A stretch of 64,000 nt of DNA, taken from assembly GCA_013334965.1 (NCBI GenBank), contig JAAXWO010000001.1, forward strand, positions 1-64,000, in the 5' to 3' direction. This DNA comes from Chlorobiaceae bacterium. GTDB taxonomy: Bacteria; Bacteroidota; Chlorobiia; Chlorobiales; Chlorobiaceae. This document shows positions 1 to 64,000 of this stretch, piece after piece. Under the pieces are notes generated by a model that searched no databases, was not told the origin of the DNA, and was given only the letters and a program-made list of their open reading frames with translations. A program made the translations under genes and the position numbers. The first letter of the stretch is position 1. Each line of letters starts with the position of its first letter.

Positions 1-70
1 ATAGGCTACAGGTGTACGCACAGTAATGTGTTTAGCCGAGTAGTACTAATAAGTCGATTGGCTTAATCAT
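1..70 (+). rRNA. 23S ribosomal RNA, 3' end (partial)
   Basis: The first ~70 bases match the conserved 3' terminus of bacterial 23S rRNA, with the block 'gagtagtactaataagtcga' followed by 'ttggcttaatca'. The rest of the gene lies upstream of the window. The 3' end is placed by similarity to other bacterial 23S genes and is good to a few bases. A 5S gene follows about 210 bases downstream, the normal rRNA operon order. Confidence 0.85.
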
Positions 71-282
71 TTTTTATTATTGTTGGGTACTCACATACCA
101 GGAAAGTTTATAGGTTTACAGAGAACAGATACCTGTTCATGATCGTCGTGAGCGGTTTGAGTGCATGGCGGACGGAGCGCAGAAACCGGAGTGTACATAA
201 GTACATGAGGATTTCGAGCACCGACCAACGCACCAATCGAATCCCGCAACAGATCAAGAACGGTAGCTAATGTTTCAGGTTT
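71..282 (+). other. 23S-5S internal transcribed spacer with palindromic element
   Basis: This is an unusually long spacer between 23S and 5S. It holds the palindrome 'tgtacataagtaca' near 193-206. Its complement reads open for 72 codons (91-309), but that frame runs into the 5S gene and has no recognisable ribosome-binding site. I treat it as non-coding spacer that may fold or carry a dispersed repeat. Confidence 0.4.
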
Positions 283-391
283 TACGGCGACTATTTCCCT
301 GGTGATCACCTCTTCCCATTCCGAACAGAGTAGTTAAGCCCAGGAGAGCCGATGGTACTGCTTCATTGCGGGAGAGTAGGTCGTCGCCGAG
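283..391 (+). rRNA. 5S ribosomal RNA
   Basis: The conserved 5S core is present: 'cacctcttcccattccgaac' followed by 'agagtagttaagccc' and 'gccgatggtactgc'. The terminal helix pairs cggcgac (285-291) with gtcgccg (383-389), which fixes both ends to within a few bases. The length of about 109 nt is normal. A strong terminator follows directly, so this is the end of the rRNA operon. Confidence 0.88.
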
Positions 392-401
392 TTTTTAATA
401 C

Positions 402-438
402 AAAAAGCCCACAGTAGTTCCGTGGGCTTTTTGTTTTT
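402..438 (+). terminator. rRNA operon intrinsic terminator
   Basis: The inverted repeat aaaaagcccac (402-412) / gtgggcttttt (422-432) is followed by a T-rich tract. It lies about 10 nt after the 5S gene and should end rRNA transcription. Confidence 0.85.
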
Positions 439-626
439 CTACCTCTTCCCCCCCTCTCCCACTCACCCAGGAACCTTCTTCACCCTTTCGATATTCTTTC
501 ATTGTCAGTGGGACTCTATTTGCTATTTGGAGCCTTGACTAAAGAGTGCTTTATTAACAATTGCTAACCTATTTACGGTATTCAATTTTTGTTCCCGGTT
601 TTACCCTAATTCATAATGGAGATTCC

Positions 627-1094
627 ATGAAGAAGATATTCCTGACCCTGGTTGGACTTATGGTTTTCAGTATTTCTGCATTTGCAGAACAGGGCGCAAC
701 GCCTGCCGCCCAGAAAGACCAGATGCCGAAGATGAACATGATGATGTGCGACCCAGCCGTCATGGGTGCTAACTGCCCGATGGCAAAGCCCGCGACTCCC
801 CCTGCGAGTGATGCAACGTCCCAGATGGCTCCTGGAAAATGCACCATGGCCGACATGAAGTGCCCGATGAACAGCATGATGCGTTCGATGGTGGATGTGA
901 TGAAGATGCAGGGAAAAGTTCTTGCAGGAGTACCTTCAGCAGAGAAGAAGAAGATGGTAGCAGAAATCGATAAAAAAATAGCAGCCCTTGAAACGGGGAT
1001 TGATAATATGCAGAAGATGCCTATGCCATGCATGTCACAGATGCCTTGCATGCAGCCGAACGCTCCTGCTGCTCCCCAGGCTCCGGCAAAGTGA
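627..1094 (+). CDS. Exported Met/Cys-rich protein of unknown function
   Basis: A 155-residue protein. The start at 627 is chosen because 'tggaga' lies just upstream and the product then begins with a clean signal peptide: MKK, a hydrophobic stretch, and an AFA-E cleavage site near residue 20. The mature part is very rich in Met (clusters such as MNMMM, several MP pairs) with about six Cys and many Pro/Ala. A more helical middle (about 85-125) contains Lys/Glu. Met/Cys clusters in a periplasmic protein suggest soft-metal (Cu+) binding, but no known copper-protein family is recognised and this is inference only. The gene stands alone and is followed by a strong hairpin. Confidence 0.75.
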   Translation: MKKIFLTLVGLMVFSISAFAEQGATPAAQKDQMPKMNMMMCDPAVMGANCPMAKPATPPASDATSQMAPGKCTMADMKCPMNSMMRSMVDVMKMQGKVLAGVPSAEKKKMVAEIDKKIAALETGIDNMQKMPMPCMSQMPCMQPNAPAAPQAPAK

Positions 1095-1130
1095 TCGACA
1101 GGACGATATCCTGAAATCAAGGCATTAAAA

Positions 1131-1180
1131 CAGAAGAGGCTGTCTCGGGATCAACACTGAGACAGCCTCTTCTGTTATTG
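1131..1180 (+). terminator. Terminator after the Met-rich protein gene
   Basis: A perfect 16-bp stem (1131-1146 with 1159-1174) closes a 12-nt loop and is followed by a short T/A stretch. The T tract is weak but the stem is very stable. It lies 37 bp after the stop codon. Confidence 0.75.
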
Positions 1181-1228
1181 GGACAAATTGTCGAACGGTC
1201 CATACACAGCAATCATGAGCGTTGCTGT

Positions 1229-1365
1229 TCCTGCCCGCCATTAATATTCTTTCCGCTTGATTGAAAAGGAGGCGGACATTCCTGCCCGCCATTCAAGTGC
1301 CTCTATCCGAGATCCGATATTGATGTCTTGTAGCTAAGGGGAAATGGCGGGTAGGAAAACCCGCC
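1229..1365 (+). repeat. Short dispersed repeat, two direct copies and one inverted copy
   Basis: The 14-mer tcctgcccgccatt occurs at 1229-1242 and 1280-1293. A near-identical inverted copy, aatggcgggtagga, occurs at 1343-1356. The last copy also forms a hairpin, ggcgggt (1346-1352) / acccgcc (1359-1365), just past the end of bchJ on the other strand, where it may act as a processing or termination structure. The rest of the 1095-1387 gap shows no gene. Confidence 0.55.
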
Positions 1366-1387
1366 CCCCATTAAATCTATTTACGAT

Positions 1388-1960
1388 TCAGATGTTGCAG
1401 GCGTAGCGGCAGAGAATGGCTCCCTTGTCCTTGCGTATATCTGCCTTGACGCTCGTGTTGGGGTTAACCAGCTCTTTCAGCAGGGCGCTGAATGTGCCGA
1501 GATAGAAGTTTCCCACCACCGGCTGTGATGGAAAGGTGACTTTGACATTGATGTTTGGAGATGGTTTCGACCCGTAAGTGAATTCACCGCTGCCGGCAAA
1601 CGTCCACGCATTTTTGCTGATGGCGAAAAGGAATACTTTGAACGCCAGCCCTGCGGGAAGGAGTTTCACAATTGCCTGGAACGGTCCGGGAATGCGCACT
1701 TTGAGCAGGTACTTTGCCGTGCGTTCACCAGATTCCCTGAGGATTTCGGCGGTGACCTTTTCTCCGATCTCTTTCTGCAGCGCGATGACCAGTGAGTGGA
1801 ATTTCGATTCCTCCACCATTTCGGAAGGGAGGTTGTTGATCAGATAGCCCTGTCCCATTTTTTTGAGAAGCTCTTCCGTGGGCTTTTTGCCGTATTTGGT
1901 CTCAAGGGAGCCGACAGTCTGTATGATGGAGTTCGGTCCTATTCTGGATGGGGTACTCAT
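1388..1960 (-). CDS. bchJ: Bacteriochlorophyll biosynthesis protein BchJ (V4R domain)
   Basis: A 190-residue protein resembling BchJ of green sulfur bacteria. The C-terminal half (about 90-185) is a V4R (4-vinyl reductase) domain, with a pattern of small residues, a Cys-x3-Cys pair at the extreme C-terminus (CRYAC) and no membrane segment. BchJ was first named an 8-vinyl reductase. Mutant work in Chlorobaculum tepidum showed that it is not the main reductase but influences flux of divinyl protochlorophyllide through the pathway, perhaps as a substrate carrier. Here it is monocistronic, 58 bp before the next minus-strand gene, and not clustered with the other bch genes of the window. Confidence 0.85.
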   Translation of the reverse strand: MSTPSRIGPNSIIQTVGSLETKYGKKPTEELLKKMGQGYLINNLPSEMVEESKFHSLVIALQKEIGEKVTAEILRESGERTAKYLLKVRIPGPFQAIVKLLPAGLAFKVFLFAISKNAWTFAGSGEFTYGSKPSPNINVKVTFPSQPVVGNFYLGTFSALLKELVNPNTSVKADIRKDKGAILCRYACNI

Positions 1961-2018
1961 TGAATATGGTCTCTTCGTTGGTTAAGCGTTACTGATGTTT
2001 TTGAGCGAACTGAGCTAT

Positions 2019-3758
2019 TTATTGTTTGCCTGACCGTGAGGTCGACGGTATCTCAAGCCTGATATTTTCTGTCACCCAGCCGGGGCGGACGGTGACCGTG
2101 GTAGCAGCAAAAGGATCACTCGGGGAGAATGGATCGAGGGAACCCCCGTTCCATTCCGAGGTTTGAGCTGGCGCTTTATCTGATGGAATGAAAGCGTTTA
2201 CCGTATAGTCTCCCGGAGGAAGCTCCTTGAACGAAAAACTGAAGCTCCGGTTCCTGGACGGGCGAAGGAGCGAACGGAGTCTGGCCGTGGTGCCAGGTCG
2301 ATACACTTCGATGATGACGGACGGGGCATCGCCAGCCGCAACGGTCCCGTTGATTTCTCCGTACTGGTCAGCACCGGCGACGCTGAATCTGGACTCCACG
2401 AACCTCTCTTTGCTTTTCTCGCCCGCAAGGCCGATCACCTCTCCGGTGTTTACCTTCATGATATATTCCTGGCCGGGTTCGAATCTGCCCACAGGGTGGA
2501 TGGTGTAGGTGCGGCTGTCGATTCTTGCGATCGAAAAAGGCTCGTTCCTTTCCGTCGCGTTCCGGATGGAGGTGAACTTTGCTGCAGATTTTACCGATGA
2601 TTCTATCACCGGCAGGTTGAATTGCAGTTCAAGGCTCGAACCCGTTTCAGGCCTGACGGTTTCGGGAATGAAGTTGAGCGTTTTATCGGCGGGCAGGATC
2701 CTGAGCGATAGTTGCGGATATATTTCTGCGTGCGAATTGCCCGGAAAGGTCAGTTCCGAAGGTTTGCCGGTATTGCCATGCGGAACGTAAGAGAGACGAT
2801 AAAAGGCGCTGCGAGACATCGGCCCGGTCAGGAACCGATATGTCGATTCCTCTTCAGCCCGGCCCAGCGAGAAGAAACCGAGAACCGGCAGTGTGGTTCC
2901 CGTTGATGTGTCGCTGATGCTGATCCCTGAAAGATCGAATGTCCGCGACGGAATCCTTGCGCTGAAGGTTGCCTCGAGCTCGCGGCTGTTGATCGTCCTG
3001 CATGAAAGCAGGGATGCCGGCGCAGAGTCCCCGGGTGAAAGGCGGAACGTTACACTCTTCTGTCCGCTTTCAACATTGGCGGTCGGTGTGACGCCGAACT
3101 CTTCCTTGTCCGGTTCCGGACGCAGGTTGCCGTTTTTGTCGTTGACGGCTGTCAGCCGGAAGCTGCCGGATCCGAGACTTTCAAAATGGAACTCACCGCC
3201 CGGGCCGGTCTGGGCGATATAGTCCGGCAGGAGGGCCGCCGAGTCGGACTTGCGCGTTTCTGTCGCTCCCGGGGCATAGGCCATCACCGTGATGTTCGAT
3301 GCGGGGGCCATGCGGTTTGTCCAGACCGTTCCGTCGATTGTTCCCTTGTCGATTGCCGGACCGGTGGAAAATGCAAGCGCCCAGCTGCGATCAAGCTGGT
3401 TGCCGTAAATTCCTTTCAGGGGCTTCTGCAGTGTGAGCGTGTAAGTCCTGCCGGGTTTTAACGGGGTGTAGAGCCTGATATCGGCTTCCTTGCCGTGAAC
3501 CGTAATTTCATAATCGGGGATGATCGGAGAAAAAAATATCGATTTCGACAGGGCGCTCCTGCTGACGTAATGGCTGAATCCGAGGCGGATCGTTTTCGGG
3601 GATACGTTGACCGTGCCGGGCTCTGGAGATGAGGCTGTGATGCTGAGCGGTGATAGGTCCGGAGGGCCTCCGGGTGGGGTTTTGTCGGTGGCGCAGCCTC
3701 CGGCAAATATTGAGATCAAAAGGATCGCCAGGATTTTCAGGCCGGGAAATTCTTTCAC
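2019..3758 (-). CDS. Ig-like domain lipoprotein (Big_5/SbsA type)
   Basis: A GTG start at 3758 (579 residues) is preferred over an ATG 36 bp upstream. AAGGGAG lies about 8 bp before the GTG, and the product then starts with an ideal lipoprotein signal: MKEFPGLK, a hydrophobic core and the lipobox AGGC near residue 22. The mature N-terminus carries the TPPGGPP linker followed by an SbsA-type Ig-like domain (about 35-130). This arrangement is common in Bacteroidetes/Chlorobi envelope lipoproteins. A second Ig-like segment with 'RPETGSSLELQFNLP' lies near residues 360-450. Probably anchored in the outer membrane. The exact function is unknown. Confidence 0.8.
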   Translation of the reverse strand: MKEFPGLKILAILLISIFAGGCATDKTPPGGPPDLSPLSITASSPEPGTVNVSPKTIRLGFSHYVSRSALSKSIFFSPIIPDYEITVHGKEADIRLYTPLKPGRTYTLTLQKPLKGIYGNQLDRSWALAFSTGPAIDKGTIDGTVWTNRMAPASNITVMAYAPGATETRKSDSAALLPDYIAQTGPGGEFHFESLGSGSFRLTAVNDKNGNLRPEPDKEEFGVTPTANVESGQKSVTFRLSPGDSAPASLLSCRTINSRELEATFSARIPSRTFDLSGISISDTSTGTTLPVLGFFSLGRAEEESTYRFLTGPMSRSAFYRLSYVPHGNTGKPSELTFPGNSHAEIYPQLSLRILPADKTLNFIPETVRPETGSSLELQFNLPVIESSVKSAAKFTSIRNATERNEPFSIARIDSRTYTIHPVGRFEPGQEYIMKVNTGEVIGLAGEKSKERFVESRFSVAGADQYGEINGTVAAGDAPSVIIEVYRPGTTARLRSLLRPSRNRSFSFSFKELPPGDYTVNAFIPSDKAPAQTSEWNGGSLDPFSPSDPFAATTVTVRPGWVTENIRLEIPSTSRSGKQ

Positions 3759-3885
3759 GTAGGCACTCCCTTCAGACAGTTGAAAGCTGCTCAATTGTTT
3801 CTCAGCGTGAAAATTCTTAAATTAAAAACTGATGTTATACTATGAAAGCGTTTTGCGAAAATAATATAGATTTATCGTGCAATAG

Positions 3886-5352
3886 ATGGCCAGAAGAAAT
3901 TTCAAGGTTCTTTATGTCTCTGGCGAAGTTTCTCCTTTTATAAGGGTCAGTTCGCTGGCCGATTATATGGCCTCCTTTCCACAGGCACTTGAGGAGGAGG
4001 GCTTCGAAGCTCGCATAATGATGCCGAAGTACGGTATTATCAACGACAGGAAGTTCCGCCTGCACGATGTGCTGAGGCTTTCGGATATAGAAGTCTCTCT
4101 CAAAGAGAAGAGCGACATGCTCCACGTTAAGGTTACCGCCTTGCCTTCGAGCAAAATCCAGACCTATTTCCTCTATAACGAGAAATATTTCAAGCGAGCC
4201 GGTCTTTTTTCAGATATCCCGATGGGCGGAGATCACAAGGGCAGTGCGGAAAAACTGATCTTTTTCAGCATTGGTGTCATGGAGACTCTCGTCCGCCTCG
4301 GATGGCAGCCGGACATCATCCATTGCCACGACTGGCATTCAGGCCTGGTTCCGCTTCTGGTCAAGACCCGTTATGCCCATCACGACTTCTTCAAGAAGGT
4401 GAAGGTCGTCCAGACGATCCATAACGTCCACCGTCAAGGCATCTTCCAGTCCAAGGTGTTTCAGAAATATCTTCCTGAAGATGTGTTCGGAGGCCTCGAA
4501 ATACAGGGGGAAGAGGTTAACCTGCTCGCTACCGGCATTAAGTATGCCGACCTGGTGACGACCACCTCCAAGAGCTATGCGAAAGATATCAGCCACGATC
4601 CGGAGCTCTCTTTCGGTCTCGACAAGTTGCTGCTCAGTCGCGGGGACCGTTTCCACGGCATCCTGAACGGGATGGATACCCGTCAGTGGAACCCTTTGGC
4701 GGACAAGCTGATCAAAAAACGCTACAGCACCGAACAGCCTGAAATCAAGCTTGAGAACAAGAAAGTGCTTCTCGAAGAGCTCGGCATGCCTTTCTCCGAG
4801 GAGATTCCACTTGTCGGCGTTATGGCCAATGTTCATGCAAGCCAGGGGGCTGAACTTCTGAAGGAGAGCCTCGACAAACTGCTTGCGCTTGACATCCAGC
4901 TGGTTGTTTTCGGATCGGGAGACAAGGAGTATGAGCAGGTGTTTGTTGATGCCGCCGCTGAAAATCCGGAGAAGATGGCCGTCAGGAACGAGTTCTCCGA
5001 CGCGTTTTTCCATCAGATGATCGCCGGTATCGACATCATGCTGCTTCCCGCCAAAATCGAGGCTTGCGGCATGATCCAGATGTTCGCCATGAATTACGGC
5101 ACCGTACCGGTCGCTTTTGCCGGTGGCGGGATTGTGGAGACCATCGAAGAGGTCAAAGAGGATCAGGGCACAGGGTTCATTTTCACTGAATATACCCCCG
5201 AAGCACTGCTCGGGAAGATTCAGGAGGCGATAACTCTCTTTGGTGACAAGGATCGTTGGGCGCGACTTGTTCTCGAAGACATGGGCCGTGATTTTTCATG
5301 GAAAACTTCGGCTGAAGAGTATAGCGAGCTGTATCGGAACCTGCTTGGTTGA
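3886..5352 (+). CDS. glgA: Glycogen synthase (ADP-glucose, GT5)
   Basis: A 488-residue GT5 glycogen synthase that transfers glucose from ADP-glucose to the growing alpha-1,4-glucan in the cytoplasm. Visible family features are the GT5 N-terminal domain with HCHDWHSG, VVQTIHN and ILNGMD motifs, and the C-terminal nucleotide-binding part with PAKIEACGMIQM (the catalytic Glu region, normally FEPCGLxQ). The N-terminal KxGGLxD signature is altered to R20-V-S-S-L-A-D. The Gly-Gly pair and the ADP-glucose-binding Lys are replaced. Start at 3886. The gene leads a tight group with gmhB and hemW (6- and 9-bp gaps). Green sulfur bacteria store glycogen, which fits. Confidence 0.85.
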   Translation: MARRNFKVLYVSGEVSPFIRVSSLADYMASFPQALEEEGFEARIMMPKYGIINDRKFRLHDVLRLSDIEVSLKEKSDMLHVKVTALPSSKIQTYFLYNEKYFKRAGLFSDIPMGGDHKGSAEKLIFFSIGVMETLVRLGWQPDIIHCHDWHSGLVPLLVKTRYAHHDFFKKVKVVQTIHNVHRQGIFQSKVFQKYLPEDVFGGLEIQGEEVNLLATGIKYADLVTTTSKSYAKDISHDPELSFGLDKLLLSRGDRFHGILNGMDTRQWNPLADKLIKKRYSTEQPEIKLENKKVLLEELGMPFSEEIPLVGVMANVHASQGAELLKESLDKLLALDIQLVVFGSGDKEYEQVFVDAAAENPEKMAVRNEFSDAFFHQMIAGIDIMLLPAKIEACGMIQMFAMNYGTVPVAFAGGGIVETIEEVKEDQGTGFIFTEYTPEALLGKIQEAITLFGDKDRWARLVLEDMGRDFSWKTSAEEYSELYRNLLG

Positions 5353-5358
5353 GGCGAC

Positions 5359-5955
5359 ATGGAACAGTCTGTAAAGGTTCTGTTTCTCGACAGGGACGGA
5401 ACGATCAACCAGGATATCGGCAGCTACGTCTCTTCGCGTGAGGAGTTTATCCTGATCGATCGGGCTGATGAAGCCATTGCCGCTGCCCGAAAGGCAGGAT
5501 ACCGTATTGTGATCATCACCAACCAGGCCGGAATCGCACGGGGAATCGTGACGCCCCGGCAGGTCGAGGATATCAACGATTACCTCAACGAGCTGCTCGC
5601 GCTGAAACAGGCCGCTTTCGATCTCTGTTACTACTGCCCTGCGCATCCCGGTTATCCGCATCCTGAGTACGACCAGTACCTTGACTGTCGAAAGCCATCT
5701 CCCCGGATGGTGGAGCAGGCGGTCGCCGATCTCCTGAAGGAGGGGCTGGTGGTCGACCGTGCGGCCTCCTTTTTTATCGGAGACAAGGTGATCGATGTCG
5801 AATGCGGCCTGCGAGCCGGAGTGAGACCGATCCTTGTCAGGACAGGCCATAACGAAGAGGCGCTATGCCAGGAGCGCCAGGTTGTGCCCGAACATGTCGC
5901 CGACGACCTTTATGAGGCCATCATGGGATACATCCTTTCACCGGCATCCCGCTGA
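5359..5955 (+). CDS. gmhB: D-glycero-D-manno-heptose-1,7-bisphosphate 7-phosphatase (HAD-IIIA)
   Basis: A 198-residue HAD-superfamily phosphatase. Motif I is LDRDGT (residues 10-15), motif II lies in ITNQAG, and the last motif is FIGDKVIDV. The metal-binding loop reads CPAHP...LDCRKPSP, as in GmhB proteins that remove the 7-phosphate from heptose bisphosphate for LPS core heptose. The related histidinol-phosphate phosphatases share the fold, so substrate assignment rests on the loop pattern. The start has GAGG 8 bp upstream and lies 6 bp after glgA, so the two are probably cotranscribed. Confidence 0.8.
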   Translation: MEQSVKVLFLDRDGTINQDIGSYVSSREEFILIDRADEAIAAARKAGYRIVIITNQAGIARGIVTPRQVEDINDYLNELLALKQAAFDLCYYCPAHPGYPHPEYDQYLDCRKPSPRMVEQAVADLLKEGLVVDRAASFFIGDKVIDVECGLRAGVRPILVRTGHNEEALCQERQVVPEHVADDLYEAIMGYILSPASR

Positions 5956-5964
5956 GGAGCCTTG

Positions 5965-7092
5965 ATGCTCAGTCTTTACGTCCATATTCCCTTCTGCCGT
6001 GAGCGCTGCCTCTACTGCGACTTCTTTCTCGTTACCCGAAGTGATTATGTCGGTCGCTTTTTTGAGGCGCTCGCCGAAGAGACGCGATCAAAATCGCAGC
6101 TTTTTCATGGGCAGACGATCAAGGCTGTCCATTTCGGGGGAGGCACCCCGTCGTTCGTTCCTGTCTCCTGTATCTCCGGTTGGCTTGAGCAGGTTGCCGG
6201 GATCGCCAACCTCGCTCCGGATGTCGAAATCACCCTTGAAGCCAACCCTGAAGACCTTGATGTGCGGTCGCTTGACGCCCTGCGTGCGGCAGGAGTCAAC
6301 CGACTGAGCATCGGCGTCCAGTCGTTCATCGACAGGAAGCTTCGCGCCCTCGGCAGGGCCCATTCAGCCGGGGATTCCATCCGTACGGTCCGCCTTGCCC
6401 TTGAGCGCTTCAATTCGGTCAGCATCGACCTCATGTGCGGCGCAGAAGGCGAAGGGGCCGACGAGTGGGAGGCCGACCTGCGTGCGGCCATGGGGCTGCG
6501 CCCGCCACATGTGTCGGTCTACATGCTGACGCTCGAAGAGAAGACCCGCCTGTGGCGGGATGTACGCCGTGGCAGGGTCGTGCTTCCGGCGGAGGATATC
6601 CAGGCCTCGATGTACGACCATGCCCGCCGGATGCTTTGCGCCGAAGGGTACCTGCATTACGAGGTTTCGAATTACGCGTTGCCCGGCCATCACTCCCGGT
6701 ACAACCTGGCGAGCTGGATGCGTGAGCCTTATCTCGGCTTCGGGCCTTCAGCGCACAGTTTCATGGTGTCGGCAGACGGGGAGACGCGGTTTTCGAACGC
6801 ATGCAGCCTGACGAAGTACCTTGCCGATCCGGCCGGAGCAGTCGACTTCAGCGAGGTGCTTACTCCTGGGCAGCGATTTGACGAAGAGGTTTTCCTGTCG
6901 CTGAGGATTAACCGCGGATTGCCGGTTGAGTTATTGAGAAAAGCTCATCAATCCGGGCTTGAACGACTGGATGCTGCAATCGGCGTGTACCTTGAAAAAG
7001 GGTGGATCTCCATCGACGACGGTATCGTCACCCTGACGGAATCCGGGTTCCTTTTTGCCGATCTGGTCGCTACCGGATTGATCCATGGCTGA
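5965..7092 (+). CDS. hemW: HemW-like radical SAM protein (coproporphyrinogen III oxidase-like)
   Basis: A 375-residue radical SAM protein with CRERCLYC (CxxxCxxC) at residues 11-18, GGGTPS, a QSF motif and the C-terminal GPSAHSF block shared by HemN/HemW. It lacks the N-terminal extension of true HemN, so HemW (heme chaperone) is the better call. The HemW signature HNxxYW is changed to YNxxSW (residues 246-251). The ATG at 5965 is preferred to a TTG three bases earlier because of spacing from GAGGAG. Third gene of the glgA-gmhB-hemW group. Confidence 0.8.
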   Translation: MLSLYVHIPFCRERCLYCDFFLVTRSDYVGRFFEALAEETRSKSQLFHGQTIKAVHFGGGTPSFVPVSCISGWLEQVAGIANLAPDVEITLEANPEDLDVRSLDALRAAGVNRLSIGVQSFIDRKLRALGRAHSAGDSIRTVRLALERFNSVSIDLMCGAEGEGADEWEADLRAAMGLRPPHVSVYMLTLEEKTRLWRDVRRGRVVLPAEDIQASMYDHARRMLCAEGYLHYEVSNYALPGHHSRYNLASWMREPYLGFGPSAHSFMVSADGETRFSNACSLTKYLADPAGAVDFSEVLTPGQRFDEEVFLSLRINRGLPVELLRKAHQSGLERLDAAIGVYLEKGWISIDDGIVTLTESGFLFADLVATGLIHG

Positions 7093-7247
7093 TGGTCATC
7101 AGGGAGTTCGGCATCCGCATCATGTGTTCATGGCAGAAAAAGAGAGGTAGGGGTGAATTGCATGAACGTTTCATTGTTGGACGGAGATCAAGGCGGAATT
7201 ATTTTCAGGTTGTCTTATCTTGAGCGATTAACAAAGGATGTTGAATC

Positions 7248-8138
7248 ATGAATACAATCGATCCAGCCAATACCGCAGCATATTTTCGGGATGTCGTAAA
7301 AAAGGAGATCCTCGAAGATGGTCTGGAGATAAATATTGCGGGTATTCTCGCATCCTCCGACCCGGCTTCGATAACCTATTGCAATTATGCCCGCAGCGGC
7401 TGTGAAGATGTCGGCATCAATTTCAAGCTCTTCAACGCCGACCCTGATTCCGTCGTCTCCATCCTGTCCGACGTCAACAGCGACAAGAACATCCACGGCA
7501 TCTTTATCTACTATCCCATCTGGGGAGATCTCCGGGATGGTGATATCAGGGACATGGTGTCGCCGCAGAAGGATGTTGAGGGACTCACCTCATACTGGAT
7601 CAGTAAGCTTTATGCCAATGAACGGTTTGACGGCGAGGAACGGCAGTTCAAGGCCATTCTTCCATGCACACCGTTGGCGATCATAAAATTGCTGGAAGAG
7701 ACGGAAGCCTATACGCCATACGGCCTGCCATTCAAGGGGAAGACAATTACGGTATTCAATCGCTCGGAAGTCGTGGGGAAGCCGCTTGCCTATATGCTCT
7801 CGAATGACGGCGCGAAAATTTATTCGTTTGACGTTACCGGCGGCATCGTGATCGACAATACCTGTGCCGACCCGGAACCGGTCACGGTTACGCGTGAGAT
7901 GGCATTGCGTGATTCGGATATCGTGATAACGGGAGTTCCTTCCAGGCAGTTCGAAAAGATCAGCGCGAAAGAGTTGAAGCCGGGGGCGATCTGCCTGAAT
8001 TTTTCCTCTGTGCAGAACTTTGAAAGCGATGCCAAAGCTGCCGCCGCCAGTTTCATTCCCAGGGTCGGTCCCATGACCGTGGCCATGTGCATGCGTAACG
8101 CCCTGCAGCTTTATCGGAATTATCATCAGGACCGGTAA
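7248..8138 (+). CDS. folD: MTD1-like methylenetetrahydrofolate dehydrogenase (FolD family)
   Basis: A 296-residue member of the tetrahydrofolate dehydrogenase/cyclohydrolase family. Recognisable blocks are KDVEGL, ILPCTPLAIIKLLE, NRSEVVGKPLA and SDIVITGVPS. As I remember the sequences, it resembles the yeast monofunctional NAD-dependent Mtd1p more than bacterial FolD. The Lys required for the cyclohydrolase step, in the motif YxxxK, is replaced: Y44-C-N-Y-A48. It therefore probably oxidises methylene-THF only, and a separate cyclohydrolase would be needed. AAAGGA lies 10 bp before the ATG. Monocistronic. A hairpin, gccggg (8161-8166) / cccggc (8190-8195), follows without a T tract. Confidence 0.8.
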   Translation: MNTIDPANTAAYFRDVVKKEILEDGLEINIAGILASSDPASITYCNYARSGCEDVGINFKLFNADPDSVVSILSDVNSDKNIHGIFIYYPIWGDLRDGDIRDMVSPQKDVEGLTSYWISKLYANERFDGEERQFKAILPCTPLAIIKLLEETEAYTPYGLPFKGKTITVFNRSEVVGKPLAYMLSNDGAKIYSFDVTGGIVIDNTCADPEPVTVTREMALRDSDIVITGVPSRQFEKISAKELKPGAICLNFSSVQNFESDAKAAAASFIPRVGPMTVAMCMRNALQLYRNYHQDR

Positions 8139-8608
8139 GCCGATGGTTGGTACGCCTGCTGCCGGGGGCGCAAGGCGTTGTCTTGCTTTCCCGGCTGAGC
8201 TGATCGCCTCAGGTCTGGCTCAAAACCATCCACTTCGTTCATGAACCCTCGTCGTTAACTCTCCTTTCTTCTCATTTCCCTGTTTCCGGAATTTCTTCGG
8301 GCGCCCGGTCCTTCGATCTCCTTTATTCCGCTTCCCTCATCCTGTGCCCGCATTCCGGTCTGATCCCGCACATAGAGAGCGCCATTCGTCAGACTCCAGG
8401 CGTGTGATAACGAAAGACGGGGGGGACGATTTGATCTGTCCTTTGCCCCTTGTTGGGTAATTTACGTCCAAAGTGCGTCGGTGTAGACGTTTTGCGGTAT
8501 ACAAATTACCCTATCAACGGGATTTCTGGTTTGCCTCTGTCAATGGATATTGAAGGCGTAAAAACAGCAACCTTCAAATTACATCCCAAGCTGAACAGTG
8601 AGCATACC
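8139..8608 (+). other. 470-bp intergenic region between folD and the permease
   Basis: No coding region is supported here. It holds the hairpin after folD (8161-8195), a pyrimidine-rich stretch (about 8235-8330) and the structured segment 8455-8511 listed separately. An open frame joins the permease from 8450 but has no permease-like sequence and no ribosome-binding site. Confidence 0.5.
8455..8511 (+). promoter_or_regulatory. Structured leader candidate upstream of the permease
   Basis: A perfect 9-bp stem, gggtaattt (8455-8463) / aaattaccc (8503-8511), encloses a second helix, acgtc (8464-8468) / gacgt (8486-8490), with a 12-nt single-stranded segment on the 3' side. It lies about 100 nt before the permease start. 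It does not match SAM, lysine, glycine or B12 riboswitches as I know them. It could be an RNA regulator or a protein operator. Confidence 0.4.
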
Positions 8609-10066
8609 ATGACTAAAACACAACATGACAGAAACGCCGATGCTGTCAATCACTCTTACGGATTGAAGCATGCGGCCCTTTCTCCTCTGGAGACACTCGG
8701 GCAGTCGATTGCAAACATTGCGCCGACTGCGACTCCGACCGTCGTTATTCCTCTCGTTTTCGCCGTTTCGGGCGGAGGTACGTGGCTGGCTTACCTGATT
8801 GCAACCCTCAGCATCCTGCTGGTCTCTTCGAGCATCAACCAGTTCGCAAGGCGTTCCGCCTCGCCGGGTTCATTCTACTCTTACACGGTCGAAGGGCTCG
8901 GCTCTTTCTGGGGCTCCATCACCGGTTGGGCACTCCTGATCGCATACATCGGTTGCGCTTCGGCAGTAACTACCGGTTTTTCCAACTACTCCAACGTGCT
9001 TCTCGAACACCTTGCCGGTTTCAGGATCCCGGCGGCGATCTTCATCGCCCTCAGCGTCCTCGTTGCATGGTACGTCGCCTACAAGGATATCCAGCTTTCC
9101 GCCCGTCTGATGCTGGGCCTGGAGTTCGCATCGGTTTCACTCATCCTTGTGCTCGTAGGAGTGACGATTTTCAATTACGGTTTCAAGCTCGACTGGGAGC
9201 AGCTTCTCCTGAAAAACACCTCGCTTGATGCGCTGAAAGGGGGTCTCGTTCTCGCCATTTTCAGCTTTGCCGGTTTTGAAAGTGCGGCTACCCTTGGCAC
9301 AGAAGCGAAGAATCCGCTGTCAAGCATCCCGAGGGCGATCGTCAGGAGCGCCATCATCGTCGGTTCCATTTTCGTGTTCTCCTCCTACGCCCAGGTCATC
9401 GGCTTCCAGGGTTATACGGAAACGCTCGACAAAAGCTCGGCCCCCCTCAACGTCCTTGCCGACCGCGCCGGCCTTTCCTCCCTCGGCCTTCTGATCGATA
9501 TCGGCGCCGTCGTCAGCTTTTTCGCATGCACCCTGGCGAGCATCAACGCAGCAGCGCGTATCCTGTTCCTGATGAGCCGACACGGTATTTTCCATTCGTT
9601 CGCCGGAAGCGCCCATGAGACGAACTCCACGCCGCACACGGCCGTGACTGTAGCTTCGGTTATCGCGTTTTTCCCGGCTGCGATCCTTTCAGTTCTCGGC
9701 GTAGGCGATTTCGACATCTACGGCTGGGTCGGGACGGTTGCTACCCTCGGATTCATTGTGACCTACATCATCATCTCGGTCGCTGCGCCGATCTACCTGA
9801 AGCAGAGGGGAGAGCTGAAAATCCAGAATCTCGTGGTCTCGGGCCTGTCGGTTTTCGTTCTCGGGCTTGCGATCCTCGGCAACATCTATCCGGTTCCGCC
9901 GGCTCCGTACAACTATCTGCCGTACCTGTTCTTCGTACTGCTTCTCGGCGGAGTGGCCTGGATCGCCGTCATCCACAACTACCATCCCCATGTGGTTGAC
10001 AAGATCCACAGCGAGACCAGCGCAAACAGCTCTCGTTTCTCTGCCGAATCGCGGGCAGGAGCGTAA
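8609..10066 (+). CDS. APC-family amino acid permease
   Basis: A 485-residue integral membrane protein with about 12 predicted hydrophobic segments and the APC-superfamily layout. A conserved N-terminus (LSPLETLGQSIANIAPT) is followed by 'SPGSFYSYTVEGLG' and a sixth-segment motif 'FSFAGFESAATLGTEAKNP' (substrate and ion site region). It likely imports an amino acid or amine. The specificity cannot be read from sequence. The start at 8609 is chosen because homology begins there; no good ribosome-binding site is visible. The stop codon coincides with the first bases of a heptamer satellite. The next gene is an aminotransferase, suggesting uptake coupled to degradation. Confidence 0.82.
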   Translation: MTKTQHDRNADAVNHSYGLKHAALSPLETLGQSIANIAPTATPTVVIPLVFAVSGGGTWLAYLIATLSILLVSSSINQFARRSASPGSFYSYTVEGLGSFWGSITGWALLIAYIGCASAVTTGFSNYSNVLLEHLAGFRIPAAIFIALSVLVAWYVAYKDIQLSARLMLGLEFASVSLILVLVGVTIFNYGFKLDWEQLLLKNTSLDALKGGLVLAIFSFAGFESAATLGTEAKNPLSSIPRAIVRSAIIVGSIFVFSSYAQVIGFQGYTETLDKSSAPLNVLADRAGLSSLGLLIDIGAVVSFFACTLASINAAARILFLMSRHGIFHSFAGSAHETNSTPHTAVTVASVIAFFPAAILSVLGVGDFDIYGWVGTVATLGFIVTYIIISVAAPIYLKQRGELKIQNLVVSGLSVFVLGLAILGNIYPVPPAPYNYLPYLFFVLLLGGVAWIAVIHNYHPHVVDKIHSETSANSSRFSAESRAGA

Positions 10067-10389
10067 TCCGTAACTCGTGACGCGTGACACGAGACGCGAG
10101 ACTCGTAATCCGTAACTCGTGACCCGTGACGCGAGACTCGTAATCCGTAACTCGTGACCCGTGACGCGTGACTCGTAATCCGTAACTCGTGACGGGTGAC
10201 ACGAGACGCGAGACTCGTAATCCGTAACTCGTGACGGGTGACACGAGACGCGAGACTCGTAATCCGTAACTCGTGACGGGTGACACGAGACGCGAGACTC
10301 GTAATCCGTAACTCGTGACGGGTGACACGAGACGCGTGACGCGTAATTCGTAATTCGTGACGCGTGACTCGTAATTCGTAACTCGTAAC
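10064..10389 (+). repeat. Heptanucleotide satellite (7-bp units in 35/42-bp higher-order repeats)
   Basis: About 46 consecutive 7-mers fit T/A-R-A-Y-N-C-G (for example taatccg, taactcg, tgacgcg, tgacacg, agacgcg, agactcg). They are organised into higher-order units starting with 'taatccgtaactcgtgac' at 10064, 10106, 10141, 10176, 10218, 10260 and 10302 (35 or 42 bp), then a diverged 28-bp unit at 10344 and a partial one at 10372. The array starts on the TAA of the permease and ends about 22 bp before the next start codon. It stays open in two reverse frames because most stops are excluded by composition. Confidence 0.95.
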
Positions 10390-10411
10390 AGAAATTTGAA
10401 AAGTAGTAGAC

Positions 10412-11800
10412 ATGAACGCACCATCAGTACTCAATGCAGCGGTGAAGCGTGGTCCGGAAAAGGGTGCGATCGTCCGGCAGGACAACAGGCACCTGATCCA
10501 CCCGCAGCATCATCCGAGCGAACACAGGGATCCCCATGTGTGGGTCTCGGGAGAGGGGGTCAAGCTCACGAACCTGGAAGGGGAACAGTACATCGACGGA
10601 CTTGCCGGAATGTGGAACGTTTATGTCGGCCATGGCCGTCAGGAGCTTGTCGACGCCGCATCCAGGCAACTCGGTACCCTGGCTTTCGCAACGGCTTATG
10701 CGGGATCGACGCATCTGCCTGCCGTCGAACTGGCCGAAACCCTGAAGCGGCTCGTCTACCCGAACATCGAGGCGTTCTATTTCACCCTCGGAGGCTCCGA
10801 TGCGACGGACACTTCGGTAAGGACGGCACGATTTTACTGGGGGTCAAAAGGGCGTCCTGAAAAGTTCAAGATCATCTCGAGGAAGCTCAGCTACCACGGT
10901 TCGACGATCGGTGCCGCAGCGGCTACCGGAGTCGAAGAGTTTTCAGGGGTGTTCGGGCCGAGGGCGAACGGCTTCCTGCAGATCGATTCACCCTATCCCT
11001 ACCGGTTCACCACGGCCAGGACAGATGTATCTCCAGGTGTCGCTGCGGCAGACCTCCTCGAAGAGGCGATCCTCCGTGAGGGCGCGGACACGGTTGCGGC
11101 GTTCATCGCAGAGCCCATCCAGGGGGGCGGCGGCGGGGTTCTCGTGCCTCAGGAGGATTATTTCCAGCGCATCAGGGAGATCTGCGACCGTTACGACGTG
11201 CTTCTGATCAGCGACGAGGTCATCACCGGATTCGGAAGGACCGGCAAGTGGTTCGCGCTCGATCACTGGGGAGTCCAGCCGGACATCCTCCAGTTCGCCA
11301 AGGGGATCACGAGCGGATATTTCCCGCTCGGCGGCATCGGGGTCTCCGGCGCCATCAAGGAGGTCATGGACTCTGTGACCCCCGACCTTCGATGGATGCA
11401 CGGCTGCACCTGCTCTGCCCATCCGGTCGCCTGTGCCGTGGCGATCGCCAACATAAGGATCCTCGAAGAGGAGGGGCTTGTCGAGCGGTCAGCCGCGCTC
11501 GGCCGGAGGCTTCTTGAGAAGTTACAGCCTTTAAGCAGTCACCCGCACGTCGGAGAGATAAGGGTGCTCGGCCTGCTCGCTGGCATCGAGCTCGTGGCCG
11601 ACAAGGCGACCGGGGAGCGATACCCGTCAGGTTCAGGGGTAGGGAAGCGTGTGCGGGATGCGCTCTTTTCCCGCGGCTTGCTCACCCGGGTGCTCGACGA
11701 AACCATCTGCCTCGCTCCGCCGCTGGTGGTCAGCGAGGAGGAGATCGATCGCATCGCGGGGATCGTCATCGAGTCAATTGCCGAAGTGACCGGCAGCTGA
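10412..11800 (+). CDS. Class III (omega) aminotransferase
   Basis: A 462-residue PLP-dependent class III aminotransferase. The family order is visible: GMWNVYVGHG near residue 67, GGSDATDT (phosphate-binding region, normally GSEANET), YHGST, AEPIQGGGGG, LLISDEVITGFGRTG, and the PLP Lys in QFAKGITSGYFPLGG. The type resembles omega-amino acid:pyruvate or polyamine aminotransferases. The actual amine donor is not deducible. Start at 10412, directly after the satellite, with no clear ribosome-binding site. Neighbours (permease upstream; CMD protein and MetY-like enzyme downstream) suggest a small amine or sulfur-amino-acid metabolism cluster. Confidence 0.82.
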   Translation: MNAPSVLNAAVKRGPEKGAIVRQDNRHLIHPQHHPSEHRDPHVWVSGEGVKLTNLEGEQYIDGLAGMWNVYVGHGRQELVDAASRQLGTLAFATAYAGSTHLPAVELAETLKRLVYPNIEAFYFTLGGSDATDTSVRTARFYWGSKGRPEKFKIISRKLSYHGSTIGAAAATGVEEFSGVFGPRANGFLQIDSPYPYRFTTARTDVSPGVAAADLLEEAILREGADTVAAFIAEPIQGGGGGVLVPQEDYFQRIREICDRYDVLLISDEVITGFGRTGKWFALDHWGVQPDILQFAKGITSGYFPLGGIGVSGAIKEVMDSVTPDLRWMHGCTCSAHPVACAVAIANIRILEEEGLVERSAALGRRLLEKLQPLSSHPHVGEIRVLGLLAGIELVADKATGERYPSGSGVGKRVRDALFSRGLLTRVLDETICLAPPLVVSEEEIDRIAGIVIESIAEVTGS

Positions 11801-11845
11801 GGTCAACAAAACAACAGAATCATCATTCATCAGCAAGTAACCGTT

Positions 11846-12424
11846 ATGTCAAGAATATCCCACGTCGTCTATGAAGAGGCGACTCCGGAGATCCGTCAGG
11901 TTTGGGACGATGTCGTCGAAAAACATGGTTCGGTATCGAACATGAAGGCAGTGCTGCTGCACTCCCCTACGGCGCTCAACGCCGTGCTCGAATGGTACAG
12001 CCTGTACGGCAAGGTCAAGCCGGTGCTCGGCCAAAGGTTGACCATCCTGTTCTGCGACGCCATTTCTCGTGAGAACGCCTGCCAGCTCTGCTCTTCCTAC
12101 ATGCGCAAGGGGATCATCGAAGGTGGAGAGGATCCCGAAAACCTGATCCTCTCGGAACGCGATAAAATTATTATCGATTTTGGCCGTCAGCTTGCACACG
12201 ATCCCAACAGGATCACGGACGAGGCGTTCTCAAAACTGCATGACTACCTGACCGAAGCCCAGATCGTCGAACTGACGGCCTTTGGCGCGCTGATGATCGT
12301 CAACAACGTCTTCAACAACGCCCTGCGCATAGATATCGACGACGTCCTGGCAGAGTACCGCGTCAGGCCGGAGATCGCTTTCGCGGGATCGTCACGTTAC
12401 CAGAACGGCAAGGAGCAGTCATGA
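11846..12424 (+). CDS. Carboxymuconolactone decarboxylase/AhpD-like protein
   Basis: A 192-residue all-helical protein of the CMD/AhpD-like superfamily. The core motif is E-N-A-C-Q-L-C-S-S-Y-M. The CxxC redox pair and preceding Glu are kept, but the His usually found four residues after the second Cys is Met here. Such proteins act as thiol peroxidase partners or decarboxylases. The role here is unknown. The gene overlaps the next by ATGA (4 bp), so translational coupling to the MetY-like enzyme is likely. Confidence 0.72.
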   Translation: MSRISHVVYEEATPEIRQVWDDVVEKHGSVSNMKAVLLHSPTALNAVLEWYSLYGKVKPVLGQRLTILFCDAISRENACQLCSSYMRKGIIEGGEDPENLILSERDKIIIDFGRQLAHDPNRITDEAFSKLHDYLTEAQIVELTAFGALMIVNNVFNNALRIDIDDVLAEYRVRPEIAFAGSSRYQNGKEQS

Positions 12425-13731
12425 GCGAGAGAACATACCATTTCGATACCCTGCAGGTGCACGCAGGACAGGTTCCCGATCCGACGACCGGGGCGTGCGC
12501 GGTGCCTATCTACCAGACGACATCGTTCGTTTTCAGGAACTTCGAGCAGGCCAGGGCGATCAGCTCGGTCGAGGAGTTCGGGTTCGACTATACCCGCATT
12601 ACCAACCCGACCAACGAGGTGCTGGAGAACCGGATCGCCATTCTCGAAGGCGGCAGCGGCGCATTGTCCGTTGCGTCAGGATCTGCGGCGACGGCCTGTT
12701 CGCTCCTGAACATCACCCATGCAGGCCATGAGATCGTTGCGGCCAAAACGCTTTACGGCGGCAGCTTCAACCTGTTCCGGAACACCCTGCCCAAACATGG
12801 CGTGAACACGCACTTCGTGGACCCGATCGATCCCGGGAATTTCCGGGCGGCCATCAACGACAACACCAGGGCCCTGTTCATCGAAACCATCGGCAATCCC
12901 GACATCAACATCATCGATTTCGAGAAGGTGGCGCGTATTGCCGAGGAAAACGGCATTCCGCTCATCGTCGACAACACCTTCGGCACGCCCTACCTGTTCA
13001 GGCCGTTCGATTACGGCGCGAACATCATCGTACATTCGGCGACCAAGTATATCGGAGGTCATGGAACCAGTATCGGCGGCCTGATCGTTGACGGAGGCAA
13101 TTTCGACTGGTCCAACGGCAAGTTTCCCGATTTCACGACTCCGGACCCGGCATACAACGGTTTCATCCACTGGGAGCGCTGGGGGAACTACCCCGGCATG
13201 GGCAATATCGCCTACATCATCAAGGTGAGGCTCCAGTACCTGCGCGATCTCGGCGCCTGCATGAGCCCTTTCAACGCCTTCCTGTTCCTGCAGGGGCTTG
13301 AAACCCTTTCGTTCAGGATCTCCCGCCAGGTGGAGAGCGCCCAGCGTATTGCGGAGTTCCTTGAATCGCATCCCGATGTGGAATGGGTCAACTATCCCGG
13401 CCTGAAGAGCAGCCCGTACCATGAGCTTGCACTGAAGTACCTGCCGAAAGGGCCGGGGGCGATCCTTGCCTTCGGTGTGCGCGGTGGGTTCGAGAGGGCC
13501 AAAAAGTTCATCGAAAGCATGAAGGTATTCTCGTTCCTGGCCAACGTCGGCGACTCGAAATCGCTGGTGGTCCACCCTGCGACGGTGACCCATGGCCAGC
13601 TCACTGAGGCCGAGCAGCGACTCGCAGGGGTGAAGCCGGAGCAGATCAGGTTCTCCGTAGGCACGGAAAACATCGAAGACCTGCTTTGGGACATCGAACA
13701 GGCGTTCGAGCGCTCTTCGACGCAAGAGTGA
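12421..13731 (+). CDS. metY: O-acetylhomoserine sulfhydrylase (MetY-like, Cys/Met PLP family)
   Basis: A 436-residue Cys/Met-metabolism PLP enzyme. Conserved features are the N-terminal TLQVHAGQ, YTRITNPTNEVLENRIA, the long MetY-type middle, and the PLP Lys in VHSATKYIGGHGTSIGG. Length and the inserted segment after the Lys (about residues 215-250) fit O-acetylhomoserine sulfhydrylase, which makes homocysteine from O-acetylhomoserine and sulfide, better than cystathionine lyases. Sulfide is the growth electron donor of these bacteria, so direct sulfhydrylation is plausible. A methionine gamma-lyase activity cannot be excluded. Start codon overlaps the upstream gene. Confidence 0.85.
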   Translation: MSERTYHFDTLQVHAGQVPDPTTGACAVPIYQTTSFVFRNFEQARAISSVEEFGFDYTRITNPTNEVLENRIAILEGGSGALSVASGSAATACSLLNITHAGHEIVAAKTLYGGSFNLFRNTLPKHGVNTHFVDPIDPGNFRAAINDNTRALFIETIGNPDINIIDFEKVARIAEENGIPLIVDNTFGTPYLFRPFDYGANIIVHSATKYIGGHGTSIGGLIVDGGNFDWSNGKFPDFTTPDPAYNGFIHWERWGNYPGMGNIAYIIKVRLQYLRDLGACMSPFNAFLFLQGLETLSFRISRQVESAQRIAEFLESHPDVEWVNYPGLKSSPYHELALKYLPKGPGAILAFGVRGGFERAKKFIESMKVFSFLANVGDSKSLVVHPATVTHGQLTEAEQRLAGVKPEQIRFSVGTENIEDLLWDIEQAFERSSTQE

Positions 13732-13803
13732 CAGAAGCATGTAATTATATATTTCTCAAACACGTATCGACAACAAAAAGCAACTATCCCTCGGAGTACC
13801 GTT

Positions 13804-14487
13804 ATGAAAAAGAGAGTAAAAACAGCCGCCCTCGCCATTGCGATCTTTGCCGGAATCGGCGGCACGGCACAGGCTGAAGGCTTCAAGACCGGAGTAGACC
13901 TCGTCAGCAGTTTCGTATGGCGCGGCAGCGACATCGGCGACTCGCCAGCCATCCAGCCGAACCTCTCCTACACCTTACCCGGCAGCGGCATCGTGCTTGG
14001 CGCATGGGGGACCTATGCGGTGACGGATTATCAGCCCTCAGGCGAGAACTACAAGGAGGTCGACCTGTTCGTCACGGTTCCGGCAGGCCCATTCAGCTTC
14101 ACGCTGACCGATTATCACAATGCCACCGATACCACCCCCGACAAGGCAAGGACGTTTGACTTCAGCAAAGACGGCCCGAACGTCGTCGAGGTAAGCGCCG
14201 GCTACAGCAAAGGAAACCTGAGCCTTCTGGCGGCAATCAACGTGGCAGGTACCGACAACAGGAATGCCAAGTATTTCGAGGCAGGTTACAAATTTTACGA
14301 GAAGGACGGCTATAGCGCCAGGGTGATCGCCGGAGCGGGCAATGAGAACTATTACGGCGACGCGGAGGGCGACAATATTGCGCTGGTCAATACCGGGGTC
14401 TCGGTTTCAAAGGATCGCTTTACAGGATCGCTGGTCTACAACCCCGATACCCAGAAGTCCAATCTGGTTTTCTCCGCCTCGTTCTGA
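13804..14487 (+). CDS. TorF-family putative porin
   Basis: A 227-residue exported protein. The signal peptide (about residues 1-24, ending AQA-E) is followed by alternating hydrophobic strands and a C-terminal Phe (SASF), as in outer-membrane beta barrels. The opening 'DLVSSFVWRGSDIGDSPAIQP' is typical of the TorF family (proteobacterial and Chlorobi barrels of unknown substrate). Its position after the permease/MetY group suggests an outer-membrane entry route for their substrate, which is inference. GGAG lies about 10 bp before the start and a strong terminator follows. Confidence 0.8.
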   Translation: MKKRVKTAALAIAIFAGIGGTAQAEGFKTGVDLVSSFVWRGSDIGDSPAIQPNLSYTLPGSGIVLGAWGTYAVTDYQPSGENYKEVDLFVTVPAGPFSFTLTDYHNATDTTPDKARTFDFSKDGPNVVEVSAGYSKGNLSLLAAINVAGTDNRNAKYFEAGYKFYEKDGYSARVIAGAGNENYYGDAEGDNIALVNTGVSVSKDRFTGSLVYNPDTQKSNLVFSASF

Positions 14488-14527
14488 TTTTCGATGGATG
14501 TTCTTTCATAAACGTGCGTTGTGCTGT

Positions 14528-14565
14528 AAAAGGGGCTCTTGCGGGCTCCTTTTCTTTTTCTGTTT
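14528..14565 (+). terminator. Intrinsic terminator after the TorF gene
   Basis: An 11-bp stem (14528-14538 with 14543-14553, two G-U pairs) with a TTGC loop is followed by CTTTTTCTGTTTTTC. It closes the permease-to-porin region. Confidence 0.85.
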
Positions 14566-14654
14566 TTCTTTTGCCTATATTTTCTCCGGCTGGTCCATGA
14601 CGGACGGGAATGCAGTCGTTTCGCCCTGAAAGCGCCAAGAACCCTGGAATTTGC

Positions 14655-17294
14655 ATGAATCACAGAAAGCTCAACAGGATCATCGCTGCAGTCATGTTTC
14701 TGGCTGCGGAAATTGTCTTTTTCTCGACCATGGCGCCGACATTCTCGTTCTGGGATTGCGGCGAGGTGATCGCGACCTCCCGTACGCTCGGCATTCCCCA
14801 TCCTCCCGGGGCACCGCTTTTCCTGCTGATAGGGCACCTCTTTTCCCAGATTCCGCTGTTTCATGATATCGGAGCCCGCATCAATCTCGTCAGCACTCTT
14901 GAGAGTTCTGCGACGGTCATGCTGGTTTACCTGATCATCGTCAGGCTTATTACGATCTACAGGGGCTCCGATCCAGACAAATGGAGCGTGCCCGAGATGA
15001 TCTCGGCTTATGGCGGCGCCGTGGTCGGGGGCTTCGCCCTCGCATTTTCGGACAGCTTCTGGTTCAATGCGGTCGAAACCGGCCTGTGGGCCGCATCCTC
15101 GTTCATTACGGCGACGATCGTCTGGATGATGCTCTGCTGGTACGAGGAGGATCCTGCCCCTGGCAGCGAACGGTGGCTCCTGGCCGTGATGTACATGTTC
15201 GGTCTCTCCATCGGCGTGCATCTCCTCTGCCTGCTGGCCCTGTTCGCGCTGGTGCTGCTCTACTATTTCAAGAAATACGAGGTCAACCTGCGCTCGTTCA
15301 GCCTGATGGTCCTGTTCAGCCTCGCACTCTTTTTCCTCATCTACCGGGGGATTATCAAGGAGCTTCCGGTCCTGCTGGTCAGGACATCGTGGTGGGGCGT
15401 CGGGACATTGGTCATCCTGCTGGTCATCGGCATCCATTATTCCCACCGGAGCCGTCAGGTGCTGCTCAACCTTGGGCTGATGTCGGTGTTGCTGCTTGTG
15501 CTCGGCTACACCTCCTACATGCTGATCTTTGTCAGGGCTCATGCCGGGCCGCCCATCAACGAGAACAATCCTTCGACGCTGGACGCCTTTTTCTCCTACG
15601 TCAACCGCGAGCAGTACGGGGAGTGGCCGCTCTGGCCCCGGCGCTGGTCTCCCGAGCCGGTTCACCAGTACTTTTACGAGAAGTATTCGAGCGATCTGGA
15701 ATATTTTTTCAGCTATCAGCTCAGCCATATGTACCTGCGTTACTTCGGCTGGCAGTTCATCGGCCGTTCCGCCGATATTGAGGGGGCCATTGTAGACTGG
15801 AGCAGGTTGTGGGGATTGCCGTTCCTTGTCGGGGTAGCCGGTGCGGCCGCGCATTTCAGGCGCCACTGGAAGACGGCCATGGTGGTTTCGGCACTTTTTG
15901 TCATGACGGGGCTGGTGCTGGTTCTCTACCTGAACCAGACAGAACCCCAGCCACGTGAGCGCGACTACAGCTATGTCGGCAGCTTTTTCGCTTTTGCCCT
16001 GTGGATAGGGATCGGCATCGAGAGCCTGTTTACCTCCCTGGCCGAAAAGATGAAGTCCGGTGACCTCCGCCGCAACACATGGGTAGCCATCGGCGTCGTC
16101 GCGGCAGGACTCTTTCTGATCGACGGGCGCATGCTCCTGGCAAACTACAGGACCCATGACCGTTCCGGGAATTACGTGCCCTGGGACTGGGCATGGAACA
16201 TCCTGCAGAGCTGCGAGAAGGATGCGATCCTCTTTACGAATGGTGACAACGACACCTTTCCGTTATGGTACCTGCAGGAGGTGGAGCGAATCAGGACCGA
16301 TGTCAGGGTGGTCAACCTGAGCCTGGCGAACACCGGATGGTATCTGCTCCAGCTTAAGCACGAAAGCCCGAGGGGGGCGAAGCCGATCTCCTTCACCATG
16401 AGCGATGCGGACCTTGCAGGCGTTACCTATATGCCGGTCGATTCCATCGATGTCGCCGTGTCTGCGGGCATCGAGCAGCGCAAGCTGTTGCAGGATGCCC
16501 GGCGCTCGGGGGTTTCCCTGCCCTCTTCGCCTTCCGATTCGCTTCGATGGAGGCTCAGGCCGGGGATTACCTACAAGGGCGATACCTATCTTCGTCCCCA
16601 GGACATCGCCGTGTTCGAGATCGTTGCCGCCAATTACGGACAGCGACCGATCTATTTCGCCCTCACCGTCGATCCGGAGGGGATGATCGGCCTCGACAAG
16701 CAGCTGCGCCTTGACGGCCTGGTTTACAAGGTGGTGCCGCTCACGAGCAGGACTCCCATGAGTTTTGTCGATCCGGCCACGCTCTACGGAAACCTGTTCA
16801 GGACCTACCGGTATCGAAACAGCAGCACTCCCGGCGTCAATATCGAGGAGACCTCGAGGAACATGCTCGGCAACTATCCGCCCCTTTTCGTTCGCCTGGC
16901 AATGGAGCTCTCATCGTCTCCCGAAGACACGGTGAGCCTCCCTGCTCCTTCCGGCGCACCCGTGGAAAAACAGCGGGGCCAACTGGCCCTTCAGGTGCTC
17001 GACCGTTCCGGCGCGCTGTTCCCGCTGCAGAGGTATCCGGTCAATCCCCAGCTGGCGGGATCGGCCGTATCGATCTATTCCAGCCTTGGTGCAAAGGAGA
17101 AAGCATATCCTTATATTCACTATCTTGAACTTGTGGCGGCAGAGAGCGACGTGCGGCAGGATCCCGAACTGTTCTATACCCTTGCCCGGGCATACCGCTC
17201 GGCAGGCAGGGATCGGGAAGCGGCCGTTGTTATGGAGGGCCTGAAAAAGGCGCTTCCCGCGATGAGAAAACAACTGGATTCCCTTAAGCAATAG
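14655..17294 (+). CDS. DUF2723 multi-spanning membrane protein (TMEM260/protein O-mannosyltransferase-like)
   Basis: An 879-residue membrane protein. The N-terminal DUF2723 region includes APTFSFWDCGEVIATSRTLGIPHPPGAPLF (here cited as residues about 28-57), in which the acidic Asp/Glu pair and HPPG are typical of GT-C-like glycosyltransferases. About 11-12 hydrophobic segments occupy residues 10-500. The C-terminal part is soluble with TPR-like helices near the end. Bacteroidetes/Chlorobi members are thought to transfer sugars on the outer face of the inner membrane. The acceptor is unknown. The start is placed at MNHRKLNR, where family similarity begins. lpxA follows after 10 bp. Confidence 0.8.
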   Translation: MNHRKLNRIIAAVMFLAAEIVFFSTMAPTFSFWDCGEVIATSRTLGIPHPPGAPLFLLIGHLFSQIPLFHDIGARINLVSTLESSATVMLVYLIIVRLITIYRGSDPDKWSVPEMISAYGGAVVGGFALAFSDSFWFNAVETGLWAASSFITATIVWMMLCWYEEDPAPGSERWLLAVMYMFGLSIGVHLLCLLALFALVLLYYFKKYEVNLRSFSLMVLFSLALFFLIYRGIIKELPVLLVRTSWWGVGTLVILLVIGIHYSHRSRQVLLNLGLMSVLLLVLGYTSYMLIFVRAHAGPPINENNPSTLDAFFSYVNREQYGEWPLWPRRWSPEPVHQYFYEKYSSDLEYFFSYQLSHMYLRYFGWQFIGRSADIEGAIVDWSRLWGLPFLVGVAGAAAHFRRHWKTAMVVSALFVMTGLVLVLYLNQTEPQPRERDYSYVGSFFAFALWIGIGIESLFTSLAEKMKSGDLRRNTWVAIGVVAAGLFLIDGRMLLANYRTHDRSGNYVPWDWAWNILQSCEKDAILFTNGDNDTFPLWYLQEVERIRTDVRVVNLSLANTGWYLLQLKHESPRGAKPISFTMSDADLAGVTYMPVDSIDVAVSAGIEQRKLLQDARRSGVSLPSSPSDSLRWRLRPGITYKGDTYLRPQDIAVFEIVAANYGQRPIYFALTVDPEGMIGLDKQLRLDGLVYKVVPLTSRTPMSFVDPATLYGNLFRTYRYRNSSTPGVNIEETSRNMLGNYPPLFVRLAMELSSSPEDTVSLPAPSGAPVEKQRGQLALQVLDRSGALFPLQRYPVNPQLAGSAVSIYSSLGAKEKAYPYIHYLELVAAESDVRQDPELFYTLARAYRSAGRDREAAVVMEGLKKALPAMRKQLDSLKQ

Positions 17295-17304
17295 CAGTTA
17301 TTTT

Positions 17305-18102
17305 ATGAGCAGCAGTATTCATGCGACGGCAGTCATTGGTTCCGGAGCCGTTCTTGGCGAGGATGTGGTCATCGGTCCATATGTGGTGATCGAGGATGAC
17401 GTCGTCATCGGTGACCGAACGGTCATCGCTCCCCATGCCCATATCGCAGATGGAGCACGCATCGGAAGCGAGTGCAAAATATTTTCGGGAGCGGTGCTTT
17501 CGACAGGACCGCAGGACCTGAAATATGCAGGGGAGAAGACCTATCTCCATGTAGGCGACCGGACGGTCATCCGTGAATGCGTTACCTTGAACAGGGGGAC
17601 CAAGGCCAGCGGGAAAACCGTTATCGGCTCTGACAACCTGCTTATGGCCTACGTCCACGTCGGCCATGACTGTGTCATCGGCAGCCATGTGGTGATCGCC
17701 AACTCGGTTTCGTTCGGAGGGCACTGCGAAGTCGGGGATTATGTGGTGATCGGTGGCATTACGGGGGTGCACCAGTTCGTCAGGGTCGGCAGGTATGCGA
17801 TGGTCGGGGGCCTCTCCAGGGCGGTTCTCGATGTGCCGCCGTTCGTCATGGCCGGAGGCGCATCCTCCTTAAGGTACGAGGGGCTCAATCTGGTCGGCCT
17901 GAAGCGCAGGGGCTTTACTCCGGAGCAACTGGGCAACATCAGGAGCGTTTACCGGGTGATCTTCCAGTCGGGCCTGCTTCTTGCCAACGCGCTTGAAGCT
18001 GTACGCAGCGATTTTCCCCAGACTCCCGAAGTGCTTGAAATCCTCCATTTCTTTGAGTCTAACCAGCACGGCAGGAAGTTTCTCAAGCCTTACAAATCAT
18101 AA
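17305..18102 (+). CDS. lpxA: UDP-N-acetylglucosamine acyltransferase LpxA
   Basis: A 265-residue left-handed beta-helix acyltransferase that adds the first 3-hydroxyacyl chain to UDP-GlcNAc in lipid A synthesis. Hexapeptide repeats ([IV]-G-x-x) fill residues 1-185. The catalytic-His segment YVHVGHDCVIG and GPQDLKY and TVIRECVTLNRGT blocks are present. The C-terminal helical domain (about 195-265) has normal length. It sits between the DUF2723 protein and the ROK kinase with gaps of 10-11 bp, so it is probably part of one transcript. Confidence 0.93.
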   Translation: MSSSIHATAVIGSGAVLGEDVVIGPYVVIEDDVVIGDRTVIAPHAHIADGARIGSECKIFSGAVLSTGPQDLKYAGEKTYLHVGDRTVIRECVTLNRGTKASGKTVIGSDNLLMAYVHVGHDCVIGSHVVIANSVSFGGHCEVGDYVVIGGITGVHQFVRVGRYAMVGGLSRAVLDVPPFVMAGGASSLRYEGLNLVGLKRRGFTPEQLGNIRSVYRVIFQSGLLLANALEAVRSDFPQTPEVLEILHFFESNQHGRKFLKPYKS

Positions 18103-18113
18103 AGCAGGCGATT

Positions 18114-19124
18114 ATGCCTTCATGGGCCATCGGCATCGATCTGGGCGGAACGAACATCAAGACTGCGGTTGTCGATGAAGCGGAGGGGATTCTTTTCGAG
18201 GATACCCAGCCTACAGAGTTGGATTCAGGACCCGAAGGAGTCGTAAGGCAGTTGGCGCTTGTCGCTACCGAGCATTACCAGCGAGCTTCCGAACTTCTTG
18301 ACCCCGGCACTTTCGCCGGCATAGGCGTCGGGGCTCCCGGCGCGGTCGATTCACTTCGCGGGACCCTCTCCTACCCTCCGAACCTTCCCGGCTGGGGGCG
18401 TTACGCGTTGCGTGAACAACTTCAGCTCCGGCTTGAAAAGGCCCATGGGATAACGTCGTTCGTCCTGATCGAAAACGACGCCAATGCGGCGGCATACGGC
18501 GAGGCGGTTTTTGGAGGCGGCAACGCATTCCGCGACTTCATGATGATCACTCTCGGCACCGGCGTGGGCGGTGGAATCATCCTCGACAGAAAGCTTTACC
18601 GCGGGCCGAACGGCACGGCCGGCGAGATAGGGTTCATGATCATCGATTTCGAGGGCGACAGCGTCCACGCCGGAGTTCGTGGTACGATTGAAGGCCTTAT
18701 CGGCAAGGAGCGGATCGTCGAAATGGCTTGCGGCATGATCCATGAGCAGGGAACTTCTCCGCGCCTTATGGAGCTCTGCACGCACGACCTTGCCCGCCTT
18801 TCTCCGCGGTACATCGAACAGGCGGCAAAGGAGGGAGATGCCGCAGCTCTCCATACATGGCAGCGCGTGGGCAGCATCCTCGGCGTAGGCCTCGCCAACA
18901 TCGTCGCCCTGATGGATATCAGGAAGTTCGTGATCGGCGGGGGGATCGCTGCGGCAGGGCCCCTGATTTTCGAACCGGCCCTGATGCAGCTTCATCGCTC
19001 CACGCTTCCCTCGATGCACGAAGGACTTCAGATCGTTCCTGCACGGCTCGGCAACAAGGCCGGCATATGCGGCGCGGCTGCGCTCTGTTTCGCTTCCGGC
19101 CAACCTTTGAGGCAGAATGATTGA
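18114..19124 (+). CDS. ROK-family sugar kinase (glucokinase-like)
   Basis: A 336-residue ROK kinase. It has the ATP-binding DLGGTN motif (9-14), VGAPGAVD, ENDANAAAYGE with the catalytic Asp, and GTGVGGG. The usual ROK zinc motif CxCGxxGCxE is absent: the region after GEIGFM reads VHAGVRGTIEGL with no cysteines. A glucokinase role is likely, feeding glycogen or LPS sugar pools, but other hexoses are possible. Start at 18114 has AGGCG upstream. The 3' end overlaps the next gene by 8 bp. Confidence 0.8.
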   Translation: MPSWAIGIDLGGTNIKTAVVDEAEGILFEDTQPTELDSGPEGVVRQLALVATEHYQRASELLDPGTFAGIGVGAPGAVDSLRGTLSYPPNLPGWGRYALREQLQLRLEKAHGITSFVLIENDANAAAYGEAVFGGGNAFRDFMMITLGTGVGGGIILDRKLYRGPNGTAGEIGFMIIDFEGDSVHAGVRGTIEGLIGKERIVEMACGMIHEQGTSPRLMELCTHDLARLSPRYIEQAAKEGDAAALHTWQRVGSILGVGLANIVALMDIRKFVIGGGIAAAGPLIFEPALMQLHRSTLPSMHEGLQIVPARLGNKAGICGAAALCFASGQPLRQND

Positions 19125-19806
19125 GGGGCTTCGCCACATCCTGTTTCCTGAAGTCTGCGTCGTCTGCCGCAAACTGCTTGAAAAAGGGGAGCATCAGATC
19201 TGTTCAACCTGCTTTGGAGATTTCAACCGCTATCCCCGGGCCGATGCTGGCGGCAACGCACTCAGGAAAACCATCCTGAGCCACTTCGGCCTGTCGGCTG
19301 TTCCTGCAGAGGCATGGTGCCTCTACCCTTACCATCGCAACGGAAAGCTGCACGATGCGATGCATGCCCTGAAATACGAGGGTATTTTTCCCCTCGGGAC
19401 CCTGTTCGGTCGCAAGCTCGGCGAATTGATACAATCCACTGGCAAGGGGGCGTTCGATTCGATCGTGCCGGTGCCCCTGCATTCCCTCAAGCGTATCGAG
19501 CGCTCTTACAACCAGTCAGAGAAGATTGCCGGAGGAGTCGCTGAAGTCCTCGGCTCGCCCCTGTCGACCATGTGTGTTGAACGGAGCATCTTCACCGGTT
19601 CGCAGACCGGGCTGACCCTTGCTGCCCGAAGGAAGAACATGGATGGCGCGTTTCGTCCGGGCCGCAACTCCATTAAAGGGCGGGTGCTCCTTGTCGACGA
19701 TGTATTGACCACCGGAGCGACCATGGTCGCGGCAGCCACAACCCTGCTGGAAACGGGCGCCGAATCGGTAGCCTTTGCCGTGGTAGCATTTACTGAAAAG
19801 GAGTAA
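19117..19806 (+). CDS. ComF-family phosphoribosyltransferase-like protein
   Basis: A 229-residue ComF-like protein. The N-terminus has two CxxC knuckles (CVVC, CSTC) that likely bind zinc. The C-terminal half is a type I phosphoribosyltransferase fold with the PRPP loop VLLVDDVLTTGATM. ComF/GntX proteins are linked to DNA uptake or its aftermath. Chlorobium strains are naturally transformable in the laboratory, so a competence role is possible but not shown. Overlaps the ROK kinase gene by 8 bp and ends 6 bp before rsmE. Confidence 0.83.
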   Translation: MIEGLRHILFPEVCVVCRKLLEKGEHQICSTCFGDFNRYPRADAGGNALRKTILSHFGLSAVPAEAWCLYPYHRNGKLHDAMHALKYEGIFPLGTLFGRKLGELIQSTGKGAFDSIVPVPLHSLKRIERSYNQSEKIAGGVAEVLGSPLSTMCVERSIFTGSQTGLTLAARRKNMDGAFRPGRNSIKGRVLLVDDVLTTGATMVAAATTLLETGAESVAFAVVAFTEKE

Positions 19807-19812
19807 ACGTCA

Positions 19813-20559
19813 ATGGACCTTTTTTACCTCTCTCCGGGCCAGGTCGATCTGGTGCGTGGTCGTGCGGTGATCGACGGCGACGAGTTTCATCACCTGGTCC
19901 GGGTGCTCAGGAAACGTGAGGGCGAAAGCATACCGGTCACCGACGGCGCAGGTCTTTCGGCTGAACTGACGATCGAATCCATTGGCAAGCGCTCGCTGGA
20001 AGGGGCGATTCGCAACTGTACCATCATACCGCGCCCTACGACCAGGGTCGCCGTTGCCATTTCGCTGCTCAAGGCTCCCCAACGCTTCGATTTTTTCCTC
20101 GAAAAGGCGACCGAACTGGGCATTGACAGGATCATTCCCATGACCACGCACCGGACGGTATCGACCCCCTCCTCTGACAAGATCGAACGCAAGGTCGAAC
20201 GATGGAGGAGCATCGTCCATTCGGCTGCCCGTCAGTGCCGTCGCCACTACCTTCCCGAAATCAGTGAACCGGTATCCTTTGCCGGTGCGCTCCGTCTGGA
20301 GGGTTACGACATCAGGCTCATGCCTTACGAGTCTGAACGGGGGTTTACGGATTTTGAACCTGCCGGGAAGAGCGTGCTTTTCCTCGTCGGAGGTGAAGGC
20401 GGCTTTACCGCGAAAGAGGTAGATGATGCTGTCGCAGCCGGGTTTACGCCGGTTTCCTTCGGCTCAACGATTCTCAGGGCGGAAACTGCAGGTATTTTTG
20501 CCGTCGCCCTTGTCCGTTCACGGATGCTGATGGTCGAAGACCCTGCAGGGTGGCTCTGA
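19813..20559 (+). CDS. rsmE: 16S rRNA (uracil1498-N3)-methyltransferase RsmE
   Basis: A 248-residue SPOUT methyltransferase that methylates U1498 of 16S rRNA using SAM. Family motifs are HHLVRVLRKREGE near the N-terminus (PUA-like part), KATELGIDRI, GGEGGFTAKEV and the knot motif FGSTILRAETAG. Normal length. AAAGGAG precedes the ATG by 9 bp. Last gene of the compact run starting at the DUF2723 gene. Confidence 0.92.
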   Translation: MDLFYLSPGQVDLVRGRAVIDGDEFHHLVRVLRKREGESIPVTDGAGLSAELTIESIGKRSLEGAIRNCTIIPRPTTRVAVAISLLKAPQRFDFFLEKATELGIDRIIPMTTHRTVSTPSSDKIERKVERWRSIVHSAARQCRRHYLPEISEPVSFAGALRLEGYDIRLMPYESERGFTDFEPAGKSVLFLVGGEGGFTAKEVDDAVAAGFTPVSFGSTILRAETAGIFAVALVRSRMLMVEDPAGWL

Positions 20560-20720
20560 GGCGAGTCTGTTAAACCCGTTTACGGTAACGTTTCCGCGAC
20601 ACGGATCATTCGGCGATCCCTCCGGTAAGATCGAAGGTATTTTGCAGCAGAGCGTGGCGCGTCTTACATTACATCATTCATGATGCCGCCTTCACGTTGC
20701 CTGAACAAAAGTCCAGATCG

Positions 20721-21845
20721 ATGCCCCAGATAAATACACCGCGGCTCAACAAGATCGTCGTGCTCATTGTGGCCCTGCTGATCTCGGCGCTTTTTTTAGC
20801 CATGATCCGCCAGTTCCTGCTGACGATTCTGCTTGCCGGAATTTTTGCCGGTCTTCTGATTCCTCTTTTCAACCGATTCCAGAAGCTGTTCGGCGGGCGC
20901 AGCAGCATGAGCGCCGGGATGACGCTTCTCATTTTTCTCCTGGTAGTATTCCTGCCCCTGGCCGGCTTGCTGGTCGTCGTTGCAGCCCAGGCGTTATCAT
21001 TGAGCATCACGGCCATTCCGCTCATCCGGGGGCAGCTCAAGTCACAGGAGCAGTTTCACGGATTGTTCGTGCAACTCCCCTTTTATCAGGACCTCGAGGC
21101 CTATAGCGATCTTATTCTCCAGAAGGCGGGTGAGTTTCTCGGGCGTATGGGTTCGGTCCTGTTCGAAAGCTTTTCCGCCTTCACCTATACGGCGGTGTAC
21201 GACATATTCCTTTTCTTTGTATTCACTTATACGATGTTTTTTTTGCTGAAAGACGGCCATGCGTTCCTGGAGCGACTCCAATACTCCCTTCCCCTGAACC
21301 AGAATGACCAGAAACGCCTGTTGGACAAGTTTCTTTCGGTCACGCGGGCGACGTTGAAGGGAACCCTTGTGATCGGCGTTGTCCAGGGGTCGCTGGCAGG
21401 GCTTGCCTTCCAGGTGGCGGGAATCGACAATGCCGTTTTCTGGGGTACCGTTATGGCCGTTCTGTCGGTTCTGCCCCTTATCGGGTCAACGCTTGTCTGG
21501 ATTCCTGCGGTCGTTTTTCTTGCCGTTTCCGGTCAATACGTTCCTGCGGCAGGCCTGTTTCTGTTCTGCAGCCTTGTGGTCGGTCAGATCGACAATATTC
21601 TCAGGCCGATACTCGTCGGTCGGGACACACAGATGCACGAACTGTTCATCTTCTTCGGGACGCTCGGCGGCATCGGGATGTTCGGGGCTTTCGGCTTCAT
21701 CGTCGGGCCTGTCGTCGCCGCGCTGTTCGTTACGGTCTGGGATATTTACGGTGAGACCTTCAGGGATACGCTCATCGATATGAGAGCTGGAGTGCCGGGG
21801 GCGATGAGGAGGAGCGAAGATGAGTCAGCTGACGATCTTCCCTGA
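20721..21845 (+). CDS. AI-2E/PerM-family membrane transporter
   Basis: A 374-residue membrane protein with about seven to eight hydrophobic segments and the AI-2E (PerM/TqsA) pattern: an N-terminal helix pair, a long amphipathic middle, then VQGSLAGLAF, VLSVLPLIGSTLVWIPA and the C-terminal 'DNILRPILVGRDTQMHELF' block. Members include a putative quorum-signal exporter and Na+/H+ antiporters, so the substrate is open. The ATG at 20721 is preferred over a TTG at 20697; neither has a clear ribosome-binding site. 161 bp separate it from rsmE. Confidence 0.82.
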   Translation: MPQINTPRLNKIVVLIVALLISALFLAMIRQFLLTILLAGIFAGLLIPLFNRFQKLFGGRSSMSAGMTLLIFLLVVFLPLAGLLVVVAAQALSLSITAIPLIRGQLKSQEQFHGLFVQLPFYQDLEAYSDLILQKAGEFLGRMGSVLFESFSAFTYTAVYDIFLFFVFTYTMFFLLKDGHAFLERLQYSLPLNQNDQKRLLDKFLSVTRATLKGTLVIGVVQGSLAGLAFQVAGIDNAVFWGTVMAVLSVLPLIGSTLVWIPAVVFLAVSGQYVPAAGLFLFCSLVVGQIDNILRPILVGRDTQMHELFIFFGTLGGIGMFGAFGFIVGPVVAALFVTVWDIYGETFRDTLIDMRAGVPGAMRRSEDESADDLP

Positions 21846-21890
21846 GGGAAGGTAAGCGTCTCTTGCCATTGTCTTCGGAATGGTCGCCTT

Positions 21891-21910
21891 GCCGGGCATC
21901 TCTGCCCGGC
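21891..21910 (+). terminator. Hairpin between convergent genes
   Basis: gccgggca (21891-21898) / tgcccggc (21903-21910) with a four-base loop lies between the convergent transporter and ndk genes. No T tract follows on either strand, so termination strength is uncertain. Confidence 0.45.
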
Positions 21911-21927
21911 CTGACGGGAGTTTGTGA

Positions 21928-22350
21928 TCAGTCGACGCGGACGACATCTTCCGCGGCAAAGAAGAACGCGCCTTCGATGGCTGCATTTTCTGCCGAGTCG
22001 GAACCATGGACGATGTTTTCGCCTTTGCTGTCCGCAAAGAGCTGGCGGATGGTGCCTGCGTCAGCCTGTGCCGGATCGGTAGCGCCGATCAGGGTCCTGA
22101 AGTCGGCCACGGCATTCTCTTTTTCAAGAATCATGGGGACGCAAGGGCCGGAAGACATGAAGTCGACCAGTTCACCGTAGAACGGGCGTTCGCTGTGTAC
22201 GGCATAGAACGCGCCTGCGGTCTCTTTGGTGAGGCGTGTTTTTTTCATTGCCACGATGCGGAAACCTGCGCGTTCGATCTTGTCGGTGACGGCGCCGATC
22301 AGCTGCTTGCGCACGCAGTCGGGTTTCAGGATAGTGAGAGTTCTTTCCAT
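21928..22350 (-). CDS. ndk: Nucleoside diphosphate kinase
   Basis: A 140-residue Ndk that transfers phosphate among NTPs through a His intermediate. Landmarks are [11 protein letters not shown] at the N-terminus and the active-site segment ENIVHGSDS with the phosphorylated His. The start at 22350 is set by family length; a longer frame upstream adds 17 residues unrelated to Ndk. The gene is monocistronic and convergent with the upstream transporter. Confidence 0.95.
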
Positions 22351-22496
22351 GGGGAGGATTATTTGCGTTTTAAAAAGCGAAGTCGGTGCGAAGATACGCA
22401 AACTCGATCTATTATGGAAGCGACGGCTTCATCACCCTATTCCGTTTTTTTTCGGCGATGGGTCCCAGGATCGATGGTTCGGCAATGTCGACCGCC

Positions 22497-23849
22497 TCAG
22501 CCGGCAGGCTTGTTTGAGGTCATTTTCCCGGAATCATGATCGTTCAGCTCGACCAGGATCCTTGCGACTCGCTGTCCCTCCATCTTGATGACCTTGAAAA
22601 GGATATTCTGCCATCTGAGGAGATCCGATGTTGACGGGACCTGCCCGAGCTTGTCCATCATGAAGCCGCCCATGGTTTCATAGCGAGGTTCTTCGTCCTG
22701 GAGAAAGCTGTCCTTGTTGAGGTTGAAGCTTGAGATGAACTCGTCCACAGGCAGCATGCCGTCGACAATCCAGGTGCGATGGCTTCTTCTCACGATTTTC
22801 CGGTTGACTACCAGATCGTCGGCGGGTACGTCGCCGACGATGCTCTCCAGGACATCGGTAAGGGTGATCGCGCCCTGGACCGATCCATGCTCATCGATCA
22901 CCAGTGCGAGGTGCGCCCTGTTTTTCTTGAACACTTCGAGCACCTGGAACGCGGGTATGGATTCCGGGACGAACAGCGGCTGTTTCATGGATTCCCTGAT
23001 TGCGCTCCTGACGCTTCCCGGTTTGGAGAGTTGCAGGTTGACCAGGTCGAGCGCCCTGACCACTCCGCTGAGCTCGTCCAGGTTGCCTTCGGCCACCGGG
23101 AACCGTGAACGTCCGCTGGCCTTGATGCAGGCGATCAGTTCATCGTCTGACTTTTCAAGGTCGAGCCATTCGATTTCGTTGCGCGGCGTCATGATCGAAC
23201 TGGCGCGTTTGTCGCTCATGCGGAAGATGCGGGAGATCATCTCGTACTCGACCGATTCGAAAACGCCCTTTTTGGCGCCCTGCTTGATCATGAGCATAAC
23301 GTCCTCGTCACTGACCAGCGGTTTTTCGGCGGCGTCGATACCGAGGGCCCTGAGTACAATACTGCTCGAACCGTTGATCAGGTTGACGGCCGGGGCGCTG
23401 ATCCGGGAGAGGAGTTCGATGAACGCGGCGATTCTCAGCGCGACTGATTCCGGATGCCGAAGGGCGATTTTTTTCGGTACGAGCTCTCCCATCACCAGCG
23501 ATACATAGGTAATCGCAATGATCACGATGCCGAGGGCGATCGGATTGCTGTAGGGTTGCATCAACGGTATGCTGGAGAACAGGCCTGCGACCCGTCCTGA
23601 AAAGGCGATGCCGCCCAATGCCCCGGCAAGGGTGGACAGCAGGGCGGCTCCTACCTGGATGGAGGAGAGGAATTTGACGGGATTTTCAAGAAGCCTGAGC
23701 ACCAGGGCTGCCGACGGATAACCGGCCTCCATGAGTTCATGGAGCCGTGTCGGCCTGGAAGAAATAACGGCGAATTCCGCCATGGATAACACTCCGTTGG
23801 CGAGAATAAGGAGAAGGATGACGAGAGCGGTTGTACTGTCGGGATTCAT
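22497..23849 (-). CDS. CNNM/CorC-type membrane protein with CBS pair (hemolysin family)
   Basis: A 450-residue protein. An N-terminal CNNM (DUF21) domain with about four membrane helices contains MGELVPKKIALRHPE (about residues 105-130). Two CBS domains (about 190-330) follow, with IMTPRNEIEWLDL and ALVIDEHGSVQGAITLTDVLE. A C-terminal CorC/HlyC transporter-associated domain ends the protein. Relatives take part in Mg2+ or Co2+ transport. Mg supply matters for chlorophyll synthesis, but no direct link is shown. The start at 23849 is set by homology, with no clear ribosome-binding site. It is divergent from the lipoprotein gene. Confidence 0.85.
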   Translation of the reverse strand: MNPDSTTALVILLLILANGVLSMAEFAVISSRPTRLHELMEAGYPSAALVLRLLENPVKFLSSIQVGAALLSTLAGALGGIAFSGRVAGLFSSIPLMQPYSNPIALGIVIIAITYVSLVMGELVPKKIALRHPESVALRIAAFIELLSRISAPAVNLINGSSSIVLRALGIDAAEKPLVSDEDVMLMIKQGAKKGVFESVEYEMISRIFRMSDKRASSIMTPRNEIEWLDLEKSDDELIACIKASGRSRFPVAEGNLDELSGVVRALDLVNLQLSKPGSVRSAIRESMKQPLFVPESIPAFQVLEVFKKNRAHLALVIDEHGSVQGAITLTDVLESIVGDVPADDLVVNRKIVRRSHRTWIVDGMLPVDEFISSFNLNKDSFLQDEEPRYETMGGFMMDKLGQVPSTSDLLRWQNILFKVIKMEGQRVARILVELNDHDSGKMTSNKPAG

Positions 23850-24160
23850 ACGTAAAATTGAAACGCCCTGATGCGTTGATGTCATTACAATGTATCTGTT
23901 CTGCGCTCCGTACATTTGCAATCGAAACGCCAGAAACAATAAAAAGAGATATCTTTTTTTTATAAAAAAAATGCAAATCGCGTCAAGATACCTAATTATA
24001 GCGGAATAACCGGAGGTGAGCCCTGAACGTTCATTGTCCGGTCAGGGTTATAGCTTGAAAACAGCTTGTTTTGCTCCCCAAAAAGGTATGGAGCCTTGCT
24101 GAAAGCTGATTTTATATGTACATACATGTTCAGGCCAGATCAACACTGTCCCGGTTTGCC
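23850..24160. other. Divergent intergenic region
   Basis: 311 bp between two divergent genes. It contains an A/T-rich block (about 23938-23975, with runs of T and A) that could hold the promoter of one or both genes. I see no RNA gene, repeat or credible small ORF in it. Confidence 0.4.
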
Positions 24161-26233
24161 ATGAAACAAATTCGAGTCCTGCGTTATCTCCTTATTATTC
24201 CAGCCTGCATTCCTCTTCTGCTTTCATCCTGCACTCCCAGGCAGGGAGAGGATCCTGTGGCGCTGTATGACGAGGCATCGCGTCTTTATCGTCAGAAGAA
24301 ATATTCCGCCGCACTCGAAAACTATAATAAAGGGTTGGCTGTCGATACCCTCAAAGGTTTTGCTCCACGGGCGATAGATGCTTTATATCGCAAGAGCGGG
24401 ATCGAGTTTCTCACCGGGGAGTACCGTGAGGCGTTCAATACGTTCACGGTCATTGAAAGGCATGCGGGAGCGGGGCTGCCTGATTCCCTGCATACCGCCC
24501 TGGCGCTCAACAGGTCGAGGATGTATTCAGAACTGGGCTTTTTCGGCAAGGCGGCGTCGGTCATGGGGTCACTCCGGCGGCCCGATCCATGGCAACGCAT
24601 CGATCAGGCAGGCTTGTGGCTGAACGCACGGGATTTCCGCCAGGCTTCGCAGATCTACAGTGAGCTTTCTGCCAGCGAAGATCCTGCGATCAGGATCGCC
24701 GCACTTTCCGGCCTACTTGACTGTTCGCTTGCCAGTCCGGAGCTCGGGCTCGATCCTCCTGAAAAATATTCCGGCAGGATCGCTGCAATTTCGGGCAGGG
24801 TCATGAAATTGGAGGCTCCTGCAGAAGTTCGGATCAAGGCGCTTCGAATTGCGGCCAGAAGCCTTGAGCAACTCGAAAAGGATCGACCCAACGCCAGTTT
24901 TCTTCTGTTCAGGGCACTTGCCATCGCTCAGCAGGCCAATCTGCCGAGGCTCGTCCAGATCCTTCAATACGAATCCAATGCCATTATTGTCCAGAAACCG
25001 GATGCATACCGTGGCGTGATCGAATATTACGGGCAGAAAAACATGCCCTATGCACGAGTCGCAGCACTCTACATGCTTGGTCGGAGTCCTGAACTGACTG
25101 CCGACGAACGTATCGATGCCCTGAAAAGCGGTCTTGCGGCTTGTCAGTATTACGGAATTCCTGCTACGGCGACCAGCTATGTCAAGATGGAGAAAGAGGC
25201 TGCAAATCAGCTGAACGATCTTCTGATAGCAAACGGGCGATATTTTGAGCTGTTCGAGGTTAGCGAGCAGGAGCGTATTCTCGAACTGCAGAGGGAATTA
25301 CAGGCCAATATTTCCGGGTTTCAGCTGCCGGCCGGCCATGAAGCTCTCCAGAACGAGATCATCGAGCTGACCCGGGAGATCTCCGGTCTCCTGCAGCGGA
25401 AGATCACCATGACTGAGGAGGGGACCGGCTTCGAACTTGCGGCCCCTGCCGATATGGCGATCCGGAAGAAAAGGGGGCGTCTTATCGAGCTTGAGGCAGA
25501 AGCTGCAAAAATAGATCCCTCCGTCTCTTCGCGGCTTCAGCCCTCACCGGTTACCTTGAGGACCATTCAGAAGAGCCTCAAACCAGATCAGGCGTTGCTC
25601 AAGATGTTCATACGGGACACTCTTTCGACCGCGCTGCTGATCAGCAACAGGGAGATGCAGATCGTTGCCTTGCCGGCGCCCGGCGCCCAGGTCCGGGAGC
25701 AACTTGCCTCTTTCCGCAAAACGCTTGCAGGATCCGGAGTTGATGCGTCGGCGACCCTTGCCGGGGACCCGCAGCGCCTTTGGTTGACCGATGCCCTGCT
25801 CCAGTCGATTTCCGACAAGCTGTCCGGTTATCGCCACCTCGTTTTCGTATCGGACCAGCCAGTGCCCTATCATTTGCTCGGTCGCTCGAGGATGCTCGGC
25901 CGGGACAAGAAGATCTCATTTCTTGTTTCATCGAACGAAGCGGTCATCTATGCGGGACAGTCGACTGCCAAAGGCCAGGTGCCCGGGGTCGCCTTTTTCG
26001 ATGCATCAAATCCTGAACTGGCAGGAATCCACAAGATGTTTCACCCGGCAGACCGGGTCTTTATGCTTTGGAAGCCGATGAACGCCCAGGAGCTCAACGA
26101 CCTGAAAACGTCGATGTCTGGGGCGTTAAAGACAGATGATTCAGGTTCAGCCTTTCTGAACAGGCTCTCTTCAGCATCCGGGGCAACCTCGAAGAGCGGA
26201 TGGCTCTGGATCAGCTCCTACGGTATCGATTGA
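24161..26233 (+). CDS. TPR-containing lipoprotein with truncated CHAT-like C-terminus
   Basis: A 690-residue predicted lipoprotein. The signal peptide ends in the lipobox LLSSC (about residue 24). Residues 30-330 are helical repeats of TPR type. A charged helical stretch around 365-450 may be coiled coil. The C-terminal ~200 residues resemble the front half of a CHAT (caspase-like) domain: a 'QSLKPDQALLKMFIRD' strand, then 'LVFVSDQPVPYHLLGRS' matching the usual 'lvivPDgpLhylPFeaL'. The part that would carry the catalytic His and Cys is missing or unrecognisable, so protease activity is doubtful. The start at 24161 gives the clean signal peptide. Confidence 0.65.
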   Translation: MKQIRVLRYLLIIPACIPLLLSSCTPRQGEDPVALYDEASRLYRQKKYSAALENYNKGLAVDTLKGFAPRAIDALYRKSGIEFLTGEYREAFNTFTVIERHAGAGLPDSLHTALALNRSRMYSELGFFGKAASVMGSLRRPDPWQRIDQAGLWLNARDFRQASQIYSELSASEDPAIRIAALSGLLDCSLASPELGLDPPEKYSGRIAAISGRVMKLEAPAEVRIKALRIAARSLEQLEKDRPNASFLLFRALAIAQQANLPRLVQILQYESNAIIVQKPDAYRGVIEYYGQKNMPYARVAALYMLGRSPELTADERIDALKSGLAACQYYGIPATATSYVKMEKEAANQLNDLLIANGRYFELFEVSEQERILELQRELQANISGFQLPAGHEALQNEIIELTREISGLLQRKITMTEEGTGFELAAPADMAIRKKRGRLIELEAEAAKIDPSVSSRLQPSPVTLRTIQKSLKPDQALLKMFIRDTLSTALLISNREMQIVALPAPGAQVREQLASFRKTLAGSGVDASATLAGDPQRLWLTDALLQSISDKLSGYRHLVFVSDQPVPYHLLGRSRMLGRDKKISFLVSSNEAVIYAGQSTAKGQVPGVAFFDASNPELAGIHKMFHPADRVFMLWKPMNAQELNDLKTSMSGALKTDDSGSAFLNRLSSASGATSKSGWLWISSYGID

Positions 26234-26373
26234 TGTTTTTTTCGTTTAATTTTTATGGAACGATATCGAAATTGACGTATTATATCGATATTTATTGTCC
26301 TGAAGATTTGTTTTTCGTAAAATCGAGTTAGGCCTGTTGGCATTGGTTATCAGTAACAACCTGATTATATCCC

Positions 26374-26799
26374 ATGGCGGAAGAGACACTTGGCAGCGGT
26401 TCTCTTGAACAGCTCGTCCGGGCTTTGAAAAACGCACGGGTGGAGCGGAACCTGTCGATCGACGAAATAGGCAGACTGGTCAAGATGCCCAGTACACATA
26501 TAGAAAGACTCGAAGAGGGTGACTTTTCCTTTCTTCCGCCGCTGTATGTTTTTTCCTTTATCAGGAAATACGCAGCGGAACTCGGCATCGGCGATGAGGC
26601 CATGTTCAGGCAGTGCCGTGAGGAGCTCGGAATTCCAGGGGCGAAATTCTCAACGAAGCCATCCGCATCGGTTACCCCGGAACTCCCGGACACTTCCAGG
26701 CCCGCAATCGGAGGGAAGGGGCGAAAGGTGATGGTCATTGCGACGGTAGCGGCCATCGTGATCATCGGAACGATCCTCTATTTCTTCGCTCGTCACTGA
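26374..26799 (+). CDS. RodZ-like protein with N-terminal HTH and one membrane helix
   Basis: A 141-residue protein. Residues 10-80 form an HTH_25 (RodZ/Xre) domain with LKNARVERNLSIDEIG, the 'THIERLEEGDFSFLP' turn and a 'YVFSFIRKYAAELGI' helix. After a Pro/Ser-rich linker, residues about 117-137 form one membrane helix. RodZ anchors MreB to the membrane, although here the periplasmic domain is missing, so the protein is short. Could alternatively be a membrane-bound regulator. Gene stands alone. Confidence 0.72.
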   Translation: MAEETLGSGSLEQLVRALKNARVERNLSIDEIGRLVKMPSTHIERLEEGDFSFLPPLYVFSFIRKYAAELGIGDEAMFRQCREELGIPGAKFSTKPSASVTPELPDTSRPAIGGKGRKVMVIATVAAIVIIGTILYFFARH

Positions 26800-26939
26800 A
26801 TCCCGCCTTTACCGACTCCTTCAGCATTTCCAGCTTTTAAGATCCGCGTCATCCACCATCCGGCGTACTGCTTTTTTGTTCATTTGCGCTCTTCTCTTCG
26901 ATCACCCTGCCGGTTGTATTTGCTTTTCAGTTAAAATAA

Positions 26940-26952
26940 GACTACTTTAGTC
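26940..26952 (+). promoter_or_regulatory. IscR/Rrf2-like palindromic operator upstream of nifS
   Basis: The perfect palindrome GACTA-CTT-TAGTC matches the core of the IscR type 1 site (GACT-N5-AGTC). It lies 109 bp before the nifS start. The outer flanks (aaataa / cttgat) match the consensus less well. The remaining gap 26800-27060 has no gene. An Rrf2 regulator sensing Fe-S status would fit the downstream genes. Confidence 0.5.
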
Positions 26953-27060
26953 CTTGATGTATCGAGTAGGGAACGTTTTTATTCAGCGTGGGTGTTGAGC
27001 TTGAATAACCTTATATTCGTGCTGCTGATAGCATAATTCACCGTAATTAATAAACCAGTT

Positions 27061-28263
27061 ATGTCATTAAGGCAGATATACCTTGATAATAATGCTACCA
27101 CCCCTCTTCACCCGGAAGTGAAGAAGGAGATGATCGCTGCGATGGAGATGTTCGGAAATCCCTCCAGCATGCATGCATTCGGACGGGAAGCAAGGGCTAA
27201 CGTGGAAGATGCCCGCCGCAGGGTGGCTGGTTTCATGGGTGCCGACGAGAGCGAAATCGTTTTTACCGGCAGCGGTTCCGAAGCCAACAATACGGTGCTT
27301 TCTCTTTTTGTCTGCGGTTCCAACCAGTGCATTCCCGGTATGAGCCCGACGATCATAACGAGCAGGATCGAACATCCCTGCGTGCTTGAAACCTCGCAGT
27401 GCCTGACGCACAGGGGCGTAAAGGTCAAGTTTCTCGATGTCGACCGTTATGGCAAGGTCGATCTTCAGCAGCTTGACGAGATGCTTGCGGAGGGTGGCGT
27501 AGGACTGGTTTCGGTCATGATGGCCAACAACGAGATCGGCACGCTGCAGGATATTGCGGCCATAAGCAGGATCGCCCGTCAGTACGGGGCATTCATGCAC
27601 ACCGATGCGGTTCAGGCTTTCGGTAAGGTGCCGGTCAACGTCAACGATCTCGGCGTCGATTTCCTCACCATTTCCGGTCACAAGATTTATGGCCCGAAGG
27701 GAATCGGGGCACTGTATGTCCGGAAGGGCATTCCGTATTGCCCCTTCATCCGTGGCGGTCATCAGGAGAAGGGACGGAGGGCCGGTACCGAGAACACGCT
27801 TGGAATTATGGGACTGGCCATGGCCGTCGATATGAGGTCAGCCGAAATGGCGCAGGAGGAGACGCGGCTTCAGGGGCTTAAAGATATGCTTCGCAAGGGT
27901 ATAGAAGAGCGTATCGACGACGCCCTTTTCAACGGCCACCCAACCGATTCATTGGCCAATACGCTCAATGTTTCGTTTCCCGGAGCTGAGGGGGAGTCTA
28001 TCCTTCTCTACCTTGACCTTGCCGGCATAGCCGTTTCGACAGGCTCTGCCTGCGCTTCCGGTTCGCTCGACCCGTCACACGTGCTGCTTGCCACAGGCGT
28101 CGACGCCGAGCGGGCGCACGGGTCAATCAGGATCAGTATGGGCCGCGGCAACACCGTCGAGGATATAGAGTACCTGCTTGAGGTGCTGCCGGGAGTCATC
28201 AGTCGTATCAGAAACATGTCAACAGCTTATATAAAAGGAGGAGTTCATGCTGCAGCCAGGTGA
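27061..28263 (+). CDS. nifS: Cysteine desulfurase (NifS/IscS)
   Basis: A 400-residue PLP enzyme that takes sulfur from cysteine for Fe-S clusters. Hallmarks are YLDNNATTPLHPEV at the N-terminus, a GSGSEANN phosphate-binding loop, the HTDAVQAFGK segment, the PLP Lys in SGHKIYGPKG and the catalytic Cys in STGSACASGS. Full length. It overlaps nifU by 17 bp, so the two are coexpressed as a minimal assembly system. The substrates of this supply include BchE, HemW and MiaB encoded in this window and nitrogenase if present elsewhere. Confidence 0.93.
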   Translation: MSLRQIYLDNNATTPLHPEVKKEMIAAMEMFGNPSSMHAFGREARANVEDARRRVAGFMGADESEIVFTGSGSEANNTVLSLFVCGSNQCIPGMSPTIITSRIEHPCVLETSQCLTHRGVKVKFLDVDRYGKVDLQQLDEMLAEGGVGLVSVMMANNEIGTLQDIAAISRIARQYGAFMHTDAVQAFGKVPVNVNDLGVDFLTISGHKIYGPKGIGALYVRKGIPYCPFIRGGHQEKGRRAGTENTLGIMGLAMAVDMRSAEMAQEETRLQGLKDMLRKGIEERIDDALFNGHPTDSLANTLNVSFPGAEGESILLYLDLAGIAVSTGSACASGSLDPSHVLLATGVDAERAHGSIRISMGRGNTVEDIEYLLEVLPGVISRIRNMSTAYIKGGVHAAAR

Positions 28264-28858
28264 ATGGGCATATACAGATAAACTCAAAGAGCATTTTGAG
28301 AGCCCCAAGAATATCATGCAGGGCAACAATCCCGACGACTTTGACGGAGTCGGTATGGAGGGAAACCTCCAGTGCGGCGACCAGATGCTTGTCGCAATCA
28401 TGGTCGACAAGGAGAAAGAGGTGATCAGCGATTGCAAGTGGAAAACATACGGTTGCGCGAGCGCCATTGCCAGCACGTCGATCCTTTCCGAGATGGTGAA
28501 GGGGATGACTCTGGATCAGGCGTTCAACGTGTCTCCGAAAGATGTCGCCAGAGAGCTCGGCGGCCTGCCGGACAACAAGATCCACTGTTCGGTGCTTGGT
28601 GACAAGGCATTGCGGGCTGCCATCAACAACTACTATGTCCGGAACGGCATGGATGATCGCGTCAAGAAAGAGCAGGTCAAGATCGTCTGCCAGTGCATGA
28701 ACGTTACCGACCACGATATCGAGGAGGCCGTTCTCGAGGGCGCCCGTACATACTATGAACTTCAGGAGCGGACCAAGCTCGGCACGGTCTGCGGCCAGTG
28801 CAAGGATGAAGCTGAATCGTTGCTCGAAAAATTCAAGCATATCCATTTCGGCGTCTGA
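28247..28858 (+). CDS. nifU: NifU-like Fe-S scaffold (IscU domain + BFD-like [2Fe-2S] domain)
   Basis: A 203-residue scaffold. The IscU-type domain (1-130) carries the three scaffold cysteines in NLQCGD, TYGCASA and IHCSVLG. A BFD-like [2Fe-2S] domain (about 140-195) carries CQC and CGQC. The C-terminal Nfu domain of full NifU is absent. The ATG at 28247 has AAGGAGG 7 bp upstream and lies inside the end of nifS, suggesting translational coupling. A good terminator follows. Confidence 0.92.
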   Translation: MLQPGEWAYTDKLKEHFESPKNIMQGNNPDDFDGVGMEGNLQCGDQMLVAIMVDKEKEVISDCKWKTYGCASAIASTSILSEMVKGMTLDQAFNVSPKDVARELGGLPDNKIHCSVLGDKALRAAINNYYVRNGMDDRVKKEQVKIVCQCMNVTDHDIEEAVLEGARTYYELQERTKLGTVCGQCKDEAESLLEKFKHIHFGV

Positions 28859-28894
28859 CGCAGTCAGATCCCCATGAAGCCGGTCATTCAATCC

Positions 28895-28922
28895 GGGAGG
28901 CTTTACGGCCTCCCTTTTTTTC
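28895..28922 (+). terminator. Terminator after nifU
   Basis: gggaggc (28895-28901) / gcctccc (28908-28914) followed by seven T residues. It closes the nifSU operon. Confidence 0.9.
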
Positions 28923-28956
28923 GAGCGGGCGGCCTGTCAGCTCGATTCCAGATGCC

Positions 28957-29403
28957 ATGAACGGACACACAAAGCAACGCATCGTTTTTTTTTCGCTTTT
29001 TTACCTTTGCTCGTTTCTGCTCAATTTTTTGTGGGAGTCAGGGCAGGGGGTGCTGTATACTGCCCATCAGGAGCTGGCCGCGAGGGAGTACGTTCCCATG
29101 ATGGTCCAGATGGCCCTGCTCGACGCCCTTTCATTAACAGGGATTTACCTGTTCACCTCGTTTTGCGCACGATCCCTCCTTTGGCCTCCCCATATCAGGA
29201 ATATTGCGGTTTTTTCTTTTGCCGGTCTGGTATCAGCATGGACTGTTGAATATATTTCGGTCAATCTCCTGCGCGCATGGTCCTACACCCCGGACATGCC
29301 CCTGCTGTTCATGGTGGGGCTGGGTCCGCTTCTGCAACTCGCCGTTACCGGCCTGGCTGCGATCTTCATGGCGCGCAGGCAAGCAGGATTCTCCAATGAA
29401 TAA
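28957..29403 (+). CDS. Small four-helix membrane protein, unknown function
   Basis: A 148-residue protein with four hydrophobic segments (about 8-30, 52-70, 80-100, 112-138), positive ends and no signal peptide. Conserved-looking residues lie in NFLWESGQGVLYTAH near residue 23. I cannot assign a family. It ends 27 bp before miaB, so they may share a transcript. Confidence 0.65.
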   Translation: MNGHTKQRIVFFSLFYLCSFLLNFLWESGQGVLYTAHQELAAREYVPMMVQMALLDALSLTGIYLFTSFCARSLLWPPHIRNIAVFSFAGLVSAWTVEYISVNLLRAWSYTPDMPLLFMVGLGPLLQLAVTGLAAIFMARRQAGFSNE

Positions 29404-29430
29404 GTCCGGACGTTCCAACTTCTCTGCACG

Positions 29431-30750
29431 ATGAACACTACATTGCCGTCGTTTTATATCCATACCTTCGGTTGCCAGATGAACCAGGCCGACACGGAGA
29501 TCATGAGTTCGCTTCTTCAGGCTGAAGGACACCTGCCGGCCGTGGACGAGGATTCGGCCGGGGTCATTCTCCTCAACTCCTGTGCCGTCAGGGAGAACGC
29601 TGTCGATCGGATCGGTAATTTCCTGCAGCAGCTCAAAGGCAGGAAGAGGCGCCGGAAGGGCCTTGTCGTCGGCGTAGTGGGCTGTGTTCCCCAGTTCGAG
29701 CGTGAGCAGATGTTCACCGATTTTCCTTTTATCGATTTTATCGCAGGTCCCGACACCTACCGTTCGCTCTCTTCCATGATCGTCAATGCCCGGGAGACTT
29801 CACGGATTGCAAACCTGGAGTATGACCACCGGGAAACCTACGCAGGGATTGATCCTGTCCGCTCAGGTCGGATCAGCGCCTTCTTGCCTGTCATGAGGGG
29901 TTGCAACAACAGTTGCGCCTTCTGCGTTGTGCCTGTGACCAGGGGACGTGAACGAAGCGTCAGCTTCGGGTCGGTCGTCGATGAGGCGGTAAAGCTTGCC
30001 GCATCCGGATTCCGCGAGGTAACCCTTCTCGGCCAGAACGTTAACTCCTACCTCGACGCCGAAAGCGGGCGCGATTTTGCGGCGCTGCTCGATGCCGTGA
30101 GCCGGAGTGCGCCGGAAATGCGCATAAGGTTCACCACGTCGCATCCCAAGGATATATCCGAGTCCCTGGTTCGGGTCATCGCCGAAAGGCCAAACATCTG
30201 CAACCATATCCATCTGCCGGTACAGTCGGGTTCCTCAAGGATCCTCGACCTGATGCGCAGGGGCCATACGAGGGAGCAGTATCTTGACAAGATCGGGATG
30301 ATCAGGAAACTCATTCCAGACGTCGCGATTACCACTGACCTTATCGCGGGTTTCTGCACCGAAACGGCAGATGATCATCGCCAGACCCTCTCGCTCATGG
30401 AGGAGGTCCGCTTCGATACATCCTTCATGTTCTACTACTCGGTGCGTCCCGGCACCTGGGCGGCAAGAAACCTTCAGGACGACGTGCCGGAAGCGCTCAA
30501 GAAAGCGAGGCTCCAGGAGATTATCGACCTGCAGAACACGATTTCGTCCGGGCTGTACCGCCAGGAGATCGGGCGGACGGTCGAGGTTCTTGCCGAATCG
30601 GAAAGCCGCCGTTCAGCTTCCGAGCTCATGGGGAGGACAGAGGCCAACAGGGCCGTGGTATTCAGTGGCAACGACTTCAAGCCGGGGGATATGGTCTCTG
30701 TCAGGATTACCGGAGCCTCTTCTGCAACGCTTACCGGTCAGCCGGCATAA
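29431..30750 (+). CDS. miaB: tRNA methylthiotransferase MiaB
   Basis: A 439-residue radical SAM methylthiotransferase that converts i6A37 to ms2i6A37 in tRNA. The N-terminal UPF0004 domain carries the three auxiliary-cluster cysteines (FGCQMN, NSCAVRE, VGCVPQ). The radical SAM cluster is [13 protein letters not shown] (CxxxCxxC). A C-terminal TRAM domain (about 375-439) binds tRNA. Normal length. Consumes Fe-S clusters from the nearby nifSU operon. Confidence 0.94.
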
Positions 30751-30905
30751 ACCGCCCTGCCTCCCTTCCATGAAATGGGCAGGAGATGACGCCGGCGCTT
30801 AATTGTTCCCGATATGATGTTTTATCAGAAGGGATTCGTAAATTGATCGTACATATTTGAGTAAACATTAATCGGCCGGTAGCCGGTTTTCCCAAAGCAG
30901 TAGTC

Positions 30906-31904
30906 ATGTCAGCAGCCGCACGCACTGGATTAATCGATAAAGTCAAGGCCCATATTGAACTCCTGGATCCAGTAACCTGGATCAGCGTATTCCCCTGTCT
31001 GGCCGGCGGAGTGATGGCATCTGGCGCCATGCAGCCCACAGTGCACGACTACCTGCTGCTTTTTGCGCTGTTTTTTCTTTACGGACCGCTCGGCACAGGC
31101 TTCAGCCAGTCGGTCAACGACTACTACGATCTCGAACTTGACCGGGTCAATGAGCCTACCCGTCCGATTCCTTCTGGGCGCCTTTCCGAAAAGGAGGCGA
31201 TCTGGAACTGGAGCATCGTACTGGTTCTTGCTTCGCTCCTGAGTACCTGGATCGGCATGCATATCGGCGGGCAGCGCGGCATCGTTTTCGTCGGTTCGCT
31301 TCTTGCCGGTCTTGTTGTCGGTTACCTCTATTCCGCCCCCCCGTTCAAGCTTAAAAAGAACATTTTCTTTTCCGGGCCTGCGGTCGGGTTTTCTTATGGA
31401 TTCATAACCTGGCTTTCGGCCAACGCCCTTTTCAGCGACATTCGCCCTGAGGTGATATGGCTCGGTGGGTTGAACTGTTTCATGGCCATCGCATTGATCA
31501 TCATGAACGATTTCAAGTCGAAAGAGGGTGATGCGAAGGGTGGCATGAAATCCCTTACCGTTTTGATAGGCTCAAAAAACACATTCCTGGTTGCATTCGT
31601 CATCATCGATCTGGTGTTCTCCGTCTTCTCATGGATCACATGGAACTGGGGATTCCATATCCTGAGCATGTTTATCCTGGCGGCCCTTGCCGTGAACGTT
31701 TTCATCCAGTTTCCTCTTTACCGTGATCCCAAGACTGGCGTGAAGTTCATGCAGCACGCGGTCGACGACGGATTTGGCAATGCCATCGGAAAAAGCGATG
31801 TACAGGAGCATAAGGCGTTCCTCAGGTTCCAGGTGGCCAACAACCTGCTGTTCCTGACGAACCAGATGTTTGCCGCTGCTTTTGTCGGCGCAAAATACAT
31901 GTGA
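30906..31904 (+). CDS. bchK: Bacteriochlorophyll synthase, probably BchK (UbiA family)
   Basis: A 332-residue UbiA-superfamily prenyltransferase with about eight hydrophobic segments. The first Asp-rich motif is NDYYDLELDRVNEPTRPIPSG and the second is NDFKSKEGDAKGGMKSL. Both are specific to chlorophyll synthases, which esterify (bacterio)chlorophyllide with a prenyl alcohol. Green sulfur bacteria have three paralogs (BchG, ChlG and BchK for BChl c/d/e). I assign BchK because miaB and nifUS lie upstream, as I recall for bchK in C. tepidum. Sequence alone cannot separate the paralogs with certainty. Confidence 0.75.
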   Translation: MSAAARTGLIDKVKAHIELLDPVTWISVFPCLAGGVMASGAMQPTVHDYLLLFALFFLYGPLGTGFSQSVNDYYDLELDRVNEPTRPIPSGRLSEKEAIWNWSIVLVLASLLSTWIGMHIGGQRGIVFVGSLLAGLVVGYLYSAPPFKLKKNIFFSGPAVGFSYGFITWLSANALFSDIRPEVIWLGGLNCFMAIALIIMNDFKSKEGDAKGGMKSLTVLIGSKNTFLVAFVIIDLVFSVFSWITWNWGFHILSMFILAALAVNVFIQFPLYRDPKTGVKFMQHAVDDGFGNAIGKSDVQEHKAFLRFQVANNLLFLTNQMFAAAFVGAKYM

Positions 31905-32046
31905 TGTTCGTTAAGCTTGTATCGGGAGCATCTGCTCCTGCTTACTGATCCCAATGAATACCGGACGACGAAACGATGACGACTCATTGATCGATCACTC
32001 GATTTTCTGGTCATCTTTCACATAACCTTCACCATCTGGAGGCGCC

Positions 32047-32760
32047 ATGACAAATCTTGCCCCGACATTTTTCTCCCTGCCTGTAGTGTGGCATAACGCC
32101 TTGGTCACTCTGCTGACCTTCGTGTATGTCTTCAGTGTGCCGCCGCTGATGGATTACCTTGTAACCAATCACGGCCTTGCCCGGGACATCAGTCGAAAAA
32201 TCACCCACATCTGCGCCGGTTCCACCATTGTCTTCCTGCCTCTTTATCATGACGGCGACTGGTCACACCTGCTGAACATTACGGTTTTCGCAGTCTGGAC
32301 GCTGCTGCTGATCCAGAAAGGACTGTTTGCGGCAGAAGACGACCAGGCGGTCAAGACCATGACCCGTACTGGCGACAAGCGGGAACTTCTCAAGGGGACC
32401 CTCTACTTCGTGGTGGTCGCCATGATCTGCGGAACCCTCTATTACAAGCAGTTTGCCGGTGTGCTTGCCATGGCCGTTCTCGGCTGGGGCGACGGTCTGG
32501 CGCCTATCGTCGGGACACGGTTGGGCAAGATGAAATACAAGGTGCTGAGCGACAAGAGCGTTGAAGGAAGCCTTGCCTTCCTTATCGGCAGTCTCTTCGC
32601 CGGATTGTTTTTCGTACGGTTGATCGTGCCCGAAGCATACGATCCGATCAAGATTCTGATCATCGCCGTCGCTGCGACCATCGTCGAGGGAGTCAGCCCC
32701 AGAGAGGTCGACAATATTCTCATTCCAGCGGTGGTTATCGGACTGGCCGCAGTACTCTGA
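32047..32760 (+). CDS. Polyprenol/phytol kinase-like membrane protein
   Basis: A 237-residue membrane protein related to dolichol kinase and plant VTE5 phytol kinase (CDP-alcohol-like fold). Motifs are RKITHICAGS near residue 55 and the CTP-binding block GWGDGLAPIVGTRLG followed by SDKSVEGSLAF. It would phosphorylate a free prenyl alcohol (farnesol, geranylgeraniol or phytol). The next step gives the pyrophosphate used by chlorophyll synthases such as the gene 142 bp upstream. GGAGG lies 7 bp before the ATG. Phosphatidate cytidylyltransferase is a more remote alternative. Confidence 0.75.
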   Translation: MTNLAPTFFSLPVVWHNALVTLLTFVYVFSVPPLMDYLVTNHGLARDISRKITHICAGSTIVFLPLYHDGDWSHLLNITVFAVWTLLLIQKGLFAAEDDQAVKTMTRTGDKRELLKGTLYFVVVAMICGTLYYKQFAGVLAMAVLGWGDGLAPIVGTRLGKMKYKVLSDKSVEGSLAFLIGSLFAGLFFVRLIVPEAYDPIKILIIAVAATIVEGVSPREVDNILIPAVVIGLAAVL

Positions 32761-32782
32761 ACTGAACCTGCGACAGGACGCA

Positions 32783-33511
32783 ATGCCGGGACTCTATTTT
32801 TTAAGCGACATTCATATTGGCCTGCAGGAGCCGCAGGCAGAACATCAGAAGCTCGAGCGCCTCGATACCCTTTTTGCGATGATCCGCAGGGAGGGCGGGG
32901 CGCTATATCTGCTTGGTGACATCCTCGATTACTGGATGGAGTACAACCATGTGATCCCCAAAGGCTTCACCCGCTTTCTCTGCATGCTTTCCGGGCTGAC
33001 CAGCAGCGGCATCGAGGTGACCTGGCTGGCTGGGAACCACGATTTCTACCTCGGGAGCTATTTCAACGACGAACTCGGCGTCAGGACGTTTTACGGCATG
33101 CAGGAGGTGCGGCACGACGGTAAACTGTTTCTGGTGGCGCACGGTGACGGGCTTGGGGAGGGGGAACCGGGGTACAAGTTTTTTGCCCGTTTCCTCAGGA
33201 CTCCCTTTAATCTCGGTTTGCTGACCGGGTTTCATCCTGATCTGGCCACGGCGCTGATGAAAAAACTGTCGCGTCTCAGCCGTGACCACAAAAAAGGTGA
33301 TATTCGGGAGGAGTCTACCCGTTTGATCGATTTTGCGACCTCGTTGGCTCATGATCGCGTTTTTGATTATTTTGTCTGCGGCCATAACCATGCAGAGCGG
33401 GTGCAGGCCATCAATGAATCGAGCACCTATGTCAATCTCGGTACCTGGATCGAAGGTCAGTATCCATATGGCGTTTACGAGCAGGGGAATTTTCAGATCA
33501 GAAAAGTTTAA
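32783..33511 (+). CDS. lpxH: UDP-2,3-diacylglucosamine hydrolase (LpxH-like)
   Basis: A 242-residue calcineurin-type phosphoesterase. All metal-binding motifs are visible: SDIHIG, GDILDYW, GNHDFYL, HGDGL and the C-terminal CGHNHAE. LpxH splits UDP-diacyl-GlcN to lipid X and UMP in lipid A synthesis. Bacteroidetes/Chlorobi LpxH-like proteins differ from E. coli LpxH, so the assignment is by family and by the presence of lpxA in the same organism. Starts 22 bp after the kinase gene. Confidence 0.8.
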
Positions 33512-33534
33512 GTCAACTATCATATCCACGTATC

Positions 33535-34413
33535 ATGAGCAATAATGTATTGAAGCTGGGTTTGCCGAAAGGGAGCCTGCAGGATTCGACACTCGAACTG
33601 TTTGCCAACGCCGGGTTCAAATTTTCCGTTCAGAGCCGCTCCTATTTTCCGTCGATCGACGATGATGAACTTGAAGCCATCCTGATCCGTGCGCAGGAGA
33701 TGGCTCGTTACGTCTCACAGGGTGCGTTCGATGCAGGCCTGACCGGCAGGGACTGGATCATCGAAACCGACGCCGACGTAGTCGAAGTCGCCGATCTGGT
33801 CTATTCCAAGGCATCGATGAGGCCTGTCCGCTGGGTTCTGGCCGTACCGGAAGATTCGCCGATCAAATCGGTAAAGGATCTCGAAGGCAAGCATATCGCC
33901 ACTGAGGTGGTCAATATCACCAAAAAGTACCTCGCGAAGAACAACGTCAACGCATCGGTAGAGTTCAGCTGGGGAGCTACCGAGGTCAAGCCTCCGGAAC
34001 TTGCCGACGCCATCGTCGAAGTGACCGAGACAGGTTCTTCGCTGCGCGCAAACAAACTCAGGATCGTCGAAACGGTTCTCGAATCGAACACCAAGCTCAT
34101 TGCCAACAAGGCTTCATGGGAAGATCCGTGGAAGCGCGAGAAGATCGAGAGCATGGCACTTCTCCTGCAGGGAGCCATCAACGCACAGGGCAAGGTCGGC
34201 CTGAAGATGAACGCCCCGAAGTCTTCGCTCGACAAGATCATGTCGGTTATTCCTGCACTCAGGCTTCCGACTGTCTCCGATCTGGCCGACGGTGCATGGG
34301 TGGCCCTCGAGGTGATCGTGGCAGAGAAGATCGTGCGCAAGCTGATTCCCGAGCTGAAACGTGCCGGTGCAGAGGGGATATTCGAGTACAATATCAACAA
34401 GCTGATCGATTGA
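33535..34413 (+). CDS. hisG: ATP phosphoribosyltransferase, long form
   Basis: A 292-residue HisG, the first enzyme of histidine synthesis, joining ATP and PRPP. The N-terminus [15 protein letters not shown] and the PRPP-loop region '[19 protein letters not shown]' are typical. Length and the C-terminal ~75 residues (ACT-like regulatory domain) mark the long, hexameric form that needs no HisZ and is inhibited by histidine. It lies 23 bp after lpxH; the terminator at 34560 closes this run. Confidence 0.94.
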
Positions 34414-34446
34414 TCAGGATCGGGTTCAATCAGTTATCCATCATGA

Positions 34447-34468
34447 GGGCGGCCACAGGGGGCCGCCC
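34447..34468 (+). repeat. GC-rich palindromic intergenic element
   Basis: gggcggcc (34447-34454) / ggccgccc (34461-34468) with an ACAGGG loop, followed by 'cctacggg'. This type of GC-rich hairpin is common as a dispersed intergenic element in many bacteria. Here it follows hisG by about 35 bp. Confidence 0.55.
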
Positions 34469-34559
34469 CTACGGGACCCCCTGATGGCGTTTGCATATAA
34501 TCCTGCGTTCTTTTTTGGTTGATGCAACAAATTGTTGCCAGGTTCAGTTAGAATGTCCA

Positions 34560-34586
34560 GGCCGCCGGGTGGCGGCCTTTTTTATT
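34560..34586 (+). terminator. Intrinsic terminator/attenuator directly before cruC
   Basis: ggccgcc (34560-34566), GGGT loop, ggcggcc (34571-34577) and TTTTTT. It is a textbook terminator for the hisG transcript, but its T tract ends about 9 bp before the cruC start codon. Any cruC promoter upstream would be read through this hairpin. Confidence 0.85.
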
Positions 34587-34592
34587 ATCGCC

Positions 34593-35750
34593 ATGATTCT
34601 TTATCAGTTATTCATTCTCGGTTCACTCGTGGTTTTTCTCGGCATTGTCCTGAAGAACCTTGTGGATTTTCCTGACCTTCCCTCAGGCCGTCTCACCGAT
34701 ACGGCTGCGCCGAAGGTCTCGATGCTTGTGCCCGCCCGGAACGAAGAGCTGAATATCGTCGGTTGTGTCTCCTCTTTGCTGGCCCAGGAGTATCCGGATT
34801 TCGAGGTCATCGTGCTCGACGACCAGTCGACCGACGGCACCCGCGCCCTGCTTCTCGATCTGGCCGCAGGCCCGACTGGCAATCGGTTGCGCATTCTCGA
34901 CGGCGCCACGCTTCCCGACGGGTGGCACGGTAAGGCATGGGCCTGCCAGCAGCTTGCCGACAACGCATCCGGCCGGTTGCTCCTGTTTACCGATGCCGAT
35001 ACGAGGCACAGGCCCGATGCCCTTCGGCGGGCCGTCGAGGCCATCGAAACGAGCGGGGCCGACATGATGTCGCTCACTCCCGCCCAGGATACGGAATCGT
35101 TCTGGGAAAAGCTGATCGTACCGCTGGTCTATCATATACTGTTCAGCTACCTGCCGATAGGCATGGTCTGGAAGAGCCGCGCTCCGGCCTTCTGTTACGC
35201 CATCGGACAGTTTATCCTTTTCCGTCGCGAGGCGTACGCCCGCATAGGCGGGCACCGCTCGGTCTGCAGCAACCTTGTCGAGGATGTGTGGTTATGCAAA
35301 ATGGTGAAACGATCGGGGGGCAGGGTTGTTGCCTTCAACGGCGCAGATGCTGTGAGCTGCAGGATGTACAGGGGGTTCGGCGAGGTGTGGAGCGGCTTCT
35401 CGAAGAACCTGTTCGCCGGATTCGGAAACAATGCAGCAGTTCTTTTTCTCCTTGTCGCTCTTGTCGTCCTTCTCTATCTGGCGCCTTACGGATTCGTTCT
35501 CTCGGCATTGATGCAGGGCGACCGCTCCGCTGGGATTTTCTGGGTGCCGGCGGCCCAGATCGCCATTGCGGTCTGCATCCGTTTCATCATCGCCGTGAAG
35601 TTCCGCCAACCGATGTGGCCTGCCCTGCTGCATGCCGCTTCCCAGGTGATGCTGATCTTCATCGCCATCAATTCATTCCGGATAACGACATTCGGGAGGG
35701 GGCCGGTATGGAAGGGACGCAGTTACCGGTTTCAAGCCGATAATCGTTGA
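34593..35750 (+). CDS. cruC: Chlorobactene glucosyltransferase-like GT2 (CruC)
   Basis: A 385-residue membrane-bound GT2 glycosyltransferase. One N-terminal helix (1-22) is followed by the GT-A domain with VSMLVPARNEELNI, VIVLDDQSTDGT, LFTDADTRH (DxD-like) and a VEDVWLCKMVKRSG motif in place of the usual ED/QxxRW region. Three to four C-terminal helices follow (about 275-370). CruC glucosylates OH-chlorobactene before acylation by CruD; the product is a chlorosome carotenoid. Assignment rests on protein type and on my memory of C. tepidum gene order near hisG and bchK. No ribosome-binding site is visible at the chosen ATG. Confidence 0.7.
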   Translation: MILYQLFILGSLVVFLGIVLKNLVDFPDLPSGRLTDTAAPKVSMLVPARNEELNIVGCVSSLLAQEYPDFEVIVLDDQSTDGTRALLLDLAAGPTGNRLRILDGATLPDGWHGKAWACQQLADNASGRLLLFTDADTRHRPDALRRAVEAIETSGADMMSLTPAQDTESFWEKLIVPLVYHILFSYLPIGMVWKSRAPAFCYAIGQFILFRREAYARIGGHRSVCSNLVEDVWLCKMVKRSGGRVVAFNGADAVSCRMYRGFGEVWSGFSKNLFAGFGNNAAVLFLLVALVVLLYLAPYGFVLSALMQGDRSAGIFWVPAAQIAIAVCIRFIIAVKFRQPMWPALLHAASQVMLIFIAINSFRITTFGRGPVWKGRSYRFQADNR

Positions 35751-35883
35751 TCCGGACCTGAAACCTGCATGTACTGTCTGCTGTGCGTTCCGGATAAATT
35801 TTTTTACATTAAAGGTCTATAATTTCGGCGATTTATTCTTTTTGCGCTGTGGCGCGACCATTAATTCAAACCATCATACTCTC

Positions 35884-36834
35884 ATGGGTTTCTTGTCAAA
35901 AATATTCGGGAAAAAGGAAGAAGAGCTCAAGCGTCCTACGGTCAAGGAGGATGTGAATCTCATCAAGACCATGGAGGGGCATCTTGACAGGGTGCTTGGA
36001 GTCAGGTTCAGTCCCGACGGCAAAAAACTGGTCAGCGGCGGATTCGACGAACTGGTCATGCTTTGGGACGTTGAAAGCGGAAAGTCTATCTATACCATGA
36101 AGGGACACGACACCTGGGTGGAGTGCATCGACTACAGCCGTGACGGAAAATGGCTTGCCAGCGGAAGCACCGACAGTACGGCCAGGATATGGGACGCATC
36201 GACAGGCGCTTGCCTGCATGTCTGCAAGGGTCACGATACTGCCGTAAGGATGGTTGCTTTCAGCCCTGACAGCAAAACTCTGGCGACCTGCTCAAGGGAC
36301 ACCACGATCCGCCTTTGGGACGTTGAAAGCGGCAGGGAGAAGGCTAAGCTTCTTGGCCATAAATCATACATCGAATGCCTCGCATGGAGCCATGACGGCA
36401 AAAAACTGGTCAGTTGCGGTGAAGAGCCGGTACTCAGGATATGGGACGTCGAGAGCGGCAAAAACATCGCAAACTACGAGACCGGCGATACCCTGTCGCA
36501 TTCGATCTGCTTCAGTCCTGACGACAGCCTGATCGCATTGTGCGGTCGCGATGCGAAAGTCAAGATCATAGACGCGGTTTCCGGAAAAATCCTCAAGGTG
36601 CTCGCAGGTCATGAAGACGCCGCTCGAAGCGTCTGCTTCAGCCCGGACGGCAGCATTCTCGGCAGTGCCGCCAACGACGAGTCCGTGCGTCTCTGGGACG
36701 TCAAGGCCGGAACCCAGCTGCACAGCTACCGCGGGCACACTCTCGAAGTGCAGTCGGTCGACATTTCTCCCGACGGTCGCATCATCGCCAGCGGCAGTGA
36801 TGACAGGAAGATCAAGCTCTGGGGCATCAGGTAA
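35884..36834 (+). CDS. Seven-bladed WD40 repeat protein
   Basis: A 316-residue protein. After an N-terminal 30 residues rich in Lys/Glu (MGFLSKIFGKKEEE), seven WD40 repeats follow, each about 42 residues with GH...FSPDGK...LxSGSxD...xLWDVESG. The fifth repeat has lost GH and ends IDAVSG; the last ends in WGIR. It should form one complete beta-propeller, cytoplasmic, for protein-protein contacts. The binding partner is unknown. The start at 35884 is where the conserved N-terminus begins. Confidence 0.85.
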   Translation: MGFLSKIFGKKEEELKRPTVKEDVNLIKTMEGHLDRVLGVRFSPDGKKLVSGGFDELVMLWDVESGKSIYTMKGHDTWVECIDYSRDGKWLASGSTDSTARIWDASTGACLHVCKGHDTAVRMVAFSPDSKTLATCSRDTTIRLWDVESGREKAKLLGHKSYIECLAWSHDGKKLVSCGEEPVLRIWDVESGKNIANYETGDTLSHSICFSPDDSLIALCGRDAKVKIIDAVSGKILKVLAGHEDAARSVCFSPDGSILGSAANDESVRLWDVKAGTQLHSYRGHTLEVQSVDISPDGRIIASGSDDRKIKLWGIR

Positions 36835-36882
36835 TCCATTGATGAAATTTTCTGCTGCCTTGAGCATACGCAAAGATTCACT

Positions 36883-36905
36883 CTGCCGGGTTTTCAGCCC
36901 GGCAG
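36883..36905 (+). terminator. Hairpin between convergent WD40 and ferredoxin genes
   Basis: ctgccggg (36883-36890) / cccggcag (36898-36905) with a seven-base loop. It lacks a T tract after the plus-strand arm. On the minus strand the loop itself is A-rich, so use in either direction is uncertain. Confidence 0.5.
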
Positions 36906-36949
36906 GACTGTTTATGGCGGGATCCTCAGGTCATGGACGTGGGAGCGGA

Positions 36950-37198
36950 TCAGCCGTCATTACCGATCGCTGACGCCGGGCAGGCTTCCAACTGCCCTTG
37001 GCAGAGGGCAATCTCTGCTTCCGAGGCCGGTTGTTGCGAAACATATGCGTAACCCTCGGCATCCTCGCTGTAAAAGCCGGGTGCGGCGTTGAAGCAGATG
37101 GTGCAGGCGATACAACCCTGACCACCGGGATCGTCCGGACTCGTTACGTAATATGGGCCGGGAATGTTGGCGGAATGTTTCTTCTGGTTGTTGGCCAT
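36950..37198 (-). CDS. Single-cluster ferredoxin
   Basis: An 82-residue ferredoxin with GCIACTIC (Cys29, Cys32, Cys35) and a distant CPASAI (Cys73). This is the pattern of monocluster [4Fe-4S] ferredoxins, with a loop of about 37 residues between. The abundant 8Fe ferredoxins of green sulfur bacteria have two such motifs and are different. It could carry electrons for a radical SAM or reductase enzyme; no partner is adjacent. The N-terminal start MANNQKK is preceded by 'agaggaacagc', a usable ribosome-binding site. Confidence 0.82.
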   Translation of the reverse strand: MANNQKKHSANIPGPYYVTSPDDPGGQGCIACTICFNAAPGFYSEDAEGYAYVSQQPASEAEIALCQGQLEACPASAIGNDG

Positions 37199-37388
37199 GC
37201 TGTTCCTCTATTTGGATTAGATACCTCCGGACCGGAATCTCCGTCGGGATTCACGGGGTCGTCAATTGTCTGACGCAAAACGCCGATAAAGAGTTCCTCT
37301 TTTTTCAGGTGCCATTCCAGGGCGGCCCCGATGGCTGTTGCCGACTCATCTCCGTTTCCTTATCTTTTTCCAGCCTGCTCTTGCTCAA
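37144..37388 (-). other. Possible frameshifted small coding region overlapping the ferredoxin start
   Basis: On the minus strand, a frame from 37359 to 37144 reads 71 codons with protein-like composition (GDESATAIGAALEWHLKKEE) but lacks a normal start codon. A second frame beginning with TTG at 37388 (SKSRLEKDKETEM) runs into it with a one-base shift. Either a small gene with a frameshift or chance. The remaining gap 37199-37466 has no other candidate. Confidence 0.2.
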
Positions 37389-37466
37389 TTGATAGGTAAA
37401 GGGGAATTTTCACTTCTGCCCTTATACAAGGGAGGCGTAACTCTATTGCGCAAAGGAGCATGAACC

Positions 37467-37889
37467 ATGATCATGATCAGTGACATGATTTCGATCAACG
37501 AAGAGGAGATCGAAATCCGGACGATGCGCTCCCAGGGTGCCGGGGGGCAGAACGTCAACAAGGTCGAAACGGCGGTACACCTCCGTTTCAATATCGAAGC
37601 CTCCTCTCTTCCTCAGGAACTGAAGGAGCGGATCATGTCGCTCAGGGACAGGAGGATTTCCCGTGAGGGGGTGGTCGTCATAAAGGCACAGCGATTCAGG
37701 TCGCAGGAAAAGAACAGGGAAGATGCCGTAGCAAGGCTGGTCGAGCTCCTGTCGGCCGGACTGGTGACGGATGCTCCGCGCAGGGCCACAAAGCCTACGA
37801 AGAGTTCCCGAAAGAAGCGGCTGGAAGTAAAGTCCAGGAGAAGCGAAATCAAGTCCCTGAGGGGTCGTGTCAGTGATTCCGGCATCTGA
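37467..37889 (+). CDS. arfB: Peptidyl-tRNA hydrolase ArfB (ribosome rescue)
   Basis: A 140-residue release-factor-like protein. The GGQ catalytic motif sits in SQGAGGQNVNKVET (about residues 23-36). The C-terminal tail (about 105-135) is Lys/Arg/Ser-rich, as needed to enter the empty mRNA channel of stalled ribosomes. It lacks the codon-recognition domains of RF1/RF2. AAAGGAG lies 8 bp before the first ATG; in-frame Met codons at 3 and 7 are alternatives. Stands alone. Confidence 0.9.
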   Translation: MIMISDMISINEEEIEIRTMRSQGAGGQNVNKVETAVHLRFNIEASSLPQELKERIMSLRDRRISREGVVVIKAQRFRSQEKNREDAVARLVELLSAGLVTDAPRRATKPTKSSRKKRLEVKSRRSEIKSLRGRVSDSGI

Positions 37890-38048
37890 TGGCGGATTCG
37901 TGCGCCGTTTTGCTCTCCACACCCATTATGCTATATAAAAGGAAATGCGCTCTCCGGTTTCAATGTATTCATGTGCACGGAACCTCCGGGATTGGCCGTC
38001 AGGCGCATACAATCAAATGAGCTTATTTCGATAACCAAAGGAAACGCC

Positions 38049-38930
38049 ATGTTTGCAACAAATGAAAATCGCCTTGTTGAGATTCTGCTTCAGTGCCAGC
38101 CCGGCCAGCCACGCACTCGTGGAACCTGGGAGGTGGATCATCAGGGAACGCCGTTCATCCTGCCTTCGATCGGCGGCATTACCACCAACATCCAGGTCGG
38201 CGATCCGGCGTTCGGATGGGAAGGCGACCACATCGAGCCCGGAGTGAGCTGCACTGCCGATACCCACAAGCCCTTCGAACATCCCAACGTGACGGTGCAG
38301 GTGCTGACCTGCGTCGGCAATACGGCCACCATCGTTTCCGGAGAGGCAAAAGGTGCTACCGGAGTGGTGATCGGCCATCACGGCGGGTCGGAGCATATCA
38401 TCGTCGATTTTCCTGCTGAAGCCAAGGAAAAGATGACCTACAGCGATACCATCATGATCCGCTCAAAAGGGCAGGGGTTGAAGCTGGTCGACTATCCCGA
38501 CATTACGATATTCAACCTTGATCCGTCGCTCCTGAAAATCATGGGCATCAGGGAAGCTCCCGACGGTGTGCTTGAGGTGCCGGTTACGACCATTGTCCCT
38601 GCTTACTGCATGGGTTCGGGTATCGGGTCGGCACATGTGGCAAAAGGGGATTACGATATCGTGACCAGCGATGGGGATGCGGTCAGGGAGTTCGGTATCG
38701 ACAGGATCCGTTTCGGAGACTTTGTCGCGCTCATGGACCAGGACAACCGGTTTGGACGAGCATACCGGAAAGGGGCCGTCACCATCGGCATCGTGGTGCA
38801 TAGCGACTGCCGTGAAGCCGGCCACGGCCCGGGGGTGACCACCGTCATGACCTGCGCGACTCCCGGCATCAGGCCGGTGATAGAGGCGAAAGCAAATATC
38901 GCCGACCTGCTTCGTATCGGCACGTTCTGA
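38049..38930 (+). CDS. DUF4438 family protein
   Basis: A 293-residue protein of the DUF4438 family (N-terminal segment [20 protein letters not shown], conserved '[17 protein letters not shown]', and C-terminal '[19 protein letters not shown]'). Conserved His, Cys and Asp suggest an enzyme or binding site, but no reaction is known to me. AAAGGAA precedes the ATG at 38049. A longer frame begins upstream but is not conserved-looking. Cytoplasmic, monocistronic. Confidence 0.75.
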
Positions 38931-39053
38931 CAGGATGAGCGTCCGGGGCTGAGATCAGGACGGCGGCTGACCGAGGAATTATTTTTATGTTCCGATTGTT
39001 CCATTTGTGTGATGCTTAACGATGTTTCTTACAATTTAAAGCTGGATAAAACC

Positions 39054-39482
39054 ATGACACTCAAATTGTATGGACGGGATACCCTGAAGATGTTCGAAGA
39101 TGTTTTCAACGAGAGACTTACGCCATTCTTCAGCTCGATGGGTTCGATGATCACTCCGACGTTCAAGGTGGATATCAGCGAAGACGACAAGGCTTTTTAT
39201 CTTTCTGCGGATATTCCGGGCGTGAAGAAGGAGGATGTAAAGGTGACCATGGATGAGGACGTGCTATGCATCTCCGCCGAAAGGAACCAGGAGGAGGAGG
39301 AGAAGAACAAGAATTATCACAGGGTCGAACGCTCATGGGGCAGTCTGTCGAGAAGCTTCACCATAGGCAGCAACATCGACAGCGAGAATATTCAGGCATC
39401 GTACGACAATGGTGTACTTAAGGTCGTTGTGCCGAAGAGAGAGGTCGTCGAGAAAAAGAGCAAGGAAATTCCTGTCAGTTGA
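39054..39482 (+). CDS. Small heat shock protein Hsp20
   Basis: A 143-residue sHSP chaperone. The alpha-crystallin domain (about 40-135) has PTFKVDISEDDKAFYLSADIPGVKKEDVKV, the YHRVERSWGSLSRSF strand pair, and YDNGVLKVVVPK near the C-terminus. The tail ends KEIPVS, holding an I-x-V type motif for oligomer assembly. A start at 39054 is preferred because the sequence then begins like other sHSPs; an in-frame ATG at 39012 is possible. Confidence 0.9.
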   Translation: MTLKLYGRDTLKMFEDVFNERLTPFFSSMGSMITPTFKVDISEDDKAFYLSADIPGVKKEDVKVTMDEDVLCISAERNQEEEEKNKNYHRVERSWGSLSRSFTIGSNIDSENIQASYDNGVLKVVVPKREVVEKKSKEIPVS

Positions 39483-39494
39483 CCTTTGGCCCAT

Positions 39495-39535
39495 AAAAGC
39501 AGAAACCCTCCGTGTTCCGGAGGGTTTCTGCTTTT
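39495..39535. terminator. Bidirectional terminator between hsp20 and bchE
   Basis: A perfect 18-bp stem (39495-39512 / 39518-39535) with a five-base loop. It has AAAA at one foot and TTTT at the other, so it can terminate both the plus-strand hsp20 and the minus-strand bch operon. Confidence 0.9.
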
Positions 39536-39557
39536 GGTATCGATAACTGCGCAGGGA

Positions 39558-41198
39558 TCAGCAGTTGCGAACGGTTGACGACGTCCTGTCCTTGATGGTC
39601 GTTTCGTCGAACTCGTCCCAGTTGTGCTCGTCGTGCTCGCGCTGGTATCCGGCTTCCTTGAGGCCGAAGCTCATGTCGGCGACCATCTCCGGACGAAGCT
39701 CTTTCAGGTTCTTCACCTCTGCCTCGGTCAGGATCCTTGACTTGTCAAAGCCGAGATCGATTTCGATCTTGCGGTTCTTGGTCTTGACGCGGTCGATGTC
39801 ATAGAACCTCTTGGTAATGGTGGTCTGGGCGAAAGCCTTCAGGCATCCGAGCATGTACTTGCGCACATATGGATCCTTGATCCAGGGATAGCTGAAGAAG
39901 GTTTTGCGCGCGTAGAAACGGGCATATGATTTCAGCACCCCTTTCAGTACGTCCTCACGCTCCATGTTGTCCGGCTTGATGATCGGAGAGACGAAGTTGT
40001 AACGGGAGTAGTCACGGACTTCGACACGGTCGCCAAGCTCCTTGAACAGATCGGAGAACGGCCACGGAGTATAGATGGTCCAGTTGGCCATGTCGGGATC
40101 CCAGTCCTTGCAGAGCTGGTAGGTCTCTTCGATGCTCTCGTTGGTTTCGTGCTCAAGACCCATCACGAACTGCGCTTCAGCCACAATGCCGTTCTTCTGG
40201 AGCAGCTTGATGGCGTACTTGTTCTCTTCGATGGTGGTCTCCTTGCGGAACCGGTTCAGGTTCATCTGGCTTGCCGCCTCGGTGCCGAGCGACACATGGA
40301 CCAGGCCTGCCTTGCGGAAGAACGGGAGCAGGTCCTCGTCACGCATGATGTCGGTCACGCGGGTGTTGATGCCCCAGGTGACGTTCAGTTTGCGGTCGAT
40401 AAGCTCCTGGCAGAGAGAGACGAACTTCTGCTTGTTGATGGTCGGCTCTTCGTCGGCAAGGATGAAGAATCCGACATTGTACTTTTTGACGAGGATCTCG
40501 ATCTCGTCCACGAAAAACTTCGGACTGCGTGCGCGATACCGGCGCCAGAACTGCCACTGTGAGCAGAAGGTGCAGGTGAACGGACATCCTCGGGCGAAGT
40601 TCGGTACGGCGAGGCGGCAGTTCAGCGGAGTATAGATATACTTGTCCCAGTCGTAGAGGCTCCAGTCAGGCGTCAGGGTGTCGAGGTCCTCGATCACGGG
40701 ATGCGCTGCTGTCGCAAACACCTCGCCCTTTTCGTCGATATAGGCGATACCGGTGATTTCACCGCGGTCCTGCTTGTCTGTACCGGCTGCGATCGCTTTC
40801 ATGAGATTGACGGTCACCTCTTCACCTTCACCGCGGACGACATAATCGGTCTCGGGTGCCTCTGTCAGCACCTGCGGGTACATGAATGTGGAGTGAATGC
40901 CGCCCATGATGGTCCTGATTTTCGGATTGACCTTCTTGGCGAGCTTCATGATCCCCTGTGCCTTGAAAATCGAAGGGGTGATATTGGTCGTCATCACAAC
41001 GTCAGGCTCGTTTTTGCGGATGATCTCCTCGATCGTTTCATCCGGCAGGTCATCTGCCATCGCATCCACAAATTTTACCTGAGTAAAGCCAGCCTGCTTC
41101 AGGGCTCCGCCGATATAGGCAACCCAGCTTGGCGTCCAGTTACCGGCAATCTCAGCTCCGCCTGAGTGATAATTCGGCTGAATCATCAGAATTTTCAT
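39558..41198 (-). CDS. bchE: Anaerobic Mg-protoporphyrin IX monomethyl ester cyclase BchE
   Basis: A 546-residue B12-dependent radical SAM enzyme that forms the isocyclic ring of (bacterio)chlorophyll without oxygen. The N-terminal B12-binding-like domain (1-150) contains NYHSGGAEIAGNWTPSW. The radical SAM cluster is RGCPFTCTFCSQW (CxxxCxxC, about 195-207). The C-terminal ~150 residues are BchE-specific. The ATG at 41198 is chosen because GTGGAGA lies just upstream; a longer frame adds 28 unrelated residues. It follows bchM by 147 bp. It needs Fe-S clusters and cobalamin. The terminator at 39495 ends the transcript. Confidence 0.92.
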   Translation of the reverse strand: MKILMIQPNYHSGGAEIAGNWTPSWVAYIGGALKQAGFTQVKFVDAMADDLPDETIEEIIRKNEPDVVMTTNITPSIFKAQGIMKLAKKVNPKIRTIMGGIHSTFMYPQVLTEAPETDYVVRGEGEEVTVNLMKAIAAGTDKQDRGEITGIAYIDEKGEVFATAAHPVIEDLDTLTPDWSLYDWDKYIYTPLNCRLAVPNFARGCPFTCTFCSQWQFWRRYRARSPKFFVDEIEILVKKYNVGFFILADEEPTINKQKFVSLCQELIDRKLNVTWGINTRVTDIMRDEDLLPFFRKAGLVHVSLGTEAASQMNLNRFRKETTIEENKYAIKLLQKNGIVAEAQFVMGLEHETNESIEETYQLCKDWDPDMANWTIYTPWPFSDLFKELGDRVEVRDYSRYNFVSPIIKPDNMEREDVLKGVLKSYARFYARKTFFSYPWIKDPYVRKYMLGCLKAFAQTTITKRFYDIDRVKTKNRKIEIDLGFDKSRILTEAEVKNLKELRPEMVADMSFGLKEAGYQREHDEHNWDEFDETTIKDRTSSTVRNC

Positions 41199-41345
41199 AT
41201 ATCTCCACCCTCCGGATAGGTTGATTTGTACAAAATCGATTTTTTGCTGCGTTCCATTAGTGGTAACGCCCGCGTCCATCAAAAAAATCTATTGACCTTT
41301 AATTTACAACATATTCAACAAAATTCCTGAGCCTGTTTCCTGCGC

Positions 41346-42041
41346 TCAACCTCTGTCCACATGCATCAGCATCGTATGGTAGAACCCGAAGCTGATTTTC
41401 TGGCGAGCGATGACCTTGAGGCCGAGCTCCCCGATTACCCGCTGCATCTCCTCGTCCTTGATCATCTGGATGGTCGTGCGCCTCTCCTTTTTCGGGAAGA
41501 ATCCGCCTATCCAGTGCTGGAACGCGAGGATATTGTTGTAGGGCGCGTAAGTGAAGATCATGGGGCCAGTGGTCAGCCGGCTCAGGTTCCTGAACGCATG
41601 GGCAAATCCTTCAGCGGGATAGTGGATCAGCACGTCGAAGCAGACGACGGCGTCGTAGGTGCCTTTTACCGATTCGATCGAGTTGACTTCAAACTCCATT
41701 TTGTCGGCAACACCGGCTTTCTGTGCATCTTTTTTCGTTTTGTCCACCATCTGCGATGCGATGTCCACCGACTTGACACGGTATCCGTTTTTCGCGAGGC
41801 GAATGCTGAAAAGACCGGTGCCGCATCCTGCGTCGAGAACGGTGGAGCCCTTTTTCAGGCCGGTTTTCTGCAACCATTCGAACGCCTTGTCCATCATGAC
41901 TGCGTGGCCCTGCCTTACGGTAGACCTGACAGTGGAGAGTTTTTCGTTGCCGTAGATCGATGCCCAGCGCTGGAAGCCCTGGCCATTGAAATACGATTGG
42001 AGCATCTTCTTGTGTTCTTCGGCGTTGAATGAGCTGTTCAT
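41346..42041 (-). CDS. bchM: Mg-protoporphyrin IX O-methyltransferase BchM
   Basis: A 231-residue SAM-dependent methyltransferase making the monomethyl ester that BchE cyclises. The SAM site is [14 protein letters not shown] (about residues 67-80), followed by VKSVDIAS and [10 protein letters not shown]. The N-terminal '[17 protein letters not shown]' segment is typical of BchM/ChlM. It starts 44 bp after bchH ends, so the order bchH-bchM-bchE follows the order of reactions. Confidence 0.92.
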
Positions 42042-42085
42042 GTTGTTAATGCGTCGTTGATGATAATGAGCGAGTAGTGCCGCTG

Positions 42086-45000
42086 TCAGGATTGGCTGCT
42101 GTGAGCGCCCTCAATTCTTGTTTCCAGTTCTTCGTACAATTCCTGCAATTTTTCGATCGTGCCTTCGTCAGCCTGCCAGAATCCACGGGAATTGGCTTCG
42201 AGAAGGCGACGGGTCATGGACATGGTCGCATTGGGGTTCAGTGCGGTCATGCGTTCCAGCATTTCCCGGTCCTGCAGGAAGGTTTCCGTAAACTGCTGGT
42301 AGGTCCAGTTCTTGACGGCTGAAGCTGTAGCACTCCACCCGTAGGTGTTCGTCAGGTGCGCCTCGATCTCCCTCACCCCTTCGTAACCATGTTCGAGCAT
42401 GGCTTCGTACCACTTGGGGTTCAGAAGCTTCGTGCGGGCTTCCAGGGAGACCATGCTCTCCAGTGAGCGTATTTTCTGGCCTTTTCCGAACCCGCCGGTG
42501 TCTCCGACCATGACTTTCGGTTTCGAATGGCTGAGCACTTCGACCGATTTTGAAACCCCGCCAAGATACTCATAATAGTGGTCAATATCTGACAATCCGA
42601 TCTCAAAACTGTCGATATTCTGGAAGGTCAACGTAACATTTTTCAGTGCGGAACGTAAGATTTCAGGGCTTTCCTGCCACTCGCCGTCAGGGGTGAACGA
42701 AAAGCTTTTGCGGTTCACAAATGCGTCGGCAAGCTGGGTCTCCTCTTCCCAGGTACTGCTTTCGATCAGATGGTTGACGTTCGATCCGTAGTTTCCGGGC
42801 GCGTTCGAGTAGATCCTGCCGGCGGCCTCTTCAACCGATACCTGCAGTTCGAGCGCCTGCTGGAGGACATGTTTCCGGACGAAATTCATCGACTCGGGTT
42901 CGTCGGCAACAGCCGCCATCCGGACGGCCTTGTCAAGAAGCCGAACCTGGTGGGAAAGCAGGTCCCTGAAGATGCCGCTCACCGTCACTACGATGTCGAT
43001 ACGCGGGCGTCCGAGCTGTTCGAGGGGGATGAGTACGACATCGCCGATTTTGCCGAGTTCGTCGGTTTTCGTTTTTGCCCCGAGCAACGCAAGCGCCTGT
43101 GCCACACCCTCTCCGTCGCTTTTCAGGTTGTCCGTACCCCAGAGGATGAGCGCGATCGATTCGGGAAGCTCGCCGGTCTCTCTCCTGTATTGGGCAAGCA
43201 GCTCTTCCGCTGATCGTTCGCCCGCCTTTTGTGCAAAAGGCGTCGGGATGCTGTAGGGATCGAGGCTGTGGATGTTTCGACCAGTCGGCACGATTGCCGG
43301 GTTCCTGACCAGGTCGTTGCCTGGGGAGGGGGGGATATAGGCTCCCGAAAGGGCGCTGATGACCGCCTCGACCTCCCTGTTCTCGATCATGCTGATGAGG
43401 ATGCCGTTGAGGAAGTGCCAGAGCTTGCTGAGCTGTGCCTGCTTTATTCCTGCCGATTTCTGCAGCCAGACGCCGGCCTCGCTCATGCGGAAGGCAAGCG
43501 TACCTTCGAGAAGCGATGTGGTGCTTACTCCTTCGGGAAGCGATTCAGGAAGGGACCCGATGAAGCGCCGTATCGCTTCCCGGCATATCCCGGTGACCTT
43601 CTGCCATGATTCGCGGTACGCCATGTTCTCTTCATGCTTTTCGACGATCGATTCGTACTCAAGGTGAAGGCCGTTGCAGACAAGCTCAGGAAGGGAACAG
43701 TTGTCCAGTTCCGGGCGCGCATGGCTGACCAGCAGGGTAAGGTTGTCGGTCAGGCTCTCCAGCGAGGCGGCCTGTCCGAGCACATGAAGGCCGAGGGGGA
43801 TCATGCGCTCCTCTACAAGGTAGAGTTCGTTGTTGAGCCAGGTGATGTACTCCTCGTCTCCAGCTTCCGGTGAAGGATGCAGCATGTCGATGCTTCCGGC
43901 GAGCTCCTTCACTTCAGCCAACGCTTCAGCCGACGGGCGGCTTCGCCATGAGCTTACCAGTTCACGAAGCTGCCGCATCCCCTTGTAGAGCCCGGCGTGT
44001 TCGAGGGGAGGGGCCATGTAGCTGACAAGCGTTGCAAGGCCTCTTCTTTTGGCGATGGCCCCTTCGCTTGGGTTGTTGACGCAGTAACAGTAGAAATGGG
44101 GCAAAGAACCTATAAGCAGCTTGGGCCAGCAATCCGCCGAGAGGCCGACCTGCTTGCCCGGCATGAATTCAAGTGCGCCGTGAGTTCCGAAGTGCAGGAC
44201 GGCATCAGCCCCGAACTCATGGTCAAGCCATGAATAATATGCGGCAAAGGCATGGTTCGGTGCGGCGTCCTTGGCCATGAGCAGGCGCATGGGGTCTCGT
44301 TCATAGCCGAATGAAGGTTGCTGGCCGACGAAGATGTTGCCGAATGAGGCTCCGAGAATGTGGAAGCGACTCCGGTCGTTCAGGATTTCACCCGGAGCGT
44401 CGCCCCAGAAAGGCTCAATCTTTTCATAGGCCGCAAACTGTTTTCTGTAGAGTTCAACAGGGTAATGGGCTGCAACGTTTCCGTCGGTGCCGAAGACCAG
44501 CCGGTTACCTTCGAGAAGGCGCTCCCTGAGATCATCGACGGACGTTGGCAAGTCGATACGGTATCCCTCGTCTTTCAGTTTCTGCATCAGCCGGAAAAGG
44601 CTTTCGAAGACATCGAGGAACGCAGCAGTTCCGGCATTCCCGAGGTTCGGAGGGAAATTGAAGAGCACGATGGCTATCTTTTTCTCTTCTACCGGTTTGC
44701 TTCTGAGCCGCATCCATCGGGAAACTCTCGATGCCAGCGCCCTGGTTTCGATGTCGAGCGGTATGGTTCGATCGCTACCCTCTTCGAGTCCGGCGAACAC
44801 GTGAGGTTCGATCGTTCCGTCCAGTTCAGGAACGGCGACGCTGAGTGCCGTCTGCAACGGAGTCAGGCCAAGGCTGTTCTGTCGCCACTGGCTGATCGGC
44901 TGGAAGGCGAGCGGAATGATGTTGAAACAGGGAACCCCGATTTTCTTCAGGACACCGATCGCTTCAGCCGAGCGGGTTTCTGCCGGCCCACCGACGAGCG

Positions 45001-45919
45001 AGAAGCCGGTTGCATTGATGAGCAGGTCCACAGGCAGTGTTTCAGGGACAGCGGGATCGAAAAATCCTTCAAGGGCAGGCCTGAAATCGAGCCCGCCGCT
45101 ATAGGCTATGCAGCATCGGATATCCTGCGACTCCAGCTCCCTCAGCAGATTGACGATGTGCAGCATGTTTTCGCTGAGGAGCGTGGCGCGCATGACGAGG
45201 ATTGCGACCCTTCCGCTGCCTTTGCCGGGGCGGTTTTTATCCTGCCAGGCCCGCAATTCCGCCGTTGTGGAAAAGGGACTTCCCGCATCGGGGTGGTAGA
45301 GTGCGGTGTCGGGATAGAAGATCGGATCTTTCTGCGGAAGAACGCCTTTGTACCCGGGGATGTAACGGTCTACGAGAACGCACAGGAACCGCTTCATGTT
45401 CTCTTTGGACCCGTTAAGCCAGAACTGGTGGGCAGAGATGAATGTATGGATATCCCGCGCCTTGCCGGGAATATGTTTCATCAGTTTCCCTACGTTCCGG
45501 ACAAGCGAAAGCTGGCGCTGGCTCTCCCCGTTGCTGACAGGCCGGAGCTTCTGTGCGAGCTGCTTGAAGATCCCCTGGGGCTTTTCTTCTTCGTCTGTTT
45601 TCTGCAGTGAAAATTTACCGACGCGGGTCTGGTTGATCAGCGCAGGGTTGCTGGTGATCATGCAGACGGGGCATGAAGCAGTTTCAAGGAGTTGCTCCAG
45701 CGGGCGTACGATCTCTTCGCTGAACAGCATTGAACCGAAAATGAAGTCAGCCGCCGGGATCTCTTTCCTGAGCCGTTCCCATGCATGCGGCCCATGGTTG
45801 AGCCCGAGATTGAACATGGAAACATCGAGATCGATACCGAACTCACGATTCAATTCAGCGGCTGCCGATTTCAGCACGCTGTTGTTCGTGGGCTCCATGG
45901 TGATGAAGAGAAATCGCAT
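42086..45919 (-). CDS. bchH: Magnesium chelatase large subunit BchH
   Basis: A 1277-residue CobN/BchH-family subunit that binds protoporphyrin IX and inserts Mg with BchI/BchD. It carries the canonical chelatase blocks in order: [87 protein letters not shown] and, near the end, [18 protein letters not shown]. The match to cyanobacterial ChlH in these blocks is stronger than in the paralog at 46727. Together with adjacency to bchM this supports bchH. The start at [10 protein letters not shown] is chosen (AGGA upstream); an ATG 24 bp earlier is possible. Confidence 0.85.
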
Positions 45920-46651
45920 GATTATAATCCTGTTGCCAGACATTTGTTATGTATTCCTGATCGGTAAAGACCAGGTCTGGTCGTGCTTAAATGCGTTCGA
46001 TAACGCTCTGGCGACGCGAAGTAAGCAATCGACAACGAACATACCGATATCGGGATACCAGGTATCCGGAATTGTCGTAGTCAACCAATGGCGTCTGTGG
46101 TACAGAGCCGTATCGACCTCTAAATCAGAAGCACAGGATTCTGCTGGAGAAGATTGCCGGGAAGGGCGAGGGATGGCGGGGTATTGCCGAAAAGGGGTGC
46201 ACTGTCATGCAGGGCGAAGAGATAATCAGGAAGCTTTATGGGGACGCAAAATGTCGGATGTACATGTGAGAGGCAGAAGGCAGGATCGTTACTTCGGTTG
46301 GTAACGCGATTTTCGACCGGAAGACGAACTGTTCCCGAAAGCACTTTGAGCTCCCGGTGATGTCCATTTATGGAAAGGCTTTGCTGGAGGCCGCTCGCAT
46401 GTTCGCGACTTTTTGATTTAGCATTGAGCGAGGAGGTCTTTCCAAGAAGGCCATAACCCACTACCGAGATGGCAAAAAAAAATGCAATCTCGAAAATACG
46501 AAGAATGTTTCGTCCTATGCTATACTTGCGGCTATACATAAACAGGGTTTAATAATAACTAATATATCAAACCTGAAATTGAAAATGAAGCTGCAATATG
46601 GACGAAAGGCCCATGGTTCCTGATCGTAGGGTAAAATAACCGTGATAAAGG
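45920..46651. other. Non-coding or decayed region between bchS and bchH
   Basis: About 730 bp without a convincing gene. On the plus strand 46081-46269 reads 62 codons of protein-like sequence (KHRILLEKIAGKGEGWRGIA, then GEEIIRKLYG) directly after an in-frame stop and without a start codon, which looks like the tail of a degraded gene. A minus-strand frame at 46120-46539 begins with a hydrophobic stretch but its C-terminal half lies antisense to that remnant. I do not call either as a gene. Confidence 0.35.
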
Positions 46652-46713
46652 CCGAAATAACGGCTTATTTCGGAAATAAGGAAGGGCCAGTGTTCTGCAG
46701 GCCCTTCCTTATT
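46652..46713 (-). terminator. Double hairpin after bchS
   Basis: A perfect 14-bp inverted repeat (46675-46688 / 46700-46713) is followed, on the minus strand, by a second 9-bp hairpin (46665-46673 / 46652-46660). It begins 14 bp after the bchS stop. It has no long T tract but is very stable, so it should reduce read-through into bchH. Confidence 0.7.
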
Positions 46714-46726
46714 GTGTTATCCAGCT

Positions 46727-49700
46727 TCAGACTTCGATGCCTTCGAGGCGGTCTTCGAGGTCGGAGTATATCTCCTGGAGCTTTTCGATGGTATCCGGAT
46801 CGGCCGCCCACATGCCACGACCGCTTGCCTCAAGCATTCTTCCGACGATGTTCTTGAACGCTTTCGGGTTAAGCTTCATGAGCTTGTCGCGCATGGCCGG
46901 GTCGAATGCATAGGTCTGCGCGGCCTCTTTGTAGACCCAGTCGTCGACACCCTTGGTGACGGCATCCCAGCCGAGCATGTAGGTGAAACGGTTGCTGATC
47001 TCGGTTGCGCCGCTGTGGCCCTGGGCAATCATGCCCTCAAACCATTTCGGGTTGAGCAGCTTGGTGCGGAACTCTACCTTCAGCGCCTTGGCGGCATCGT
47101 CAACCTTGATGTCGGCCGTGTAGGTCTCGACATAGTTCAGCTTGACGTTGTCTCCTTTCGGGTTGCGTCGGCGTGCCGACATCTGCAGTGCGCCCGACGA
47201 TGAGAAGTAACGGTCGATGTCAGAAATGCCGTACTCAGCAGAGTCGACCTGCTGCACGACACGATCGACGGTGCCGAGAAGGTCATTCAGGACGTCGGAC
47301 TGCTGATCGCCGTAACGGTTGCCTCCATAGGCAAAGCTCGTACGTTTGACGAACATGCTGTCAAGATCCTCTTCGGTCTCCCAGGCAGAGTCTTCGACCA
47401 GCTCTTCGACCTGTGAGCCGTAGGAGCCGGGAGCCTGGGTGAACAGGCGGGAGGTTGCGCTCTCAAAATCCTTACCCTGGCGCATGGACTCTTCCACATG
47501 TTTCTTGATGTGGTTCATCTCGACCGGTTCGATAGCCCTCGCAGCGTCCTTGACCAGTTTGTCGAGGTGATCGACAAGCACCCCGAAGGTGTCGCGGAAG
47601 ATCGAGCTGATCTGGATCAGCACATCGATTCTCGGGCGGCCGAGCTTTTCGAGCGGAACAAGCCGGTAATGGCTGATCTTGTTCTGTGCGTCGTAAGCAG
47701 GCTCAGCTCCCATCAGGTGGATGATGACCGCTACGGCTTCACCCTTGCTCTTGATGGTGTCAAGGCCCCAGAGTACCTGGGCGATGGTGTTCGGATATTC
47801 GCCGTTGTTCTCTTCCTGGTGCTTCCGGATGATCGTATCTGCAATCTGCTTGCCGCGCTTGAAGGCGAGCTCAGAAGGGATTCTCCACGGATCGATGGCG
47901 TGGATGTTACGGCCGGTCGGCAGGATAGCCGCACCGTCGCGCACCAGGTCGCCGCCGGGTCCGGATGAAAGGTATTCGCCGTTCAGCGCACGGATAAAGC
48001 TCTTCATCTCTTCACCGTTGTCCTGCAGGGCCTTTTTCAGGGCGATACCTTCCTGCAGGGAGGTGTTGATGGCAGCCGCCATATCCTCGTTGACTTTGGC
48101 GTTGTCGGTCAGGGCACTGAAGATCGTTCCGGGGTTGCCGTTGCCGAAAATCGTCTGCTCGATGAACTCCTTGGTGATGTCGTCCACCTTTTCCCTCACC
48201 TTCAGCGCGACAGGATCGCCTTTGCGTGCTTTCGTAGCCAGAGAACCGTAGTCGCCCCAGCTCTTCTTTTCGCCGAGCGCCTCAATGACCACGGAGGGAA
48301 GGGAGCGTTCGTTGCCGCGAACCTTCAGGTACTCCGATATCGTGGTGACCTGGAAAGAGGGCTCCGGTGTTTCGCCGAAGATGTGCAGGGCGTTGGAAAT
48401 CAGGCGGCTCTCAAGCTCGAGCAGATAGATGTAAAGACGGCTGATGTAGTCGTTGAACGCTTCGCCTTCGATTCTCGGGCAGTCATCGGTCAGGTTGAGC
48501 TGTTCGGCTTTTTCGACGATCGCCATTTCGGTTTCCACGTCCACGATCTTTTCAAGACCGCGTTCACGGTAATCGTTCAGCATCTCCTTGAAAGCGGGGA
48601 GCTCCTTGTACAGTCCTGCGCGTGAAAGCGGCGGGATGTTGTGCGAAATCATGGTCGCATAACCGCGGCGTTTGGCGATGTTCGCCTCGCTCGGGTTGTT
48701 GACCGGGTAGATATAGAAGTGCGGAACCTCGCCAAGCAGCGCGTCTGACCAGCAATCGCCGGTAACGCCGAGCTGAAGGCCGGGCATCCACTCCGCTGTG
48801 CCGTGCATGCCGACATGCACAAGGGCATGGGCTCCGAACTCGCGGCTGATCCAGCGATAGAAGCCTATGTACTGATGGTGCGGCGTGTTCTCCTTGTCGA
48901 ACAGCAGGCGCATCGGGTCACCCTGGACGCCCAGTCTCGGCTGCACGCCGATGAATACGTTGCCAAGGGTCAGGCCGCCGATGAAAAGCTTGTTGACTCC
49001 GACCGGTGCGATGTCGCCGGGAAAACCGCTCCAGCGGGCTTCGATACGTTCGCGCTCTGTCGAGGAGGTGATGGCGTTGAACGTCTCACGCTCGATGCCG
49101 AAGCAGTCCGGCTCGTGGGCCTGGATCTCGTAGTCAGTAGACCTGTCGAGCATGGCGAGCAATGCCTCGGGTGAATCAGGAAGTTCACCGACGTTGTAGC
49201 CCTCTTTCTTGAGGCGCTGCAACATTTTATAGATGCTTTTCGGAACGTCGAGGAGAGCGGCGCTTGCCTTCTTGCCCATGCCCGGCGGGTAGTCGTATAC
49301 CACGAAAGCTACCTTTTTCTCCTTGTTTGGCGTATGGCGAAGGTCCGAGAACTTTTTGGCAAGGCCGGAAAGACGATCGAGCCTGTCCTGTACCGTCTGG
49401 AGGCGTCCGTCCTTGATCGCTCCGAGCACGACGGGGCAGACCGCGCCGTCCATTTCAGGCAGGGCAAAGGTCATTGCCGACTGAAGCGGTACGACACCCT
49501 GTGTTTTCCAGGAATTGATATCCTGGATGAAGAGCGGTTGGGCCACGACGTACGGGGCATTGATTTTCCCGAGGATCTCTTCGCGGGCCGCGGCCGATGC
49601 GCCAGGTGTGGTCGCACCGGCAGGACCGCCGACGAATCCGAAGCCCATCATGTTGATGAGCATGTCCGGTTTCGCATGAGTGAACCATTCACGTGCAGCG

Positions 49701-50530
49701 ACATGACCTTCGACGCCCATCACGAATACCGGCAGGGGGTTCAGTCCCTTCGATTCAATGGCCCTGATGGTGTTGTCGATGTAACCCTTCTCCTGCAGAA
49801 GATGCTTGCGGAAGAAGAGGATCGCGATATTGTTCTGCTTTGCGGAATTCTTGTTCTTCTTGTGCAGCCACTTTTCGTAATGGTGCAGGTCTTTCATGTA
49901 TTCCGGAGCGTCGGGATGGTAGAAGCCCATGGTCGGGACTTCCTGAACCTTTTCGACCTTTACCGGAACATCGAAATATTCCGCCATGATATAGTTGAAC
50001 ATGGAGGCCAGGTTCTCGGCCGTCGGGTGCATCCAGTAGGTGTACACCTGCATCCAGTTCTTGAAATCCTTCGCTTTTTTCGGGATCAGCGGCAGCATCG
50101 TGCGCATGATCTTAAGCAGTTTCATGTAGCCGTAGAGTGCGTCTTCGTCACGGCCCTTGACGAGCATCTTGGCCACTTTCTTGACGATGTCGGGCATGCC
50201 GTTGCCATCCTCGGACACCACATAGGTTCCGACCTTGGTCATGTGCATGACTTCAGGCATCGACTCATAGGCGAAGATGGTCTTCACCCTTGACTGGTCG
50301 ATCTGCTCCTGCAGCCAGTCAGCCTGCCCCTTGAACTGGATCAGGGTCGTGAAGATGCAGTCCGCTTCTCGGATGGCCTGTCCTGCCTCCGGGTTCTGGT
50401 GTTCGAGATCCTGATCGGTCCATTGCGTCAGCTCCGCATGACGGCTGAGCATATCTTTCACTTCCCGCCATACGCGCTGGTTGCACTGTTCCATTCCAAC
50501 AACCGCGGCAATTCGGATTTTATCGCCCAT
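46727..50530 (-). CDS. bchS: Magnesium chelatase large-subunit paralog BchS
   Basis: A 1267-residue member of the CobN/BchH family. It keeps YDYPPGMGKKASAALLDVPKSI, GVQGDPMRLLFD, HVGMHGTAEWMPGLQLGVTGDCW, VNNPSEANIAKRR and PTGRNIHAIDPWRIP, but differs from canonical BchH through much of its N-terminal third. Green sulfur bacteria carry three H paralogs (BchH, BchS, BchT). BchS is reported to matter for high-level BChl c supply and flux control. I assign BchS by divergence and by its place upstream of bchH; BchT cannot be excluded. Separate from bchH by about 800 bp. Confidence 0.8.
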   Translation of the reverse strand: MGDKIRIAAVVGMEQCNQRVWREVKDMLSRHAELTQWTDQDLEHQNPEAGQAIREADCIFTTLIQFKGQADWLQEQIDQSRVKTIFAYESMPEVMHMTKVGTYVVSEDGNGMPDIVKKVAKMLVKGRDEDALYGYMKLLKIMRTMLPLIPKKAKDFKNWMQVYTYWMHPTAENLASMFNYIMAEYFDVPVKVEKVQEVPTMGFYHPDAPEYMKDLHHYEKWLHKKNKNSAKQNNIAILFFRKHLLQEKGYIDNTIRAIESKGLNPLPVFVMGVEGHVAAREWFTHAKPDMLINMMGFGFVGGPAGATTPGASAAAREEILGKINAPYVVAQPLFIQDINSWKTQGVVPLQSAMTFALPEMDGAVCPVVLGAIKDGRLQTVQDRLDRLSGLAKKFSDLRHTPNKEKKVAFVVYDYPPGMGKKASAALLDVPKSIYKMLQRLKKEGYNVGELPDSPEALLAMLDRSTDYEIQAHEPDCFGIERETFNAITSSTERERIEARWSGFPGDIAPVGVNKLFIGGLTLGNVFIGVQPRLGVQGDPMRLLFDKENTPHHQYIGFYRWISREFGAHALVHVGMHGTAEWMPGLQLGVTGDCWSDALLGEVPHFYIYPVNNPSEANIAKRRGYATMISHNIPPLSRAGLYKELPAFKEMLNDYRERGLEKIVDVETEMAIVEKAEQLNLTDDCPRIEGEAFNDYISRLYIYLLELESRLISNALHIFGETPEPSFQVTTISEYLKVRGNERSLPSVVIEALGEKKSWGDYGSLATKARKGDPVALKVREKVDDITKEFIEQTIFGNGNPGTIFSALTDNAKVNEDMAAAINTSLQEGIALKKALQDNGEEMKSFIRALNGEYLSSGPGGDLVRDGAAILPTGRNIHAIDPWRIPSELAFKRGKQIADTIIRKHQEENNGEYPNTIAQVLWGLDTIKSKGEAVAVIIHLMGAEPAYDAQNKISHYRLVPLEKLGRPRIDVLIQISSIFRDTFGVLVDHLDKLVKDAARAIEPVEMNHIKKHVEESMRQGKDFESATSRLFTQAPGSYGSQVEELVEDSAWETEEDLDSMFVKRTSFAYGGNRYGDQQSDVLNDLLGTVDRVVQQVDSAEYGISDIDRYFSSSGALQMSARRRNPKGDNVKLNYVETYTADIKVDDAAKALKVEFRTKLLNPKWFEGMIAQGHSGATEISNRFTYMLGWDAVTKGVDDWVYKEAAQTYAFDPAMRDKLMKLNPKAFKNIVGRMLEASGRGMWAADPDTIEKLQEIYSDLEDRLEGIEV

Positions 50531-50604
50531 ATGATAACTGAGGTATGTGCTTTGTTATGAGGTATTCAGGCTACCTAATGTAATAAATCCTGCTTTGAAT
50601 ATCA

Positions 50605-50637
50605 GCAGGAAAAAACAAACCCCTCCGACTGGAGGGG
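50605..50637 (-). terminator. Terminator of the TonB receptor gene
   Basis: On the minus strand, a 7-bp stem (50637-50631 / 50626-50620) is followed by TTTGTTTTTT. It ends the receptor transcript before bchS, so bchS must have its own promoter in the ~75 bp before its start. Confidence 0.85.
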
Positions 50638-50676
50638 CTTGAAGAGTGAAGTTGCGGGATGCGCAGAAGGTTTCGC

Positions 50677-53151
50677 TCAGTACTTGAGGTCAATACCTGC
50701 AAGATAGCTGCGACCTGGAGCACGGAACCATTCGGCTTCTTCATACTGCACATTGCCGATGTTGTTGCAGATCAGGCTGACGGAAACGTTCTGGCTGACC
50801 TTGTACTTGGCGATTGCATTGGTGACAATGAAACCACCTGGGTAATTGGTGCCGGTAGGATTCGTGTACGTATTGACAGATTTGTACTTGCTGACATACC
50901 TGGCATTCGTGGTCAGGGAGAGATCCTTGGTTGCATTCCATGTCGCGCTTGCTGAACCGGTATGCTCAGGGCGATAGGTCAGCCATCTTGGATCAGGATT
51001 GGCATCCAGTGTGGCGTTGCCGGCCTTGTAGCTCTTGTTTATCGCGTTCATGTAAGCATAGCCCACATTGAAGCTCCACGAATCGTTCGGGCGAATGTTC
51101 AGGTTCGTCTCGATACCCCAGATGCGAGCCTTGGCGATGTTCTCATAATGGAAAACAACTGGTCGTGCAAACGTCTTGCTGATATTTGCAGACTCGATCA
51201 GGTTGTCGTAGTCGTTGAGGTATGCAGAGACATCCAGAGAGACCTTGTCACTGAACTGCTTGAACATGCCGACTTCATAAGCGGTCATGGTCTCCTTGTC
51301 GAGGGCCGGGTTCGGGTTGCCCATGAACAGGCCTGCATCACGCACAAAGCGTTCGGCAAGTGTCGGCGCACGGAAGCTCTTGCCCCATGATCCACGGAAC
51401 GACAGGTCATCCTCCGCCTTGTAGTTAAGGGCTATACGGGGGCTGATTGCATCGACCGATTTGTTCAGGATCGCTTCAGTTTTCGGCAGGTTAGCCATGG
51501 TCGAATAGTCGATATAGCTGACATTGCTGGCATCGACGCTGCTTGAGTCGTAACGAACAGACAGCAATGCGGTCAGCTTGTCAGCCATTGTCCATTCGTC
51601 CTGCACGAACAGTGCGGCATTCTTTTCCTGGACATTACCGAATACGCCTGCTGCTGTGGCAACGGGGGCATACTGGGTGGATGCAAGATCAACAATGTTG
51701 CCGTCTACACCGAAAAGGAGTCGGTGCGAGTCATTAACACGCCAATCCAGTTTGACACCGGCGCCATACCTGTCGGTTTTGTTCTCGTTGAAAGCTCCGG
51801 ATGCCCTGTGATAGACGAAACCAAAAAGAGGCCCTGGAGTTGACGGGAAGTTCTGGCCCAAGGCGGTTGGGTTGTAATCGATCCTGTACTGATTGCGGGT
51901 ATAGTAAACCCTTGCGTCGAGGCTGAGCTTGTCGCTGAGGAGGTTTACGTAGTTCAGGCCCACAAGGGCGTCTGTTCTGGTGACGGTATCGTCATTGTAA
52001 ACAGGGTCTGCCAGATCGTAAGCCCTCGTCAGGTCAGGCGTGTACTTGATCGTTGACGGCGGAATGAACGAAATGACATAAGGCCATGTGCTGACATATC
52101 CAGCCGTTGTCTCACTATAGAAGGACGTGAGCTGCAGGTACTGTTTCGAATCGATGTTGTAACGCAGCTTGAATTTGACGTCGTTCAGGAGCGTCTGTGA
52201 GTTTTTCCTGTATCCGTCGTTGTCGCTGTGCGTGTACAGCAGGCTGTAGTTTACATCACCGTTCTTGTTGCCGACTCCGACATAGGAGTTCCAGAACCAC
52301 GGAGTGTAGTCCTTGCGGTACAGGCTGTTGTCGCCTGACGGTGGAGCATCATAGAACCCGCCGCTTACACCGGCTTTAACTTCAAACTTGTCGGGCAGGC
52401 TGCCATAAACGTTCACGACACCACCCATCGCACCTGAGCCGTAAAGGGTAGACGCAGCACCTTTGACGATCTCAACGCGCTCAGCAGCGTTCATATTGAT
52501 GTTGGTCCACAGAACACCGCCTGTTTCAGGGGTGTTGATGGGGAAACCATCATAGAAAGCGTTGACGCGGGTACCGATACCTCCACCCTGGAACGTATTC
52601 GAACCGCGGATCTGCAATGCGGATGCGCTGTAGCCGGACGAACGGTTGATGGTCACACCGGGCACATTTTCGATAACCTGATCAAGTGAAGGGTTTGGTT
52701 CCTGGCGAATCTGCTCTTTGGATACCACGTTTGTGGTAACCGGTACGGAGAGCCTGTCCTGTTTGTAGAGGGCTGCACCGACAACAACCTCAGAGGCCAT
52801 AATGGTGGTCTGGCCGAGGGTGAAGTTTACGTTGGCGGTCTGGCCGTCACCTACGTTTACTATCTGGGTGGCAGGAGCATAGCCTACGATGGAGACTGAA
52901 ACTTTCTGCTGTTTTGCAGGGACATTCTTGATGACAAAGTTGCCATTGATGTCCGTGGCGGTTCCAATGTTGGTGCCTGTGATTACGACAGAGGCACCGA
53001 CGACGCCTTCACCGTCAGTCTTGTCTGTGACCCTTCCCTTGAGCATGCCGTCCGCGCCGTACATCGTCAGCGGGGCGAGCGTGGTCGAAAGAAAAGATAC
53101 AGACAGGACAAGCCGCATCAGGAAAGATCCCTTTGCTTGTTGCTGTTCCAT
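50677..53151 (-). CDS. TonB-dependent outer-membrane receptor
   Basis: An 824-residue receptor. A signal-like hydrophobic N-terminus (about 10-32) is followed by a carboxypeptidase-regulatory-like domain (38-120, with GRVTDKTDGEGVVGASVVITGTNIGTATD), then the plug (about 130-240; VTINRSSGYSASALQIRGS) and a 22-strand barrel ending in LAGIDLKY. Substrate unknown: siderophore, cobalamin or metal chelates are usual. It lies directly upstream of bchS, and BchE needs cobalamin, but I find no B12 riboswitch in the leader. The start at 53151 is set by the domain layout. No good ribosome-binding site is visible. Confidence 0.87.
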   Translation of the reverse strand: MEQQQAKGSFLMRLVLSVSFLSTTLAPLTMYGADGMLKGRVTDKTDGEGVVGASVVITGTNIGTATDINGNFVIKNVPAKQQKVSVSIVGYAPATQIVNVGDGQTANVNFTLGQTTIMASEVVVGAALYKQDRLSVPVTTNVVSKEQIRQEPNPSLDQVIENVPGVTINRSSGYSASALQIRGSNTFQGGGIGTRVNAFYDGFPINTPETGGVLWTNINMNAAERVEIVKGAASTLYGSGAMGGVVNVYGSLPDKFEVKAGVSGGFYDAPPSGDNSLYRKDYTPWFWNSYVGVGNKNGDVNYSLLYTHSDNDGYRKNSQTLLNDVKFKLRYNIDSKQYLQLTSFYSETTAGYVSTWPYVISFIPPSTIKYTPDLTRAYDLADPVYNDDTVTRTDALVGLNYVNLLSDKLSLDARVYYTRNQYRIDYNPTALGQNFPSTPGPLFGFVYHRASGAFNENKTDRYGAGVKLDWRVNDSHRLLFGVDGNIVDLASTQYAPVATAAGVFGNVQEKNAALFVQDEWTMADKLTALLSVRYDSSSVDASNVSYIDYSTMANLPKTEAILNKSVDAISPRIALNYKAEDDLSFRGSWGKSFRAPTLAERFVRDAGLFMGNPNPALDKETMTAYEVGMFKQFSDKVSLDVSAYLNDYDNLIESANISKTFARPVVFHYENIAKARIWGIETNLNIRPNDSWSFNVGYAYMNAINKSYKAGNATLDANPDPRWLTYRPEHTGSASATWNATKDLSLTTNARYVSKYKSVNTYTNPTGTNYPGGFIVTNAIAKYKVSQNVSVSLICNNIGNVQYEEAEWFRAPGRSYLAGIDLKY

Positions 53152-53214
53152 GTGTGTGGTGTTGTGTTGTTTTTGTTGTGTGTGCTTTAGCGAGAGAAAA
53201 AAATCCATTAAACA

Positions 53215-53232
53215 GCAACGTTCCAACGTTGC
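53215..53232. promoter_or_regulatory. Perfect 18-bp palindrome upstream of the TonB receptor
   Basis: gcaacgtt-cc-aacgttgc, 8-bp arms with two central bases, 64 bp upstream of the receptor start. The symmetry suggests a dimeric repressor site (metal-responsive regulators commonly control such receptors). A short RNA hairpin in the 5' leader is the alternative. Confidence 0.45.
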
Positions 53233-53386
53233 CATTCCCTTGCTGCTCATGGGCACAGGCGGGTGGCCATCGGTATGTATGAAGGTGTACATCATTCACT
53301 CATCAATGCTTTTCAGCATTTTGTAAATCTATGGTAAATCAGAAGAAAGTCCAAGTAATGATTCGGCATATCATTTTCCCGGGGCG

Positions 53387-53415
53387 AAAAAAAAGTCCCG
53401 CTTTTGAGGCGGGAC
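53387..53415 (-). terminator. Terminator of the alpha-oxoamine synthase gene
   Basis: On the minus strand gtcccgc (53415-53409) / gcgggac (53401-53395) is followed by eight T residues. It lies 27 bp after the stop codon. Confidence 0.92.
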
Positions 53416-53441
53416 CTTGAAAATGAGTGCGGGTGATCTGC

Positions 53442-54680
53442 TCAGATGACGCCCAGTTCGCGTCCTATCGTTTCAAACTCCATGATGACCTTGTCAAGGT
53501 GTGTTTTCTCGTGGGTTGCCATGAAGCTGGTTCTCAGGGCTTCGTGGCCCGGCATGACGCCTGGCCTGATGAACGCGTTGACATAAACGCCTGCTTCGAA
53601 CAGCTTCTTCCAGAAAACGAGGGTTTTCATCTGGTCGGCGATCAGCACGGTGACGATTGCCGTTCGTGACGGCATAAGCCTGAACCCGGCCTTGAGCAAT
53701 CCCTGGCGCACATAATCGGTGTTTGCGATCAGTCGCTCGGTAAGTTCAGGTTCCGACTTGATGATTTCAAGGGAGGCCAGTACGGCAGCGACGCTTGCAG
53801 GGGTAGGCGAGGCGCTGAAGATCAGCGACGCCGCGTTATGCTTGATGTAGTTGATCACCGAACGGTCACCGACGACATAGCCGCCGAGGGAGCCGAAGGT
53901 TTTGGAGAATGTGCCCATGATGAGGTCAACATCGTCGACAAGGTCGAATTCGGAGGGGGTGCCCCGTCCGTTCCGGCCGATCACTCCGACGGCATGAGCA
54001 TCGTCGATAAGGATGCGGGCGTTGTATTTTTTCGCTATGGCGACAAGCCCCGGAAGGTCGACTATTTCACCCGAGACCGAGAAAACGCCGTCGGAGACGA
54101 TCATCCTGCCTGCGGAATCGGGGATTTTCTGGAGCACGCGCTCCAGGTCGGCCATGTTGTTGTGGTTGTAGCGAACCAGATTTGCACCGCCTCCCTGAGC
54201 CATGATCGACGCCGCCACGAGGCTGGCATGGTTGTCCCGGTCGGATACGATGTATTCTCCTCGCTGGACGAGCGTCGGTATGATACCCTGGCCAGTCTGG
54301 TAGCCGGTGCTGAAAAGCAGGCAGCGCTCTTTTTCGAAGTAGTCTGCGAGCTTTTCTTCAAGTTCGTTATGGAGGTTCACCGTCCCGGTCATGTAGCGTG
54401 AGCCGGAACAGCTTGTTCCATATCGTTTAATGGCGTCGATTGATGCCTGTTTTACCCTTGGGTCGGCCGTGAGCCCGAGATAGTTATTCGACCCCGCCAT
54501 GACCATTCTTCTGCCGCCAAATGAGACTACAGGCCCTTCAGTGTCATCTATTGGGTGAAAAAACGGGTAAACGCCCTGCGCCTTGACTTCGTCGGCAAGA
54601 GTGAAGTCAACACATTTTTTAAAAAGATCTTTCGTTTTTTCCACAGGTTGCTGATTTACTTCTATTTTCCCGCTGAGCAT
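53442..54680 (-). CDS. Alpha-oxoamine synthase, serine palmitoyltransferase-like
   Basis: A 412-residue PLP enzyme of the AONS/KBL/SPT group that condenses an amino acid with an acyl-CoA or acyl-ACP. Landmarks are [26 protein letters not shown], the stacking His in [17 protein letters not shown] and the PLP Lys in [12 protein letters not shown]. The N-terminal ~40 residues and lack of biotin genes nearby favour serine palmitoyltransferase-like function over BioF. Chlorobium cells are reported to contain an aminoglycosphingolipid, which would need such an enzyme. The next gene, divergent, is an SDR reductase/epimerase. Kbl (2-amino-3-ketobutyrate ligase) is the alternative. Confidence 0.72.
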
Positions 54681-54892
54681 TTGAGTAGATAATGTCGTCG
54701 GCGATTCTTATTCAGCGCAGTTTCAACAAGTTTGCGGATTCTGCTATGAAACAGAAATGTATTAAAATTTTCCTTTTTTTGATAAACAGACATTCGTTTT
54801 TTATACGGTAGCCTTACTGCCGCGGGTTTGCAGGGCTCTGCATGGAGCCTGCCGGCGGATGCTGAACGGAAATACAATGGGAGAAAGGAGTT

Positions 54893-55894
54893 ATGGAAGG
54901 GGTGATTCTGGTTACCGGATCGACCGGTTTTATTGGGTCGAGGACGGTCGATGCGCTCGTCAGGCAGGGGGTGAAGGTCCGCGTCCTGCTCCGGCCGGAG
55001 AGCGCTCCTGCGCTCCCTGATTCCGGAAGGCCCGGAGTCGAGGAGTGCAGGGCCGGCTATCGCGATGCCGACGCACTCGGCAGGGCGGTTACGGGAGTCA
55101 GTGCGATCATTCATCTTGCCGGAGTGACAAAAGCCGTCGATGAGGTCGGATTTTTCGACGGCAACGTGCTTCCCGTCGAAAATATTCTGAAGGCAGCCAG
55201 GCAACATAACCCTGGTCTCGAACGTTTTCTCCTTGTATCGTCGCTGGCCGCCGCCGGTCCTGCATCGTCGTCCTATCCCGGCGTCAGGGAATCGGACATG
55301 CCGAATCCCGTCAGCGCATACGGGCGCAGCAAGTTGCTCGGAGAGGAAGCCGCATTGCGCCATGCCGGAAACATTCCAGTTACCATAGTTCGCCCACCTG
55401 CCGTATACGGGCCCGGCGACAGGGATATTCTCGAATTTTTCGGAATGATGAAAAAAGGATACCTGGTTTCGCCCGGTTCCTGCAAACGGCAACGTTTCAG
55501 CATGGTTCATGTCGACGACCTGATAGAGGGCATGCTCCTGGCCCTCAGGTCTGAAGTGGCTGTCGGAGGCACCTATTTCATTTCCGCTCCCCGTGCCTAC
55601 GGGTGGGAAGAGATCATTGCCGCAGCCAGGCCTGTGCTCGGATTCGGCCGACTTTTGCGCATCAGCCTCCCGGAGCCGGTAGTGTTCGGTCTCGGTGCGG
55701 TTTTCGGCGCAGCAGCAGGCCTGACCGGCAAACCGGCGCTGATCAACAGGGACAAGGCAAACGAACTCGTACAGGATTACTGGGTCTGTTGCGCTGAAAA
55801 AGCTGACAGCGAACTGGGCTTTGTCGCCAGGACGACGCTGACCGAAGGTATTGCCATGACGCTGCAGTGGTATCAGAGAAAAGGCTGGCTGTAG
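54893..55894 (+). CDS. NAD(P)-dependent epimerase/dehydratase-like SDR
   Basis: A 333-residue extended short-chain dehydrogenase. Rossmann motif VTGSTGFIG (7-15), active-site YGRSKLLGE (YxxxK), VVHVD-like segment 'MVHVDDLIEGM' and C-terminal substrate domain. AAAGGAG lies 6 bp before the ATG. Family relatives act on nucleotide sugars or on 3-keto lipids. Divergent placement (212 bp) from the serine-palmitoyltransferase-like gene makes a lipid ketone reductase possible, but this is inference. Followed by repeats, not by another gene. Confidence 0.72.
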   Translation: MEGVILVTGSTGFIGSRTVDALVRQGVKVRVLLRPESAPALPDSGRPGVEECRAGYRDADALGRAVTGVSAIIHLAGVTKAVDEVGFFDGNVLPVENILKAARQHNPGLERFLLVSSLAAAGPASSSYPGVRESDMPNPVSAYGRSKLLGEEAALRHAGNIPVTIVRPPAVYGPGDRDILEFFGMMKKGYLVSPGSCKRQRFSMVHVDDLIEGMLLALRSEVAVGGTYFISAPRAYGWEEIIAAARPVLGFGRLLRISLPEPVVFGLGAVFGAAAGLTGKPALINRDKANELVQDYWVCCAEKADSELGFVARTTLTEGIAMTLQWYQRKGWL

Positions 55895-55924
55895 GGGGGG
55901 GGAGCTTTAATCATTTGATGTTTC

Positions 55925-55944
55925 CCCCGGGTTGAAACCCGGGG
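55925..55944 (+). repeat. Palindromic element after the SDR gene
   Basis: ccccgggtt (55925-55933) / aacccgggg (55936-55944) with a two-base centre, about 30 bp after the SDR stop codon. It could act as a weak terminator. The element type is common between genes in this group as far as I recall. Confidence 0.5.
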
Positions 55945-55963
55945 CAACTGAAGAGAATGTAAG

Positions 55964-56148
55964 ATTGAATGTCCGTCGGGCTAAAGCCTCTCCTGAATAT
56001 GGGACGGTTACTGCTGGGCAACAGGAAGATTCATGCATTGAATGTCCGTCGGGCTAAAGCCTCTCCTGAATATGGGACGGTTACTGCTGGGCAACAGGAA
56101 GATTCATGAATTGAATGTCCGTCGGATTAAAACCCTCCTGAATATGGG
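55964..56148 (+). repeat. 73-bp tandem repeat, two full copies and a partial third
   Basis: Units begin 'attgaatgtccgtcgg' at 55964, 56037 and 56110. The first two copies are almost identical over all 73 bp (one or two changes near the junction); the third stops after about 39 bp and is diverged (gggctaaagcc becomes ggattaaaacc). The copies are head-to-tail with no spacers, so this is not a CRISPR array. The gap 55895-56234 contains no gene. Confidence 0.92.
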
Positions 56149-56234
56149 AATGATCAGGGACACAAAGGTTGCAAAAAAATAATTCTTCGTCCATCAAGTC
56201 CATAACGTCCATTCTTACATTCCCCCGCCTTTTT

Positions 56235-57275
56235 TCACCCCAATATCTGCTGCATCAGGCGGAGAAGCATGAATTTTTCGTCGGAGGCAGGGGCTATTCC
56301 TTTCAGCGCGGCGTCAGCTTCCCTCAGGGCGAGGATTGCACGTTCGGTTTCGGGGGTGCTGAAGAGTCTGGCGTACCCGATATAATTCTTTGCGAAAAAT
56401 TCCTGGCGACCGTACATGCCCAGCATTGCGGCAGTCTCGGTGAGGGTTTTCTGCTGCGCTCCGGGGGCTTGCAGTTTCCAGATTCGAATGTAAAAGGTGG
56501 TCAGGTAGCGCACGATGTTCATCAGTCCCTCTTTCTGGCCTTCCTGGTCCATGATCATCAGGGCGATGCCGCTGCAGAGCCGCAAGTTTTTGCCGACGAG
56601 CGCCTTCTCGAGTTCGAAAACGTTGTATTTCCGCGAAATGCCGACGCAGTCGCAGACGTCGTCGAGGGTGATGCGTCGATCCGGGCGTTTGTCCGAGGCG
56701 TAGAGCGTCAGTTTTTCCAGCTCCTGGCAGATCTGCCTTGACGAAGGCTCGATATAGCTCGAGAACGCCTTCAGCGCTTCGGGTTCGAAATCCCATCCGG
56801 CCTCTTTAGCTCGTTCAGAGGCGAACAGGTCTGCGTGTTTTATGGCCGGAAAGTCCTGACGGACGGATTTCAGGTACTTGTATGGTGATTTTTCAAGCTC
56901 TTTTTTATCGACCTCTTCAGCATCAAGCACCAGCACGGCAAATGTGGCCGGGTTTGAAAGGTAGCGGGCGAAAGACTCTTCCTGGTTCTGGACCTGATCC
57001 TTTGAACCGCCTTTTTTCAGTTTGTCGAACTGCCGGACGATCACCAGTTTTTTTTCGGTGAACATCGGATACTCGGATGCTGCGGAAACGATTTCCGCAA
57101 GATTGAGGTCCGGTCCGTACAGCACGACCGTATTGAGGGCGGCTTCGCTTTCCGATGGAAACAGAGCCGCCTTCAATTGCGCTTCGAGCTCTTCCTTGAG
57201 CCAGCTTTCAGGTCCCTGAAAGAAATAGACCGGGGCTATGCGGCCGGACGCGATCTGTTTTTTCAGGTCTGACAT
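56235..57275 (-). CDS. holA: DNA polymerase III delta subunit
   Basis: A 346-residue clamp-loader subunit that opens the beta clamp. The N-terminal domain begins with '[16 protein letters not shown]', with the usual P-loop remnant replaced by GPESWL, and continues with '[21 protein letters not shown]' and '[18 protein letters not shown]'. The helical C-terminal region contains '[13 protein letters not shown]'. Length is normal. It lies 26 bp downstream of ssb on the same strand, giving a small replication pair. Confidence 0.9.
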
Positions 57276-57301
57276 GACAAATTTTTTTCAGGCATCAGTG
57301 T

Positions 57302-57790
57302 TCAGAACGGCAGGTCGTCTTTTTCAATCTCTGGCACGCTGCCCGACGATTGGCGCTCTGAGAAGCCCCCGGAAGCGGGCTCATTCCTGGACTGCTTGAA
57401 CGCCGGACGCTCCTGGTTGGCAAAAGACTGATCGCCCATGCCGCCGGAATCCTTTGCGGAGCCCAGCATCTGCATGTCGCTGCAGACGATCTCGGTCGTA
57501 TATTTTTTTTCACCGGATTTGCTGTCGTCCCATGAGCGGGTCTGGAGACGGCCTTCAATATAGACCTGGCGTCCCTTTTTCAGGTATTGGCTGCAGATGT
57601 CGGCAAGCTTGCCCCAGACTACGATACGGTGCCATTCGGTGCGCTCCTGGAGATTTCCGCCGCTGTCCTTGAAGCTTTCGCTGGTTGCGACGGTGAAATT
57701 GACGACGGTCTGGCCTGAAGCGGTTTCCCTGCGTTCAGGGTCGTTGCCCAGATGGCCGATGAGCATCACTTTGTTTAAACCTTTTGCCAT
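57302..57790 (-). CDS. ssb: Single-stranded DNA-binding protein
   Basis: A 162-residue SSB. The OB fold (1-112) starts [17 protein letters not shown] and includes [14 protein letters not shown] and [17 protein letters not shown] disordered Gly/Ser/Gln linker follows. The C-terminal acidic tip is EKDDLPF, the docking site for partner proteins. Start MAKGLNK at 57790. Upstream of holA in a likely two-gene operon. Confidence 0.95.
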
Positions 57791-57956
57791 GATGATTTGC
57801 AGGGGTTTTTGTTGTATGCCCGGCGTCGCGGCTCTTGATTGGATATGGTTACAAAGAGCACCGCCAAGGCATTATGTCTGTTCAGGTGAAAAGGAGGTAA
57901 ATTTTAATCTTAAATACAAACTACGCCAATATTGCGATTTCGCAAAGTTCAAAGAG

Positions 57957-58763
57957 TCAGGATGTAAAGCGGTTGCCGTCGACTATCGGCCCCTCGCGGC
58001 AGAGCAGGATGCTCTCTTTTTCTCCGTCGGCATTGTTCAGTTCCACCATACATCCATAGCAGATGCCGACGCCGCATCCCATGATCGATTCAAGGGAGAG
58101 TTCGCAGGGGATCCCGCGATCCCGGCAGAACCCGGCGAGCGCCTTGAGCATCGGGTTCGGGCCGCAGGCGAATACCTTGATCCTGCTGGACGGTGGCTGC
58201 GATGCAAGATGGTCCCTCAGCAGCTCGACGACATTGCCGTGGAACCCTTCAGAACCGTCGTCCGTTGCCGTGCTGCAGTTCGACAGGCCGCGCGTCAGCA
58301 GATCGGATCGGGTCCTGCCGCCGACAAGGTGATGGAAGGCCAGCCCGGTCTCGGCGAGGCTCTTTTCAAGAAACAGCATCGGGGCGGTTCCTATGCCGCC
58401 AGAAACGAGAAGCGCGGTGTCGAAATCTCCGGTATCGGTCCCGAAGGCGTTGCCGAGGGGGCCAAGCACCATGATGGGGGTGCCGCAGGCTGAATCGCAG
58501 AGCAGCGACGTGCCGCGTCCGACAGTCTTGACCATGACGTCGATCGTGTTTCCCCTGACGTTATGGATGCAGAACGGGCGCCTGAGCAGGGGCTGGTCGG
58601 AACTGTTGACCTTGATGTTGACGAAGTTGCCGGGTCGTGCGGTAGCCGCGATTTCAGGGCAAACCATCGATATGATCGAAACATCTGCACCTGCAGGACG
58701 GGTTTCGGTGATCTGGGTTCTGATGTCGGATATGCTGCTTGTTGAAAGCATGGGTGAACACAT
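57957..58763 (-). CDS. pyrK: Dihydroorotate dehydrogenase electron-transfer subunit PyrK
   Basis: A 268-residue FAD/[2Fe-2S] protein. The FAD-binding part has PLLRRPFCIHNV (RxYS-like), the NAD(P) domain starts LLVSGGIGTAPM, and the C-terminal cluster site is CGVGICYGC...LLCREGPI (four Cys). It passes electrons between NAD and PyrD type 1B. Related sulfide-dehydrogenase/NfnA subunits share this layout, so in a sulfur bacterium that alternative should be kept in mind. The first ATG is at 58763; a second at 58751 also fits. No clear ribosome-binding site is seen. Confidence 0.82.
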   Translation of the reverse strand: MCSPMLSTSSISDIRTQITETRPAGADVSIISMVCPEIAATARPGNFVNIKVNSSDQPLLRRPFCIHNVRGNTIDVMVKTVGRGTSLLCDSACGTPIMVLGPLGNAFGTDTGDFDTALLVSGGIGTAPMLFLEKSLAETGLAFHHLVGGRTRSDLLTRGLSNCSTATDDGSEGFHGNVVELLRDHLASQPPSSRIKVFACGPNPMLKALAGFCRDRGIPCELSLESIMGCGVGICYGCMVELNNADGEKESILLCREGPIVDGNRFTS

Positions 58764-58944
58764 TGATTGTCGCGGGCACTGGATCGTTCGCGACGATTGT
58801 AATTAAGCCGCCGGTAAGCGGCGGTCGGAAAATCGTCAGGCTTTAAATTAAGAGTGCCGGAAGCGATTTTGCAAATCAGCCCAGTTCCCACGTGTGGTAT
58901 TAAATGGTTATAATAACAAATATAATAAATATATACGGGCGTAT

Positions 58945-59004
58945 TGGGGCATGTGTCGGAGGTTGACTCATACCTGAAACACTGTTGTTGACAGGCATGC
59001 CCCA
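58945..59004 (+). promoter_or_regulatory. Structured 5' leader candidate before the ArsA-like gene
   Basis: tggggcatg (58945-58953) pairs with catgcccca (58996-59004). It is extended by tgtc / gaca (58954-58957 / 58990-58993) across a two-base bulge, and an inner hairpin aggt/acct (58960-58963 / 58972-58975) closes an eight-base loop. The whole lies 79 nt before the ATG at 59083. A second small hairpin lies near 58808-58826. The rest of the 319-bp gap (58764-59082) shows no gene. Confidence 0.45.
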
Positions 59005-59082
59005 GCGATTGTTCTTTTGCAGAATAACAGGAGATGTCTATCTTTAACGTCTTGGCTGTATAATAAATCCAATGCCTGGTTC

Positions 59083-60303
59083 ATGCGTATATTAACTTTT
59101 ACTGGTAAGGGTGGTGTAGGAAAGACAAGCGTTTCAGCCGCGACGGCTGTTCGTCTTTCTGAAATGGGTCATCGTACACTGGTTCTGTCCACCGATCCTG
59201 CCCACAGCCTTTCCGATTCTTTCAATCTCCCCCTCGGCTCAGAGCCTACAAAAATCAAGGAGAACCTTCATGCTATTGAGGTGAACCCGTACGTTGATCT
59301 CAAGCAGAACTGGCATTCGGTACAGAAATATTATACACGTATTTTCATGGCCCAGGGCGTTTCAGGGGTCATGGCTGATGAAATGACCATCCTTCCTGGC
59401 ATGGAAGAGCTGTTCTCGCTGCTCCGCATCAAACGCTATAAGGCTTCTGGCCTTTACGATACACTCGTTCTCGATACGGCGCCGACCGGCGAGACGCTGA
59501 GGCTTCTCTCCCTTCCGGATACCCTTTCATGGGGCATGAAAGCCGTAAAGAACGTCAACAAATACATCGTCCGGCCGCTCAGCAAGCCACTTTCGAAGAT
59601 GTCGGACAAGATTGCTTATTACATTCCCCCGGAAGACGCCATCGAATCGGTCGACCAGGTTTTCGACGAACTCGAGGATATTCGTGAGATCCTGACAGAT
59701 AACGTGAAATCCACGGTCAGGCTGGTCATGAACGCCGAGAAGATGTCCATCAAGGAGACGATGCGTGCGCTGACCTACCTGAACCTCTATGGATTCAAGG
59801 TCGACATGGTGCTTGTCAACAAACTGCTCGATACGAAGGAAAACAGCGGTTACCTTGAAAAGTGGAAGGGTATCCAGCAGAAATATCTCGGCGAGATCGA
59901 AGAGGGATTTTCGCCCCTGCCGGTCAAGAAGATGAAAATGTACGATCAGGAGATCGTGGGCGTCAAGTCACTTGAGGTCTTTGCCCATGACATATACGGC
60001 GACACCGATCCGTCGAAACTCATGTACGACGAGCCGCCGATCAAGTTCGTCCGCAACGGCGACGTTTACGAAGTGCAGCTCAAGCTCATGTTTGCCAATC
60101 CTGTCGATATCGACGTATGGGTGACCGGCGATGAACTGTATATCCAGATCGGCAACCAGAGGAAAGTCATCACCCTGCCGATCAGTCTTACAGGCCTCGA
60201 GCCCGGAGATGCGGTGTTCAAGGACAAGTGGCTACATATACCGTTCGATCTGGCGCGTCAGGGTCAGCATACGCGCAGCAGCAGGGAACTTCACAAAGCG
60301 TGA
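59083..60303 (+). CDS. ArsA/Get3-family ATPase with C-terminal Hsp20-like domain
   Basis: A 406-residue SIMIBI-class ATPase. The deviant Walker A is GKGGVGKTS (8-16). The Get3/ArsA switch I is STDPAHSLSD and switch II is DTAPTGETLRLL. The C-terminal ~75 residues (about 325-400) form an Hsp20-like beta domain with DVYEVQLKLMFANP and LYIQIGNQRKVITLP. It contains no cysteine at all, so it lacks both the arsenite-binding Cys of ArsA and the zinc CxxC of Get3. Start at 59083, where family similarity begins. The csmC-csmA genes lie directly downstream on the same strand and another ArsA-like gene follows, so a role in handling hydrophobic chlorosome proteins is conceivable. Confidence 0.85.
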   Translation: MRILTFTGKGGVGKTSVSAATAVRLSEMGHRTLVLSTDPAHSLSDSFNLPLGSEPTKIKENLHAIEVNPYVDLKQNWHSVQKYYTRIFMAQGVSGVMADEMTILPGMEELFSLLRIKRYKASGLYDTLVLDTAPTGETLRLLSLPDTLSWGMKAVKNVNKYIVRPLSKPLSKMSDKIAYYIPPEDAIESVDQVFDELEDIREILTDNVKSTVRLVMNAEKMSIKETMRALTYLNLYGFKVDMVLVNKLLDTKENSGYLEKWKGIQQKYLGEIEEGFSPLPVKKMKMYDQEIVGVKSLEVFAHDIYGDTDPSKLMYDEPPIKFVRNGDVYEVQLKLMFANPVDIDVWVTGDELYIQIGNQRKVITLPISLTGLEPGDAVFKDKWLHIPFDLARQGQHTRSSRELHKA

Positions 60304-60425
60304 CAAGACGGACTGACCATGCTTGATCAAGGTATATTTATTTATTAGCTTGATATCATAGTAGTTTTCAGTGCACTAAACAGTAAACGATGGCTGTGAT
60401 TGCAGCCGTATTAAAGGAGGACATA

Positions 60426-60845
60426 ATGTCAGAATCTTACCAGAAGCTTCGCAAGGATTTTAAGGATCTTGATTTCACCGACAGGCTTACCTTTCTTGCT
60501 GAAAGCGTGCTCCTGACCGGCCAGAGCGCCATCGTCGGCGGACTGGAAGTCGCGGGCAGCGTTGTGGAGACCGTTGCGGGTACGGTTGGCTCCCTCGTCG
60601 ATGCATCGGGTATCGGCAACATTCTCGGCGGCTCCACCGGAGTTGTCGGTGAAACCATCGACCGTGTTGCAATCACCGTCAAGGATGTTTCACGTTCAGC
60701 AGGCGAACTTTACAGCGATGCAGTCAAGAACGTCGAAAACGCTACCGGCAATGCAGCGAAGGCTGTCGGTGATGCAGGCGTATCTGCTTCCGAGGCTGTC
60801 AAGAACATCGCAGGTTCGTTCCAGAAAACCACCGGCAAACCGTAA
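60426..60845 (+). CDS. csmC: Chlorosome envelope protein C
   Basis: A 139-residue protein of the chlorosome envelope monolayer. The N-terminus is charged and conserved ([20 protein letters not shown]). The middle (about 30-75) is a glycine/valine-rich hydrophobic stretch, and the rest is an Ala/Lys amphipathic helix with VKN-VEN-type repeats (about 85-130) ending KTTGKP. This fits a protein that sits on the lipid surface. AAAGGAGG precedes the ATG at 60426 by about 6 bp. First gene of the csmC-csmA pair. Confidence 0.9.
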
Positions 60846-60857
60846 TTCCGGTTTTTT
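60837..60857 (+). terminator. Weak terminator overlapping the csmC stop codon
   Basis: aaaccg (60837-60842), loop taattc holding the stop codon, cggttt (60849-60854), then TTT. The stem is short (6 bp), so termination is probably partial. It would reduce read-through from csmC into csmA. Confidence 0.5.
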
Positions 60858-61004
60858 CGGCTCGCATCCGCCTTGAAACGCAGGCCGGATAGCGCTGGAA
60901 TCTTTTATTTGTGTTTTTTTGTTTATTCGCTTATTTTTATCCTAAAGTCGCAATCTTATCGAATGTTGTTTTTTTCTGTCAATTAAATTCCAAAAGGAGG
61001 AGTT

Positions 61005-61247
61005 ATGAGTGGAGGAGGCGTATTTACCGATATCTTAGCCGCCGCAGGCCGTATTTTCGAAGTTATGGTCGAAGGTCACTGGGAAACCGTAGGCATGCTT
61101 TTTGACTCACTGGGCAAAGGCACCATGCGTATCAATCGCAATGCTTATGGCTCAATGGGTGGCGGTTCCAGCCTTCGTGGTTCTTCGCCTGAGGTTTCCG
61201 GCTATGCCGTACCTACCAAGGCAGTTGAATCCAAGTTTGCCAAATAA
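61005..61247 (+). CDS. csmA: Chlorosome baseplate protein CsmA (precursor)
   Basis: An 80-residue precursor of CsmA, the major chlorosome protein. It binds BChl a and forms the baseplate facing the FMO protein. Sequence features are the N-terminal [20 protein letters not shown] helix and the single His25 in VEGHWETVG, thought to ligate BChl a. The C-terminal ~20 residues are removed in known CsmA proteins, leaving a 59-residue mature form. AAAGGAGG lies 6 bp before the ATG. It has a good terminator and a 159-bp A/T-rich upstream region (60846-61004), probably with its own promoter. Confidence 0.95.
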
Positions 61248-61271
61248 GCAAACAGGTCAGCCAATTAAAAG

Positions 61272-61310
61272 AAGCAGTGACAGGTGAAACACCGTCACTG
61301 CTTTTTTTTT
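61272..61310 (+). terminator. Terminator after csmA
   Basis: aagcagtgac (61272-61281) / gtcactgctt (61294-61303), stem extended by ggt/acc inside, then a run of T residues to 61310. Strong. The following 180 bp before the next gene show no other feature. Confidence 0.93.
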
Positions 61311-61494
61311 GTGCCATTCTGTCAAAGATCGCAGCAGATCTTTCAGCTTTCTATCCAGCAATCGCTCTCTTCTTGCCTTCCAGCCTTCCTATCCCGGTTC
61401 TTTGTTACGTAATTTATTTTAGTTTTCATATTTTAATGGTTTGAGCATTCAATTGATGATCAACGGATTTTACAGGTAACTGATCGAAGCGGTA

Positions 61495-63381
61495 ATGGCA
61501 AATATTTCTCTATATGTCTCAGGACAGACAGAACTGAGTGATGTCACTGAGTTTTTCCAGAAACGGCTTATTGGTGAAGGAGAAACACCCATAGCTTTTT
61601 TTGACGGTGTTTTTTATGAGTCCCATCAGGAACGGGTAGGCAATATCGTCTACCAGGACTACCTGATTTATACCGATAAGGCGCTTTACCTCTGGGCACG
61701 GGGCTCATCGAAGGATTACCTCGATCGTTTCAATCTTGGGGCCGTATCTGTGAACAGCCGCAACAAGGACAGTGCGTTCGCGACGCTGAACCTCAAGATC
61801 AGGCGTGAAGATAAAGAGCCGGTTTACGTGATTTTCGACATGGTCGAGATCCGTGAGGCTGATACCATTGTCAAGCTTCACACGGTCGTCGAATCTACAA
61901 TCGAAGATTATCTCGGCGTCAATTACCGACAGGAGATTCCGCCGGACACAGCTGCGCTGATTCTTCAGGGTGCCAGGAAGTACTGTCCCCCGAGGAATTT
62001 GTCCATCCCTCTCGAAGCCCCCCAGATCCCGGTTCCCGATGCAGGCATCGGTTATGGCCAGGACCTCCTTGAGCAGTACAAGGCATCAATCGGATACAAT
62101 CCGAATCAGGAACCTCAATATGCCGGTATGCCTCCTGGAGGTGCACGGCAACCCTCCGGTATGGGTCCCCAGGATGCCATTCGCGGCGGTATAGAGGCGA
62201 TGTTGCCGACCGATCCTGCGTCACTCAAACGTATAGCAGATCAGATCAAGAACATGGTTGGCGATGCTCCATTCAAGCTTCGTGACCAGGTAATGAAAGA
62301 CCTGCAGCACGTTCCGGGCGATGTGGCCACGGTTCTGACCGCACTCAACGAACTCCTTTCGAATATTGCGGGCAACCCGATGGCAGAGCGTTTCGTCATG
62401 AATGCCATAAAGACGGCCGTCGTCAACGACGGAGTCCTTGGTTCGCTCACCAAAATCATAAAGCTGACTTCCGGTGGAGGCAAGAAACCGGCCAAGCCGG
62501 CATCTGCTCCGTCTCATGATGATCAGCCGTTCGAACGGTCAAATGAGTCTGGACGTAACGATGATTCGGATGACGATACGACGATTCGCAGAAAAAAGAT
62601 AAGCGTCAGGGACGAAGAGCCGCGTAGGCCTTACAGCCCGTTCGAGGATAACGACGATCCGATCGTTTCACGGGAGAGCCGCCCGCAGGCTCCTCGCAGC
62701 AAGCCGTCGATGGATGACGATTTCGGTGCCGATACGGTAGCTCCGAGAAAGAAGATCTCCATCAAGATGGATGATGACGGCAATCAGGATATTGCACGCA
62801 AACTGATGAGTTACGACGAGTCTGAGCGTGATGCGCCGACAGGGTCCATCCTTGACAGCACCTTCAGCCAGCCGGTTGCTGAAGAGCCGCCGATTCGCAA
62901 GAAGAAGCTTTCAATAAAAGCTGAAGAAGGCAGCGGAGCTCAGGCGGAGATCGCACGAAAGATGATGAGTTACGACGAGGCTGCGCGACATGGGGTCGCT
63001 ACTGCTGAACCTGAGCCGGTTTCGGAGACTCCTGCCCAGGAGATTCCTGTGCCGGAGGACATTCAGGAGACGCCCCGTAAAAAAATCCAGATCAAGGCAG
63101 AGCCTGAGGTTGAAGAGATTGCCATGCTGGAGGATATCGTTATTTCAGCTTTTGGCGAACCTGAAGCCGATGATCGCGTTAATGAGTACATGATAATTGA
63201 GTCAGACGATTCGGCAAAAAAACCAATTATCGATAAAGCTCCGGAACCAGTCGTGAACCCGTCCGGCAATGCAGGAGTGGCGGCAACGGCTGAGACATCG
63301 CCCCGCAAGAACGGCAAAAGGGAGAAGGGCGATGAGTTGGATGGAGACAAGCATTCAGTCACAGTCAAGATTACACCATAG
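61495..63381 (+). CDS. Repeat protein with PH-like N-terminus and four RKK-[IKL]-S-[IV]-[KR] motifs, unknown function
   Basis: A 628-residue protein I cannot match to a named family. Residues about 25-135 look like a bacterial PH domain (strand pattern with YQDYLIYTDKALYLWARG). Residues 225-330 are helical. From about 345 on the protein is disordered and acidic, but it carries four evenly spaced basic motifs: IRRKKISVR (364), PRKKISIK (417), IRKKKLSIK (467), PRKKIQIK (527). Two copies of a second motif, ARKLMSYDE (434) and ARKMMSYDE (487), lie after the second and third. It is encoded between csmA and an ArsA-like ATPase, 12 bp before the latter, so they are probably coexpressed. Confidence 0.75.
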   Translation: MANISLYVSGQTELSDVTEFFQKRLIGEGETPIAFFDGVFYESHQERVGNIVYQDYLIYTDKALYLWARGSSKDYLDRFNLGAVSVNSRNKDSAFATLNLKIRREDKEPVYVIFDMVEIREADTIVKLHTVVESTIEDYLGVNYRQEIPPDTAALILQGARKYCPPRNLSIPLEAPQIPVPDAGIGYGQDLLEQYKASIGYNPNQEPQYAGMPPGGARQPSGMGPQDAIRGGIEAMLPTDPASLKRIADQIKNMVGDAPFKLRDQVMKDLQHVPGDVATVLTALNELLSNIAGNPMAERFVMNAIKTAVVNDGVLGSLTKIIKLTSGGGKKPAKPASAPSHDDQPFERSNESGRNDDSDDDTTIRRKKISVRDEEPRRPYSPFEDNDDPIVSRESRPQAPRSKPSMDDDFGADTVAPRKKISIKMDDDGNQDIARKLMSYDESERDAPTGSILDSTFSQPVAEEPPIRKKKLSIKAEEGSGAQAEIARKMMSYDEAARHGVATAEPEPVSETPAQEIPVPEDIQETPRKKIQIKAEPEVEEIAMLEDIVISAFGEPEADDRVNEYMIIESDDSAKKPIIDKAPEPVVNPSGNAGVAATAETSPRKNGKREKGDELDGDKHSVTVKITP

Positions 63382-63393
63382 TTTTTCAACACC

Positions 63394-64000
63394 ATGAGAA
63401 TCATTCTTTACCTGGGCAAAGGCGGGGTGGGCAAAACCACCGTTTCGGCATCCACCGCTACAGCGATTGCACGCGGCGGCAAACGTGTATTGATCATGAG
63501 CACCGACGTTGCCCACAGCCTTGCCGACGCTCTCGGCGCCGAATTGAGCTCAACTCCGCTGGAAGTTGAGAAGAATCTGTTTGCGATGGAGGTGAACGTC
63601 CTTGCAGAGATCAGGGAAAACTGGACTGAACTGTACTCCTATTTCTCTTCAATTCTCATGCACGACGGTGCTAACGAAATTGTCGCCGAAGAGCTGGCCA
63701 TCGTGCCTGGCATGGAGGAGATGATCAGTCTCCGTTATATCTGGAAGGCCGCCAAATCGGGCTTGTACGACGCAGTGGTTGTCGATGCGGCCCCGACGGG
63801 TGAAACGATGCGCCTTCTCGGTATGCCTGAATCCTACGGCTGGTATTCCGAGAAGATCGGAGGATGGCACTCGAAAGCCATTGGCTTTGCGGCGCCGCTT
63901 CTGAGCAAGTTCATGCCAAAGAAGAACATCTTCAAGCTCATGCCTGAGGTAAACGAGCACATGAAAGAGCTTCATGCCATGCTGCAGGATCAGAGCATCA
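63394..64000 (+). CDS. Second ArsA/Get3-family ATPase (partial, runs off the window)
   Basis: The first 202 residues of an ATPase that continues past the window. Walker A is GKGGVGKTT (8-16), switch I is [10 protein letters not shown] and switch II is [15 protein letters not shown]. As in the first copy, no cysteine occurs in the visible part. It begins 12 bp after the repeat protein. The two ATPases share the family motifs but differ clearly between them, so they are old paralogs and not a recent duplication. A C-terminal Hsp20-like domain cannot be judged because the gene is cut. Confidence 0.88.

Follow-up and report, generated by a model that had tools for sequence, protein, structure and literature searches.

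How does a satellite of seven-letter units come to fill nearly the whole space between two protein genes, and why does it begin on the stop codon of the first? We addressed this question in a window of 64 kb (the whole stretch of 64,000 nucleotides analysed) from a Chlorobiaceae genome of 2.48 Mb in 20 contigs (G000). The satellite is about 330 bases long (10062-10390, + strand) and consists of 47 consecutive copies of the heptamer CGTRAYN in perfect phase, close to the roughly 46 degenerate 7-mers counted in a sequence-only reading that preceded this work. It lies between an amino-acid permease-like gene (8450-10066, + strand), named from that reading and from the character of its sequence, and an aminotransferase gene (10412-11800, + strand). 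Genes were called by a simple codon-usage script, so that some starts and a few neighbours may be wrong and stops are safer; the start given for the permease-like gene is provisional, and an ATG lies at 8543. The TAA stop of this gene (10064-10066, + strand) forms bases 3-5 of the first heptamer. An array starting exactly at this TAA had been proposed; the TAA does fall within the first unit, but the true start is 2 bp upstream. At the other end, 21 bp of unique spacer (GAAATTTGAAAAGTAGTAGAC, 10391-10411, + strand), conserved in the sister genome, separate the array from the aminotransferase ATG at 10412, where about 22 bp had been estimated.

The most frequent heptamers in the window array are CGTGACG (9 copies), CGTAACT (8) and CGTAATC (7), along with others. 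Self-match is high at lags 7 (0.70), 35 (0.74) and 42 (0.86), whereas the lags next to these give 0.1-0.3. Copies of CGTAATC stand at 10062, 10104, 10139, 10174, 10216, 10258 and 10300, and this spacing defines units of 42, 35, 35, 42, 42 and 42 bp plus a tail. The higher-order part therefore spans 10062-10341 (+ strand), each unit opening with CGTAATC followed by CGTAACT and the last one partly diverged; both the spacing and the self-match bear out the 42- and 35-bp units described previously. The composition had also been thought to exclude most stops, which is true of one strand only. The - strand has no stop triplet, hence the false frames of 151 and 168 amino acids found there, whereas the + strand, which we call the inward strand, has 37, with a stop in most heptamers and thus in all three frames.

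We found no opposite heptamer arm in the spacer, and neither an IVP (23S rRNA intervening sequence protein) gene nor a remnant of one at the window locus. A search of the 64-kb window against Rfam 15 returned no family above gathering score at the array and only 5S rRNA elsewhere. A 73-bp tandem repeat with an inverted repeat inside was also observed in the window (55964-56149; 2.6 copies, 95% match). A resembling unit, TATTGAGTGTCCGGAGGGTT...GAATATGGGACTG, is present in a spacer of the sister genome (L151), and this looks like another dispersed intergenic family.

At the orthologous locus of the sister genome (G018, L061; aminotransferase 93% identical), an array stands at the same stop codon, with other first heptamers and a gap of 100 Ns inside. 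In Chlorobiaceae relatives at 76-80% identity the spacer is short and holds no array, and the array-less loci L065 and L068 carry GCGTAATC and GCGTAATCAACAGG at the gene end. The window array is placed between the stop heptamer and AACAG, and most simply it would have arisen after the split from the 76-80% relatives. Relatives of the aminotransferase region (8450-13731) at 74-76% identity, with the permease end upstream, were also found on contigs labelled Omnitrophica (L070, L071, L073), through either lateral transfer or mis-binning of metagenome-assembled contigs.

Five array sites are common to G000 and G018, some of them also to G019 or G004, and at these sites position is kept while length and sequence are not. 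Heptamer counts at orthologous sites, in G000 and G018 and in some cases a third genome, were 16 vs 9, 17 vs 6 vs 3, 8 vs 21 vs 5, and 32 vs 22. Copy number thus varies between species at these other sites; the window site has the N gap in the sister genome. In the carB spacer, compared in 18 species, the same stop codon is followed by differing heptamers or by none, and in three species TAATGGA arrays keep the phase of the carB-upstream stop that they follow.

These lengths, together with the higher-order units, agree with the local expansion and slippage proposed by the sequence-only reading. In its pure form this explanation needs no mobile element: replication slippage, with a preference for seven nucleotides, would have started from the native stop heptamer CGTAATC. 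The presence of GCGTAATC at the gene end of array-less relatives, the 35/42-bp units, the length differences at orthologous sites and the in-phase TAATGGA arrays all favor it. We nevertheless consider it unlikely, and local expansion an incomplete account, because the array belongs to a dispersed and oriented family tied to gene 3' ends and to S23/IVP genes: the same heptamers occur in both orientations, arrays that do not overlap a stop codon show no preferred phase to it, and slippage leaves their inward pairing and their link to IVP genes unexplained.

Arrays were studied by sequence search, in the stretches around them and in sampled stretches. A query of three heptamers with at most two mismatches gave 182 occurrences in the genome, compared with 1 for the reversed control. 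CGTRAYN arrays occupy about ten further loci of this genome, in both orientations, and the heptamer is found in 8 of 21 members of the genus, where reversed controls were near zero; four exact CGTRAYN units were found in 20 of 394 genomes of the phylum. The sequence-only reading had held that copies at many non-orthologous places, with target-site duplications, would indicate a transposing element and not local expansion. Non-orthologous copies of the heptamer do exist, and no target duplications were identified.

We then considered period-7 arrays of any sequence outside genes, taken from 1.2 Mb sampled in four species, with the tandem-repeat threshold loosened for degenerate arrays and control periods run alongside. 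Eighteen of 31 such arrays start between -21 and +20 bp of a sense stop codon, where 3.3 were expected. Period-9 arrays (3/24, expected 2.0) and other periods (4/32, expected 2.6) stayed close to expectation. CGTRAYN arrays at sense stops numbered 7/16 in G000 (1.2 expected), 7/13 in G018 (1.0) and 27/38 in G019 and G004 together (4.3). The start on a stop codon is therefore a family-wide tendency and not a local accident. The lack of a preferred phase rules out seeding at stop codons as a general rule; such seeding still fits the window locus and the TAATGGA arrays near carB. Most period-7 arrays have stops mainly or only on one strand. Furthermore, an opposite partner within 350 bp lies downstream, so that the two arrays face inward, for 34 of 66 arrays, and upstream, in the outward arrangement, for 2 of 66.

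One inward pair of CGTRAYN arrays in the genome (C7, 118985-119931) encloses a gene for an S23/23S rRNA IVP (PF05635, E=4e-37). This gene (119269-119583, L332) has one in-frame TGA near its end and may be decaying in this genome; the G018 ortholog has an open frame, and its product matches 2gsc, XCC0516 of Xanthomonas campestris (E=9e-28). A single CGTRAYN-armed IVP gene per genome is known, in G000 and G018 only, and the CGTRAYN arms of G019, G004, G005 and G008 have no cognate IVP. We then examined whether heptamer arms are a general feature of IVP genes. We aligned the left flank of each gene to the reverse complement of its right flank and counted scores of at least 16. Inverted arms surround IVP genes at 13 of 15 loci in the genus (10% in random blocks of the same loci), at 19 of 30 loci across Bacteroidota (random 0%, reversed 0%, cross-locus 6%) and at 10 of 15 plasmid loci from Cyanobacteria, Gemmatimonadota and Alphaproteobacteria (7% in random blocks, 8% cross-locus). 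Random-block controls thus ranged from 0 to 10% over the three samples, and at this threshold clear arms were missing from roughly one in three IVP genes outside the genus. IVP genes above the cut-off are present in 220 of 296 sampled Bacteroidota genomes.

The best arm period was 7 at most loci and 8 at some, and it is nearly always the same in both arms of a locus. Period-8 arms were seen at L384, L385, L393, L411, L416, L423 and L425, with the period shared wherever both arms were detected. Within the genus, the heptamer type is the same in both arms of an IVP copy and differs between copies (TAATGGA, TTGATAG, GAATGAT, GAAGGAT, ATTTTGA, CGTGACG). All 13 armed IVP copies of the genus have more stops on the inward strand; the bias is weaker in the phylum, with 13 copies having more and 4 fewer out of 19.

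The hypF-hypC junction, which has an IVP gene with arms in ten species, allowed the gene and its arms to be followed together. G002, close to G016, has neither IVP gene nor arms there (gap of 84 vs 472), and hypF of G016 reads into the array and stops in it. The flanks of the filled and unfilled sites differ, and no target duplication was identified in this pair. Across nine filled sites, IVP identity correlated with arm similarity (rho 0.72) and hypF identity did not (0.01); the partial Mantel correlation between IVP and arms was 0.73 (P=0.0002, nine loci). This co-variation shows that arms and gene are inherited or exchanged together. As support for mobility it is limited to nine loci, and physically linked parts would co-vary even without mobility. 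Period-9 arrays facing inward (TGGACNNNG) were observed at the same junction in G020, G001, G014 and G008 (L366, L369, L372, L378), where other species have the IVP element, and are possibly the ends of another type of element.

A different role for the arms, as operators of the IVP gene or as IVP-binding sites in a host regulatory network, could account for the co-variation of IVP and arm sequences and would make solitary arms sites of such a network. We regard it as very improbable, since the arms flank the gene on both sides in inverted orientation and are present or absent with it as one block, and the neighbors of the loci seen (hypF-hypC, cas6-cas4, nrdB-nrdA, permease-aminotransferase) have no common function.

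We propose instead, with a probability of roughly 0.6, that the window array is an expanded, one-armed and gene-less relative of a compact selfish element made of an IVP gene and heptamer ends. The intact element would measure about 0.45-0.55 kb, with a left arm of tandem heptamers, one S23/IVP (PF05635) gene and an inverted right arm, and would sit in short spacers between genes. With TRA on the inward strand, as in CGTRAYN, three heptamers would close all frames and an upstream gene would be stopped within about 21 bases. Insertion at a gene end would therefore be harmless, and this would explain the position of sense arrays on stop codons, with their random phase. Copies that lack the gene would survive as one arm or a pair of arms; slippage or unequal exchange, in steps of the heptamer and of 35/42 bp, may have enlarged arms to satellites in this lineage. 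The scheme supposes that the IVP recognises the heptamers and that the element moves; neither target-site duplication nor movement was observed at the loci compared.

Descent of the window array from an IVP element is probable under this proposal, but the window locus has no second arm and, like most other array spacers, no remnant of the gene, and what is seen there also agrees with seeding at the native stop heptamer. IVP remnants were not found in the other array spacers. Since most IVP-less arrays have no remnant, independent spread of arms, or local slippage at the window locus, is a possible origin too. With only one arm and no gene inside the unit, we term the window array a relative and not a full member of the heptamer-armed IVP/S23 elements.

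Alternatively, the arrays could be functional 3'-end elements that provide translation stops in three frames and, when paired, hairpins at transcript ends. Their sense placement at stop codons would suit this role, as would the frequency of sites in convergent spacers (24 convergent vs 5 divergent) and the strong folding of short paired arms (z=-8.7 at L184, z=-6.6 at L147). The window array itself folds no better than its shuffles (z=-1.0), and complementarity within pairs of arms does not exceed that between arms of different loci (permutation P 0.54), so that an RNA hairpin was rejected as a general function. Moreover, the same site occurs with or without arrays, with wide differences between species, no Rfam family was found, and closing the frames would take far fewer than 47 copies. 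Such a function is therefore doubtful, rather more so than local slippage.

REP/BIME sequences associated with RAYT are inverted short repeats of palindromic units at gene 3' ends, linked to a Y1 transposase. The arrays resemble them in their inverted pairs and 3'-end placement; furthermore, 18 of 21 genomes of the genus have Y1_Tnp genes, and long RAYT-like frames occur mostly in array-bearing ones. The Y1 link was looked for and not found here: the Y1 genes are bounded by GGGGACGT...ACGTCCCC, a different sequence from the heptamers. Mobilisation of REP-like arrays by Y1/RAYT transposases is thus largely refuted, and we give it hardly any weight. The RAYT-like Y1 genes, of about 320 amino acids (L312-L331 in G000, G019, G005, G004, G007, G006 and G020), have variable bases next to these bounds and constitute, within the genus, a compact mobile family of their own.

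The closest known system to the proposed IVP element is the intervening sequence (IVS) of 23S rRNA genes, which carries an S23p/IVP ORF in Leptospira and Coxiella (PMC4990558). Like the units described here, the IVS is 0.4-0.5 kb long, selfish-looking and sporadic, with one PF05635 ORF and complementary ends. It differs in lying in helices of 23S rRNA, from which it is cut as RNA by RNase III (PMC4990558), whereas the units here lie between protein genes, as does the window array, and have tandem heptamer or octamer ends. On the simplest reading, the S23/IVP-bearing IVS is a known cousin of the heptamer-ended element.

Heptamer repeats have been described on their own. TAACTGA repeats of Beggiatoaceae, Cyanobacteria and Bacteroidetes (MacGregor 2015, PMC4679880) are likewise 7-bp tandem, intergenic and patchy, with stops in one orientation, and are long in some Bacteroidetes. 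Most of those reported precede start codons, one case being inverted, and the window unit, TRAYNCG, is a different heptamer. GGGNATC heptamers of Xanthomonas and Nostoc (Rehm 2015, PMC4692102) share with our arrays the placement at sense stop codons, and in antisense before the next ORF, with the same inward orientation; they are described there as a G-quadruplex motif, mostly of four units and generally without mobile-element association. Neither an IVP gene nor systematic inverted arms were found in the consulted parts of the two accounts (PMC4679880, PMC4692102). Among long simple sequence repeats (LSSR) and cyanobacterial STRR, the heptanucleotide period is the most abundant, with several dispersed arrays per genome (Mrazek 2007 as cited in PMC4679880; Mazel 1990 as cited in PMC4692102). 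The window array, with its tandem 7-bp units beyond chance in an intergenic position, is of this type; LSSR/STRR share period 7 and multiple dispersed arrays with ours and are described in those passages as slippage products with no linked gene (PMC4679880, PMC4692102). The likeness in period to cyanobacterial heptamers pointed out by the sequence-only reading goes further, as the arm-gene-arm layout also occurs on cyanobacterial plasmids. As an analogy only, being a eukaryotic DNA transposon, the Tetris foldback transposon of Drosophila virilis is reported to have supplied building blocks of satellite DNA (PMC4079207).

The CGTRAYN run is thus a member of a repeat family which, in green sulfur bacteria and several other phyla, supplies the mirror-image ends of very small, selfish-looking inserts with the orphan gene for the S23 four-helix-bundle protein. 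The description of the S23/IVP protein reportedly dates from 1993 and its structure, that of a pentamer, from 2006. In the openly searchable literature we found no paper linking IVP and heptamers. Two loose ends meet here, namely the abundance of heptanucleotides among prokaryotic simple repeats and the role of S23/IVP outside rRNA genes. The ends of the IVP element suggest an origin for at least some bacterial seven-letter satellites. More broadly, the odds seem about even that S23/IVP genes across phyla stand at the heart of a minimal class of mobile elements without a recognised transposase, bounded by their own inverted heptamer or octamer arrays, which the IVP pentamer would recognise, and that decay and expansion of these ends yielded many bacterial heptanucleotide satellites, with the IVP genes in cas and other operons as inserts. 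IVP genes have been listed as possibly CRISPR-related, 18 of them in cas loci (PMC3936711). We observed IVP genes with inverted heptamer or octamer arms between cas6 and cas4 in Pseudanabaena and Anabaena and between cas10 and cmr3 in Picosynechococcus (L413, L417, L423). If the proposal is true, IVP genes in cas loci may be inserts and not CRISPR-related.
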